Shown here piece after piece: positions 1-48,655 of a stretch of 48,655 nucleotides of DNA. Under the pieces are notes generated by a model. It saw only the letters and a list, made by a program, of their open reading frames with translations. It was not told the DNA's origin and ran no database searches. Position 1 is the stretch's first letter. Every line of letters begins with the position of its first letter. The position numbers and the translations under genes are program-made. The DNA comes from an uncultured bacterium. Lineage in GTDB: Bacteria > Bacillota_I > Bacilli_A > Acholeplasmatales > Anaeroplasmataceae. Location: NCBI GenBank assembly GCA_949291115.1, contig CASETY010000002.1, positions 74,348 to 123,002 on the forward strand. Reading direction: 5' to 3'.

Positions 1-242
1 TAATTATTGGTTTGTAAACGTCCTTCTATAGCTAACATATAACCCTTACGTACATAATTAGCTAAAAAGTCAGCTTGATTACGCCAAGCAACACAATTAA
101 TAAAATCGGCTTGACGATTACCAGATGCATCTTGATATTGTCTATCAACTGCAATACTAAAACGCACTTGAGAAATACCAGTTGATGTATGTTTAACCTC
201 TGGATCACGAGTAATTCTACCCGTTAACATAACTTTATTCAT
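1..242 (-). CDS. ssb: single-stranded DNA-binding protein, N-terminal part (runs off window)
   Basis: Binds single-stranded DNA during replication, repair and recombination. Reading leftward from ATG at 240-242 gives 80 codons beginning MNKVMLTGRITRDPEV, the standard SSB start, followed by the OB-fold motifs FSIAVDR, DFINCVAWR and GYMLAIEGRLQTNN. The C-terminal half, including the acidic protein-interaction tail, lies outside the window, so tail and length cannot be judged. It starts 15 bases after the rpsF stop, the conserved rpsF-ssb-(rpsR) arrangement of Firmicutes, so it is almost certainly cotranscribed with rpsF. Confidence 0.95.
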   Translation of the reverse strand, partial: MNKVMLTGRITRDPEVKHTSTGISQVRFSIAVDRQYQDASGNRQADFINCVAWRNQADFLANYVRKGYMLAIEGRLQTNN

Positions 243-257
243 TTCTAAACACCTTAA

Positions 258-545
258 TTATTCGCCGTCTTTAACAACGATATGACGAATTACATTTTCA
301 TTATAACCAATTACACGGTTAAATTCAGCAATAGCCTCATTATTAGCTTCTACTAACATCCAAACATAATAACCTTTACGCATATGTTCGATTTCGTAAG
401 CTAATTCTCTAAGACCCCATTCTTTACATTCTAAAACATTTGAAGCATGGTTAGTAAAAATATTCTTAACATTTTCAACTTCACCTTTAATAGCTTCATG
501 TTCTAAATTAGAACGAAGAATAAACATAACTTCATATTTTTTCAT
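258..545 (-). CDS. rpsF: 30S ribosomal protein S6
   Basis: Small-subunit protein that pairs with S18 on the central domain of 16S rRNA. The 95-residue product has the usual length and the family opening MKKYEVMFILR, then WGLRELAYEI and GYYVWMLVEA in the positions expected for the S6 ferredoxin-like fold. A strong ribosome-binding site (AAGGAGGT) lies just upstream of the ATG. First gene of an operon with ssb, preceded by a consensus promoter and a leader with two hairpins, where S6 or S6:S18 feedback could act. Confidence 0.97.
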   Translation of the reverse strand: MKKYEVMFILRSNLEHEAIKGEVENVKNIFTNHASNVLECKEWGLRELAYEIEHMRKGYYVWMLVEANNEAIAEFNRVIGYNENVIRHIVVKDGE

Positions 546-571
546 TTTTTTTACCTCCTTATGGTCTTATG

Positions 572-609
572 GCTCATTCGTAGGATGAGCAAGGTCGTTC
601 AAACGAACG
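572..609 (-). promoter_or_regulatory. rpsF 5' leader with two hairpins (candidate S6/S18 feedback site)
   Basis: In the rpsF transcript the leader can form two adjacent hairpins: CGTTC/GAACG with a 4-base loop (596-609) and GCTCAT/ATGAGC with a 7-base loop (572-590), just ahead of the ribosome-binding site. Many bacteria regulate rpsF through an S6:S18-binding leader RNA. I cannot confirm the diagnostic bulged CCG of that motif, so the assignment is tentative. Confidence 0.4.
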
Positions 610-616
610 CTTAATT

Positions 617-645
617 ATTATAAAGTAAATAAGGCATTTTTGCAA
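617..645 (-). promoter_or_regulatory. rpsF-ssb promoter
   Basis: On the minus strand, -35 TTGCAA (640-645) and -10 TATAAT (617-622) are separated by exactly 17 bases. The same TTGCAA-17-TATAAT architecture occurs before rpsJ (39084-39112). The leader from the expected start to the rpsF ATG is about 65 bases. Confidence 0.8.
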
Positions 646-648
646 CAA

Positions 649-726
649 CTAATTTAATTTATTTAACAATATTGTCTTATCACAAATATTATTAAATTCT
701 TTATCATGACTAACAACTATAATTAT
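649..726 (-). pseudogene. remnant of an ABC-type ATPase C-terminus
   Basis: Reading the minus strand from 726 gives 25 sense codons then TAG at 649-651. The peptide, beginning IIIVVSHDKEF and continuing NNICDKTILLNK, matches the segment around the H-loop (switch histidine) of ABC ATPases. A TAG codon at 727-729 is immediately upstream in frame, and no start codon, Walker A, signature or Walker B can be found between it and the terminator at 793-820. It therefore looks like the last surviving part of a decayed gene. It ends a few bases before the rpsF -35 box. Confidence 0.6.
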
Positions 727-792
727 CTAGTATAATTAGTCTTTTCTTATATATTATACATTATCCATATTTGTTTTAATAGTTTAAAAACT

Positions 793-820
793 AAAAAAGT
801 TCACACCTTGAGGTGTGAAC
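793..820 (-). terminator. terminator of the nusG transcript
   Basis: A perfect 9-bp stem (799-807 with 812-820, loop 808-811) followed on the minus strand by six T. It lies directly after the stop of the small membrane ORF and ends the secE-nusG unit. Confidence 0.85.
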
Positions 821-821
821 C

Positions 822-1052
822 TTACTCTTTATTCTTAAAAAAATTAAAGCTAAAATATAATATTAAAACAATTAAAGCATATATTAATGACAAATGAATA
901 ATTACTTTACCACTAATTATAGTATATAAGAAACCATAAACTTCGAATTTAGGTTCTTTTATATTTATAACTGTCTTAATAATACTTGCAACATCAGATA
1001 TTATTAAGGTACCAAAAATGATAATAATCAATCTTTTGGTTTTACTTAGCAT
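822..1052 (-). CDS. small two-helix membrane protein of unknown function
   Basis: A 76-residue product beginning MLSKTKRLIIIIFG. It has two hydrophobic segments (about residues 7-28 and 45-70) with a short polar loop and a Lys-rich C-terminus, so it is probably an inner-membrane hairpin. I recognise no family. The ATG at 1050-1052 follows the nusG stop (1054-1056) by one base, suggesting translational coupling. A TTG three codons upstream is a possible alternative start. No strong ribosome-binding site is visible. It fills the place where rplK-rplA follow nusG in Bacillus, and a strong terminator follows its stop. Confidence 0.55.
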   Translation of the reverse strand: MLSKTKRLIIIIFGTLIISDVASIIKTVINIKEPKFEVYGFLYTIISGKVIIHLSLIYALIVLILYFSFNFFKNKE

Positions 1053-1053
1053 A

Positions 1054-1605
1054 TTAATCAATCTTCTTTACTTGTTCAAATTGTAATTCATTAGGGGTTG
1101 CACGACCACCGAATAATTCAATCATTACAGTAACGATTTTCTTTTCTTCGTTGATATTCGCAACAACACCTTCTTGACCAATCCATGGACCTGATATAAC
1201 TTTTACAGAATCACCAACATGAATATCAAAATCTTGTTCGGCAACTTGGCCAATTTTCTTTAAAATACGGTTGATTTCATCTTGTGGAATAGGTACTGGT
1301 TTTGTACCACCACCTGATGAACCTAAGAAACCAGTAACTTTTGGTGTATTACGAACAATAAACCAAGTGTTATCATCAATTTCTTTATCAACTTCCATTT
1401 CTAAGAAGATATAACCTGGGAATATTTTATTTTTCTTAATTTTTTTATTATTTTTCTTATCTACAACTTCTACTTCTTCTTCTGGAACTAAAATTTGATG
1501 AATTTTACCTTGAAGACCCATTGTGTCTTTACGACTTTCTAAATCTTCTTTTACTGAATCTTCATAACCAGAATAAGTTTGCACAACATACCATTTCTTA
1601 GCCAT
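1054..1605 (-). CDS. nusG: transcription termination/antitermination protein NusG
   Basis: RNA-polymerase-associated elongation factor that modulates pausing and couples transcription to translation. The 183-residue product starts MAKKWYVVQTYSGYED, the classic NGN-domain start, with FPGYIFLEM near residue 63 and VRNTPKVTGFLG near 84. A KOW domain follows from about residue 128 (GDSVKVISGPWIGQEGVV). Length is normal. There is a small Ser/Gly-rich stretch (SSGGGTKP) in the linker. It lies 5 bases after secE, as in B. subtilis, but rplK-rplA do not follow. Confidence 0.97.
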   Translation of the reverse strand: MAKKWYVVQTYSGYEDSVKEDLESRKDTMGLQGKIHQILVPEEEVEVVDKKNNKKIKKNKIFPGYIFLEMEVDKEIDDNTWFIVRNTPKVTGFLGSSGGGTKPVPIPQDEINRILKKIGQVAEQDFDIHVGDSVKVISGPWIGQEGVVANINEEKKIVTVMIELFGGRATPNELQFEQVKKID

Positions 1606-1610
1606 TTAGA

Positions 1611-2018
1611 TTACCCCATAATTCTTTGTAAAATTTCTGTGATAAAACTATCATATAATAAGAACAATAAAGTAAATACGATTAAGAATAAGAAAACTCT
1701 AACTACATTACCCCAATATTTTTTGCCTTTTAACCAAGAAATCTTTTTAAATTCTGGTAAAGCTTGTTTAAAGAAAGGATAAATTGAATATAAAAGAGTT
1801 AAACTACCAATTACAACTAAAATAATTGCAAAGCCAGTAGGAAAACTACCAACTAACCAAGCATCACTACTGATTGTAATTGTATCTGTTAAAATTAATA
1901 CGCCTAAAATTAATACTAATAAAGATAAGAAAAAGAATAAATAACTTTCCCATTTATAATCTTTACTAAGTATTTCACCTAATTTGCTTTTGGTTTCTTT
2001 TTTTTCTTTAATTGCCAT
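1611..2018 (-). CDS. secE: preprotein translocase subunit SecE, three-helix form
   Basis: Essential clamp subunit of the SecYEG channel. The conserved part is C-terminal (about residues 85-135): an amphipathic helix with FKKISWLKGKKYWGNVVRV and a final membrane helix. Unlike the single-helix SecE of about 60 residues in B. subtilis, this 135-residue protein has two more hydrophobic segments (about 25-45 and 58-80), resembling the three-helix E. coli form. Position between rpmG and nusG supports the call; the N-terminal half alone would not be recognisable. Confidence 0.92.
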   Translation of the reverse strand: MAIKEKKETKSKLGEILSKDYKWESYLFFFLSLLVLILGVLILTDTITISSDAWLVGSFPTGFAIILVVIGSLTLLYSIYPFFKQALPEFKKISWLKGKKYWGNVVRVFLFLIVFTLLFLLYDSFITEILQRIMG

Positions 2019-2030
2019 TTTATTACATCC

Positions 2031-2180
2031 TTACTTAGTTTCTTTATGAATTGTGTGTTTTTTGCATTTTGGACAATATTTTCTAATTTCTAAACGTTGT
2101 CCATCTTTTTGTGGATTCTTCGTAGTCTCATAATTACGACTTAAGCATTCTTCACATACTAATATTACTTTTTTTCTCAT
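2031..2180 (-). CDS. rpmG: 50S ribosomal protein L33, zinc type
   Basis: A 49-residue gene read directly from the sequence, starting [12 protein letters not shown] and ending at TAA 2031-2033. Cysteine pairs CEEC and CPKC form the zinc ribbon of the zinc-containing L33 paralogue, with NYETTKN between them. Ribosome-binding site AAGGTGG precedes the ATG. It sits between the sigma gene and secE, as rpmGB does in B. subtilis, 12 bases before secE. Confidence 0.95.
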
Positions 2181-2219
2181 GTTAAAAAAACCACCTTAAA
2201 AAGTGTCTAGAATATTCTA

Positions 2220-2744
2220 CTATCTTTTAGGATAAATGTCAAACTCTATAGCTAAATTTTGCTTTATTTTGTTTAATCTTTTATAAATAGAAGTCTTACT
2301 TATTTTATATTTTTTTGAAAGCTCTGCTATACTCGTATGATAATAAAAATATTCAATTAATAAATCTTGATCTTCTTTATCTTTAACACAAGTTTTATAT
2401 TCGGTTATTACTTCTTTAAAAGAAGGTGTACTTACTAAATCATTTTCTAATTTATCATAATAAACATCTTTAGAACGCAGACGCCAAAATCTACGCATAA
2501 CTACTAATTCAAAATATTTAGTAAAAGTTTTATTTAGGCTTTCATTATAAGTTTTTAAGCTTTTATCAAGCATTATTAACCCTTCTTGTAAATAATCATC
2601 TAAAGATTCAAAACGTACACCACATTTTCTAGCAACTGAAATTATAAAGGTTTTATATTTGCGAAACATAAGATTGTAAGCTTCCGGGCTTCCTTCTTTA
2701 AATAAATAGATTAATTCATAATCATTCCAACCTTTATAGTCCAT
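2220..2744 (-). CDS. sigma-70 family RNA polymerase sigma factor in the SigH position
   Basis: A 174-residue protein with a sigma region 2-like N-terminal half (EAYNLMFRKYKTFIISVAR, then DDYLQEGLIMLDKSLKTYN and FTKYFELVVMRRFWRLR at about residues 21-92) and a region 4-type helix-turn-helix near the C-terminus (SIAELSKKYKISKTSIYKRL, about 138-157). There is no region 1 or 3. Its place between rlmB and rpmG is that of sigH (Spo0H), the B. subtilis regulator of competence and early sporulation. Divergence is high, so orthology rests mainly on position. Ribosome-binding site AAGGAG directly follows the rlmB stop, so the two are cotranscribed. Confidence 0.8.
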   Translation of the reverse strand: MDYKGWNDYELIYLFKEGSPEAYNLMFRKYKTFIISVARKCGVRFESLDDYLQEGLIMLDKSLKTYNESLNKTFTKYFELVVMRRFWRLRSKDVYYDKLENDLVSTPSFKEVITEYKTCVKDKEDQDLLIEYFYYHTSIAELSKKYKISKTSIYKRLNKIKQNLAIEFDIYPKR

Positions 2745-2755
2745 TATTCTCCTTG

Positions 2756-3460
2756 TTAATTTTTAAATAAATACATTAAGATTGCCGCTGAAACCGATGC
2801 ATTTAAAGAATTAACATGACCACTCATTTGGATTTTTAATAAATAGTCTGATAATTTAATTAAGGTTTTACTTATTCCAAAACCTTCACTACCAATTATA
2901 ATCGCTAAATTACGATCTTTAGATATATTTTCAGCTAAAGTGTCGCCTTTCGCATCCGTAGCCACTACCCAATAACCATTTTCTTTTAAATAAGTTAAAG
3001 CTTTAATTAAACTATTTACATAGATTATAGGTACATATTCAATCGCTCCTGTTGAAACATTAGCTACAACTTCTGTTATCGGAGTTGAATGATTATTACC
3101 TAAAATAATTGCATCAAAAGAAAAGGCATCAGCACTTCTTAAAATTGCCCCCAAATTTTGCGGATCTTCAATGCCATCTAAAATTAGTATTCTTTTGTTT
3201 TCTTTATTTATTTTTTCTAAATAAGTTAAATCATAAGTTTGATAATCTTCTCTGATTAACGCAATCCCTTGGTGCTTTTTACCAAAGGAATTATTAAAGA
3301 AGTTCTTGTCTTTTAATGTATAATTAATTTTTCTTTCTTTTAAAATAGTTATAATGTTTTCATACTTCTTTTCATGGCCTATTAAGATAAAAGCTTCTTT
3401 GATTTTAGCTTTAGCTCTTAAAGACTCTCTAACACTATTAACTCCGTATATTTTAATCAT
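2756..3460 (-). CDS. rlmB: 23S rRNA 2'-O-ribose methyltransferase, TrmH/SpoU family
   Basis: SAM-dependent SPOUT methyltransferase expected to modify 23S rRNA (RlmB class, position G2251 in E. coli). An N-terminal substrate-binding domain (MIKIYGVNSVRESL) is followed by the three SPOUT motifs: DGIEDPQNLGAILRSADAF near residue 95, IIGSEGFGISK near 187 and MSGHVNSLNASVSAAILMY near 213, which forms the trefoil knot. Length 234 is normal. Its neighbours (mrnC and cysS upstream, sigma factor and rpmG downstream) match Bacillus, except that rae1/yacP is absent and a P-type ATPase gene is inserted upstream. Confidence 0.95.
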   Translation of the reverse strand: MIKIYGVNSVRESLRAKAKIKEAFILIGHEKKYENIITILKERKINYTLKDKNFFNNSFGKKHQGIALIREDYQTYDLTYLEKINKENKRILILDGIEDPQNLGAILRSADAFSFDAIILGNNHSTPITEVVANVSTGAIEYVPIIYVNSLIKALTYLKENGYWVVATDAKGDTLAENISKDRNLAIIIGSEGFGISKTLIKLSDYLLKIQMSGHVNSLNASVSAAILMYLFKN

Positions 3461-3491
3461 TTTAATATCCTCTTGTGTTTTTTTCAGTTAA

Positions 3492-3520
3492 AGTATAGCA
3501 TATTTAGCTAATAATATAAA
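3492..3520 (-). promoter_or_regulatory. probable promoter for rlmB-sigma-rpmG-secE-nusG
   Basis: Minus strand -10 TATACT (3492-3497) with a weaker -35 TTTATA (3515-3520), spacer 17. It lies just after the terminator of the preceding ATPase gene, which makes a fresh promoter necessary here. Confidence 0.5.
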
Positions 3521-3545
3521 GAACCAGTTTAAAACTGGCTCTTAA
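3515..3545 (-). terminator. terminator after the P-type ATPase gene
   Basis: In minus-strand RNA a 9-bp stem (GAGCCAGTT with AACTGGTTC, one G-U pair) around a 3-base loop at about 3521-3541, followed by a T-rich but broken tail. It falls within 30 bases after the ATPase stop. Confidence 0.6.
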
Positions 3546-3546
3546 T

Positions 3547-6500
3547 TTAGAATTTTTGTAACATATTTTGAATATTTTTATAAACGCTCTTACACCAAGG
3601 TACTACATATTGTAACAATTTCATTAATGGAGCCGCAATAAACATAAGGGCTAACAATAACAATATAGCTGATGTAGAAAGTTTTTGAACAATACCACCG
3701 GTTGTTGTAACAGTATTAACTTTATAATCAGTTTTTACACCATTAATCGTTAACATACCATCATCAGTAACATCTAAAGAAATAGAGCTGCCTCCACCCT
3801 CTAATGTTTGTTCATATTTAGTATATGCACCATTTATAACATAACGACCTGCTACCGATGTTTCAATTGGTGGAATAATAGCTTCTACATCTGTTTCGAT
3901 TGGTTCTGTTATTTGAGATATTGAAATTATATATTTTTGACCTCTAGCAGTAACATTAAGATCACTAATATTTGCTACCCCTAGTGTATTTAAATTAGCT
4001 TCTGTTTTATAGCCATTAATTACAAATTCATTATTTTCATTAAATGAATAAGTTGGTTCTGCCACTTTATAAATAGCACCTTTGTAGGTAATTGTTTTAC
4101 CATTAATTAATAATTCATAATCTTCATTAATAGAAACACTAGTGATTTCTTCATTCCATACATAATCAGTATCAGCATTATCAATATAAATACGATTATT
4201 TACAACTGTAACTTCTGGTAAAATTGAATAATCTAATTTATGAACAACATCTGCTAAATTAGGATCTTCATCTACTTCAATTAAAGAAACATAACCTTCA
4301 CTATCTACACTTATTTTTAAATTAGTGTTTTCATCAATAAAGTTCTTAATGTTAGTATCATAACCCTTTAAATAAACATTTTTATCTTCATCTATACTAA
4401 TTAAAGGTGGTTCAATTTTATAATCAGTTGTATGCCCATCGATTACTAAATAGCCATCATTAGTAACTGTTGTATTAAATGTATTATCTGGCTTAGTATC
4501 TAAAATATTAGAAAGCATACCATCGATAACATAATAACCACCATCACTAATAGAAATAGCTGGTGTTTCTTCAATTGTCGTAATATTTACATTATCTGAA
4601 TAATATTCAACAAATGAGAATATTGGTCTAAATTCAAAGAAATTAGGAATCGCAATTGTTAAGATAACAAATAAAGAATAAGAAACACCGCATATTACTT
4701 TTCTTAATAAATTATATGGTCTACAAACCTTAAATAAAACTAATAAACAGGTGTGTGTAGCTAAAATAACAATAATTGTTGAAGAAGTTATAAAATCACT
4801 ATTTAAATAATTTACAACTTGGAAAGCAACAACTGAACATAAAAGAATCGTAACTGCCCCTGGTAAGGCTCCTTTTATGACATTAATTAAGAACCTACCA
4901 CTTACTCTATTATTATTAGGTTCTAATACTAAGAAGAATGATGGAATCGCAATAACTAAAAAATCAATCATCATTAATTGATTAGTAGAGATTGGATAAG
5001 CACCACCACTATTTAAAGCTTGAATAGCTAATAAAAAACTAAAAATAGTCTTCGTTAAGAACAAACAAGCAACCCTTGAAACATTATTAATAACTCTTCT
5101 ACCTTCAGCCACAACTTTAGGCATTGAACCAAAGTTAGAATCCATCAATACTAAGTGACTAACATTGCGAGCTGCTTCACTACCTGAGGCAACCGCAATT
5201 GAACAATCAGCTTCTTTTAAGGCTAAGATATCATTAACACCATCACCAGTCATCGCAACTGTTTCACCAGCTTGTTTCATTGTACGAACTAAAATACGTT
5301 TTTGATTTGGAGAAACACGGCCAAAAACTGTATATTTAGTAGCTGCTTGTTCCACTTCTTGGTCAGTTAAACCATCTAAAGAAATGTAATTTTCAGCCCC
5401 TTCAATACCAGCTCTTTGACTAATCTTGGAAACAGTTAATGGGTTATCACCAGAAATAACTTTAACCGTCACACCACTACGTTTAAAATAATCAATTGTT
5501 TCAATCGCATCTGGTCTAATATTATCTTCAATCAAAATTAAAGATACAACTAATGGAGTTTCCTCTGGTAATTCACCATGATTAATACCCTCTTCAAAGT
5601 GAACAAGTGATAAAACACGATAACCTTGTAAAGCATATTTTTCAACATCTTTTTTGACTAATTCATAATGTTCTTTTAAAACAAATTCAGGAGCACCTAA
5701 GGCAAATGTGCCAAAACGTTCAAAAGTAACAGCGTTATATTTTCTTTGACTTGAAAAAGGAATAGTTGTCTTAAACTTCAATTTCTTCTGCAAGCCAAAT
5801 TTATCTTCTAAGGCTTTAGCGGTTAAATTAGTTTCATGTAAAGCATTTAACATAGCACTAATAATATTTTTAGTAGGTAGGCCCCCAATTGAATTATATT
5901 CAACTACATTTTGAACACTCATGGTACCATCAGTAATTGTACCAGTCTTATCTAAACATAAAGTACTTACGCGCGCTAGCATTTCAATACAATATAATTC
6001 TTGAACCATTACATTGTTTTGGGCCAATCTAATAACACCAACAGCTAAAGCTACGGATGATAATAAGTATAAACCAGATGGAATCATACCAATCATCGCC
6101 CCTGCTGTTTTTCTAACAGCTGTTACATAATCTACACCATTAACTTTATATTGCATCAAGAATAAAGTTACACCAACAGTTACGACTACCACAGCCATTA
6201 CATAAATAATCCAATTTAATGACTTTAATAAATCGCTCTTTGGTTTTTTATAACTCTTAGCTTCACCAGATAACTGTTCAATGTAATTATCCTTACCAAC
6301 TTTTTCTACTTGAGCTTTACATCTACCACTGACCACAAAAGAACCACTATATAAACTATCACCATTCTTTTTTACAATCGCATCACTTTCACCAGTTAAT
6401 AAAGATTCATTAACTTCAATACTACCTTCAACAACAATCGCATCAGAAGGAATCTGTTTGCCAGTTTCTAGTAATAAGATATCATCTAAAACAACCTCAT

Positions 6501-7251
6501 TGACAGGAATTTCTATTTGTAAACCATCTCTTATAACAATGGCTGTAGGTGCTTGTAACAATGACAAACGATCAATTGTCTTTTTAGCTTTAATTTCTTG
6601 TAAAATACCAATAACCACATTTAAGGTGACAATAACCATAAAAAATAAATCCGTAATGGCATTTACAGAAATTAGCCAACCAGCAATCACAACCATTAAA
6701 ATATTAAAGAAAGTAAAAACATTAGAAAAAATTATTCTCTTAATTGATTTTGAAGAACCATTATGGGTATTATTTTGATAACCAAGTTCAATTCTTTCTT
6801 CTACTTCTTTAGTACTTAAGCCTTGTTGTGGGTCTGTTTTACTTCTAGCAAATGCTAGTTTACCACTTTCAATAGCTTTTCTTTTCGCTTTAATTTCTTT
6901 AAGATGTTTTTTATCTTCTTTAAGCTCTATTTTTGAAGATTCTTTTTTAACCTCTTTTACTGGTAAAACTTTATCTTCTTCTTTAGAGTCAACAGTTTCA
7001 TTTTCAAAATTAATAACAGTTGTTTTTTCTTTAACTTCTTTAGTTTCTTCAATGTTATTTTTTGTTTCCACTTTTTTATTTGTCAGATCTTCTTTAATGA
7101 CTTTTGATTGTGGTTTTTCTTTATTTTCTACCTTTACTATCTTTTCTTTTACTTCAGTAGTTTTAGGTTTGGAAGTCTTTTTAGGAGCAGTTTTAACTTC
7201 CGTTTTATTTTCATCTTCAACAATAAACTTTGTATTATTTTTTTGAGCCAT
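3547..7251 (-). CDS. P-type cation-transporting ATPase with a large extracytoplasmic repeat domain
   Basis: A 1,234-residue P-type ATPase with the catalytic set TGES (about residue 286), phosphorylation motif DKTGT (434), TGDGVND (668) and an M4 motif IPSGL (about 390). The overall look is closest to the CtpE-like Ca2+-type group; the substrate is not proven. I place ten membrane helices at about 172-196, 200-220, 345-367, 378-410, 725-745, 756-777, 793-815, 820-840, 848-873 and 1190-1215. Two unusual parts: a Lys/Glu-rich, probably disordered N-terminus of about 125 residues, and about 290 residues of degenerate beta-type repeats (core like GYLVIDGHTTDYK) between M9 and M10, which topology puts outside the cell. 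ATG at 7249-7251 is preferred, one base after the mrnC stop and 8 bases from AGGGGG; a GTG at 7258 is the alternative. Confidence 0.9.
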   Translation of the reverse strand: MAQKNNTKFIVEDENKTEVKTAPKKTSKPKTTEVKEKIVKVENKEKPQSKVIKEDLTNKKVETKNNIEETKEVKEKTTVINFENETVDSKEEDKVLPVKEVKKESSKIELKEDKKHLKEIKAKRKAIESGKLAFARSKTDPQQGLSTKEVEERIELGYQNNTHNGSSKSIKRIIFSNVFTFFNILMVVIAGWLISVNAITDLFFMVIVTLNVVIGILQEIKAKKTIDRLSLLQAPTAIVIRDGLQIEIPVNEVVLDDILLLETGKQIPSDAIVVEGSIEVNESLLTGESDAIVKKNGDSLYSGSFVVSGRCKAQVEKVGKDNYIEQLSGEAKSYKKPKSDLLKSLNWIIYVMAVVVVTVGVTLFLMQYKVNGVDYVTAVRKTAGAMIGMIPSGLYLLSSVALAVGVIRLAQNNVMVQELYCIEMLARVSTLCLDKTGTITDGTMSVQNVVEYNSIGGLPTKNIISAMLNALHETNLTAKALEDKFGLQKKLKFKTTIPFSSQRKYNAVTFERFGTFALGAPEFVLKEHYELVKKDVEKYALQGYRVLSLVHFEEGINHGELPEETPLVVSLILIEDNIRPDAIETIDYFKRSGVTVKVISGDNPLTVSKISQRAGIEGAENYISLDGLTDQEVEQAATKYTVFGRVSPNQKRILVRTMKQAGETVAMTGDGVNDILALKEADCSIAVASGSEAARNVSHLVLMDSNFGSMPKVVAEGRRVINNVSRVACLFLTKTIFSFLLAIQALNSGGAYPISTNQLMMIDFLVIAIPSFFLVLEPNNNRVSGRFLINVIKGALPGAVTILLCSVVAFQVVNYLNSDFITSSTIIVILATHTCLLVLFKVCRPYNLLRKVICGVSYSLFVILTIAIPNFFEFRPIFSFVEYYSDNVNITTIEETPAISISDGGYYVIDGMLSNILDTKPDNTFNTTVTNDGYLVIDGHTTDYKIEPPLISIDEDKNVYLKGYDTNIKNFIDENTNLKISVDSEGYVSLIEVDEDPNLADVVHKLDYSILPEVTVVNNRIYIDNADTDYVWNEEITSVSINEDYELLINGKTITYKGAIYKVAEPTYSFNENNEFVINGYKTEANLNTLGVANISDLNVTARGQKYIISISQITEPIETDVEAIIPPIETSVAGRYVINGAYTKYEQTLEGGGSSISLDVTDDGMLTINGVKTDYKVNTVTTTGGIVQKLSTSAILLLLALMFIAAPLMKLLQYVVPWCKSVYKNIQNMLQKF
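3706..4563 (-). repeat. degenerate protein repeats in the ATPase M9-M10 loop
   Basis: About nine to ten units of 20-35 residues share the pattern hydrophobic-x-hydrophobic, acidic/Asn/Gly turn, then Y/F/L-x-I-[DN]-G-x-x-T-x-Y. Clear examples are GYYVIDGMLSN, GYLVIDGHTTDYK, YELLINGKTITY, NEFVINGYKTE, RYVINGAYTKY and GMLTINGVKTDYK. Spacing is irregular and DNA identity between units is low, so the repeats are old. The pattern resembles short beta repeats in bacterial surface proteins and phage fibres (inference). Confidence 0.7.
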
Positions 7252-7252
7252 A

Positions 7253-7630
7253 TTAGACACCCCCTAAAATAGCATTTAATAAATAATCTATTCTTTCTAA
7301 GGCTTTATTTAAGTATAAATAACCAATTAAAGCCTCAAAACCAGTTGCATTATGATAGGTTTGTAAATCAACTTTTCTATGACTTTTAACCGCACTATTA
7401 CGCCCTTTTTTATATATTTCAGTTTCTTCATCTGTTAATAAATCATTATTAATTAAATAAAATATATATTTTTCTTGAGCATAAGAATTAACGTGGGTAG
7501 TCACAAACTTATGAATGTCTTTAACTTTAGTAAGCCCTTTTTCTAAGGCTAAATTACGAATTAAAAGTTCATAATAAGCATCTCCGATATAGGCTAAAGT
7601 CATCCCATTATATAGTTTTACATTTACCAT
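7253..7630 (-). CDS. mrnC: mini-ribonuclease III
   Basis: RNase III catalytic domain without the double-stranded-RNA-binding domain; in B. subtilis it matures 23S rRNA ends. The 125-residue product has the signature LAYIGDAYYELLIR with catalytic acidic residues near 15-20, the family motif GRNSAVKSHRKVDLQTYHN near residue 77 and the second acidic motif FEALIGYLYL near 98. Its ATG overlaps the cysS stop by one base (TAATG), so the two are translationally coupled, as in Bacillus. Confidence 0.95.
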   Translation of the reverse strand: MVNVKLYNGMTLAYIGDAYYELLIRNLALEKGLTKVKDIHKFVTTHVNSYAQEKYIFYLINNDLLTDEETEIYKKGRNSAVKSHRKVDLQTYHNATGFEALIGYLYLNKALERIDYLLNAILGGV

Positions 7631-8952
7631 TAAATGATACCTTTTTCAACTAATATATTTCTAAAATAATCAGCCTTTTGAAAATCTTTATTTTTACGAG
7701 CTTCTTCCCAACTTAAATAAGTAGAAGAATCTTCTAATGTTAAATCTGGTAGATAAAAATTAATACCTAATACCTTTAATATTTTATTAAAAGTATTAAA
7801 TAATATAACTAAACTTTCATCTTTGTTACGGAAAGAAACATTTATTTTTTTAACTAAATCATCTATTAAAGTTAAAACATTTTGAACATTAAAATCATAA
7901 TCCATATATTCTTTAAATTTAGTTAAATAATCATCATCTAAAGTTAAACTATTAATATCATGAGCACTTAAATAATAATAAATTTGTTTATAAGAACGAT
8001 ACCATTTATCATAAATAGTTTTATATTGTTCCATTAATTCTGGGGAAAAATTAATAATAGAGCGATAAGGACTAAATAAAAGTAACATTCTTAAAACCAT
8101 AGCTTCTTCTTTTGTTTTTAAATCTTTAACATAAATTACATTACCTAAAGATTTACTCATTTTCATACCTTTTAAATCAACACGGCCAACATGTAAGAAA
8201 TAAGAAGCTAAATGATCATGATAAGCAGCATTACTTTGGGCAATCTCATTTTCATGATGAGGAAATTTTAAATCCATACCACCACCATGTATATCAAGAC
8301 CATCTTTAAATAATTCATGGTTCATGACCACACATTCAGTATGCCAACCAGGTCTACCATCGCCAAAAGGAGATGGCCATTTAATACCAACTTTCGTATT
8401 TTTCCACAATGTAAAATCTAAAGGGTCTTCTTTATTTAAATCAACATCAACACGTGCTCCTTCTTCTAAAGAAGCTCTATCTTGATTAGATAAAACACCA
8501 TAATCAGTGATTTTATTAATTCTAAAATAAACATTACCATCTTTTTGATAAGCATAGCCATTTTCTTTTAATAACTCAATAAAATCAATCATATTATTAA
8601 TATATTCAGTAGCGTGAGGAATAACGTTTGGCTTTTGTGAACCTAATGTTTTCACATCTTTAAAATAAGCATCTTCATAAAAAGTCGCAATTTCTTTTTC
8701 TGTTTTCTTTTCCTCAATAGCTTTATTAATAATTTTATCATCGATGTCTGTGATATTAGAAGCGTAATTTACTTGATAACCTAAAAACTCTAAATAATTT
8801 TTAACCATATCATAAAATACTACTGGTCTAGCATTACCAATATGAATATAGTTATAAACTGTAGGTCCACAAACATACATATTAACCTTGTTAGGATTAT
8901 GAGGCTTAAATTCTTCTATTTTATTAGTAAGCGAATTATAAAATTTTAACAT
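7630..8952 (-). CDS. cysS: cysteinyl-tRNA synthetase
   Basis: Class I synthetase that charges tRNA-Cys. The ATP-binding motif appears as HIGN (residues 37-40) after CGPTVYNYI, and KMSKS at 264-268. Zinc ligands align as C28, C207, H232 and E236 (in GWHTECVVMN and PHHENE). At 440 residues it is about 25 shorter than B. subtilis CysS; the shortening is in the C-terminal anticodon-binding part. It heads the cysS-mrnC-ATPase unit. A terminator hairpin ends only about 20 bases before the ATG, leaving no room for a promoter, so transcription must read through that hairpin or start upstream. Confidence 0.97.
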   Translation of the reverse strand: MLKFYNSLTNKIEEFKPHNPNKVNMYVCGPTVYNYIHIGNARPVVFYDMVKNYLEFLGYQVNYASNITDIDDKIINKAIEEKKTEKEIATFYEDAYFKDVKTLGSQKPNVIPHATEYINNMIDFIELLKENGYAYQKDGNVYFRINKITDYGVLSNQDRASLEEGARVDVDLNKEDPLDFTLWKNTKVGIKWPSPFGDGRPGWHTECVVMNHELFKDGLDIHGGGMDLKFPHHENEIAQSNAAYHDHLASYFLHVGRVDLKGMKMSKSLGNVIYVKDLKTKEEAMVLRMLLLFSPYRSIINFSPELMEQYKTIYDKWYRSYKQIYYYLSAHDINSLTLDDDYLTKFKEYMDYDFNVQNVLTLIDDLVKKINVSFRNKDESLVILFNTFNKILKVLGINFYLPDLTLEDSSTYLSWEEARKNKDFQKADYFRNILVEKGII

Positions 8953-8970
8953 TTTGTCTCACTTCTTTCT

Positions 8971-8998
8971 AAAAAAAGAGGAATATACTTCCTCTTAA
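8971..8998 (-). terminator. terminator/attenuator between the lipoprotein gene and cysS
   Basis: An 8-bp stem (8976-8983 with 8989-8996) and 5-base loop, followed on the minus strand by an unbroken T run. It lies between the lipoprotein stop and the cysS start. Confidence 0.8.
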
Positions 8999-9002
8999 AT
9001 TT

Positions 9003-10622
9003 TTAAGCTACTTGTCTGCCATTATATTGTTTTAAATAATCTTTATAACAAGTGATATTAATTTTAATATCATTATTACTTGCTTCATCTTTTTCGTTAT
9101 AATCGCGATTACCAAATAAAGAACCAACATTAATACTATAAGTTACATTTTCTTCTTTATTTTCTTCATTATAACCTAAAACAGTCATACTTACTACGTT
9201 AGCTTCACCATTAATACGGCCATCATTAGTATTACCAACTAAAGCGCCTACATAAACATTATACACTGGAGTAGCTTCAACATTAATTGCACTAACAACC
9301 TTATCAACTATTGAATTATCTTCATTTGTAATAGTTTTTGTTGTTTCATTTACTGTAGCTTTAACATTATTTAAACTAGACGTGCTATTTGGTACTAATT
9401 CTCCCGCAAAACCACCAACATTTAAATTATAAACTTCAAGACCAGCTTCATAAGTAGCGGCACTACTCTTAACGGCTTTAATATCAATATTACCAGTAAA
9501 AGTCGAATTACTAATTGTTCTAGCTAAAGAACCAACAAAGCCGCCAATATTATAATATACATCTTCTTTAGTATTAGTTTTAACATTTAAATTAATTGTC
9601 ATATTAACATTAGCGTTATTATTAGTAATTTCTTGAGGTGTTCTAGCAGATTTTGGTTTTTGAACAATACCTATAAACCCACCAACATTAGCGGCTAATA
9701 CCGCATCAGCTTCTAAAGTTACATTTTCTAAATTAGAATTAATTACTTTAATTCCTTCTTTACTACCATCAACATAACCTACTAAACCACCAACATTAAA
9801 GTTATATAAGATAGAATAGGTGGTAGTTTCAACATCTAAAGAACTATTTTTAACTGTACAATTATCTACCACACCTTTATTCCAACCAACTAATAAGCCA
9901 GCATAAATAGATGAAGAACGGCTAACTGTTAAAGTCATATTATCAATAATTAAGTTTTTAATTGTACCTTCATTATAGCCAAATAAACCAGAATATTGAT
10001 TGTTTGAAGAAATTTTGAAATTCTTAAGAGTATGACCATCACCATCTAAACTGCCTTTAAAGGCTTGAGAAACAGATGTAAATAATGGTTTAATCTCTGA
10101 ATTTTCAAAATCAATATCAGCACCTAATTTATAATAACCTTCCGTATCATAAGCAAATACATTTAAAAAATCATCTTTATTATTTATTACAATTGCAGTT
10201 TCTTCACTTGAACCTTCATTAGTTGTTTCAAAAGAAGTTTCATATAAAGTATAATTATAACTTTCAATTGTCGCTTCTAAACGTAAATAATAAGGTGTTA
10301 ATTCATCTAAATCAGTAAAATTTACTACTTCAGCTTTAGTATTAATATCAACAGAAGTGCCTTCTTCTAATTCTAATTGCTCAGAATCTACTTCGTCACC
10401 TTGTTTTTCATCTTCATATTCATAAATATATAAGACAGGTTTAACTGAACTAAAAATACGTTTATCAGGATCTAAAAATTCAATATTAACTGATACACTA
10501 TCACGATGTGGTGTAACTACCACATCTACTTTAATATTATCAGCTTTGTTGTTATTACAAGCTGCTAAACCTGTAACTACTAAAGCTAATAAAAAAATTA
10601 AGAAAACCTTTATTTTATTCAT
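9003..10622 (-). CDS. surface lipoprotein with Fn3-like domain and GLUG-type repeats
   Basis: Predicted exported lipoprotein: a signal peptide with lipobox LAAC puts the lipid-bearing cysteine at residue 22. Residues about 33-130 look like a fibronectin type III-like beta domain ending in LTPYYLRLEATIES and LYETSFET. From about 150 the chain has GLUG-type repeats typical of secreted right-handed beta-helices: FKGSLDGDGHTLKNF, YSGLFGYNEGTIKNLII, YAGLLVGWNKGVVDN, NVGGLVGYVDGS, NVGGFIGIV, NIGGFVGSLARTISNSTF, NVGGFAGELV, YVGALVGNTNDG and NVGSLFGNRDY. No enzymatic motif is visible; adhesion or surface display is inferred. Ribosome-binding site GGAGG and its own promoter precede it; the gene is monocistronic and divergent from the activase operon. 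Confidence 0.85.
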   Translation of the reverse strand: MNKIKVFLIFLLALVVTGLAACNNNKADNIKVDVVVTPHRDSVSVNIEFLDPDKRIFSSVKPVLYIYEYEDEKQGDEVDSEQLELEEGTSVDINTKAEVVNFTDLDELTPYYLRLEATIESYNYTLYETSFETTNEGSSEETAIVINNKDDFLNVFAYDTEGYYKLGADIDFENSEIKPLFTSVSQAFKGSLDGDGHTLKNFKISSNNQYSGLFGYNEGTIKNLIIDNMTLTVSRSSSIYAGLLVGWNKGVVDNCTVKNSSLDVETTTYSILYNFNVGGLVGYVDGSKEGIKVINSNLENVTLEADAVLAANVGGFIGIVQKPKSARTPQEITNNNANVNMTINLNVKTNTKEDVYYNIGGFVGSLARTISNSTFTGNIDIKAVKSSAATYEAGLEVYNLNVGGFAGELVPNSTSSLNNVKATVNETTKTITNEDNSIVDKVVSAINVEATPVYNVYVGALVGNTNDGRINGEANVVSMTVLGYNEENKEENVTYSINVGSLFGNRDYNEKDEASNNDIKINITCYKDYLKQYNGRQVA

Positions 10623-10684
10623 AATTCCTCCATTATGTTAAATATATTTTTATAGTTAAATCACGCAAAAAAGCGTTTCTACTT

Positions 10685-10713
10685 ATTATACCTTAAACTT
10701 TTTAAATTAACAA
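10685..10713 (-). promoter_or_regulatory. promoter of the GLUG lipoprotein gene
   Basis: Minus strand -35 TTGTTA (10708-10713), 17-base spacer, -10 TATAAT (10685-10690). It is back to back with the plus-strand promoter at 10746-10774, so the 188-base gap is a divergent promoter region. Confidence 0.75.
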
Positions 10714-10745
10714 TAATTTTTGCACAATTGTTAGAAGTGTATATC

Positions 10746-10774
10746 TTGATTTATTTTAAATTCTACTCTATAAT
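10746..10774 (+). promoter_or_regulatory. promoter of the dehydratase-activase operon
   Basis: Plus strand -35 TTGATT (10746-10751), 17-base spacer, -10 TATAAT (10769-10774), leading to a short leader and ribosome-binding site AGGTGG before GTG 10811. Confidence 0.75.
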
Positions 10775-10810
10775 TTTAAAGTAAAAAATATGATGAGGTG
10801 GGAATAAATT

Positions 10811-13735
10811 GTGAAAAAAATAGGATTAGATATCGGCTCAACGACGATTAAAACAGTTATATTAGATGAAAAAGATAATATTATTTATACTGACTATAAA
10901 AGACACTACTCCCACATTAAAGATAATGTTATTAAAAAGTTAGATTTTTTGCTTGCCAATAATGTAATTACTGGCCAAGAAAAAATTGCTATTTCCGGTT
11001 CAGCAGGGATGGGATTAGCAGAAGGAATCAAAGTTCCTTTTATTCAAGAAGTATACGCCACTAGAGTGGCTGCTAATAAATTAATTCCTGGTACTGATTG
11101 TATTATTGAACTTGGTGGTGAAGACGCCAAAATTTTGTTTTTAACTGATGGTATGGAAGTTAGAATGAATGGGTCATGTGCCGGTGGTACAGGTGCTTTT
11201 ATTGATCAAATGGCCACTTTATTAAATATTGATATTACCGAAATAAACGGGGTAGCTAAAGATGCCAACAAAATCTATAGTATTGCTTCTCGTTGTGGCG
11301 TATTTGCTAAAACAGATATTCAACCACTTCTAAACCAAGGGGCTTCTAAAAGTGATGTGGCTGCTTCTATCTTTCAAGCTGTTGTTAATCAAACAATTGG
11401 TGGTTTAGCTCAAGGTAGAGAAATTAAGGGTAAAGTTGCTTATTTAGGTGGCCCTTTAACTTTCTTATCTGAATTACAAAAAGCTTTTGATAATGCTTTG
11501 CATGTAAATGGCATTTGTCCAGCCAACTCTTTATATTATGTTGCATTAGGAGCGGCTTTTAGTGCTAATGAAACAAAAGATATTAAAGAACTTCTAACAA
11601 CAATTAAAAATTACCACTCTAATCAAGCTTATTCATTTAATTCACCGTTATTTAAAAACCAAGCAGAATTAGATGAATTTAGAGCTCGTCATCAAAAAGC
11701 TTTCGTTAAAACTTATCCTTTAGATAGTTATGAAGGTAATTTATATTTAGGTATTGATAGTGGTTCTACTACTTTAAAATTCTTATTAATGGATGAAGAT
11801 TTAAATATTCGTTTTAGTAAATATTTACCTAATAAAGGTAATCCTGTAAGCATTATTAAAGATATTTTTATTGAACTATATAATAAATATCCAAATATTA
11901 AAATTAAAGGGGCCGCTTCTACTGGTTATGGTGAAGAACTTGTTAAAAACGCCTTTAATTTAGATGGTGGCTTAGTTGAAACAATGGCTCATTTTTATGC
12001 TGCTAGAAAGTTCATGCCTAATGTTGATTTTATCATTGATATTGGGGGACAAGATATTAAATGTTTTAAAATTGAAAATCAAACCATTTCCAACATTTTC
12101 TTAAATGAAGCTTGTTCATCAGGTTGTGGATCTTTCTTACAAACCTTCGCTAATGCTTTAGGTTACACAATTGAAGAATTCGCAAAAATTGGCTTAATGG
12201 CGCAAAAACCTGTTGATTTAGGTTCACGTTGTACTGTATTTATGAACAGTTCCGTTAAACAAGCTCAAAAAGATGGTGCTACTATTGATAATATTTCAGC
12301 TGGTCTTTCTATTAGTGTTGTTAAAAATGCCATTTATAAAGTTATTAGGGCAACTTCTGCTTCTTCTTTAGGTAAGCATATTGTTGTCCAAGGTGGTACT
12401 TTTTATAACGAAGCTGTTTTAAGAGCTTTTGAAAGAGAATTAAACCAAGAAGTTGTTTGTCCAAATATATCTGGTGTTATGGGAGCTTATGGGGCTGCTT
12501 TATATGCTAAAAGTTTAAATAAAGAGGAGTCTAGTGTTTTAAAATTAGCTGATCTTCTTAATTTTAAACATGAAACAAAAAACTTTAACTGTGGTCTTTG
12601 TACAAATCACTGTCTACTAACAGTTAACATTTTTGGTAATAACAATCGTTTTATTAGTGGCAATCAATGTGAAAAACCTGTAACTAAGCGTAACTCTACT
12701 ACTAATTTAAATATTTATGATTATATTAGAGAAAAACTTGCATCTTATAAGCCTATTAGTGGTAAACGTGGTAAAATAGCCATTCCTTTAGTTTTAAATA
12801 TGTATGAACTATGGCCTTTTTACTATACTTTCTTTACTAACCTTGGCTTTGAAGTAATAAATAGTGGTTTTTCAACTAATAAAACTTATACCTTAGGTCA
12901 ACACACAATTCCTTCTGATACTGTGTGTTATCCTGCTAAACTAGTGCATGGCCATATTGAAAAATTATATAATGATGGTAATAAATTAATCTTCTATCCT
13001 TGTACAAGTTATAATATTGATGAGCATAAAGGTGATAATCACTTTAACTGTCCAATTGTTGCTTATTATCCAGAAACTATTACTAATAATGTTACAGCAC
13101 TAAAAAATATTACTTTTATTAGTGATTTTATTGGTATTCATAATGAAAAGATTTTTAAAGCTCACATTAAAGAAATCTTAGATAAATATGAACCATTTAA
13201 AAACATATCTAAAAAAGAATATTTAAAAGCAGCTACTCTAGCTTATCAAGAATATGATAATTATTTAAATTATATTAGAGAAAAAGCAATTGAAATTATT
13301 AACACAGCTCGAATAAATGGTCAAAAAATAATCGTTTTATGTGGTAGACCATATCACGTAGATCCAGAAGTAAACCATGGTATTGATAAACTGATTGCTA
13401 GTTTCAATGTAGCGATTGTCAGTGAAGATGGTATTAGTGCTTTTGAACCAAAAGGCAAAGTAAATGTTTTAAATCAATGGACATACCACGCTAGATTATA
13501 TGATGCTGCCCATTATATAACTAACGAAAAAGATATGAATTTAATTCAATTGGTTTCTTTTGGTTGTGGCCTTGATGCTATTACAACTGATGAAGTAAAA
13601 TCAATCTTAGAATCTAAGGGTAAAATATATACCCAAATTAAAATTGATGAAATCACTAACCTAGGAGCAGTAAAAATAAGACTTCGTTCTTTATTTAGTG
13701 CGTTAGAAGAATTAGAAAAGGAGGAAAATAAATAG
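10811..13735 (+). CDS. acyl-CoA dehydratase activase-related protein, double BadF/BcrA ATPase domains plus DUF2229-type region
   Basis: A 974-residue protein with two tandem ASKHA ATPase domains of the 2-hydroxyacyl-CoA dehydratase activator (HgdC/BadF/BcrA) type. The first starts GLDIGSTTIKTVILDE (residue 5) with cluster-ligand motifs GSCAGGTGAF (C123) and SRCGVFAKTD (C162). The second starts GIDSGSTTLKFLLMDE (about 314) with EACSSGCGSF (C435, C439) and GSRCTVF (C474). A cysteine cluster CGLCTNHC (594-601) leads into a C-terminal HgdB-like region with TVCYPAK, FYPCTSYN and SFGCGLDA. The family reductively activates [4Fe-4S] dehydratases with ATP; the substrate here is unknown. Start is GTG with AGGTGG upstream. 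The stop shares one base with the next start. Confidence 0.85.
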   Translation: MKKIGLDIGSTTIKTVILDEKDNIIYTDYKRHYSHIKDNVIKKLDFLLANNVITGQEKIAISGSAGMGLAEGIKVPFIQEVYATRVAANKLIPGTDCIIELGGEDAKILFLTDGMEVRMNGSCAGGTGAFIDQMATLLNIDITEINGVAKDANKIYSIASRCGVFAKTDIQPLLNQGASKSDVAASIFQAVVNQTIGGLAQGREIKGKVAYLGGPLTFLSELQKAFDNALHVNGICPANSLYYVALGAAFSANETKDIKELLTTIKNYHSNQAYSFNSPLFKNQAELDEFRARHQKAFVKTYPLDSYEGNLYLGIDSGSTTLKFLLMDEDLNIRFSKYLPNKGNPVSIIKDIFIELYNKYPNIKIKGAASTGYGEELVKNAFNLDGGLVETMAHFYAARKFMPNVDFIIDIGGQDIKCFKIENQTISNIFLNEACSSGCGSFLQTFANALGYTIEEFAKIGLMAQKPVDLGSRCTVFMNSSVKQAQKDGATIDNISAGLSISVVKNAIYKVIRATSASSLGKHIVVQGGTFYNEAVLRAFERELNQEVVCPNISGVMGAYGAALYAKSLNKEESSVLKLADLLNFKHETKNFNCGLCTNHCLLTVNIFGNNNRFISGNQCEKPVTKRNSTTNLNIYDYIREKLASYKPISGKRGKIAIPLVLNMYELWPFYYTFFTNLGFEVINSGFSTNKTYTLGQHTIPSDTVCYPAKLVHGHIEKLYNDGNKLIFYPCTSYNIDEHKGDNHFNCPIVAYYPETITNNVTALKNITFISDFIGIHNEKIFKAHIKEILDKYEPFKNISKKEYLKAATLAYQEYDNYLNYIREKAIEIINTARINGQKIIVLCGRPYHVDPEVNHGIDKLIASFNVAIVSEDGISAFEPKGKVNVLNQWTYHARLYDAAHYITNEKDMNLIQLVSFGCGLDAITTDEVKSILESKGKIYTQIKIDEITNLGAVKIRLRSLFSALEELEKEENK

Positions 13736-14994
13736 TGGAATATCCTAAATTTACATCTCAAATGATTAAAACTCATACTATCTTAATTCCTTCTATGTTA
13801 AATATTCACATGTCTTTATTTGAAAGTGCCTTAAATAGTACAGGCTATAAAGTAGAAATTTTACGTAATGAGGGCCCAAGTGTTGTTGAAGAAGGATTAA
13901 AATATGTTCATAATGATACTTGTTACCCCGCCCTCTTAGTAATTGGTCAGTTTATTGATGCTTTAAATCATCGTGATGATGTTGATAAAGTAGTTCTATT
14001 AATCACGCAAACTGGTGGTGGTTGTAGAGCTTCTAATTATATTCATTTATTAAGAAAAGCTTTAATCAAAGCAGGCTATCCTAATGTTCCAGTTGTTAGT
14101 TTAAATGCTTCTAATTTAGAAAAAGATAGTGGCTTTAAATTAACTTATCCTTTAATTAAAAAAATAGTAGCCGCTATGACTTATGGTGATTTCTTAATGT
14201 ATGTTCGTAATAAGTGCATTTCTTATGAAAAAAATAAAGGCGACACTTTAAAATTAACTAATTATTGGATAGATAAAATAAGTAATTTATTCAAAAAAAA
14301 TAAAGGTACTTCTCTTAGAGAAATCAAAAAAAATTTAAAAGAAATTGCTTATCAATATGATAATTTAGACCTTGATTTAAGTCATAGAAAGCCTAAAGTT
14401 GGGGTTGTTGGTGAAATTTACATTAAATATGCACCTTTAGGTAATAATCATTTAGAAGAATTCTTACAATCACAAGATGCAGAGGTAATGGTCCCTGGTC
14501 TTTATGGCTTCATTTTATATTGCATCTATAATGCAATCTATGATTATGAAATATATCATGAAGGATTCATAAAAAAACAAGGTGCTAAACTTTTAATATG
14601 GTATTTAAAACGTCGTGAAAAAGCGTTGATTGACGCTTTAAAACCAACTAAAATTACACCTATGCAATATTTTAGTAAAACTAAAGATATGTCTGATGGC
14701 GTTTTATCAAAAGGAACGAAAATGGGTGAGGGTTGGTTATTAACTGCCGAAATGATGGAACTAGTTGAAATTGGCTATAATAATATAATTTGTGCCCAAC
14801 CTTTCGGCTGCTTGCCAAACCATGTTTGTGGTAAAGGTGTTATGAAAAAAATTAAAGAATTAAAACCAGAAGCCAACATTGTAGCGATTGACTACGATCC
14901 TTCTGCTACCAAAGTTAACCAAGAAAATAGAATAAAACTAATGCTTGCTATTGCTAAAGAAACTATTAAAGATAATGAAATAGCTAAATTATAA
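13735..14994 (+). CDS. 2-hydroxyacyl-CoA dehydratase (HgdB/DUF2229-like) subunit
   Basis: A 419-residue protein with cysteines in dehydratase-like contexts: NDTCYPALLVIGQ (about residue 62), GGGCRASNY (about 98) and QPFGCLPNHVCGKG (about 355-368), suggesting an Fe-S cluster. GTG at 13735 overlaps the upstream TAG by one base and has a strong GGAGG, so the proteins are made in step. In many Clostridia the same regions form a single chain of about 1,400 residues; here they are two genes. No second dehydratase subunit, CoA-transferase or acyl-CoA dehydrogenase is nearby, so the pathway is unknown. A strong terminator follows. Confidence 0.8.
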   Translation: MEYPKFTSQMIKTHTILIPSMLNIHMSLFESALNSTGYKVEILRNEGPSVVEEGLKYVHNDTCYPALLVIGQFIDALNHRDDVDKVVLLITQTGGGCRASNYIHLLRKALIKAGYPNVPVVSLNASNLEKDSGFKLTYPLIKKIVAAMTYGDFLMYVRNKCISYEKNKGDTLKLTNYWIDKISNLFKKNKGTSLREIKKNLKEIAYQYDNLDLDLSHRKPKVGVVGEIYIKYAPLGNNHLEEFLQSQDAEVMVPGLYGFILYCIYNAIYDYEIYHEGFIKKQGAKLLIWYLKRREKALIDALKPTKITPMQYFSKTKDMSDGVLSKGTKMGEGWLLTAEMMELVEIGYNNIICAQPFGCLPNHVCGKGVMKKIKELKPEANIVAIDYDPSATKVNQENRIKLMLAIAKETIKDNEIAKL

Positions 14995-15045
14995 AAAACA
15001 GCCTTACTAATGGATTATTCACCACTAGTAGGGCTGTCTTTTTTT
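14993..15045. terminator. bidirectional terminator between convergent operons
   Basis: A long imperfect hairpin (about 14999-15014 with 15027-15042) flanked by A6 on the left and T7 on the right, so it can stop transcripts from both sides. Its right arm also encodes the last residues (DSPTSGE) and stop of the PAP2 gene. Confidence 0.85.
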
Positions 15046-15734
15046 GTAAATAAACGGGCTAAAAAATTAAAACCTTTCTTATTTAAAATCTTATATATAA
15101 TAATAGCTAACATCGCCAGTAAAAAACCAAACGCATACCCACCAATAACATCAACAAAATAGTGCATTCCTAATACTATTCTTGATAGGCCAATTAAAAA
15201 AATAATTGAAGCAGCTATATATGGGGTAATATTTTTAAGTTTTTTTGATAATCTAAAACTATTAACCATAAAATAAGCCATGACTACATAAAAAAACATC
15301 GAAGTCATTGAATGACCAGAAGGAAATGAAGTTGATGTTTCATGAGCCCACTGCATATTAACATCTGGTCTTTCTCTTAAAAAAGCGTATTTAATCACTT
15401 CATTAGTTAAAGCTGTAATTAAAGTGCCTGCCCCTAAGATTAAGCATCTTAAATCTAATTTAGTATAGATGGCAAATACTAAAAATAAAATTACAATTAC
15501 ATATATATAACCAAATTCTGTTATTATTCTAAAAAGCCAATAGATAAAGCCACCCTTTTCTCCTCTTATTTGATAAATGAAATTAGTAATTGCTAAATCA
15601 ATTTTAATTTCATCTTTTAAGACAACTGCTAACATACATCCTAAAAAAATTAAAAAAGCAATAATAATACCTATTAACTCTTTAAAATAAAACTTAGACT
15701 TAAATTGTTTTAAGCATAATTGTAGTTTGTTCAT
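15015..15734 (-). CDS. PAP2-family membrane phosphatase
   Basis: Integral membrane phosphatase of the PAP2/type 2 phosphatidic acid phosphatase superfamily, likely acting on a lipid phosphate such as undecaprenyl pyrophosphate, phosphatidic acid or phosphatidylglycerol phosphate. All three motifs are present: KYAFLRERP (KX6RP, about residue 115), FPSGHS (about 137) and SRIVLGMHYFVD (SRX5HX3D, about 185). There are about six membrane helices. Its ATG lies 35 bases inside the upstream small gene, with only a weak GGAAA ribosome-binding site. The exact substrate cannot be told from sequence. Confidence 0.9.
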   Translation of the reverse strand: MNKLQLCLKQFKSKFYFKELIGIIIAFLIFLGCMLAVVLKDEIKIDLAITNFIYQIRGEKGGFIYWLFRIITEFGYIYVIVILFLVFAIYTKLDLRCLILGAGTLITALTNEVIKYAFLRERPDVNMQWAHETSTSFPSGHSMTSMFFYVVMAYFMVNSFRLSKKLKNITPYIAASIIFLIGLSRIVLGMHYFVDVIGGYAFGFLLAMLAIIIYKILNKKGFNFLARLFTKKDSPTSGE

Positions 15735-16005
15735 CTGTCGTTTCCAATTTAATATCTATAATTTTATCTTTAATAATTTCTAAATACTGGCCACCTTTAT
15801 TTAACCACTTATTATTATAAGTATTACCTTTAAAAATAGCTAATAAGAAACTACGATAATTATCTTCTAAATAAGGGGTAATAATTGTAATGTTATATTG
15901 GTCTTGTTCCTCTAATACTTCTAATTTTAGTTCTAAATGTTCATTAAAATATAAAAAATCAATTAGATTTTTTAACACTTCACTAAGTTCATCTTTTAAA
16001 ATCAT
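15700..16005 (-). CDS. hypothetical protein, 101 residues
   Basis: A small soluble acidic protein, starting MILKDELSEVLKNLIDFLY, of mixed alpha/beta character with no signal peptide, membrane segment or motif I recognise. The start is well supported by AAGGAGG just upstream; the ATG abuts the NUDIX stop, and its 3' end overlaps the PAP2 start by 35 bases. Its place in a tightly overlapping operon with ClC, NUDIX and PAP2 genes argues that it is real, but not what it does. Confidence 0.65.
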   Translation of the reverse strand: MILKDELSEVLKNLIDFLYFNEHLELKLEVLEEQDQYNITIITPYLEDNYRSFLLAIFKGNTYNNKWLNKGGQYLEIIKDKIIDIKLETTDEQTTIMLKTI

Positions 16006-16509
16006 TTATTTAGCCTCCTTTATTAAAGATTCTATTTCATCTTGATAAGCATCTAACCTTTCTTGAACAAAATACAAGAAATTATCTTGATGAATTTTTT
16101 TAATAAATGCATCTTTATTTAACCATTTATAGGCAACCGTTTCTTTTTCTTGCAAAGTGATTGCGGGTTTTTTAGCTAAAATAACTAAATATGTATAAAC
16201 ATAAAAATGATAATCAGTAGCCTCTCCTAAAAGTATCAAGTTATCAGTTTCAATACCAACTTCTTCTTTCAATTCTCTTTTAGCGGCTTTAAGTGCATCT
16301 TCACCAGCTAAAATACCACCGCCAGTTATTTCATAATAATTACCATATGGTTTATTAGGATGCCTTTTAGTAACTAAAAAATCACCTTCTGCATAAACTA
16401 ATACATTGACAACTCCCATATATTCATCCTTTTTAAATATATCACCACGAGTTTTGGTAGCCCCTATCTTATGACCATTTTTATCTAAAACATCATATAT
16501 TTCTTGCAT
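16006..16509 (-). CDS. NUDIX hydrolase
   Basis: Pyrophosphohydrolase of the NUDIX superfamily. The NUDIX box GX5EX7REUXEEXGU is complete around residues 63-86 (GGILAGEDALK, then AAKRELKEEVGI), and the N-terminus YDVLDKNGHKIGAT resembles the isopentenyl-diphosphate-isomerase-like/YfcD branch. Those relatives often have uncertain substrates, so nucleotide, coenzyme or isoprenoid diphosphate all remain possible. Its start lies 17 bases inside the ClC gene. Confidence 0.9.
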   Translation of the reverse strand: MQEIYDVLDKNGHKIGATKTRGDIFKKDEYMGVVNVLVYAEGDFLVTKRHPNKPYGNYYEITGGGILAGEDALKAAKRELKEEVGIETDNLILLGEATDYHFYVYTYLVILAKKPAITLQEKETVAYKWLNKDAFIKKIHQDNFLYFVQERLDAYQDEIESLIKEAK

Positions 16510-17749
16510 CTAAATCACTTCTTTCTAAACCAGGTAATCTCTTTTCTAATTCACCATAAATATTATCCCATTTTAATAAATGTATAATAATGGTTGTTGG
16601 GATTAAAACTATAGTAAGCGGCAATAAATAAACCTTTAATGGAGCCATTTTTAACCCTAATGCCATAGCTGTTAAAGGTGTTTTACAAATCACAGCGTAA
16701 CAACTTAACATCGAAATTATAACTATCGTATTTTGATAATCTATAATGCCATTTACCTTACTAAACAAACTAGTAATAATACAACCTTCTAATGAACCAA
16801 CCGCTAACATCGGTAAGACTAAACCCCCACTAATTAAAGTGTTACTAGAAAGGGCAGTCCCTAATAATCTTACAATTAAAAAAGCTAATATAATAAATAA
16901 ACTATAATCTAAAACATCCAATTTAAATAAGTTCGCTCCACTTCCGCCAATTAAAGGATAATATCTTTTAATTAATAAGAAGCTAATAATTAATATCGGT
17001 AACATATAACCTAGTATTTTAGATTTCTTAGAAAAATCTTTAAAGAAAGTTATAAATATAATATATAATTTACCAATTACTAAACTCATTACAATTATTA
17101 CAGGAATAATATAATAATATTTATATGGTAAAACTAATTCACTTTTCAATGGTAATAGGTCATGATTATAAATAAAATAAGTTATAATAGATGATACTAT
17201 TATTATAAAAAGACCTTTAATGATTAAACTAATCGATAAATGCTTCTTATTCTCTTCTAATAAGTGCATAAGACCTGCAAAAGGTGATAAGAAAGCACAG
17301 GCAAAACCGGCACTATTAGCTGCCATTACTAATTCTTTATCTTCTTCTTTAAATGTTTTATTAGTAAGCATCGCTAAACTACCAGATATACTAATTGATG
17401 GTCCTTCTCCACCAAGCATTAAACCGGCAAAGAAAGCTAGCATTGAATTACTAAAGATTAAAACAGCCATCTTTAACGGACTAAAACTAAAGTCTTGATT
17501 AAAATAAGCTTCAAATTGGGGAATACCACTACCAGTATAACCTGGTATTTTTTTATTAATGTAGATAACTCCAATACTATATAAGGTAGTTAAAATAATT
17601 GTTAATACTAGAGAAAGAGTATTTAAATTAACTAAATAGTCACTAAAAGCTGCAAGTTCATGTGCTAAGAATTGAAATAAAGAAATGATAAGCGCAACTA
17701 AAACTGTTACAACAACTACCATCAATGATTGTTTTAAATATTTAGGCAT
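16493..17749 (-). CDS. ClC-family chloride channel or anion/proton exchanger
   Basis: A 418-residue membrane protein with the ClC selectivity motifs: GSGIP (about residue 73), GGEGPS (about 113, carrying the gating glutamate) and SGGLVLPMLAVGSLEG (about 310). Two glutamates in GLMHLLEEN (about 160) match the internal proton-glutamate region of exchangers, so coupled anion/H+ exchange is possible. About ten or more hydrophobic segments are visible. There is no cytoplasmic CBS domain. It is first in an operon with NUDIX, unknown and PAP2 genes. It ends in TGA, the only TGA stop I found in this window. Confidence 0.92.
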   Translation of the reverse strand: MPKYLKQSLMVVVVTVLVALIISLFQFLAHELAAFSDYLVNLNTLSLVLTIILTTLYSIGVIYINKKIPGYTGSGIPQFEAYFNQDFSFSPLKMAVLIFSNSMLAFFAGLMLGGEGPSISISGSLAMLTNKTFKEEDKELVMAANSAGFACAFLSPFAGLMHLLEENKKHLSISLIIKGLFIIIVSSIITYFIYNHDLLPLKSELVLPYKYYYIIPVIIVMSLVIGKLYIIFITFFKDFSKKSKILGYMLPILIISFLLIKRYYPLIGGSGANLFKLDVLDYSLFIILAFLIVRLLGTALSSNTLISGGLVLPMLAVGSLEGCIITSLFSKVNGIIDYQNTIVIISMLSCYAVICKTPLTAMALGLKMAPLKVYLLPLTIVLIPTTIIIHLLKWDNIYGELEKRLPGLERSDLDARNI

Positions 17750-17771
17750 CTTATCACCACCACTGGCTTAA

Positions 17772-17780
17772 ATTATAGCA
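17772..17780 (-). promoter_or_regulatory. extended -10 promoter for the ClC-NUDIX-PAP2 operon
   Basis: Minus strand TGC-TATAAT (TATAAT at 17772-17777 with TG one base upstream). The -35 region is weak, as expected for extended -10 promoters. It sits just after the dut terminator and 22 bases before the ClC ATG. Confidence 0.6.
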
Positions 17781-17802
17781 CATTTAGTCTTAAATTGATA
17801 TT

Positions 17803-17829
17803 AAAAAAGCAGTAAGTTTCCTTACTACT
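17803..17829 (-). terminator. terminator of nrdD-nrdG-dut
   Basis: A 9-bp stem (17808-17816 with 17821-17829, one wobble) around a GAAA-type tetraloop, followed on the minus strand by T6. It begins directly after the dut stop. Confidence 0.85.
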
Positions 17830-17835
17830 TTAAAA

Positions 17836-18312
17836 CTAATTATTAGTACTACCAAAGCCACCCTTACGACTTTCACTTACTTCATCATCATAAGTAATGC
17901 CATATTCAAGGAAAATACCTTGAGCAAAAGCTTCTCCTTCTTTTACTTCTAATGTTTTTTCTGAATTATTAGTCATTTTAATAAATATATGGCCTTCATT
18001 TAAGGCATTATAGTAATCCGCATCAATAATTCCTACTGTATTATCTAATTGTAAGCGATATTTAAAACCTAAACTACTGCGAGGAAATATCATTAAAACA
18101 TAAGAATCTATCATTTTACATCTAATACCTGTAGGAACTTTAATAGTTTCACCTGGTTTTAAAGTAAAATCAATTGGTGAATAAAAATCATAGCCAGCAC
18201 TATATAAAGTAGCTCTTTTTGGTAATTTAATATTATTATACGTATCTATACTATCGTTGGCTTTTAAATATTCTTCTAAACTAACTTTCTCAAATTTTGC
18301 GACTTTTTTCAT
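17836..18312 (-). CDS. dut: dUTP diphosphatase
   Basis: Trimeric dUTPase that hydrolyses dUTP to dUMP and PPi, keeping uracil out of DNA and supplying dUMP for dTMP synthesis. The conserved motifs are in order: SAGYDFYSP (1), PRSSLGFK (2), VGIIDADYYNAL (3), GEAFAQGIF (4) and the glycine-rich tail RKGGFGSTNN (5), within 158 residues. The ATG overlaps the nrdG stop by one base, linking it with anaerobic deoxyribonucleotide synthesis. Confidence 0.95.
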   Translation of the reverse strand: MKKVAKFEKVSLEEYLKANDSIDTYNNIKLPKRATLYSAGYDFYSPIDFTLKPGETIKVPTGIRCKMIDSYVLMIFPRSSLGFKYRLQLDNTVGIIDADYYNALNEGHIFIKMTNNSEKTLEVKEGEAFAQGIFLEYGITYDDEVSESRKGGFGSTNN

Positions 18313-18815
18313 TAATTATACGAACCATCCTCAAACAAAACTATTCTTTTTTCACTATCTGTTTTTTTAATATCAATAACTCTTTGATTAGAACTACCTA
18401 CCCAATGTAATTTTGGATCAAACAAATCTTGTTCAAATTTACCATCACAAATAACATCTAACATATGAATAAATGGAAATGACTGTACATCTTCATATAA
18501 ATAGCCTGTATAAAGCCATTTAGTTTTAGTAGGAAATTTAGCGTTAATTTCGGCAATTAATTCCCCTATTTCTTGAATATTTTTAGGATGCAAAGGGTCT
18601 CCACCACTAAAAGTTATACCATCAATATAGTCTTTTTCTAATTCCTTAAACAACTCTTCTTTAGCAGCCTCATCGAATAAAAGACCACCATTTACATCAT
18701 GAGTTATTGGATTGTGACAACCTTTACAATGGTGTGAACAACCAGCCACCCATAAGACTACCCTTAGACCATAGCCATTTAACATATCATCTTTAGTAAT
18801 ATTATGATAACGCAT
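18312..18815 (-). CDS. nrdG: anaerobic ribonucleoside-triphosphate reductase activating protein
   Basis: Radical SAM enzyme that installs the glycyl radical on NrdD. The cluster motif is CSHHCKGC (CX3CX2C) after VVLWVAGC, followed by FSGGDPLHP, the SAM-binding GGD/E-type motif. I start it at ATG 18813-18815 (MRYHNITKDD), one base after the nrdD stop, giving 167 residues, the normal length. An upstream in-frame ATG would add 15 basic residues that lie inside nrdD and do not fit the family. Confidence 0.93.
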   Translation of the reverse strand: MRYHNITKDDMLNGYGLRVVLWVAGCSHHCKGCHNPITHDVNGGLLFDEAAKEELFKELEKDYIDGITFSGGDPLHPKNIQEIGELIAEINAKFPTKTKWLYTGYLYEDVQSFPFIHMLDVICDGKFEQDLFDPKLHWVGSSNQRVIDIKKTDSEKRIVLFEDGSYN

Positions 18816-18816
18816 C

Positions 18817-20949
18817 TTACATACTCTTTCTTTCTTTGATTTCAGCCATTTTAGCCTCATTTAAACGAGTATCGCCTTGTACACGTGAATATGATAAATA
18901 ACCATTCATTCTTTCAATTTTAGTTAGATTCTTTGAACCACATTTTGGACATACATCCATATTAAGTTCTTGATGACCACAATCTTCACAATAAGCTAGT
19001 GATAGATTAACACCTTCATAAAAACCAAAATCCATCGCTCTTCTAATTAAAGACTTAATCGCACCAATATTATAATCAATTGGATATTTTACATATTGGA
19101 TTTTACCACCATTTGATAAATTCCAAAATCTTCTTTCTAGATTTTGTTTTTGAATAGGAGTAATATCTTCTGTTACATGACAGTGGAAAGAATTAGATAC
19201 ATATGGACGGTCTGATACACCTTCAACAATACCGTATTTTTTTCTAAATTGAGTGATTTGAAGACCGCATAAACTTTCTGCTGGTGTACCATATATTGCA
19301 TATAAAATACCATCTTCTTTTTTAAATTCTTCAATCTTTTTATTAATATATTCTAAAGTTTCAACCGCAAAAGCGCCATCTTCAACTAAAGACTTGCCAT
19401 TATAAAGCTCTTGTAGTTCGTTTAAAGCTGTATAACCAAAAGAAGCTGTCATTGGTTTTAATAATGGTTTAATTTTTTCGCTTGGTTCTAAATGACCACC
19501 ATAAAAGCCACCTTGACAAAAGCCAAGCGGATTAGTTGAAGCCTTCATTTCACCTAAATAGTTATAAGTTTTGATATGAAGGCCTCTAATTAAGCCTAAA
19601 TAATAATCTAAAACTTCATAAAAATCTTTACTCTCTTGTCTAGCTTTCGCTAAAATCATCGGTAAATGAAGACTAATCGCTCCAATATTAAAACGACCAA
19701 CAAAGACTGGTTTATCATCTTCATCTAGTGGATACATACCACCTTTTTCATACCATGGCGATAAAAAAGCTCTACAGCCCATCGGACTAACTACTTTCTT
19801 ATATTTTTTATACATACTAGCTACATAACCTTCACCAGTTAAGCTTAGCCAATCTGGATACATCGTTTTAGAAGAACATAAAACACCTTCTTCAAAAACA
19901 TCTTCATTAATTTTACCATCACCATGTAATTCTTCATCAAATAAGAAAACAATTTTAGGGAAAAGAACAGGTCTTTTACGGCCTTTTTTACCTTGACCAC
20001 CACGTCTTACCTTAAAGCATTCAATAGTAGCCATCTTTTCAAATAAAGATGTTCCTAAGCCTAATGTAATAGTAATAAATGGATAATCCCCTCTACTAGA
20101 ACCAATAGTATTAAATTTATATTCTAGTCCTTGCCAACCTTGTCTAAAGTCATTTTGAACATCTTTTAAAGCCTCTTCTTTTGCTTTCGCCTTACTTAAA
20201 CCTAAACCAATATATTTAGTATAATAATTGAAATAAGATTTTTCAGCATAAGGAGCTAAGATTTTATCAATTTCAGGAACTGTAAAGCCGCCGTATTGTT
20301 GAGCAGCTGTTGATAAAACTAAATCTCCAATAACATCGAAAGCAACATCTAAACTCTTTGGTTCGTTATACCAAAGGTTGCCCATTTCAAAGCCACCTTT
20401 TAAGACGTTTTCAACATCAAATAAACAACAATTGATTGTATCACGTCTAGCAGACATATCATGAATATATATATATCCATCATTAATAGCTTGTAACTCT
20501 TCAACATTTAAAAAGAATTTCTTATATAATTCTTTATTTAACTGATTATAAATTAAACTTCTTTTTGTAGAAACAAGCGCACTATCAGTATTACTATTTT
20601 CTTTATCACCGATATACATAATAGATTGGCTTCTACTATATACTTCATCTAACATATGTACAAAATCTTGTTTATAATTACGATAATCACGATAACTTTT
20701 CGCTACTATTGGAAAATATTTTTCTAATGAACCTTCAACTAAATTATGCATCATCTTAATATCAATTTTGTCCAAATGCATAGCCTCAATATTAATTAAA
20801 ACATCACTAACTATCTTATCTAAATCTTCATCACTAAATTTTACTAATACTCTAGAAGCTGATTTACTAACAGCCACTTTAATCTTATCAGCTTTAAATG
20901 ATTGTAATGTCCCATCTTTTTTCACAATTAAAATATTATTATTAGCCAT
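18817..20949 (-). CDS. nrdD: anaerobic (class III) ribonucleoside-triphosphate reductase
   Basis: Makes dNTPs from NTPs without oxygen, using a glycyl radical and formate as reductant. An N-terminal ATP-cone regulatory domain (residues about 3-95, LIVKKDGTLQSFKADKI) precedes the barrel. Candidate active-site cysteines are in TINCCLFDV (C174/C175) and MGCRAFL (C392). The C-terminal zinc ribbon is C654/C657/C667/C670 (CEDC, CPKC), and the radical glycine is G683 in RMNGYLS. Length 710 is normal. It heads nrdD-nrdG-dut. No aerobic reductase is in the window. Confidence 0.97.
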   Translation of the reverse strand: MANNNILIVKKDGTLQSFKADKIKVAVSKSASRVLVKFSDEDLDKIVSDVLINIEAMHLDKIDIKMMHNLVEGSLEKYFPIVAKSYRDYRNYKQDFVHMLDEVYSRSQSIMYIGDKENSNTDSALVSTKRSLIYNQLNKELYKKFFLNVEELQAINDGYIYIHDMSARRDTINCCLFDVENVLKGGFEMGNLWYNEPKSLDVAFDVIGDLVLSTAAQQYGGFTVPEIDKILAPYAEKSYFNYYTKYIGLGLSKAKAKEEALKDVQNDFRQGWQGLEYKFNTIGSSRGDYPFITITLGLGTSLFEKMATIECFKVRRGGQGKKGRKRPVLFPKIVFLFDEELHGDGKINEDVFEEGVLCSSKTMYPDWLSLTGEGYVASMYKKYKKVVSPMGCRAFLSPWYEKGGMYPLDEDDKPVFVGRFNIGAISLHLPMILAKARQESKDFYEVLDYYLGLIRGLHIKTYNYLGEMKASTNPLGFCQGGFYGGHLEPSEKIKPLLKPMTASFGYTALNELQELYNGKSLVEDGAFAVETLEYINKKIEEFKKEDGILYAIYGTPAESLCGLQITQFRKKYGIVEGVSDRPYVSNSFHCHVTEDITPIQKQNLERRFWNLSNGGKIQYVKYPIDYNIGAIKSLIRRAMDFGFYEGVNLSLAYCEDCGHQELNMDVCPKCGSKNLTKIERMNGYLSYSRVQGDTRLNEAKMAEIKERKSM

Positions 20950-20987
20950 AATAAAACCTCCCTAATAATTACGTTTCATTGTTTAGT

Positions 20988-21016
20988 ATTAAACCACAAT
21001 TGTCTATAAAAAGCAA
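20988..21016 (-). promoter_or_regulatory. nrdD promoter with palindromic spacer
   Basis: Minus strand -35 TTGCTT (21011-21016), 17-base spacer, -10 TTTAAT (20988-20993). The spacer holds the palindrome ACAATTGT (20996-21003), a possible operator. It does not match the NrdR box consensus as I know it. Confidence 0.5.
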
Positions 21017-21027
21017 GTTAAAGCATT

Positions 21028-21067
21028 TAAAAAGGCTATATTTTTTTTATTTAAAATATAGCCTTTT
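21028..21067 (-). terminator. second hairpin in the pgi-nrdD gap
   Basis: A 15-bp perfect stem (21030-21044 with 21053-21067) ending in TTTT on either strand. It lies directly upstream of the nrdD promoter and probably insulates nrdD from pgi readthrough. With the hairpin at 21170-21210 it accounts for most structure in the 340-base gap 20950-21289; the rest is AT-rich with no coding signal that I can see. Confidence 0.6.
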
Positions 21068-21169
21068 CTTAAAATAAATATAATAAATGTAATAATTAAG
21101 TAGTTATTTTGAATATTATTCAATTTTAATCTATAAAATATAAAATATGTTTATGTTTTGTGTTACTTC

Positions 21170-21210
21170 TAAAATAAAAGATGGCTTTATCTCAACAAAA
21201 ACCATCTTTT
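21170..21210 (-). terminator. pgi terminator
   Basis: A 9-bp stem AAAAGATGG/CCATCTTTT (21076+100 to 21184 with 21202-21210, i.e. 21176-21184) with a 17-base loop, followed on the minus strand by a T-rich tail, 80 bases after the pgi stop. Confidence 0.65.
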
Positions 21211-21289
21211 ATAATTTCTTATAATTAATATATGTCTATAAACAACTAATAATTATAATTAAAATTGGTAGACAAAAAATCTATAATCT

Positions 21290-22627
21290 TTACTTTTCTA
21301 ATTTCTTTAATAAGTCTGCTTTTAAATCTTCATAGCCAGGTTTACCTAGTAAAGCAAACATGTTTTTCTTATAATTTTCAACACCAGGTTGATTAAATGG
21401 ATTAACACCTAAAGTATAAGCACTTAAACCACAAGCATATTCAAAGAAATATACTAAATAACCATATGTATGAGGACTAACATCTTTAATAGTTACTCTT
21501 AAGTTAGGAACGCCACCATCAACATGGGCAATAGCTGTACCTTGCATAGCTGTTTTATTAACTTCATTCATAGTCTTACCAGCTAAGAAATTAAGACCAT
21601 CTAAGTTTTCTTTATCTTCTAAGATTACTTCATCACTTGGACAGTTTTCTACATCAATAACCGTTTCAAATAAGTTTCTTTCACCATCTTGAATCATTTG
21701 ACCTAGTGAGTGTAAATCAGTTGAGAATGAAGCAGAAGCTACATAAATGCCTTTATGATCTTTACCTTCTGATTCACCAAATAATTGTTTCCACCATTCT
21801 GAAAAATAATTTAAGCGTGGTTCAAAGTTTACTAAAAGCTCAATTTTCTTACCTTGACGATATAATAGATTACGAACTAACGCATAAGCTAATGCACCAT
21901 TAGTTTCTACTGTTTCATGGCTAGTAAGGTCTAAATAAGCTTCTTTTGCCCCTTGTAACATTTGGTCAATGTCAACACCACTAGCTGCAATTGGTAATAA
22001 ACCAACAGGTGTTAACACACTGAAACGACCACCAACATCGTCAGGTACAACGAATGTTTCATAGCCTTCGGCATCAGCTAAAGTTTTTAAAGCTCCTTTA
22101 GCTTTATCTGTAGTCGCAAAGATTCTCTTTTTAGCTTCTTCTTTACCATATTTATCAACTAAAGCTTTTTGTAAAATCCTAAATGCAATAGCTGGTTCTG
22201 TCGTAGTTCCAGATTTAGAAATTACATTAATAGAATAATCTTTATCTTTAATATAATCTAACAATTCATGCATATATGAACCGCTCATTTGATTACCAAC
22301 AAAGATAACTTCACAACCTTTACCATTACCAAAATAAGGTTTAAATAACTCAATAGCTGAACGAGCACCTAAATAAGAACCACCAATACCAACAGCAAGT
22401 AAAATATCAGAATGTTCTTGAATACGGCCAGCTGCTTGTTTAATGCGGCATACTTCACGATGATCATAAGTTACTGGTAATTCTAACCAGCCTAAATAAT
22501 CATTACCTAATCCTTGTTTTAATTTTAATGTTTCTTGCGCTTTTAATACTTCTTTTTCTACTTCTTTAAATTCTTTTTCTGTAAAAAAAGGTTTAGCTAA
22601 AGAATAATCAAATTTTACAATTCCCAT
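21290..22627 (-). CDS. pgi: glucose-6-phosphate isomerase
   Basis: Glycolytic enzyme interconverting glucose 6-phosphate and fructose 6-phosphate. The 445-residue, short bacterial-type chain has [14 protein letters not shown] near residue 80, the sugar-phosphate loop [12 protein letters not shown] near 136, [14 protein letters not shown] near 198 and the second PGI signature [12 protein letters not shown] near 300. The gene stands alone, with its own promoter and terminator. No good ribosome-binding site lies next to the ATG; AGGAG is 35 bases upstream beyond a perfect inverted repeat. Confidence 0.96.
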
Positions 22628-22637
22628 AATTGTTATT

Positions 22638-22659
22638 AAGTATAATAAATATTATACTT
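22638..22659 (-). promoter_or_regulatory. 22-bp inverted repeat between pgi ribosome-binding site and start codon
   Basis: A perfect palindrome of 10+2+10 bases (AAGTATAATA and its complement). AGGAG lies at 22662-22666 and the ATG at 22625-22627. If the repeat folds in RNA, the unpaired distance from AGGAG to ATG drops from about 34 to about 12 bases. A protein operator is the alternative. Confidence 0.6.
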
Positions 22660-22703
22660 ATCTCCTTTCTCTCTATTAAATTAATATTCTTTTATATGTA
22701 AAA

Positions 22704-22732
22704 ATTATAGCGCTTTTACTATAAAAAAACAA
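22704..22732 (-). promoter_or_regulatory. pgi promoter
   Basis: Minus strand -35 TTGTTT (22727-22732), 17-base spacer, -10 TATAAT (22704-22709). Confidence 0.75.
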
Positions 22733-22753
22733 GATTTAAGACTCATTTATCTA

Positions 22754-22779
22754 ATAAAAAAGCTAGAATTAATCTAGCT
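22754..22779 (-). terminator. terminator of yutD-nfu-yuiD
   Basis: A 7-bp stem AGCTAGA/TCTAGCT (22761-22767 with 22773-22779) followed on the minus strand by T6. The TAG stop of the DUF212 gene lies inside the stem. Confidence 0.8.
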
Positions 22780-23301
22780 AAAATTAATGAATAAAAATGA
22801 ACCAACGATTCCTACTAAAGTGCCAACTATTAAACCACCAATTACTTCTACTATCTTATGACCTAACAGTTCTTTTAATTTACCTTTTTTACCAAAACCA
22901 AGTTGTCTTTTAACTTCTAATTCTTCATCAGCAACTAAATTATTTAAGATTTTAGCATGTTTAGAAGCTTCATATCTTACTCCCATGGCATCATGGATAG
23001 TAACAATCGCAAATATTAAAGCTACGGCAAATGAAAAATCTAAACTACCTAAATCATTAAATTGAAAAATTCCTAAAGAAATAACTAAAGTAATAACTGT
23101 TCCCGTATGGCTTGATGGCATACCGCCAGTTGTAAATAAGGCATTTACAGCAAATTTTTTATCTCTAATTGAAAACAATAAAACTTTTAAAAGTTGACAA
23201 ACAGTTAAAGAAATTATACTTAAAATTATAATTTGAATGGCTCGTAAACCAATTAAATCAGTTAATTCACCGTACCAAGGTGTTTTATCCGTTAAAATCA
23301 T
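22774..23301 (-). CDS. divergent PAP2 family protein (DUF212, YuiD-like)
   Basis: A 175-residue membrane protein with the DUF212 hallmarks GGMPSSHTGTV (about residue 59), HDAMGVRYEASKHAKILN (about 103) and KELLGHKIVEVIGG (about 143). The Pro-Ser-Ser-His segment relates it to the PAP2 fold, and a phosphatase role is assumed for the family but not shown. There are four to five hydrophobic segments. Its start lies 17 bases inside nfu. Confidence 0.9.
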   Translation of the reverse strand: MILTDKTPWYGELTDLIGLRAIQIIILSIISLTVCQLLKVLLFSIRDKKFAVNALFTTGGMPSSHTGTVITLVISLGIFQFNDLGSLDFSFAVALIFAIVTIHDAMGVRYEASKHAKILNNLVADEELEVKRQLGFGKKGKLKELLGHKIVEVIGGLIVGTLVGIVGSFLFINFS

Positions 23302-23548
23302 TTATAGCATCTCCATCATTAACAACTTCAATAACTTCTGGAACAGTTTCTACTAATAAAGCTTCAATGCCATCTTTTAGGGTATAATCTAAAGCTCCAC
23401 AGCCAACACAAGCACCTAACATTTTAACATGAACGACACCTTTATCAAAACTAACATATTCTAAGTCGCCACCTTCACTATTTAAATACGGGCGAATCTT
23501 ATTTAAAACTCTTTTAATTTCTTCTTCAATTACAGTTTTATCGCGCAT
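23285..23548 (-). CDS. nfu: NifU-like (Nfu) iron-sulfur scaffold/carrier
   Basis: An 87-residue protein consisting only of the NifU C-terminal domain, like B. subtilis YutI. The cluster-binding motif is CVGCG (about residues 48-52), preceded by IRPYLNSEGGDLEYV, the family signature. It likely holds or transfers Fe-S clusters; clients in this window could include NrdG and the dehydratase activase (inference). The start overlaps yutD by 11 bases. Confidence 0.92.
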   Translation of the reverse strand: MRDKTVIEEEIKRVLNKIRPYLNSEGGDLEYVSFDKGVVHVKMLGACVGCGALDYTLKDGIEALLVETVPEVIEVVNDGDAINDFNG

Positions 23549-24146
23549 TATTTTCCCTCTTTCTATTATAAGGTTTATTGTTACGGTTGTTTTGATAACG
23601 TGGTTGTCTTTGAACTGGAATAAAGCCTTCTGAAGCTACAACAGTTGTAACTTTTTCTTTATTATCATCATTATCTTCTTTAAGTTCTGGTGGTAATGTA
23701 CCAATTTTAACTTTATTAATTCTTTCTAAATCTAAATTAATTCTTGGTTTATTTTTATTACTAGTTTCTAAAATTAAAGACTCTTTATCAAAATTTTCTT
23801 TATTGATAACTAGATGCTTAGGGGCGTCTATGTCTTGTTTATTTTGATCTTTCGCTTTAATATTTTCGTATTCTTTATCACTACTTATCCTTTTTAATAT
23901 ATAATAAGGTGCTTCAAACACACAAGAATTTTCTATATAGTTATTAATGTTTTTGTAATTATTTTTATCTTTATCATCAGTTGTAAAGCCTTTTAAACGT
24001 AGTTTGCCATCAGAAAGATCGCCAACGATATAAGGATAACGATCGAAACATTCTTCAACATAGGCATGTTCAAATATTTCTATATCAAAAGCTTTTTTAA
24101 AATCAGCTATTAACTGATAATATCCTTTTTTACTTTTAAAAACCAT
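23538..24146 (-). CDS. yutD: YutD-like protein (DUF1027) with a basic C-terminal extension
   Basis: The N-terminal half (about residues 5-90) matches the YutD family: LIADFKKAFD, YPYIVGDLSDGKLRLKGF and APYYILKRI. Function is unknown. The C-terminal half is polar and low in complexity, ending in an Arg/Asn-rich tail (NNRNNKPYNRKRENNAR) that might bind nucleic acid. ATG 24144-24146 is chosen because AAGGTGA lies 7 bases upstream; a TTG two codons earlier would also be open. In B. subtilis yutD, yutI and yuiD also lie near each other. Confidence 0.8.
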   Translation of the reverse strand: MVFKSKKGYYQLIADFKKAFDIEIFEHAYVEECFDRYPYIVGDLSDGKLRLKGFTTDDKDKNNYKNINNYIENSCVFEAPYYILKRISSDKEYENIKAKDQNKQDIDAPKHLVINKENFDKESLILETSNKNKPRINLDLERINKVKIGTLPPELKEDNDDNKEKVTTVVASEGFIPVQRQPRYQNNRNNKPYNRKRENNAR

Positions 24147-24168
24147 TTTCAAATCACCTTTTCAATAT

Positions 24169-24177
24169 ATTATATCA
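24169..24177 (-). promoter_or_regulatory. extended -10 promoter for yutD-nfu-yuiD
   Basis: Minus strand TGA-TATAAT (TATAAT at 24169-24174), 23 bases before the yutD start. No good -35. Confidence 0.55.
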
Positions 24178-24203
24178 TAAATTGCTTCATTTTACACTTA
24201 GAA

Positions 24204-25133
24204 CTACATTCTATTTTTATCATTGTTGAATAAACTATAAAAAGTATTAGGGGCTTTAGCCTTAATTTCAATTACTTTATTAGTAAAAGGATGTTTAAAA
24301 GCTAATAAAGAAGCATGTAAACCTAATCTTTTTAAAGGTGATGTTTGACTATTATATTTATCATCACCAATAATTGGATTACCTAAATTACTAAAAGTAG
24401 CTCTGATTTGATTCTTACGACCAGTCTTGATATCAACTAATAATAAAGAATATTTAGGATTTTCTTTCATAACTTTATAATTAGTGATGGCTTTTTGCCC
24501 AACGTTGTTCTTAGATACATAAACTATATTATTTACATTTTCTACTAAATAATTAGTAATACTTCCTTCTTTATTATTCAAATGACCTTCAATAATAGCT
24601 ATATATTCTCTTTTTAAAATATAGTCGTTCCAGTTTAATTTAAGTTTAGAATAAACTTTAGGATTAGTTGTAAATAAAAGGACACCAGATGTTTCTTTAT
24701 CTATACGGTGTAATAAATAAATTCTTTTTTTACTTTCTTCATAAAAATATTCTTGTAAATAATTATAAGCAGTTTCCATGTGTTTTTTATCGGTTTCAAT
24801 AGATAAGAGGCCATTTGGCTTATTTATAGCAATAAAATCTTCATCTTCATAAATAATTTCTAATCTTGGAATTCTTTTTTTCTTTTCTTTAGTGTGAACT
24901 TTAAGCATGTTTTCTTCATTAACACTATGTTTAGTTATACTAATAACATCATCTTTCGCTAAGGGAAAATTATATTGACTTATTAAAGAACCGTTAATTA
25001 GAACTTGTTTATTAGCTAATAAACGTTTAACATTGTTTCTTGATAAATTCATTTTTTTAAGTAAAAATTCTAATAATGTATCACTATAGTTAACTTTATA
25101 AGTAGCGGTAATTTGAATTTTATCATTGCGCAT
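24204..25133 (-). CDS. RluA-family rRNA/tRNA pseudouridine synthase
   Basis: Isomerises uridine to pseudouridine in RNA. An N-terminal S4-like RNA-binding region (about residues 18-75) precedes the catalytic domain. The catalytic aspartate is in LHRIDKETSGVLLF (about residue 143), with GRKNQIRATFSNLGNPIIGD near 233. Length 309 fits the RluA/RluD group; which RNA position is modified cannot be told. Ribosome-binding site AAGGTGAG supports this start. Confidence 0.92.
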   Translation of the reverse strand: MRNDKIQITATYKVNYSDTLLEFLLKKMNLSRNNVKRLLANKQVLINGSLISQYNFPLAKDDVISITKHSVNEENMLKVHTKEKKKRIPRLEIIYEDEDFIAINKPNGLLSIETDKKHMETAYNYLQEYFYEESKKRIYLLHRIDKETSGVLLFTTNPKVYSKLKLNWNDYILKREYIAIIEGHLNNKEGSITNYLVENVNNIVYVSKNNVGQKAITNYKVMKENPKYSLLLVDIKTGRKNQIRATFSNLGNPIIGDDKYNSQTSPLKRLGLHASLLAFKHPFTNKVIEIKAKAPNTFYSLFNNDKNRM

Positions 25134-25156
25134 TTTTTCTCACCTTCTATGTTAAT

Positions 25157-25185
25157 ATTTTAGCATAAAGAAGCCTTTATTTAAA
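25157..25185 (-). promoter_or_regulatory. promoter of the pseudouridine synthase gene
   Basis: Minus strand -10 TAAAAT (25157-25162) with an extended TG element, and -35 TTTAAA (25180-25185), spacer 17. Confidence 0.5.
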
Positions 25186-25198
25186 GCTTTTAAAGCAT

Positions 25199-25225
25199 AA
25201 AAAAAGCTTACTAAAAAGTAAGCTT
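25199..25225 (-). terminator. terminator of the S10-spc-alpha ribosomal operon
   Basis: A perfect 9-bp stem AAGCTTACT/AGTAAGCTT (25204-25212 with 25217-25225) followed on the minus strand by a T run, 8 bases after the rplQ stop. Confidence 0.88.
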
Positions 25226-25232
25226 AAATTTA

Positions 25233-25592
25233 TTATTCAACCCATTCAATAATAGCAAGTGGGGCTGCATCTCCTCTACGGAAACCAGTTTTGATTACTC
25301 TTGTATAACCACCATTACGGCTAGCGAAACGAGGAGCAATTTCATCAAATAATTTTTGAATAGCAAATTTACCATCTTCAGCTTTTTCAAAACGAATTAA
25401 TGTAGCAGCTTGACGACGGCTATGTAATGTATTTGTTTTACCTAATGTAACCATCTTATCAGCTAATCTTTTTAATTCTTTAGCTTTAGCTTCAGTAGTT
25501 TCAATTTTACCGTTTAAAATTAAATCTGTAACTAAATCACGAAGTAAAGCTTTTCTTTGTGCTGAGTTACGGCGTAGTCTAGAATAAGACAT
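25233..25592 (-). CDS. rplQ: 50S ribosomal protein L17
   Basis: Large-subunit protein near the exit tunnel. 119 residues (120 in B. subtilis), starting [20 protein letters not shown], with [20 protein letters not shown] and the C-terminal [13 protein letters not shown] typical of the family. Last gene of the ribosomal cluster, 14 bases after rpoA and followed by a strong terminator. Confidence 0.97.
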
Positions 25593-25606
25593 GTTGTATC
25601 CTCCTT

Positions 25607-26560
25607 CTAATCTTTATGGAAACTTAAGCCTAAAGACTCTAATTTCTCTTTAATTTCTTTTAATGATTTACGTCCTAAATTACGTACTTTCATCATATCT
25701 TCTTCAGTTTTATTAGTTAAATCAGCAACTGTATTAATAGAAGCACGACGTAAGCAGTTATAAGAACGAACTGATAAATCTAAATCTTCAATAGTTTTAT
25801 CTAATTTAGAATTTGTTGTGTCTACTTCAGTTTCAACCATGTAGTCAGTATCCATAGCTTTTTGACTTAATTCAACAACAACTTCTAAATGTTCAATCAT
25901 CATTTTTGAAGCAATCGCAATAGCTTCTTTCGCATCTATTGAGCCATTAGTTTCAACTTCAATAGTTAATTTATCATAGCTTGCATCATTATCAACACGT
26001 GTCTTTTCAACTTCATAAGAAACATTTTTAATTGGTGTATAAATAGAATCGATAGCAATAACGCCTTCTTCTTTTACGTAAGCTTTGTTCTTTTCGGCAC
26101 TTACATAACCAACACCTTTACGAACTTTTAAGAACATATTAATACTGCCACCTTCAGCAACAGTACAAATGTGTTGTTCAGGATTGATGATTGATATATC
26201 TAAATCATGAATGATGTCACCAGCAGTAACTTCACCTGCACCAGCATTAATTTCTAATACTGTTTCAAAATTTGGATCTTCACTATCTGTTTTTAAAATA
26301 ACTCTTTTTAAATTAAGAATTACCGTAATGATATCTTCTACAACACCATCTAAGTTTTCAAATTCATGTTGAACACCTTCGATTTTTGCGCTTACGAATG
26401 CAGTACCTGGTAAAGATGAAAGAAGAATTCTTCTTAAAGCATTACCAATTGTTAAACCGAAACCACGTTCAAGTGGAGAAATAACAAAACGGCCATAATT
26501 TCCTTGTTCCTTAATTTCTTCGATTTGAGTTTTAGGTTTTTCAAATTTTAGTTCCTTCAT
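25607..26560 (-). CDS. rpoA: RNA polymerase subunit alpha
   Basis: Assembly platform of RNA polymerase. The N-terminal dimerisation domain (residues 1 to about 230) includes [20 protein letters not shown] and [15 protein letters not shown]. The C-terminal domain, which binds UP elements and activators, has [20 protein letters not shown] and [16 protein letters not shown]. Length 317 against 314 in B. subtilis. Preceded by a 41-base gap after rpsK, the widest in the alpha part. Confidence 0.98.
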
Positions 26561-26601
26561 ATGAACCTCCCAAGATTTGGATTATAGTTTAGTCCTTCTT
26601 A

Positions 26602-26985
26602 TTAACCACGAGGACGTTTTGGTGGGCGACAGCCATTATGTGGAACTGGAGTACAATCTCTAATAGATGTGATTTCTAGACCAGCTACTTCAAGTGAACG
26701 AATAGCAGCATCACGACCTTGACCTACACCTTTAACTGCAACTTCAACTTTTTGAACACCTTGATCTAAAGCTGATTTAGCAGCTGCTTCACTAGCTGAT
26801 TGAGCTGCGAAAGCAGTAGATTTACGGCTACCCTTGAAGCCTAATGCACCAGCACTACTCCATGCAATAACATTGCCAGCTGGATCTGTAATTGTAACAA
26901 TTGTATTATTAAAAGTAGCGTGAATATGAGCAACGCCTAGTGGGACGTTTCTTTTTACACGACGTTTTGTAACCTTACGTGCCAT
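26602..26985 (-). CDS. rpsK: 30S ribosomal protein S11
   Basis: Platform protein that lines the mRNA exit and contacts S7 and S18. 127 residues, with [18 protein letters not shown] near the start, [20 protein letters not shown], and the C-terminal [19 protein letters not shown], all diagnostic. It follows rpsM after 12 bases. Confidence 0.98.
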
Positions 26986-26997
26986 TTGTTATCCTCC

Positions 26998-27363
26998 TTA
27001 CTTCTTCTTATTAGCGATAGTGCGAGCTGGACCCTTACGAGTACGAGCATTGTTACGAGTGTTTTGACCTCTAACAGGTAGACTCTTACGATGTCTAATA
27101 CCACGGTAACAACCGATTTCCATTAATCTCTTAATGTTAAGAGCTACTTCTCTACGTAATTCACCCTCAACTTTATATTTAGAAATTTGCGCACGGATAC
27201 GAGTTAATTCTTCTTCTGATAAGTTTTTAACTCTTGTATCTTCGCTAACATTTGCATCCTTCAAAATATTTTTTGCGATTGTAGGACCAATACCATAAAT
27301 ATATTGTAAAGATACTACAACACGTTTTTCATTTGGAATATCTACACCTGCAATACGTGCCAT
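26998..27363 (-). CDS. rpsM: 30S ribosomal protein S13
   Basis: Head protein forming bridges to the large subunit and contacting P-site tRNA through its basic tail. 121 residues, the same as B. subtilis, with [49 protein letters not shown] and the terminal [11 protein letters not shown]. Confidence 0.98.
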
Positions 27364-27381
27364 AAACTAATCCTCCTATAA

Positions 27382-27495
27382 TTATCCTTGTCTTTGTTTA
27401 TGTTTTGGATTTTCACAAATAACCATAACGCGGCCTTTGCGTTTGATTACTTTGCATTTGTCGCACATAGGTTTAACTGATGGTCTAACTTTCAT
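27382..27495 (-). CDS. rpmJ: 50S ribosomal protein L36, zinc type
   Basis: A 37-codon gene read directly: [20 protein letters not shown], ending in HKQRQG then TAA 27382-27384. CDKC plus C27 and H32 complete the zinc site, so this is the zinc-containing form. Same length and position (infA-rpmJ-rpsM) as in B. subtilis. Confidence 0.97.
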
Positions 27496-27515
27496 TTATA
27501 TTACCTCCGTTAATT

Positions 27516-27737
27516 TTATTTATGTCTATAAGTGATTCTTCCACGTGTTAAATCATATGTTGATAGTTCAACTGTAACTTTATCACCTGGTAAAATGCGT
27601 ATGTTATTCATGCGGATTTTACCAGAAACGTGGGCTAATACTTGATGATCATTTTCTAGTTGTACAATAAATTTTGTATTGGGTAAAACTTCTAATACTT
27701 TACCTTCTAATTCAATGACATCTTCTTTTTTTGCCAT
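27516..27737 (-). CDS. infA: translation initiation factor IF-1
   Basis: S1/OB-fold factor that occupies the A site during initiation. 73 residues with [39 protein letters not shown] and the C-terminal [12 protein letters not shown]. Preceded by AGGAGG and by a 94-base gap after adk that carries a very stable hairpin; map, normally found here, is absent. Confidence 0.97.
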
Positions 27738-27778
27738 GTTTTCCTCCTGTTTTAGTTAACGATATAAGCAATATTCCT

Positions 27779-27803
27779 CCGCTTCTGCCCAAGGCAAAAG
27801 CGG
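27779..27803 (-). promoter_or_regulatory. stable hairpin in the adk-infA gap
   Basis: An 11-bp stem (27779-27789 with 27793-27803, one G-U pair in minus RNA) with a 3-base loop, GC-rich against its AT-rich surroundings. There is no T run after it, so it is not a standard terminator. It could be an mRNA processing or stability element, or a scar of map loss. Confidence 0.55.
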
Positions 27804-27831
27804 TTAAGAATTGTGCGTTATTCTTTAAATA

Positions 27832-28476
27832 TTACTTACTTAAAACATTTTTAATATCAGCAAATACTTTAGCAAAATCTTGATTGCCGTCTACAGTTTT
27901 TAATAAGTTTTTAGCTTCATAATAAGCTAATAATGGTGCTGTATTTTGATCATATACATCTAAACGATTTTTAGCTGTATCATAGGTATCATCAGCTCTT
28001 TGTACAAGTGGTGAACCACATTTATCACATACACCTTCAACTTGTGGTTTATTAAATTCAACATGGTAAGTTGCTCCACAATTTTTACAAACTCTTCTAC
28101 CAACCATACGATCAATCAAGATTGAAGCTGGTACATTAATATCTAAAACTGCATCTAAGCAAATCCCTTTATCACTTAAGAACTTATCTAAAGCTTCTGC
28201 TTGGGAAATATTACGTGGGAATCCATCTAATAAGAAACCATCTTTACAATCTGGTTCTTGTAATCTTTCACAAACAATGTTAGTAGTTAAAGAATCTGGT
28301 ACTAATTCACCTTTTTCCATATAACTACTAGCTTCAAGCCCTAATTTTGTTTTATTTTTAATAGCAGCTCTGAACATATCACCAGTAGAGATATGCGGAA
28401 TATGATAGTAATTTACTATATTTTCAGCTTGTGTGCCTTTACCAGCACCTGGTCTACCCATAATTAATAATTTCAT
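27832..28476 (-). CDS. adk: adenylate kinase, zinc-lid type
   Basis: Interconverts ATP + AMP and 2 ADP. The P-loop is GRPGAGKGTQA (residues 7-17), with STGDMFRAAI, LDGFPRN (about 83-89) and GRRVCKNCGATYHVEF. The lid carries CX2C...CX2C (CKNC, CDKC), a structural zinc site typical of Gram-positive enzymes. Length 214. It sits between secY and infA. Confidence 0.97.
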   Translation of the reverse strand: MKLLIMGRPGAGKGTQAENIVNYYHIPHISTGDMFRAAIKNKTKLGLEASSYMEKGELVPDSLTTNIVCERLQEPDCKDGFLLDGFPRNISQAEALDKFLSDKGICLDAVLDINVPASILIDRMVGRRVCKNCGATYHVEFNKPQVEGVCDKCGSPLVQRADDTYDTAKNRLDVYDQNTAPLLAYYEAKNLLKTVDGNQDFAKVFADIKNVLSK

Positions 28477-28492
28477 GATTTATTTCTCCTTA

Positions 28493-29797
28493 TTATAAGA
28501 AACCTTTATAATCATTAGTTTCAGAAGCTGTTTCTAATTGACGGGCAGTTTCAATAGCTACACCGACAACGATGATTAATGATGTACCACCAATTGTAAT
28601 TACTGAAGCTTCTTGAGAAGTAAAGCCAAATGACTTTGATACAATGATAGGTACTAAAGCTAAAATTGTTAAATAAGTTGCACCGATTAAAGTTGTTTTA
28701 AATAACAATCTTGCTAATTGATTCTTTGTTTCTTCACCACGACGATAACCAGGAATATATGCTCCTTGTTTATCTAAGTTTTCACTGATTGTTTCAGGAT
28801 CAACCGTCATGAATGAATAGAAGAAACTAAAGAAGAAAATTAATAAGATATAAATTGTCATACCAATTGGTTTTTGATATGAGAATATATTTTCAATCCA
28901 AGTGGCTGCTACCCCAGTTTCTTGGCCTAGCATACCAGTAATTGTTAATGGAATTGAAAGTAATGTTGAAGCAAAGATTACGGGAATAACGTTTGCGCTA
29001 TTTAATTTAATAGGCAATTCGCTTTTTCCACCTTGTTGTCTATTCGCATATTGAATAGGGATTTTTCTTTGCGCGCCTTCAAAGAAGACTACGCCTAAAA
29101 TCATTAAGAAATATAATACAATAATCGCTATATAGCAAGTAATATTAGCTGCATTAGCTAAACCACCAGCAATATATTTTGCCCATAATGTTGTAAACAT
29201 TGCTGGAATTGTTGAAATAATACCAGCCGCAATGATCATTGATGAACCATTGCCAATACCATGTCTAGTAATTAAGTCAGCCAACCACATTGTAAAACAT
29301 GAACCAGCTGTAATAATAATAGCCATGTATACATAGAATACCCAGAACATATTCTTATTAGCTAAAACATCAGCAATTAAGATATTTTCTGGACGAGCGC
29401 CTAAACCAAATAATAAAGCTAAGCCTTGGGCAAAAGCGATAACTACTGTACAATATCTTGTAACACGATTAATCTTTTGCTTACCTACTTCACCTTGTTC
29501 ATGCCATTCTTTTAATTTAGGAATGACAAGTTGAAGCATTTGAATAATAATTGATGAGGTAATGTATGGTGAAATACCTAACGCTAAAATTGAGAAGTTA
29601 GATAAACCACCACCACTAAATGCATTTAGTATACTAAAAAAACTATTATTTGAAATGGTTTGGCTAATAGCTGTTGTATCTACCATTGGAATAGGTATAT
29701 ACGTACAAGCTTTAAACACCAAAAGAATTAAGAAAGTAAAGATAATACTTTTGATAATATCCTTATTACTTAAAATCTTTTTTAGTTTTTCTAACAA
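28493..29797 (-). CDS. secY: preprotein translocase subunit SecY
   Basis: Channel-forming subunit of the SecYEG translocon. 434 residues with ten hydrophobic segments. Recognisable motifs are LNAFSGGGLSNFSILALGISPYI (given in parts: FSGGGLSNFS, ALGISPYI) near residue 58, the RQQGGKSELPIK cytoplasmic loop near 252, GAYIPGYRRGEET near 343 and the C-terminal VGVAIETARQLE. It starts one base after the rplO stop. Confidence 0.98.
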   Translation of the reverse strand: MLEKLKKILSNKDIIKSIIFTFLILLVFKACTYIPIPMVDTTAISQTISNNSFFSILNAFSGGGLSNFSILALGISPYITSSIIIQMLQLVIPKLKEWHEQGEVGKQKINRVTRYCTVVIAFAQGLALLFGLGARPENILIADVLANKNMFWVFYVYMAIIITAGSCFTMWLADLITRHGIGNGSSMIIAAGIISTIPAMFTTLWAKYIAGGLANAANITCYIAIIVLYFLMILGVVFFEGAQRKIPIQYANRQQGGKSELPIKLNSANVIPVIFASTLLSIPLTITGMLGQETGVAATWIENIFSYQKPIGMTIYILLIFFFSFFYSFMTVDPETISENLDKQGAYIPGYRRGEETKNQLARLLFKTTLIGATYLTILALVPIIVSKSFGFTSQEASVITIGGTSLIIVVGVAIETARQLETASETNDYKGFL

Positions 29798-29798
29798 T

Positions 29799-30236
29799 TT
29801 ACATCACCTCTACAGTTCCACCAGCTTTTTTAATAGCTTCTTCAGCCTTAGCTGAGAACTTTTGAGCCTTTACTGTTAATTTTTTAGATAATGAACCATT
29901 GCCTAAAACTTTTACACCGTCATTAACTTTCTTAACTAAACCAGCTTTAATCATAGCTTCAACATCAACTACTGAACCTTCATTGAATACTTCTAAATCA
30001 GAAACATTAACAACTGCATATTCTTTTCTTGAAACATTGTGGAAACCACGTTTTGGTAAACGTTGGAATAAAGGTAATTGTCCACCTTCGAAACCAGGAC
30101 GAACACCGCCGCCTGAACGAGCATTTTGACCTTTATGACCTTTACCTGATGTCTTACCAAGACCTGAACCAATACCGCGGCCTAAACGTTTTTTAGAATG
30201 TCTAGCACCTTCTACAGGTTTTAATTCATTTAACAT
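29799..30236 (-). CDS. rplO: 50S ribosomal protein L15
   Basis: Late-assembly 23S rRNA-binding protein. 145 residues (146 in B. subtilis) with a long basic Gly-rich extension, [20 protein letters not shown], then [20 protein letters not shown] and the C-terminal [17 protein letters not shown]. Translationally coupled to secY. Confidence 0.98.
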
Positions 30237-30254
30237 ACCTAGGCACCTCCTTAA

Positions 30255-30434
30255 TTACTTATTAATTACTTCTACTTTGCACATATGAGCAACTACGCAA
30301 ATCATGCCTTTAATTGCTTCATTTTCCTCTTTAATAACTGTATGGCCTATCTTAGTTAAACCAAGAGCTTTAGCTGTTTTAACTTGCTTTGGTGTACGGC
30401 CGATTAAACTTTTAACTAATGTAATTTTATACAT
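30255..30434 (-). CDS. rpmD: 50S ribosomal protein L30
   Basis: A 59-codon gene read directly: MYKITLVKSLIGRTPKQVKT, with ALGLTKIGHTV and ending in KVEVINK then TAA 30255-30257. Same length as B. subtilis L30 and in the conserved rpsE-rpmD-rplO position. GAGGT near the rpsE stop provides the ribosome-binding site. Confidence 0.96.
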   Translation of the reverse strand: MYKITLVKSLIGRTPKQVKTAKALGLTKIGHTVIKEENEAIKGMICVVAHMCKVEVINK

Positions 30435-30440
30435 AATAAA

Positions 30441-30953
30441 TTACCTCGTAATTTCTTCAACTGTTTTACCACGTCTAGCAGCAACAGCCTCAACAGTATG
30501 TAAATTTTTTAAGCCTTCAACAGTAGCTCTTACAACATTAATAGGAGTTTTAGAGCCTAAAGACTTAGATAAAATATCAGTAATACCAGCTAATTCGACA
30601 ACAGCACGAACTGGACCACCAGCAACAACACCAGTACCAGGTGCAGCTGGTCTTAATAATACTTCACCAGCACCATATGTACCAACTGTTAAATGAGGAA
30701 TTGTAGAATTAACAATTGCTACATTGATGATATTTTTCTTTGCGTTTTCGATAGCTTTTTTAATTGCATCAGGTACTTCAGCAGCTTTACCTGTACCGAA
30801 ACCAACTTGACCTTTACGATTACCGATAACTACTAAAGCAGCAAAACGTAATGTTCTACCACCTTTAACTACTTTTGTAACTCTGTTAATAGCAACAACA
30901 CGTTCTTCGAATTCAGGTTGTTGTGTATCTTTAACTTCATTTTCTTGACGCAT
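30441..30953 (-). CDS. rpsE: 30S ribosomal protein S5
   Basis: Protein of the decoding-site periphery involved in accuracy and mRNA helicase activity. 170 residues with [39 protein letters not shown] and [19 protein letters not shown]. Six bases upstream of rpmD. Confidence 0.98.
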
Positions 30954-30964
30954 AAGTTACCTCC

Positions 30965-31321
30965 TTAGAATTCTAAGCCAGCTGCTCTAGCAGCGTCAGC
31001 TAATGCTTTTACACGACCATGATATAAGTAACCACCACGATCGAATACAACTTTCTTCATATTTAATTCTAATGCACGTTTAGCAACTAATGTGCCAACT
31101 TCTTTTGCTGCTTCAACGTTACCACCATTTTCGCCTTTTAATTCTAATGATGAAGCACTACATAATGTAACACCTTTTTCATCATCAATTAATTGTGCAT
31201 AGATTTGTTTGTTGGAACGGAAAACATTTAAACGTGGTTTTGAAGCTGTACCTTTTAATGTTTGACGAATACGAAGATGTCTTTTTTGACGACTAGCATT
31301 CTTTGAAATTTTATTAATCAT
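30965..31321 (-). CDS. rplR: 50S ribosomal protein L18
   Basis: 5S rRNA-binding protein of the central protuberance. 118 residues (120 in B. subtilis): [20 protein letters not shown] near the start, [14 protein letters not shown], and the C-terminal [19 protein letters not shown]. Confidence 0.98.
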
Positions 31322-31340
31322 ATCAAGTACCCCTTTCTAA

Positions 31341-31880
31341 CTACTTCTTAGCAGTTTTTCCTTCCTTACGACGAATATGTTCATCACTATATTTAATACC
31401 TTTACCTTTATATGGTTCTGGTTTACGAACTTCTCTAATTTCAGCAGCGAATTGACCTACTAATTGTTTATCAATACCAGAAATATTAATAACAGTAGCT
31501 TTAGGTGTTTCAACCTTTAAGCCTTGAGGGATTTCTAATTCAACTTGGTGAGAGTAACCAATAGATAATACAACTTTGTTACCTTGTAATTGAGCACGAT
31601 AACCAACACCATTAATTTCTAATGTTTTTGTAAAACCTTTTGATACACCTTCAACCATGTTATGAACTAAAGCACGAGTTGTTCCGTGAATAGTCTTCAT
31701 CCATTTAGTATCATTAGGACGCTTTACTAAAACTTCGTTACCTACAACTTCAACATTTATATCAGCGTTGAAATCAAAAGTTAACTCTCCCTTAGGACCT
31801 TTTACATCAACTGTATGATTTTTTACAGTTACTGTAACGTCTGCAGGAAGTAAAATTGGCTTATTTCCAATACGTGACAT
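31341..31880 (-). CDS. rplF: 50S ribosomal protein L6
   Basis: Protein at the base of the L7/L12 stalk near the sarcin-ricin loop. 179 residues, identical in length to B. subtilis. [36 protein letters not shown] and the signature [20 protein letters not shown] are all present. Confidence 0.98.
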
Positions 31881-31902
31881 TTTTAATTTCCTCCTAAATT
31901 TA

Positions 31903-32292
31903 TTACCAAACGTAAGCTAAAACTTCGCCACCGATTTTTAACTTACGAGCTTCTCTATCACACATAACTCCTTTAGAAGTTGAGATGATAGCTGTGCCTA
32001 AACCACCTAATACTTTAGGTAAGTTATCAACGTTTGCATAAACTTTTAAACCTGGTTTAGAAACACGTTTTAAACCTTTAATAACTCTTTCGTTATTGTC
32101 AGTATATTTTAATGTAATTGTTGTTACACTTTTAACGTCATCTGTTGATTTATAATCTACAATGTAGCCTTCTTCTTTTAAAACAGCTAAGATAGCTGAT
32201 TTTAATTTAGATGTTGGAACCACTACACTTGGATGACGCATATCATTCGCATTGCGGATGCGAGTTAACATATCTGCAATTGGATCTGTCAT
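31903..32292 (-). CDS. rpsH: 30S ribosomal protein S8
   Basis: Central-domain 16S rRNA-binding protein. 129 residues: [20 protein letters not shown] at the start, [15 protein letters not shown], and the C-terminal [20 protein letters not shown] with VLAYVW. In E. coli S8 also represses the spc operon; no such site is obvious here. Confidence 0.98.
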
Positions 32293-32310
32293 GTTAATTC
32301 CTCCTTTGGA

Positions 32311-32496
32311 TTACCAGCTGGCTTTTTTAACGCCAGGAATTTGTCCTTTATATGCTAATTCACGGAAACAAACACGGCATAGTTTAAATTTACCGATAAC
32401 AGCATGAGGACGACCACAACGTTCACAACGTGTATAAGCACGTGATGAATGTTTTGGCTTTCTATGATTCTTAACAACCAATGATGTTTTTGCCAT
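32311..32496 (-). CDS. rpsZ: 30S ribosomal protein S14, zinc type (S14Z)
   Basis: The short, 61-residue zinc-binding S14: CERC and CRVC pairs (about residues 24-43) in [20 protein letters not shown], ending PGVKKASW. It occupies the canonical place between rplE and rpsH. Confidence 0.97.
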
Positions 32497-32511
32497 ATTT
32501 CAATGTCCTTT

Positions 32512-33051
32512 CTACTTTCTAAAAGGCATACCCATTAATTGTAATAGAGCACGGCCTTCTTCATCGCTTTTAGCTGTGGTAACAATAACAATGTCCATTC
32601 CACGAACTTTTTTAACTTTATCAAAATTAATTTCTGGGAAAATTAATTGTTCCTTTACACCAAGAGTGTAGTTACCGCGACCATCGAAAGCATTACCATT
32701 AATACCATGGAAATCACGTACACGTGGTAAAGCAATTGATACAAGTTTATCTAAGAATTCATACATTCTAACCCCTCTTAAAGTTACTTTGCAGCCAATA
32801 GGCATACCTTCACGTAACTTGAAGTTAGCAATTGATTTTTTAGCTTTAGTAACCACTGGTTTTTGGCCAGCGATTTGAGTTAATTCTTCAACTGCATCGT
32901 CAAGAACCTTAGCATTTGCTACTGCATCACCAACACCCATATTGATAACGATTTTTTCAATCTTAGGGATTTCCATAGATGATTGATAGTTAAATTGTTT
33001 TGCTAATTCTGCTTTCACAGAAGTTTGATATTTTTCTAATAATCGATTCAT
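32512..33051 (-). CDS. rplE: 50S ribosomal protein L5
   Basis: 5S rRNA-binding protein that contacts P-site tRNA and S13. 179 residues, same as B. subtilis: [60 protein letters not shown] and [18 protein letters not shown]. Confidence 0.98.
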
Positions 33052-33075
33052 ATCAACGTTCCTCCTCTCTTAGAA

Positions 33076-33426
33076 TTATATGAACTCATAACCAGATTTT
33101 TTAGAAACTCTGATTTTAGTCTTTTTACCTTTGATTTCTTTCTCAACAATAGAAACTCTAGTTGGAACATTTTTCTTTGGATCTAACAACATAACATTAG
33201 ATGCATCGATTGGAGCTTCTCTTTCAATAATTGAACCACTTTGATTTTGTTGAGTTGGTTTTTGGTGTTTCTTAATAATATTAACGCCTTCAACAAGTAC
33301 TCTATTTGTTTTAGGGTAAACTTTAAGAACACGACCAGTTTTTGGACTTTTATTGCCTTTTTTATCAGTTGTGTATTTATCTTTACCTTTGATAACTACT
33401 ACTGTATCATTAACTTTTATATTCAT
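33076..33426 (-). CDS. rplX: 50S ribosomal protein L24
   Basis: Assembly-initiator protein with a KOW motif (NDTVVVIKGKDK). Then GRVLKVYPKTNRVLVEGVNI and QSGSIIEREAPIDASNVMLL. At 116 residues it is about 13 longer than in B. subtilis; the extra residues include a short Lys-rich insertion (TTDKKGNKS) in the first loop and a longer basic C-terminus. Confidence 0.96.
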   Translation of the reverse strand: MNIKVNDTVVVIKGKDKYTTDKKGNKSPKTGRVLKVYPKTNRVLVEGVNIIKKHQKPTQQNQSGSIIEREAPIDASNVMLLDPKKNVPTRVSIVEKEIKGKKTKIRVSKKSGYEFI

Positions 33427-33437
33427 AGTCTACCTCC

Positions 33438-33806
33438 TTAAAGTACTTCTGGAGCTAAAGAGATAATTTTCATAAAGTTCTTGTCACGTAATTCTCTAGC
33501 TACCGGGCCGAAAATACGAGTTCCACGTGGAGAACCATCTTCACGAATTAAAACTGCTGCATTTTCATCAAATTTAATATATGAACCATCATTACGTCTT
33601 AGTCCATTTTTAGTGCGAACGATAACAGCTTTAACAACGTCACCTTTTTTCACACCACCAGTAGGAGTTGCTTCTTTAACGCTACAAATAACGATATCGC
33701 CAACATTTGCATAACGATGTAAAGCACCACCTAATACTTTTATGATTAATAACTCGCGAGCGCCACTATTATCAGCCACTGCAAGTCTTGTTTCTTGTTG
33801 AACCAT
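33438..33806 (-). CDS. rplN: 50S ribosomal protein L14
   Basis: Forms intersubunit bridge B8 with 16S rRNA. 122 residues, same as B. subtilis: [20 protein letters not shown] at the start, [20 protein letters not shown] and the C-terminal [19 protein letters not shown]. Confidence 0.98.
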
Positions 33807-33831
33807 TAGTGCTTCTCCTTTCAGAAACTAA

Positions 33832-34089
33832 TTAAAGAGTCTCTTTTGTTTTAACCACTTCTAATAAGCAATATGATTTTGTTTTAGAAAGTGGTCTTGT
33901 TTCCATGAAGCGAACAACATCACCAATTTTAGCACTATTGTTTTCATCATGAACATGAAATTTTGTAGTCTTTTTAACACGTTTCTTGTAGATTCTGTGA
34001 ATACCGAAAGTATCAACAGCTACAACGATAGTTTTGTCCATTTTATCAGAGACTACTGTTCCTGAAAAAACTTTACGTTTATGTTCCAT
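33832..34089 (-). CDS. rpsQ: 30S ribosomal protein S17
   Basis: Primary 16S rRNA-binding protein with an OB fold. 85 residues: [40 protein letters not shown], then [20 protein letters not shown]. Confidence 0.98.
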
Positions 34090-34099
34090 GTTGTCCTCC

Positions 34100-34306
34100 T
34101 TACTCTGCCTTACTCATATTTTCTTTTTCAGTTAAAATAGTTTTCATACGAGCAATTGTTCTTTTGATTTCATTCATCTTAGATGGATTTTCAGCAGTAC
34201 CTAAAGCTGCTTGGAATCTTAAGTTGAATAATTCTTCTTTTAAATCTTTTATTTTAGTGTTAATTTCTTCAACACTTAATGCACGAATATCTTTAGCTTT
34301 TAGCAT
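34100..34306 (-). CDS. rpmC: 50S ribosomal protein L29
   Basis: Two-helix protein near the tunnel exit, part of the docking site for signal recognition particle and trigger factor. 68 residues: [20 protein letters not shown], then [20 protein letters not shown]. Its ATG lies 7 bases inside rplP. Confidence 0.97.
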
Positions 34307-34722
34307 TGCTCGCCACCTGCCTTTTTAACAAATTTAGTTAAGCAAGGTAATTTATGAGATGCTAAACGAAGAGCTTCACGAGCAACTTCTTCACTTACAC
34401 CATCAATTTCGAATAAAACTAAACCTTCTTTAACTACTGCTACCCAAGATTCAGGAGCACCTTTACCAGAACCCATACGAACTTCTAGAGGTTTCTTAGT
34501 TTTAGCTAAATGAGGGAAAACTTTAATCCAAACTTTACCTTGACGATTCATATAACGAGTGATTGCAACACGGGCAGCTTCAATTTGACGGTTAGTCATC
34601 CAGCAGCCTTCAGTTGCTTTTAAACCATATTGACCAAATGCTAATTCAGTACCGCCTTTTGCATGACCATGATAATAAACACGATGTGGTCTACGGAACT
34701 TAGTTCTTTTAGGCATTAACAT
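34300..34722 (-). CDS. rplP: 50S ribosomal protein L16
   Basis: Organises the A-site region of the peptidyl-transferase centre. The start [14 protein letters not shown] matches the conserved ML-x-PKR opening, so the ATG at 34720-34722 is preferred over the one two codons later, even though it lies 14 bases inside rpsC. 140 residues, with [20 protein letters not shown] and [20 protein letters not shown]. The AGGAGGT for it lies within rpsC. Confidence 0.97.
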
Positions 34723-35506
34723 TTTCAGCTACCTCCTTTGAAGCTTTCTTTGAAGCGCGTTGAGGTTTCTTTTCAGAAGCTTGTTTTTGATCTTTACCTT
34801 TTGCTTGTTGTGGACGTGGTCTACGAGGACGGCGGTCTTCAACTTGACGAGGTTTAACTTCTAAAATATCGCCTTTATAAATCCAAACTTTAACACCTAA
34901 TTTACCATAAGTTGTTAAAGCTTCAGCTACTGCATAATCAATATCAGCACGTAATGTATGTAAAGGTACTCTACCTTCTAGATAACCTTCACTACGAGCC
35001 ATTTCAGCACCAGCTAAACGACCAGAAATAGATGTTTTAACACCTTTAGCACCAGCTTTTAAAGCACGTTGAATAGCAATCTTTTGTACACGACGGAAAG
35101 ATGCACGAGCTTCTAATTGCTCAGCAATTTGTCTAGCAACTAATGTAGCATCTAATTCAGGTTTTTTGATTTCAACTACATTTAAAATAATATCTTTTTT
35201 AGTTCTATAAACTAATTCTTTAACTACTGCATTTTTAGTTTCAGCATCTCTACCAATTACTGAACCAGGTCTACCTGTGTAAAGAGTAATTTTAACACGA
35301 TCTTTATGTTCTCTACCAACACCTTTAAGACGTTCAATAATAACACGAGATACTTGAGCTTTTTTGTATACTTCATCTAAATATTTACGGATTGATAAAT
35401 CTTCTAATAATAAGTCAGCAACTTTAGTTTTATCAGCATACCAAGCAGCATCCCAATCACGAATGATACCAACACGTAATCCGACTGGACTTACCTTTTG
35501 ACCCAT
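34709..35506 (-). CDS. rpsC: 30S ribosomal protein S3 with extended basic C-terminus
   Basis: Lines the mRNA entry pore. The core (about residues 1-215) is standard: [20 protein letters not shown], the KH-domain segment [16 protein letters not shown] and [20 protein letters not shown]. At 265 residues it is about 47 longer than B. subtilis S3 because of an Arg/Lys/Pro/Gln-rich tail after [18 protein letters not shown]. The tail is not recognisable as a domain. Confidence 0.97.
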
Positions 35507-35523
35507 GTGTTAATTCCTCCTTA

Positions 35524-35859
35524 CTAATTTCTTTCAGCAACAATAATTGTAATGTTGCATGATCTTTTAATAATTACGTCGCCTCTACCTTTTGCACGAG
35601 GTAACATTCTTTTTAAACGCATACCATCGTTAACAAAACAAGTTTTAACGTATAATTTATCTACATATAAATTGTTATTATTTTCTGCATTAGCACAAGC
35701 AGAATTTAATACTTTAATTACCGCTTCGCAAGCTTGTTTATTAGTTAATCTTAAGATTGCTCTAGCTTCGTTAACATTTTTGTTACGAATTAAATCAATC
35801 ACAAGTCTAGCTTTACGAGGAGTAATTCTAACGTTTTTTGCTACAGCTTTAACTTCCAT
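35524..35859 (-). CDS. rplV: 50S ribosomal protein L22
   Basis: Its beta-hairpin forms the constriction of the exit tunnel. 111 residues: AVAKNVRITPRKARLVIDLI, LRLTNKQACEAVIKVLNSAC and the hairpin MRLKRMLPRAKGRGDVIIKR near the C-terminus. Confidence 0.98.
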   Translation of the reverse strand: MEVKAVAKNVRITPRKARLVIDLIRNKNVNEARAILRLTNKQACEAVIKVLNSACANAENNNNLYVDKLYVKTCFVNDGMRLKRMLPRAKGRGDVIIKRSCNITIIVAERN

Positions 35860-35878
35860 ATTATCCTCCTAATTAAGC

Positions 35879-36154
35879 TTACTTAGCAGCCTTTTTATCG
35901 TCACCATGACCACGGAATGTTCTAGTAGGTGCGAATTCACCTAACTTATGACCAACCATATCTTCTGTGACATAAACAGGCACATGTTCTCTACCATTAT
36001 GAACAGCAATTGTATGACCAACAAATGCAGGGAAGATTGTTGATCTACGTGACCAAGTTTGAATAACTTTCTTTTGACCAGCCGCATTTTGTGCTTCAAC
36101 TTTTTTCATTAAATGATCATCACAAAAAGGACCTTTTTTAATAGAACGAGACAT
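35879..36154 (-). CDS. rpsS: 30S ribosomal protein S19
   Basis: Head protein contacting A-site tRNA and S13. 91 residues: [40 protein letters not shown] and [15 protein letters not shown]. Confidence 0.98.
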
Positions 36155-36171
36155 CTTATTTCCTCCTTACA

Positions 36172-37005
36172 TTACTTGTCATTTCTTCTACGAACTATCA
36201 AAGCGTTAGAAGCTTTCTTATTCTTACGAGTCTTAACACCCATAAGTCTTCTACCCCAAGGTGAAAGTGGAGCTTTACGACCAACTGGACATTTACCTTC
36301 ACCACCACCGTGTGGGTGATCGTTAGGGTTCATAACAGAACCACGAACTTCTGGACGGAAGCCCATATGACGAGCACGACCAGCTTTACCAATGCTTACT
36401 AATTCATGAGTTTCATTACCAACTTCACCAATTGTAGCCATACAAGCTGAAAGAACCCTTCTAACTTCGCCTGACATTAAACGAAGTAATACATATCTTT
36501 CTTCACGACCTAAGATTTGAGCTGAAGTACCAGCTGAACGAATCATTTGGCCACCTTTACCAGGATGTAATTCAATATTGTGTACTAAAGTACCAACAGG
36601 GATATTACCTAAAGGTAAAGCATTACCAGCTTTAATATCAACATTAGCACCAGAAATAACTGTTTGACCAACAGTTAAACCTTTTGGAGCTAAAATGTAT
36701 CTTTTTTCACCATCTGCATAAACTACTAAAGCAATATTTGCACTACGATTTGGATCGTATTCAATAGTAGCTACTTTTGCAGGAATATCGAATTTATTAC
36801 GTTTGAAGTCAATAATACGATATTTTCTTTTTACGCCACCACCTTGATGACGAACTGTAATTTTTCCTGAATTGTTACGACCAGCATTCTTTTTAAGAGG
36901 AGCTAACAATGATTTTTCAGGAGTTGTACAAGTTATTTCTTCAAATGTTAAAACGCTCATATTACGTCTACCATTTGTAGTTGGCTTATAATATCTAACT
37001 GCCAT
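36172..37005 (-). CDS. rplB: 50S ribosomal protein L2
   Basis: Essential for subunit association and peptidyl-transferase activity. 277 residues, same as B. subtilis. [20 protein letters not shown] is near the start and the conserved active-region loop [20 protein letters not shown] is near residue 226, with the important histidine. Confidence 0.98.
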
Positions 37006-37023
37006 TTTCTAATTCCTCCTATA

Positions 37024-37308
37024 TTAAATCTCGAATGCTTCAATCTTTTGGCCATCAGCAACTTTACAAATAGCTTTTTTATAAGCTTGAGTGTAACCTT
37101 GATATTGACCAACACGTTTACGTTTAGGTAATACGTTGATTGTTGCAACACTTAAAACTTTTACTTTAAAGATTTCTTCAACAGCTTGTTTAATTTGAAT
37201 CTTATTAGCGTTTTTATTAACTCTAAAAGTATATTTGTTGAATTCTTCTTTTAATTTCATACTTTTTTCAGTGATGATAGGTGCTTGAATAATATCTCTT
37301 GCTTCCAT
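37024..37308 (-). CDS. rplW: 50S ribosomal protein L23
   Basis: Tunnel-exit protein that docks trigger factor and SRP. 94 residues: [40 protein letters not shown] and [20 protein letters not shown]. One base separates its ATG from the rplD stop. Confidence 0.98.
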
Positions 37309-37309
37309 A

Positions 37310-37939
37310 TTACTTCAAAACCTCCTCGAAATATGTAATTGCGCCTTTAGTAGCAACTACTTTATCAAAACATAAAATTTCATAAACTGAAGCATTATCA
37401 CAGCTTGTTAAGAATACGTTTGGAACGTTACGAGCTGATGAAATTGCATTTTCAGTTAATTCTTCTCTAGTGCAGATAACAATTGTTTTACCTTCTGCTT
37501 TAACATTAGATAAGAATTCAATAAATGATTTAGTTTTTGCTTGATCAAATACTAAAGCATCTACAGCGATTAATTTATCATTTTGAACTTTAAATGATAA
37601 AGTTGATTTCATACCTAATTGTTTTACTTTCTTGTTTAATTTGAAAGCATAACTTCTTGGTGTTGGGCCAAATACTGTACCCCCACCACGCCATTGTGGA
37701 GCACGGATAGAGCCTTGACGAGCACGACCTGTACCTTTTTGTCTCCATGGTTTACGACCGCCACCTCTAACTTCTGAACGGCCTTTTGTATCATGTGTAC
37801 CTTGACGCATTGCAGCTCTTTGAGCATTAACTACATCGTATACAACTTGTCTATTAGGTTCAATACCAAATACTTCTTCAGCTAATGTTAAATCAGCTAC
37901 TTTAGCACCGGCTTGATTTAATAATGCGATAACTGGCAT
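37310..37939 (-). CDS. rplD: 50S ribosomal protein L4
   Basis: Tunnel constriction protein; in E. coli it also represses the S10 operon. 209 residues with the extended loop [20 protein letters not shown] then [20 protein letters not shown]. The leader of this operon contains a hairpin that could be its target (inference). Confidence 0.98.
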
Positions 37940-37959
37940 ATTTAAATCTCCTTTCCTAA

Positions 37960-38601
37960 TTAATTAGCTTTTACAGCTGATTTAATCATAACTAAACCTT
38001 TTTTAGGTCCTGGTACATTACCACGAACTAAGATTAAGTTACGTTCTGCATCAACAGCTGCAATAACTAAATTTTGTAATGTTACTCTTACGTGTCCTAA
38101 ATGACCTGGCATTTTCTTGCCTTTCATATTACCTTTAATAGGACCCATAGAACCAACGATACGATGGCACGCTGAAGTACCATGACTCATTGGTAAACGG
38201 TGATGATTATAACGTTTAATAGTACCAGCAAAACCTTTACCTTTTGAAGTGCCTACTACGTCAATTAAATCACCAGCATTAAATATATCACATTTAACTT
38301 CTTGGCCTACACTGTATTTAGTTAATTCGTTCTCGCGATCATTTGAGAAACGAATTTCTCTAATGAAGCGCTTAGGAGCAGTGTTAGCTTTAGCTACGTG
38401 ACCTCTTTCAGGTTTGTTGCTTAAAGATTCTCTTTTGTCTTCAAAGCCAACCTGAGTAGCTACATAACCATCATTTTCAACAGTTTTTTGTTGTAAAACG
38501 ACATTGTTAGTAGTGTCAATGATTGTTACTGGAATTAAATTACCAGCTGCATCGAAAATTTGAGTCATGCCCAATTTTCTACCTAAGATTCCCTTAGCCA
38601 T
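37960..38601 (-). CDS. rplC: 50S ribosomal protein L3
   Basis: Early-assembly protein reaching toward the peptidyl-transferase centre. 213 residues: [40 protein letters not shown] and [20 protein letters not shown] (the glutamine normally methylated in Gram-negative L3 is not obvious). Confidence 0.98.
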
Positions 38602-38638
38602 TGAAATTTACCTCTTTCTTTAATAATGTTTTTTTAAA

Positions 38639-38947
38639 TTACTTCTTTAATACGATATCGATACCTGAAGGTAGGTCAATACGCATTAATGCATCAATAG
38701 TTTGAGATGTTGGATTAACAATCTCAATTAATCTCTTATGAGTTCTACGTTCAAATTGTTCACGTGAATCTTTATTAACGTGTGGTGAACGTAAAATTGT
38801 GAAGATTTCTTTTTCTGTAGGTAATGGAATTGGACCATTTACCTCTGAACCAGTTTTCTTTACACTGTCTACAATCTTCTTTGCAGATTGATCTAATAAT
38901 CTGTGATCATAAGATTTTAAACGGATTTTGATTTTTTCGTTTGCCAT
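38639..38947 (-). CDS. rpsJ: 30S ribosomal protein S10
   Basis: Head protein and, as NusE, a component of antitermination complexes together with NusB and a NusG partner. 102 residues, same as B. subtilis: [40 protein letters not shown] and the C-terminal [16 protein letters not shown]. First gene of the whole ribosomal cluster, with a promoter and about 130-base leader. Confidence 0.98.
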
Positions 38948-39004
38948 TTTTAAAACTCCTTTCGCCTATAATCATTGCATAGACTTGCTCCATGGAAAAA
39001 CTCA

Positions 39005-39035
39005 ATACGCTGTATGACAACGCCCTTCAGCGTAT
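39005..39035 (-). promoter_or_regulatory. rpsJ leader hairpin (candidate ribosomal-protein feedback site)
   Basis: The leader between the promoter and rpsJ contains an 8-bp stem (39005-39012 with 39028-39035) enclosing a 15-base loop with a GGGCG core. The leader is clearly more GC-rich than other gaps here, as expected for a structured RNA. L4-binding leaders are known for S10 operons in several phyla; whether this is one is unproven. Confidence 0.45.
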
Positions 39036-39083
39036 CAACAACCTTCCACTTCATTGCCATCTATTTTGCCCGTAAGCTTGTTT

Positions 39084-39112
39084 ATTATACCTTAAATAAA
39101 CTACTATTGCAA
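39084..39112 (-). promoter_or_regulatory. promoter of the S10-spc-alpha cluster
   Basis: Minus strand -35 TTGCAA (39107-39112), 17-base spacer, -10 TATAAT (39084-39089). Confidence 0.85.
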
Positions 39113-39149
39113 GCAAAAAAATAAGAAAAAAGATAATTTTTTTGAATAT

Positions 39150-39177
39150 AAAAAAGACCCCTTTTTAAGGAGTCTAA
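39150..39177 (-). terminator. terminator of the oppBCDF operon
   Basis: A 7-bp stem (39155-39161 with 39169-39175, one G-U pair in RNA) followed on the minus strand by T6, directly after the oppF stop. Confidence 0.8.
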
Positions 39178-39184
39178 TTTGCAA

Positions 39185-41101
39185 TTAATCTTTTAACACT
39201 TTCTTATATTCTTCAAATTCTGGGTCGTTACAATAAATGAAATGTCCTGGTTTAATTTCTTTTAACTCAGGCTTAAATTCACTGTAATCATGAACTTCAT
39301 TAGGGTTATATACTTTTCTAATTCTTGTCTTTTCAGTTACCGGATTTGGCTTTGGAATAGCAGAAAGTAAAGATTTAGTATATGGATGAAGTGGGTTTTT
39401 AAACAATTCATCACTACTTGCAAGTTCTACAATCTTACCAAAATACATTACGGCAATACGATCGCAGAAATATTTAACAACTGATAAGTCGTGAGCAATG
39501 AAAATAATTGTTAAACCAAGTTCATCTTTTAAATCATTTAATAAGTTAATAATTTGTGCACGAATCGAAACATCAAGGGCAGAGATTGGTTCATCACAAA
39601 TTAATAATTTAGGATTCATTACTAAAGCTCTAGCAATACCAATACGTTGTCTTTGACCACCTGAGAATTCATGTGGATAACGAGAAGCATGGTCAGCAAC
39701 CAAACCTACTTTTTCTAGCATTTCCACTACTTTCTTATGATTCTCTTCTCTATTAGTATGGCCTTGAATTTTTAAACCTTCTTGAATAATATCTTCAACA
39801 GTCATACGTGGATCTAATGAATCTACTGGATCTTGGAAAATCATTTGAATTTCATTTACTAATTTATGTGGACAATGTTGATTATCGTATTTAATTTGTT
39901 TAATTTTAGCTTTTTGAACTTCAATAATGTTATTAGAATAAGCTTTTACTGCTTCTTTTTCCTTTTCAGTTCTAGCTTTAATATCACTTACATTCTTTTG
40001 ATATTGAGCACTTGCTTCATCTAATAAAGCTATTTCTTTAGCTTGATTATATTCTAAGTCCTTCAATTTTTGTTTCATACGAATGCGTGTATATTTAATT
40101 TCTTTGCGGTTCCAACGATTACCAGCGGAAATACGGTAACCTTTGTAATAAATTGAACCAGAAGTTATATCATATAATTTAATGATAGAACGACCTGTTG
40201 TTGTTTTACCACAACCAGATTCCCCTACAATACCAAAACATTCACCATGATGAACATCAAAAGAAACATTACTTACTGCTTTTAATTTAGTTTTATTTAA
40301 ACCACTACCAAAGAAGAAGAATTGTTTTAAATTACGAACAGATAATAAAACATCACCATTCATTAATTCTGGTCTTCTTTTTAATTTACGAGAAATATTA
40401 TAGTTGATTTCATCTTCAGTCATATTGAAGTGCTTAATTGCTTCTTTTGTAGAAACTTTTAGGTTCTTGATTTCTAATTTTAGTTCTTTAACTTTATCAA
40501 GATGTGTTGTTGCTTCTTTTTTAAGCTCTTCTGCTTTAGCATTAAATTCATCAGTTATTTTCTGAATTTTTGATTCAAGTTCTTTTGCTTTATCTGATTC
40601 TGTTTTTGTTTCTTTTTTAAGTTCATTTACTTTAGCATTAAATTCATTAGTTATTTTTTTGATTTCTAGCTTAATTTCTTTAGCTTTGTTTTGATGAACT
40701 ACGATTTCTTTTTTAAGTTTTTCTATTTTAATATTAAGTTCTTTAGTTAATTTTTGTTTATTAACTTCATATTTTCTTTCATCTTCACTTAATTTATATA
40801 AAGTTTTACGAAGATCATATTCATCTTTAAGTGAAGCTAATTCTTCTTCGCTTGCACCTTTAGCTTTTAGTTCAGCTAATTTAGATTCGTATTCAGCTTC
40901 AACTTCTCTTTGATATAAAGCTATATTATCTTGATCTTTACTAGAAATCTTACCTTCTGCTAAATCTTCGATGATCTTTTCTTGAACAACTTTTTCATCT
41001 TCATGATCATCAGAAATAGGAGTTCCTTCTTCATTAGCAGCAATATTACTTCTTAATTCTTCATCTAAATTGAAATCACCAGATTTTCTACTGTTACTCA
41101 T
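39185..41101 (-). CDS. oppF: oligopeptide ABC transporter ATP-binding protein OppF, with coiled-coil additions
   Basis: Second ATPase of the peptide importer. Walker A GESGCGKTT (about residues 293-301), Q-loop MIFQDPVDSLDPRM (420-433), signature FSGGQRQR (479-486), Walker B LLICDEP (499-505) and switch IAHDLSVV are intact, followed by the Opp/Dpp C-terminal region. It has 638 residues against 310-330 in typical OppF. A Lys/Glu-rich coiled-coil N-terminus (about 1-240) contains a 32-residue tandem repeat, and a second helical insertion (about 330-412) lies between Walker A and the Q-loop. The start at ATG 41099-41101 has AAGGAG 6 bases upstream and overlaps the oppD stop by 8 bases. Confidence 0.92.
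   Translation of the reverse strand: MSNSRKSGDFNLDEELRSNIAANEEGTPISDDHEDEKVVQEKIIEDLAEGKISSKDQDNIALYQREVEAEYESKLAELKAKGASEEELASLKDEYDLRKTLYKLSEDERKYEVNKQKLTKELNIKIEKLKKEIVVHQNKAKEIKLEIKKITNEFNAKVNELKKETKTESDKAKELESKIQKITDEFNAKAEELKKEATTHLDKVKELKLEIKNLKVSTKEAIKHFNMTEDEINYNISRKLKRRPELMNGDVLLSVRNLKQFFFFGSGLNKTKLKAVSNVSFDVHHGECFGIVGESGCGKTTTGRSIIKLYDITSGSIYYKGYRISAGNRWNRKEIKYTRIRMKQKLKDLEYNQAKEIALLDEASAQYQKNVSDIKARTEKEKEAVKAYSNNIIEVQKAKIKQIKYDNQHCPHKLVNEIQMIFQDPVDSLDPRMTVEDIIQEGLKIQGHTNREENHKKVVEMLEKVGLVADHASRYPHEFSGGQRQRIGIARALVMNPKLLICDEPISALDVSIRAQIINLLNDLKDELGLTIIFIAHDLSVVKYFCDRIAVMYFGKIVELASSDELFKNPLHPYTKSLLSAIPKPNPVTEKTRIRKVYNPNEVHDYSEFKPELKEIKPGHFIYCNDPEFEEYKKVLKD
40454..40687 (-). repeat. 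96-bp tandem repeat coding for 32-residue coiled-coil units in OppF
   Basis: Residues 139-170 and 171-202 of OppF are two copies of a 32-residue unit with the core ITNEFNAKVNELKKE / ITDEFNAKAEELKKE, and a partial third copy follows (203-216). The DNA also repeats clearly (for example the minus-strand complement of TTTAGCATTAAATTCAT in both), so the duplication is fairly recent. Confidence 0.8.
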
Positions 41102-42665
41102 GATGAGATTCTCCTTTCTTTCTATATTTTTGATCATATAAGTCTTTAACTGCTTGACTTAAGTGTTCATAATCATCTTTAGTTACATTTGAAAGAGCAT
41201 TTTCAATTCTTTGTGAAACAATAGCAGGCATTGTAACTTTTGGTGCACTTTCATGTAATAACCAAGTAGCAGCATAATGACTATCAGACACCTTAAAGAA
41301 AGGTGGTTCATATTCAAAATCAATCTTCATAGCATATTTACTACGTAAAGCAAACGCATCACCTTTAGGTGGATAAATCATATTAGGTGGAGTTCCTGGA
41401 ATAGCGTCAAGTCTTTCTTTACTATCAACATCTGGAATTGAAGATAATAAAGCCCATGTATATGGATGCTTAGGTAAGAAGAAAATTTCATCAACCTTAC
41501 CATATTCAACAATTTTACCAGCATACATTACAGCTACACGATCAGCCATATTAGCAACTACACCTAAATCGTGAGTAATAAAGATACAAGCAATATGACG
41601 TTCAGCTTGAATTTTCTTAATTAATTCAAGGATTTGAGCTTGAATAGTAACGTCTAGAGCTGTTGTAGGTTCATCACAAATTAGAATTTCTGGTGTGGCT
41701 GTTAAGGCAATCGCAATAACGATTCTTTGACGCATACCACCTGAGAATTCAAACGGATATTGTTTAAATCTTTTTTCAGGTAAAGGAATACCTACTTCTC
41801 TCATTATCTCTAAAGCTCTTCTTTTAGCTTCTTTACGAGTAACTTTTAATTTAGCAACATACTCATTTTTAGCTTCTTTTAATTCAACTTTGATTTTGTC
41901 GTCATCTTCGCCTTTAGTATATTTAGCTAAAATAGCACTAACTTTTTCATTATATTCAGCTTTCGCATCACTTTTATATTTAGCTATTTCTTTTTTAGCT
42001 TCTGCTTTTTTATTTACTAAGGCTGTTTTTAAAGCAGGTAAGTCTTTCTTACAATCAGCTTTGTAAGCTACAATTTGTTCTTTTAAATTAGCTTTCGCTG
42101 CCTTTAATTCTTCTTTTAATTTTAACTTATCTGTTAAAGGTAATTCTTTATTCTTTAAAGCTTCTTTAACTTTTCTTTGTTTAGCTAAATAAACTTCTTT
42201 AGCACGGTTAATATTAATTTTCATCTTCGCAATTTTATTTTTATATTGCGTAAGTTCTTTAGAAATTAAATTATTATATAAAATCTTAACTTTATTAGAA
42301 TTAATTAAAGTCGCTTCCGTAATTTGTTTACCAATTCTAACAATTGGGTTTAAACTTGATAGGGGATCTTGGAAGATCATACCAATCTTATGACCACGAA
42401 TCTTATGGAATTCTTCTTCAGATACTTCTAATAAGTTTTCGCCTTGGTACATAATTTGTCCACCTTCAACAACAGCGTTAGAAGACAAAATACCCATAAT
42501 GGCTTTTGAAGTAACCGATTTACCTGAACCAGATTCACCAACGATACATAATGTTTCCCCTTCACTTAAATCAAAAGATACCCCACGGACAGCTCTTACT
42601 AACCCATTATCTGTTTTGAAAGAAATAGTTAAATTATTAACTTCTAATATTTTATTATCAGCCAT
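41094..42665 (-). CDS. oppD: oligopeptide ABC transporter ATP-binding protein OppD, with large coiled-coil insertion
   Basis: First ATPase of the importer. Walker A GESGSGKS (about residues 43-50), Q-loop MIFQDPLSSLNP (96-107), signature FSGGMRQR (307-314), Walker B ILICDEP (327-333) and switch ITHDLGVV (363-370) are all intact. It has 523 residues against 330-360 usual. About 150 residues of Lys/Ala/Glu-rich helix (about 124-276) are inserted between the Q-loop and the signature, in the helical subdomain. The C-terminal region has PPKGDAFALRSKYAM where the Dpp/Opp family normally has a cysteine-rich motif; those cysteines are missing. Confidence 0.93.
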   Translation of the reverse strand: MADNKILEVNNLTISFKTDNGLVRAVRGVSFDLSEGETLCIVGESGSGKSVTSKAIMGILSSNAVVEGGQIMYQGENLLEVSEEEFHKIRGHKIGMIFQDPLSSLNPIVRIGKQITEATLINSNKVKILYNNLISKELTQYKNKIAKMKININRAKEVYLAKQRKVKEALKNKELPLTDKLKLKEELKAAKANLKEQIVAYKADCKKDLPALKTALVNKKAEAKKEIAKYKSDAKAEYNEKVSAILAKYTKGEDDDKIKVELKEAKNEYVAKLKVTRKEAKRRALEIMREVGIPLPEKRFKQYPFEFSGGMRQRIVIAIALTATPEILICDEPTTALDVTIQAQILELIKKIQAERHIACIFITHDLGVVANMADRVAVMYAGKIVEYGKVDEIFFLPKHPYTWALLSSIPDVDSKERLDAIPGTPPNMIYPPKGDAFALRSKYAMKIDFEYEPPFFKVSDSHYAATWLLHESAPKVTMPAIVSQRIENALSNVTKDDYEHLSQAVKDLYDQKYRKKGESHHE

Positions 42666-42667
42666 AA

Positions 42668-44026
42668 TTATTCACTACCTTTCAATGATGGATTTAAAGC
42701 ATCTCTTAAACCATTACCAAATAAGTTAAAGGAAATCATTAATAAAGAGATAATAACTGCTGGGAAAGCAATTAATGCTGGATAAGAACCAATATATTGT
42801 TGGTTATTAGATAATACCGCCCCAAATGATTTAGAACCTTCTAAACCTAAACCTAAATATGATAAAGAAGCTTCTGTAAAGATTAAGCTTGGAATCATTA
42901 AAACACTTGAAGTAACAATTGTACCTAAAGCATTTGGTAAAATGTGACGGAAAATTAAGCGTTTATCGCTTGAACCTAAAGTTCTAGAAGCCAATACATA
43001 TTCACGGCCTTTAAAACGATAGAACTGTGTACGTGTAATACTAGATGTTCCCATCCAACCGGTTATACAAAGTGCACAACCAAATACAAATAAAGAGTCA
43101 CCAAAATTAAGACGGAATAAAGTAACCATAACTACTAATGGAATACCGCCTAAGATATCTTTAAAACGTTCCATGAATAAATCGACGTTACCACCGAAAT
43201 AACCAGAAACAGCACCCCATACTAAACCAAAGCTAAAACAAATAGCCGCAATTAAAATTGCGAAAACAAATGAATAGCGTAAACCATTAAGTGAGAATTT
43301 TAAACAGTCACGACCTAAACCATCTGTACCAAAAATAAATTTTGGCATTTCATCGTAACCTAAATATTTATAATAAGTAACTATTGCATTAGCAGAACCA
43401 GTAAAGTCACAACTTGTAACTTCTTCTACCGGACATTCATCACTTAATTTTTCAAAAGTAACTTCTCCAGTTGTTGTATCATATGTATATGTACACCAAC
43501 CATTAGCTACGTAGCGTTCCATATCATATAACGCAACTAATTGTTCATTTAAACCATAAACTGATTTATATTCATCATAGACAAAGTCGCAAACCATAAT
43601 GCCGCCTTCTTGTCTAACGTTTTTAACTTCAATAATACAATCTTTTTTGAAGTTTGTAGAAGATGGCATACCAGTAGTGCTGTCATAAGGTTGAGCTTTA
43701 TAAGTTTTTGTACCATCCCAAAAACCTGAACCTTGTTCAAATAATTTTGGAACTAATAATTTTTCATATGGGCGTGAACCTTCTATTTGATAAGGTGAAA
43801 TAATAGGTACAAAAATCGCACTAAGCATGATAATTAAAATAATTATCGCCCCTACTACTGACGCTTTATTTTTACAAAAACGTCTAAAAGCATCCTTAAC
43901 GAAAGTTGTAGGTTTAGTTTCAAACTCAACGTCATGAATTTTCTTATCTACTTGAACTAAAGAAAATTCATCTTTATTTAAATTAACTTCTTGGCCTAAG
44001 GCATCAATAATTTTTACATCACTCAT
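42668..44026 (-). CDS. oppC: oligopeptide ABC transporter permease OppC, with extracytoplasmic insertion
   Basis: Permease half of the importer. The EAA loop that docks the ATPase is EYVLASRTLGSSDKRLIFRH (about 342-361) and the family motif FGTDGLGRD is at 232-240. Six membrane helices. At 452 residues it is about 150 longer than usual, because about 145 residues (82-228), with several cysteines and aromatic residues, are inserted after helix 1, on the outside. The ATG overlaps the oppB stop by one base. Confidence 0.94.
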   Translation of the reverse strand: MSDVKIIDALGQEVNLNKDEFSLVQVDKKIHDVEFETKPTTFVKDAFRRFCKNKASVVGAIIILIIMLSAIFVPIISPYQIEGSRPYEKLLVPKLFEQGSGFWDGTKTYKAQPYDSTTGMPSSTNFKKDCIIEVKNVRQEGGIMVCDFVYDEYKSVYGLNEQLVALYDMERYVANGWCTYTYDTTTGEVTFEKLSDECPVEEVTSCDFTGSANAIVTYYKYLGYDEMPKFIFGTDGLGRDCLKFSLNGLRYSFVFAILIAAICFSFGLVWGAVSGYFGGNVDLFMERFKDILGGIPLVVMVTLFRLNFGDSLFVFGCALCITGWMGTSSITRTQFYRFKGREYVLASRTLGSSDKRLIFRHILPNALGTIVTSSVLMIPSLIFTEASLSYLGLGLEGSKSFGAVLSNNQQYIGSYPALIAFPAVIISLLMISFNLFGNGLRDALNPSLKGSE

Positions 44027-45063
44027 TATTTCTTAGCCCCCATTCTAATTCTTGGATCAATAAAGCCATAAGATAAGTCTAACACTACTCCGGCTACTAA
44101 CCCAATTAAAGTATATACAGCCATATCAACTAATAAAACATTATAATCTTTTGAATTTAATGCCGTTAAGAATAAACGACCAATACCAGGAACACCATAT
44201 AAGGTTTCAAGAATCATTGAACCTGCTAAAACGGCAATAACTTCCGCTAAGATTGAAGGAACAATCGGTACCATCGCATTTCTTAAAGCGTGTCTAATAA
44301 TAGCTTGTCTTTTTGTTAAACCTTTAGTTCTAGCTAATAATAAATATTCACTAGACATAACTTCACAAAGTTCAGCACGTGTAAAACGAGCATAACCAGC
44401 AATTGAACCAAATGATAAACAGCATACTGGAACAATATAACCTAGAGCTTTAGTAGCTGTTGTAGCTGATTCTGATGGCCACTGAGTTGGTAACCATCCT
44501 AATGTATAACAGAAAATAAGCATTAAGAAAGTAATTAAAATGAAACTTGGGATCGAAATAAAGATCATAACCCCCGTTGAAATAATATGGTCGGTTGGTT
44601 TATTTTTCTTTAAAGCAGCCCAAATACCAAGTAAAATACCAAGTGGAACGGCTACAATTACAGAAATTATATTTATTGAAACTGTAACTGGTAGTCTTTC
44701 CATAATAATACTCATCGCACCAACATTTGGTTTAATAATTGTAGATGTACCCCAGTCCCAAGCAGTAATAATGTTTTTAAACCACATAAATAATTGCGTT
44801 AAAACTGGTGTTTGATAAAAGTAATGCCATCTACCAGAACCATCTTGATAACTCCATAACATTTCCCCATAATTATTTCTAGCGAAACGGAAGTCTAATA
44901 CGTAACCTTTATTAACTTGATCACGGTAATATGAAAACATTGCTTCATCTGTTCCAACTGGACGTTGGAAAGGCAACAATTTTATCAAAATAAACGTAAA
45001 AGTTAAAATAATTATTGTTGAAATTAAAGCTAAAATAAGTCTTTTAACTACGTATTTCCACAT
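44026..45063 (-). CDS. oppB: oligopeptide ABC transporter permease OppB
   Basis: Partner permease. A first membrane helix (about 10-28) is followed by an unusually long external segment of about 80 residues (NKGYVLDFRFARNNYGEMLW and beyond), then five more helices and the EAA loop EYLLLARTKGLTKRQAIIRH (about 237-256), and near the end GVPGIGRLFLTALNSKDY. 345 residues. AAGGAG lies 8 bases before the ATG, and a separate promoter stands upstream, after the oppA terminator. Confidence 0.95.
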   Translation of the reverse strand: MWKYVVKRLILALISTIIILTFTFILIKLLPFQRPVGTDEAMFSYYRDQVNKGYVLDFRFARNNYGEMLWSYQDGSGRWHYFYQTPVLTQLFMWFKNIITAWDWGTSTIIKPNVGAMSIIMERLPVTVSINIISVIVAVPLGILLGIWAALKKNKPTDHIISTGVMIFISIPSFILITFLMLIFCYTLGWLPTQWPSESATTATKALGYIVPVCCLSFGSIAGYARFTRAELCEVMSSEYLLLARTKGLTKRQAIIRHALRNAMVPIVPSILAEVIAVLAGSMILETLYGVPGIGRLFLTALNSKDYNVLLVDMAVYTLIGLVAGVVLDLSYGFIDPRIRMGAKK

Positions 45064-45092
45064 TTACACCACTCCTTTTTAAAATTTCTTTT

Positions 45093-45121
45093 ATTATAAA
45101 TAAATATATGCTTAAAAACAA
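45093..45121 (-). promoter_or_regulatory. internal promoter for oppBCDF
   Basis: Minus strand -35 TTGTTT (45116-45121), 17-base spacer, -10 TATAAT (45093-45098), 29 bases before the oppB ATG and downstream of the oppA terminator. Confidence 0.7.
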
Positions 45122-45145
45122 GGCTTTTTTAGTAAAACCCTTCAT

Positions 45146-45184
45146 AAAAATAATAGACTGGCTGAGACCTTCAACCAGTCTATT
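45146..45184 (-). terminator. oppA terminator/attenuator
   Basis: A 10-bp stem AATAGACTGG/CCAGTCTATT (45152-45161 with 45175-45184) followed on the minus strand by a T-rich tail, 20 bases after the oppA stop. Such hairpins commonly let the binding protein be made in excess over the permease. Confidence 0.8.
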
Positions 45185-45203
45185 TTTTATAATTTTAAGC
45201 TAA

Positions 45204-47786
45204 TTATTCAGCACGTGGTGGGAATACACCAGATAATGAAACTAATTGTGTAGAAACGTGTTCTTTATCGTTATGATCAACTAATGTTTGATTTAAAATT
45301 AAATCAATTGACATTGAACCAGCATATTCATCTGCTAATTCAAATGGAATATTAATTGTTAAGACGCCGTTTTCATATTTAGCTTTATCCATTACTGAAA
45401 CTTCTGAATAACCATCTTCATTTGGATATTCATAACAACATAATACAACATCTGCTAATTCAACTTTACATTTAGCGAAATTAGACATATTTAATTTAAT
45501 TTCAATAGTTCTTGAATTGTTGTCATCTGGGTTATGAACGTTCTTAGTCATAACTGCACTATAAGTTGTAGCTAATGAACCATCAGATGCAACGATAGCA
45601 CCTGTATCAGCAGCTTTCCATAATGCATCATATGTGAATTCATGACCATCCCATTCAATTGTATCATAATCAGGATCATTTGTAGAAGGACCCCAGTTTA
45701 ATGTAAAGCCTGAAGAGTTATCACTCTTTAATACTTCCATGAAGTTAAGTGGGTTTAATGTATTACCAGAAATACCACCTAAAGCGATATCAAATTGACC
45801 AACCATCATCTTGCTGTAATAAATATCTTCATAGTTAACAACATATGTATGATTTAATTCTAAATTTAAGCCTGTATTAGCAGCTTCCCAAATTGGATCG
45901 ATATAAGCATTTAAATCTGCACCACCTGTATCAATTTGAGATTGTGCTTGCCAGCATACTTCTAGAGTAATTGTATCGCCAACTTTATATGTACCATTAG
46001 CAATTAATGCATCTGCAGCTTTCTTGAAATATTGAGCAGCTAATGCTTCATTATAACCATATTTAGATAAAGTATCACCATAATATTCTTTTAATACCTT
46101 TTGGTGAGCAGGTGTTGCATTATAAGATTCACCAGTTTCCGGATTTGACATATATGCATCACTAAAGTAGTTAACAGATGGAGTTAAACCACGTTTTTCA
46201 GCATAATTTTCTCTATTAATTGATAAAGATAAGCCATGTAAGAAATCTTCATTACTCATAATAGGTTTTAAATCCCAATAACCACTAGCTGGAGTTTGGG
46301 TAACTGAACCATTTACACCAAATAATGCTTCCCATTCTTCAGCTGTACATGTATTTAAATTCATCTTAGCAGTTGAAGAACCTTTAGTTTTTTGAGTACC
46401 TTTAGTATCAATATTTGCTTCTAATTGTGTTTGAGGAATACCTACTGAATCTAAGTGATCCTTATTAAATTCCTTCCAACCCCATTCTAGATCTTCACCA
46501 GCTGCTGGAGCAATTAAGCAATATACACCATCCCATTGATAACGATGTTCACCACCTAATACATCAGCACTAACTGTAGTGTTTTTCTTCATTACATATT
46601 CTTGAGCATTCCAAGCTTCAATATAGAATGGACCAGTTGATAATGTTGTATCAACAGGTGACCAATTCATATCAGTAACTGAAGAACCAAAATTCTTGAA
46701 ACCTTTAATTTCTTTAACAAAGTCAGCTGGAATTGGTTCATATAAACTACTTGATAAATAATACATAGCATAGAAAGGAGTACATGGAGTTACGAATGTA
46801 AACTCTAAATATGCTTTACCATTTTCTTCTTTAGCTTTAATACCTACATTATCCCAAGCTTCTTGATCGAAACCTTTAGATGTAGCATTATAATATTCTT
46901 GAGCACCTTTAATAGCTTGTGAACCAGTTAAACCATCAGTACCACGAGCTAAACCATTAGATGAATTCCATAATTCTTTAAATGGAGTTAAATAATCATC
47001 TAAAACAACTTCTCTACCGTTGTAATCAGCGTTATCAGAATCTGGACTAATAGCATATTTCATATCTGCGCCAGTTCTTACATAAATTCTATATGTGCTG
47101 AAACTTGATGGTTGACCAGTAAACTCTGTAACTGTATTACCATCTTCATCTACTGGAATTGGACGGTATTGTACTTCACCATCTACAGTAATTTTATTTT
47201 CTTCTGTAGCTAATGATGGATACCATTCATATGTAGTTTTAGTATCCATATCTAATCTTTGGCCAAAATAGCTACTAGATACATAAGCAAAAGCGTCACC
47301 TACTGTTTCACCTTGACTATTCCAATAGTTAACAGTTTCAGGGTTAGTAACTTCATAAGTATGATAGTAAGTTTTATAACTATCTACTACATTTAGTGGA
47401 CGTGTAGCTTTACCTTCTTCTAAAACACCAAAACCATAACCAGTTACATAAGTGTGGAAATCTTCACCAGCACCATTTTTTTCACCAGTTGTAGCTGTTG
47501 GAAGTTCAAGACGGCTATTTACTTTTACATAACCACCATCATCATATAATACTAGACCTGTTAAGTTGTTTTTCATTGCGAATTCTTCTAACAAACCTAA
47601 GATTTCAGTTCTATCGCTATATGATGAATCTACGTAACTATAGTAGTCACCACTTGTTGCAACTGCTTTGGCACTTGCATCACTTGTAAAGTCGTAATCT
47701 TCATAATTTACTTTGTCTTTACAAGAGGCTAATGATAAGCCAAGTAAAGCAGCTAGAGCAACTGTTCCAATTGTCCTTTTTTTCAT
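45204..47786 (-). CDS. oppA: oligopeptide-binding lipoprotein OppA
   Basis: Extracellular solute-binding protein (SBP family 5). Signal peptide MKKRTIGTVALAALLGLSL with lipobox LASC puts the lipidated cysteine at residue 22. The family region includes PLNVVDSYKTYYHTYE, AISPDSDNADYNGREVVLDD, STGPFYIEAWNAQEYVMKKN, GLSLSINRENYAEKRG and MVGQFDIALGGISG. At 860 residues it is about 300 longer than usual. About 120 residues at the C-terminus (from about residue 740) look like an added beta-sandwich domain with no match I know. Strong GGAGGT and its own promoter. Confidence 0.93.
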   Translation of the reverse strand: MKKRTIGTVALAALLGLSLASCKDKVNYEDYDFTSDASAKAVATSGDYYSYVDSSYSDRTEILGLLEEFAMKNNLTGLVLYDDGGYVKVNSRLELPTATTGEKNGAGEDFHTYVTGYGFGVLEEGKATRPLNVVDSYKTYYHTYEVTNPETVNYWNSQGETVGDAFAYVSSSYFGQRLDMDTKTTYEWYPSLATEENKITVDGEVQYRPIPVDEDGNTVTEFTGQPSSFSTYRIYVRTGADMKYAISPDSDNADYNGREVVLDDYLTPFKELWNSSNGLARGTDGLTGSQAIKGAQEYYNATSKGFDQEAWDNVGIKAKEENGKAYLEFTFVTPCTPFYAMYYLSSSLYEPIPADFVKEIKGFKNFGSSVTDMNWSPVDTTLSTGPFYIEAWNAQEYVMKKNTTVSADVLGGEHRYQWDGVYCLIAPAAGEDLEWGWKEFNKDHLDSVGIPQTQLEANIDTKGTQKTKGSSTAKMNLNTCTAEEWEALFGVNGSVTQTPASGYWDLKPIMSNEDFLHGLSLSINRENYAEKRGLTPSVNYFSDAYMSNPETGESYNATPAHQKVLKEYYGDTLSKYGYNEALAAQYFKKAADALIANGTYKVGDTITLEVCWQAQSQIDTGGADLNAYIDPIWEAANTGLNLELNHTYVVNYEDIYYSKMMVGQFDIALGGISGNTLNPLNFMEVLKSDNSSGFTLNWGPSTNDPDYDTIEWDGHEFTYDALWKAADTGAIVASDGSLATTYSAVMTKNVHNPDDNNSRTIEIKLNMSNFAKCKVELADVVLCCYEYPNEDGYSEVSVMDKAKYENGVLTINIPFELADEYAGSMSIDLILNQTLVDHNDKEHVSTQLVSLSGVFPPRAE

Positions 47787-47805
47787 ATTGTATACCTCCT
47801 AGACG

Positions 47806-47843
47806 ATATTAAAACCAATCATTTTCTGCCCTGATTTTAATAT
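47806..47843 (-). promoter_or_regulatory. hairpin in the oppA leader
   Basis: In the leader RNA ATATTAAAA (47835-47843 on the complement) pairs with TTTTAATAT (47806-47814), with an inner TCA/TGA pairing. It lies between the promoter and the ribosome-binding site. No riboswitch family is recognised. Confidence 0.4.
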
Positions 47844-47852
47844 ATGTCACTT

Positions 47853-47880
47853 ATTATACTCATAATTTTTAAAAATGCAA
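47853..47880 (-). promoter_or_regulatory. oppA promoter
   Basis: Minus strand -35 TTGCAT (47875-47880), 16-base spacer, -10 TATAAT (47853-47858). Confidence 0.65.
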
Positions 47881-47961
47881 CCCCAATTTTCTTTTTTTCG
47901 AGTGAAAGGGCTTTAATTATATATAATATTCGACTTTTTTAACTCTTTATAAATCTAAAAC

Positions 47962-48005
47962 ATAAAAAGGGGGTTTTTTCGAATAAAATTCGATTATACC
48001 CCCTT
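47962..48005 (-). terminator. terminator of the DUF3899-like gene
   Basis: A two-tier hairpin: outer stem of GGGGG/CCCCC with flanking AA/TT (47967-47974 with 47998-48005) and an inner stem TCGAAT/ATTCGA (47979-47984 with 47988-47993), followed on the minus strand by T5. Confidence 0.8.
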
Positions 48006-48013
48006 AAAATAAG

Positions 48014-48048
48014 GCGTTTTTGAATATAATTCAATATAACGCTTTTTT
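48014..48048. repeat. inverted repeat next to the DUF3899-like gene
   Basis: Outer stem GCGTT/AACGC (48014-48018 with 48038-48042) and inner TTGAAT/ATTCAA (48020-48025 with 48029-48034). The T6 run is on the plus-strand side, so as a terminator it would face the wrong way for the minus-strand gene beside it. Confidence 0.55.
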
Positions 48049-48061
48049 ATCTAATTATATT

Positions 48062-48475
48062 CTAAATTAACGCGAAACAGATAAGCCCTAAAATTATGAA
48101 AAATGAAGCATTTATAAAATATGATAAAAAATTTAATTTTTTTAATTTTCTTTTCTCTTTTTTTATTTCTGAATACTCATAAAGTGATACTCTGGCGCCA
48201 TAATTAGTCTTTTCTCTTGTAAATAAATAAGAAAAAACATCAAAGCCACCAAATAAATTTACAACTGAAAACATACCTAAACAAAAGACAATTACGCCAG
48301 CAATAAAAAAACCATCTGAATAATATATAGGTAAAATCCAACTATCGTGTTTAGTATTTAAAGATAGATATAATATAGTAATTAAAAGGCCTGTAATAAA
48401 AGCACTTAAAAGCTTTAGCCAATATAGTTTAAAAAATTCTTTTAGTTTTAAGAAAAATTTTTTTCTTTTTGACAT
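48062..48475 (-). CDS. DUF3899-like membrane protein
   Basis: A 137-residue protein with a basic N-terminus (MSKRKKFFLKLKEFFK) and three hydrophobic segments (about 18-40, 52-75 and 118-137). The central segment NLFGGFDVFSYLF followed by a Tyr/Lys/Glu-rich cytoplasmic stretch (LYEYSEIKKEKRKLKKL) resembles DUF3899 proteins of Bacilli, whose function is unknown. GGAGG lies 7 bases before the ATG. Confidence 0.65.
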   Translation of the reverse strand: MSKRKKFFLKLKEFFKLYWLKLLSAFITGLLITILYLSLNTKHDSWILPIYYSDGFFIAGVIVFCLGMFSVVNLFGGFDVFSYLFTREKTNYGARVSLYEYSEIKKEKRKLKKLNFLSYFINASFFIILGLICFALI

Positions 48476-48503
48476 AGTTATTCCTCCTAAATGAAGTTAT
48501 TTA

Positions 48504-48512
48504 AGTATACCA
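48504..48512 (-). promoter_or_regulatory. extended -10 promoter for the DUF3899-like gene
   Basis: Minus strand TGG-TATACT (TATACT at 48504-48509), with only a weak -35. It follows the tRNA terminator. Confidence 0.5.
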
Positions 48513-48522
48513 TATATATAAT

Positions 48523-48547
48523 AAAAAATCACCTCAAAAAGGTGATT
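48523..48547 (-). terminator. terminator after tRNA-Asn
   Basis: A perfect 8-bp stem AATCACCT/AGGTGATT (48527-48534 with 48540-48547) followed on the minus strand by T4-6. Confidence 0.85.
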
Positions 48548-48558
48548 AAAAATCAGAG

Positions 48559-48635
48559 TGGCGCCCACACACGGACTTGAACCGCGGACCCTCTGATTAA
48601 CAGTCAGATGCTCTAACCAACTGAGCTATGTAGGC
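48559..48635 (-). tRNA. tRNA-Asn (anticodon GUU)
   Basis: 77 bases on the minus strand. The acceptor stem GCCTACA pairs with TGTGGGC, with G73 and an encoded CCA. D arm GCTC/GAGC, anticodon stem TCTGA/TCAGA around CTGTTAA (anticodon GTT), T arm CGCGG-TTCAAGT-CCGTG. All stems form, so it should be functional. Confidence 0.96.
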
Positions 48636-48655
48636 ATATATAAAATTAAAAAGAG

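Follow-up and report, generated by a model that had tools for sequence, protein, structure and literature searches.

A P-type ATPase of Anaeroplasmataceae carries surface-type beta repeats in its M9-M10 loop, an insertion gained independently in two lineages

Few membrane machines have been studied as thoroughly as the P-type ATPases, and where these pumps carry a large mass on the outer face of the membrane, it is usually a separate subunit. An initial annotation of the window (the whole 48,655-nucleotide stretch of DNA analyzed here, from an uncultured gut bacterium of the Anaeroplasmataceae, related to Anaeroplasma) described a pump built otherwise, in which degenerate repeats in the external M9-M10 loop would form a built-in surface module, perhaps for ion capture, cell-wall anchoring or sensing. 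The locus therefore raises the question of whether such a pump is real and complete, where its repeats lie, how they were acquired and what they might do, which we addressed by computation.

The pump gene, recognized from its reading frame and from Pfam and NCBIfam matches, is a single open frame (3547-7260, reverse strand, as are all pump features below) that has a GTG start and an ATG at codon 4 and encodes an intact P-type ATPase of 1,237 residues. As the initial annotation had stated, the catalytic motifs TGES, DKTGT (5938-5952, with the phosphorylation site at D437) and GDGVND, the last conforming to the superfamily pattern GDGxND, are all intact in this one frame, and they are accompanied by A, P, and N domains. 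Pfam identified E1-E2_ATPase, the HAD hydrolase domain, and Cation_ATPase_N, and the Pfam/NCBIfam class is that of a cation-type P-type ATPase, with no single equivalog cut-off reached. An AlphaFold2 model of residues 128 to 1237, computed with 34 sequences (mean pLDDT 80, pTM 0.59), displays ten transmembrane helices, the number that defines the type II membrane domain. Its Foldseek neighbors include Pma1, SPCA1, Listeria LMCA1, MgtA, and SERCA, and the matches to the whole protein were pumps only. Together, these data identify the protein as a complete ten-helix cation-type P-type ATPase. Pfam, AlphaFold2, and Foldseek delimit a core comprising the A, P, and N domains and M1-M9 (4606-6855), in which M9 covers residues 851 to 870 (4651-4710); M10 and a basic C-terminal tail occupy residues 1196 to 1236 (3553-3675). 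The charged, K/E-rich N-terminal tail (residues 1-135; 6856-7260), which lies mostly outside the model and is shorter in several outgroup pumps, is probably cytoplasmic and disordered.

Between M9 and M10, AlphaFold2 places an all-beta insert of about 305 residues (residues 886-1191; 3688-4605), also modeled on its own (pLDDT 85.5) and delimited by alignments; the span first given for the repeats, 3706-4563, corresponds to residues 900 to 1185. The insert contains eight recognizable three-stranded units and two divergent hairpins. The original count of nine or ten units was thus close, the remaining two being hairpins. Each unit consists of a strand, an acidic turn, a strand, a "DG" or "NG" turn, and a strand (PxIxIS-dG-YYVI-DG-xxTDYK). 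When the insert was scanned with a unit profile from which the window's genus had been left out, six units scored above 5 bits, the best at 28.8, while none of 500 shuffled sequences had more than one unit above 5 bits and their top score was 9.0. Read from M9 onward, the insert begins with unit 1 (TPAISISDGGYYVIDGMLSNIL; 4501-4566; 22.5 bits, with its strands in the model) and unit 2 (TVTNDGYLVIDGHTTDYK; 4417-4479; 28.8 bits), followed by the degenerate unit 3 (ISIDEDKNVYLKGYDTNIK; 4345-4401; -0.8 bits), a divergent hairpin (4273-4323), and the degenerate unit 4 (LPEVTVVNNRIYIDNADTDYV; 4159-4221; -0.9 bits). Unit 5 (SVSINEDYELLINGKTITYK; 4081-4140; 5.1 bits), unit 6 (PTYSFNENNEFVINGYKTEAN; 3994-4056; 16.2 bits), and the second hairpin (3883-3960) lead to unit 7 (PPIETSVAGRYVINGAYTKYE; 3811-3873; 20.5 bits), which is relatively well conserved, and to unit 8 (LDVTDDGMLTINGVKTDYK; 3721-3777; 22.2 bits), the best-conserved stretch of the insert. 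Units 3 and 4 and both hairpins are visible in the model only, as three-stranded patterns and paired strands, respectively.

Comparisons with characterized domains gave no confident match for the insert. Pfam found nothing in the window insert, and Pfam and PHROGs yielded weak matches only across the inserts. Against the PDB and viral models, no structural match reached E<=0.001; local resemblances to propeller blades had TM scores of about 0.1-0.16 and large rmsd. A beta-propeller was rejected as the global fold on account of these scores and of the three-stranded units, as against a closed ring of four-stranded blades. Because no solved structure matches the insert globally with confidence, the fold itself gives no function. 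A sequence search of solved structures with the insert or its units likewise returned nothing significant; the best match was FibU of phage 80alpha (E=0.057), and the part of FibU matched by the unit has no density in the phage structure.

On which side of the membrane does this domain lie? M2-M3 and M4-M5, the catalytic loops, have to lie in the cytoplasm, which puts the M9-M10 loop outside; with M5-M9 following these two loops in the ten-helix model, the insert is predicted to face outward. The occurrence of the same unit in exported proteins supports this location independently of the model. It is found in lipoproteins with lipobox-like signals, some of them with collagen-like stretches, in ApbE lipoproteins, in an amidase-like protein, and in 80alpha FibU, directly after a collagen-like segment (PMC7048315). 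In the bacterial proteins of this set, as in the window insert, the profile match to the xGxWxIDGxxT surface unit exceeds that of shuffled sequence. The pump-insert unit, which is common in these genomes, is thus an exported surface repeat. The exported carriers (lipoproteins L118, L173, and L175, ApbE-type L119-L122, and FibU) share the signature xGxWxIDGxxTxxxA with the pump insert, are exported or sit on a phage fiber, and in several cases adjoin collagen-like stretches; they carry one or two units, whereas the pump has about eight in series. Structure prediction and the repeat profile therefore bear out the suggestion of an outward surface module in the M9-M10 loop, the repeats being predicted outside and not in the cytoplasm. 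As for individual carriers, L118 and L175 contain the unit HTPVITIGENGNWYIDGVDTN, and L118 also has collagen-like GxxGxx stretches, with Pfam matches to the Collagen-flanked surface repeat and, weakly, DUF4988. The ApbE-type lipoproteins L119, L120, L121, and L122, all from the same genus, have one unit copy (PTIEIKDGYWYIDGRN) inside the domain and represent another case of this unit placed inside an enzyme.

A first scan of the genome contigs with a single protein as the query gave no match. The survey of related genomes that the initial annotation had proposed revealed the full insert in 30 of 36 Anaeroplasmataceae genomes, counting the window's own and the type strain of a cultured species, Anaeroplasma bactoclasticum ATCC 27112. 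Among the others, one pump ends at a contig end just where the insert begins (G020), one has a short M9-M10 loop (G013), and four genomes were not assessable (G006, G010, G011, and G035); a single assessable member of the family thus lacks the insert. Its length ranges from 282 to 495 residues. We rejected a fusion of two genes by sequencing error, and likewise an assembly artefact, on the grounds that the same one-frame layout recurs in 30 independently assembled genomes and the type strain. In other families of the order, the M9-M10 loop measures about 10-25 residues. With or without the insert, the pump gene lies between mrnC and rlmB (cysS-mrnC-pump-rlmB) in an operon that begins with cysS and extends to nusG, and the insert was therefore gained in place. 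Adjoining cysS, the window also encodes a lipoprotein (9003-10622, reverse strand) that occupies this place in most Anaeroplasmataceae loci at 26-42% identity; it is present in the insert-free locus L125 and was not seen in L086 or L087. A second, more distant pump paralogue exists in three genomes (L050 in G010, G020:C42, and G038:C21). L050 has no M9-M10 insert, with 259 residues after GDGVND.

A class-wide search with the pump core turned up four genomes from another order whose pump frames are longer, three from genus g136 and one from g102 (family f19). Their inserts, of about 260-280 residues, occupy the same M9-M10 loop and contain units such as NGYWYINGKDTNIKA; no such long frames were present in the other genera of that family where the pump was found. 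The core-gene tree demands two state changes, both forced by supported branches, with no losses seen inside the carrier clade, and the AU test rejects a single insert-carrying clade (p=8.45e-7). The insert was therefore gained twice, independently, at the same loop. We rejected the idea that the second insert arrived by transfer of a whole gene, as the pumps of the second group nest within those of their own family. We consider with moderate confidence that the repeat units of the two lineages are related: hhalign between their profiles, with units picked by hand, gave a probability of 96.8, and searches with the second-lineage profile reached both a pump of the first lineage (E=4.1e-4) and an ApbE lipoprotein (E=2.1e-7). 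Plain HMM scans between the lineages were near noise (best 3-14 bits versus shuffle maxima of 5-10), and a phage search with the second-lineage insert gave no match.

Once acquired, the insert has diverged faster than the pump that carries it. In close pairs, it exceeds the core in dN by a factor of about 2-13 although their dS values are similar; dN/dS is below 1. One of these pairs, L019/L020, is a recombinant one. The same two genes, from two species of one genus, were analyzed at the nucleotide level as L059 and L085. Along a tract at 5914-7393 (L085 numbering) they differ at 8 of 1480 positions, compared with 516 of 5547 outside it (Fisher p about 1e-43). This tract consists of the insert (6160-7311) plus the M8-M10 edges, and both of its flanks, which differ by about 9%, lie on the same contigs. 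The pattern likely reflects a recombinational replacement of the insert almost alone, although it could conceivably stem from a mis-assembled metagenome bin. On the strength of this one event, related species appear to exchange the insert by recombination. Relaxed constraint would likewise be compatible with fast divergence at a dN/dS below 1.

What, then, does the insert do? Because the same kind of repeat was added twice at the same spot and appears to be exchanged by recombination, it probably serves the cell in some way at its surface. We favor, by a modest margin of belief, a module for surface interaction or shielding. About eight three-stranded units of exported-surface type, inserted into the outward loop, would lie away from the ion path (M4-M6) and leave pumping largely unchanged, while binding a variable external partner (a glycan, matrix, or another surface protein) or shielding the pump. 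Both the rapid divergence and the swapping of inserts between species would then follow from variation in that partner or from phage or host attack. A bolder version, which we put forward only tentatively, is that a primary ion pump was twice independently turned into a surface receptor or adhesin, part of which is exchanged between species like a surface antigen. If true, such a pump-receptor fusion would be a kind of P-type ATPase with no known earlier description. The main rival to a surface module is a built-in regulatory subunit that folds onto the outer face and tunes the cycle, assembly, or stability of the pump, as the Na,K-ATPase beta subunit or KdpC does. Gain at the same loop in two lineages, retention by all assessable family members but one, and the position of the best-conserved unit next to M10 would all suit such a role, and outward subunits are a known theme among P-type pumps (PMC10654040). 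We nonetheless regard it as rather unlikely, since a length spread of 282 to 495 residues and fast divergence are unusual for a docked partner and orthologues in the same operon do without the insert.

If the M9-M10 loop takes insertions free of cost, common coding repeats might simply have landed there twice and persisted by drift, in keeping with an insert dN well above that of the core and with the abundance of the unit in these genomes. This passenger scenario seems improbable to us, since 30 genomes preserve both the open frame and the pattern of units, dN/dS is below 1, and no losses were seen inside the carrier clade. We give slightly less credence still to the capture of ions or ligands, whereby the insert would concentrate the transported cation or sense solutes outside the cell in its vicinity. 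The insert does have an acidic composition (50 D/E versus 18 K/R), and the similar pump CtpE has been described as a Ca2+ uptake system in Mycobacterium smegmatis (PMC5615198), but no conserved metal-binding motif was found in the insert alignment and the acidic residues fall mostly in variable turns. A tether to peptidoglycan is the least credible of these roles. PBP transpeptidases are encoded by some carriers (G009, G022, G303, G225, and G258), yet none were detectable in others (G000, G001, G004, G021, and G162); the carriers without them include the window's own genome and A. bactoclasticum (G021). Carriers without these enzymes disfavor wall anchoring, and we rejected it as the common role of the insert. 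Within the Anaeroplasmataceae, PBP transpeptidases are present in G009, G022, and G013 and not detected in G000, G001, and G021, suggesting a mixed cell-wall status in the family.

With the outward mass built into the pump itself, experiments can ask whether an ion pump also serves as a receptor or shield at the surface, and the insert offers a natural system for studying how outer loops affect the pump cycle. Among known systems, the pump resembles the CtpE/P6 ATPases (family 23), with which it shares ten helices and the P-type motifs. In the literature, the P6 family is marked by PEGL in M4 and by an isoleucine in place of the M6 aspartate, and it is reported from Firmicutes and Tenericutes (PMC5615198, PMC10654040). 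The window pump has the isoleucine (Ile770; 4951-4953), at the position equivalent to SERCA D800 as counted from the shared M6 proline, and thus, like CtpE, a hydrophobic residue where Ca2+ efflux pumps have an aspartate. In M4, by contrast, it reads PSGL (6070-6081), where CtpE and Ca2+ pumps have PEGL. PSGL or PAGL occurs in pumps of families f1, f2, f3, f4, f5, and f19, across the whole clade, and the loss of the M4 glutamate is therefore older than the insert; the sole PEGL in the f1 tally appears to come from the second paralogue mentioned above. By these motifs we describe the window pump as P6-like without filing it as a member, and its substrate may differ from that of CtpE. The insert of about 300 residues is its own feature relative to this group. 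Its insert-free orthologues (L086, L087, and L125), which have the same gene order and 58-67% identity to the pump core, have a short M9-M10 loop without repeat units. Short searches of the open-access literature brought up no account of a pump with an outer-loop repeat insert, although a negative of this kind counts for little. The Na,K-ATPase beta subunit, Cdc50 of P4 ATPases, and KdpC likewise provide substantial protein mass on the outer face, but they are separate, unrelated polypeptides, whereas here the outward mass is part of the catalytic chain itself, gained twice at one site and apparently exchanged between species.
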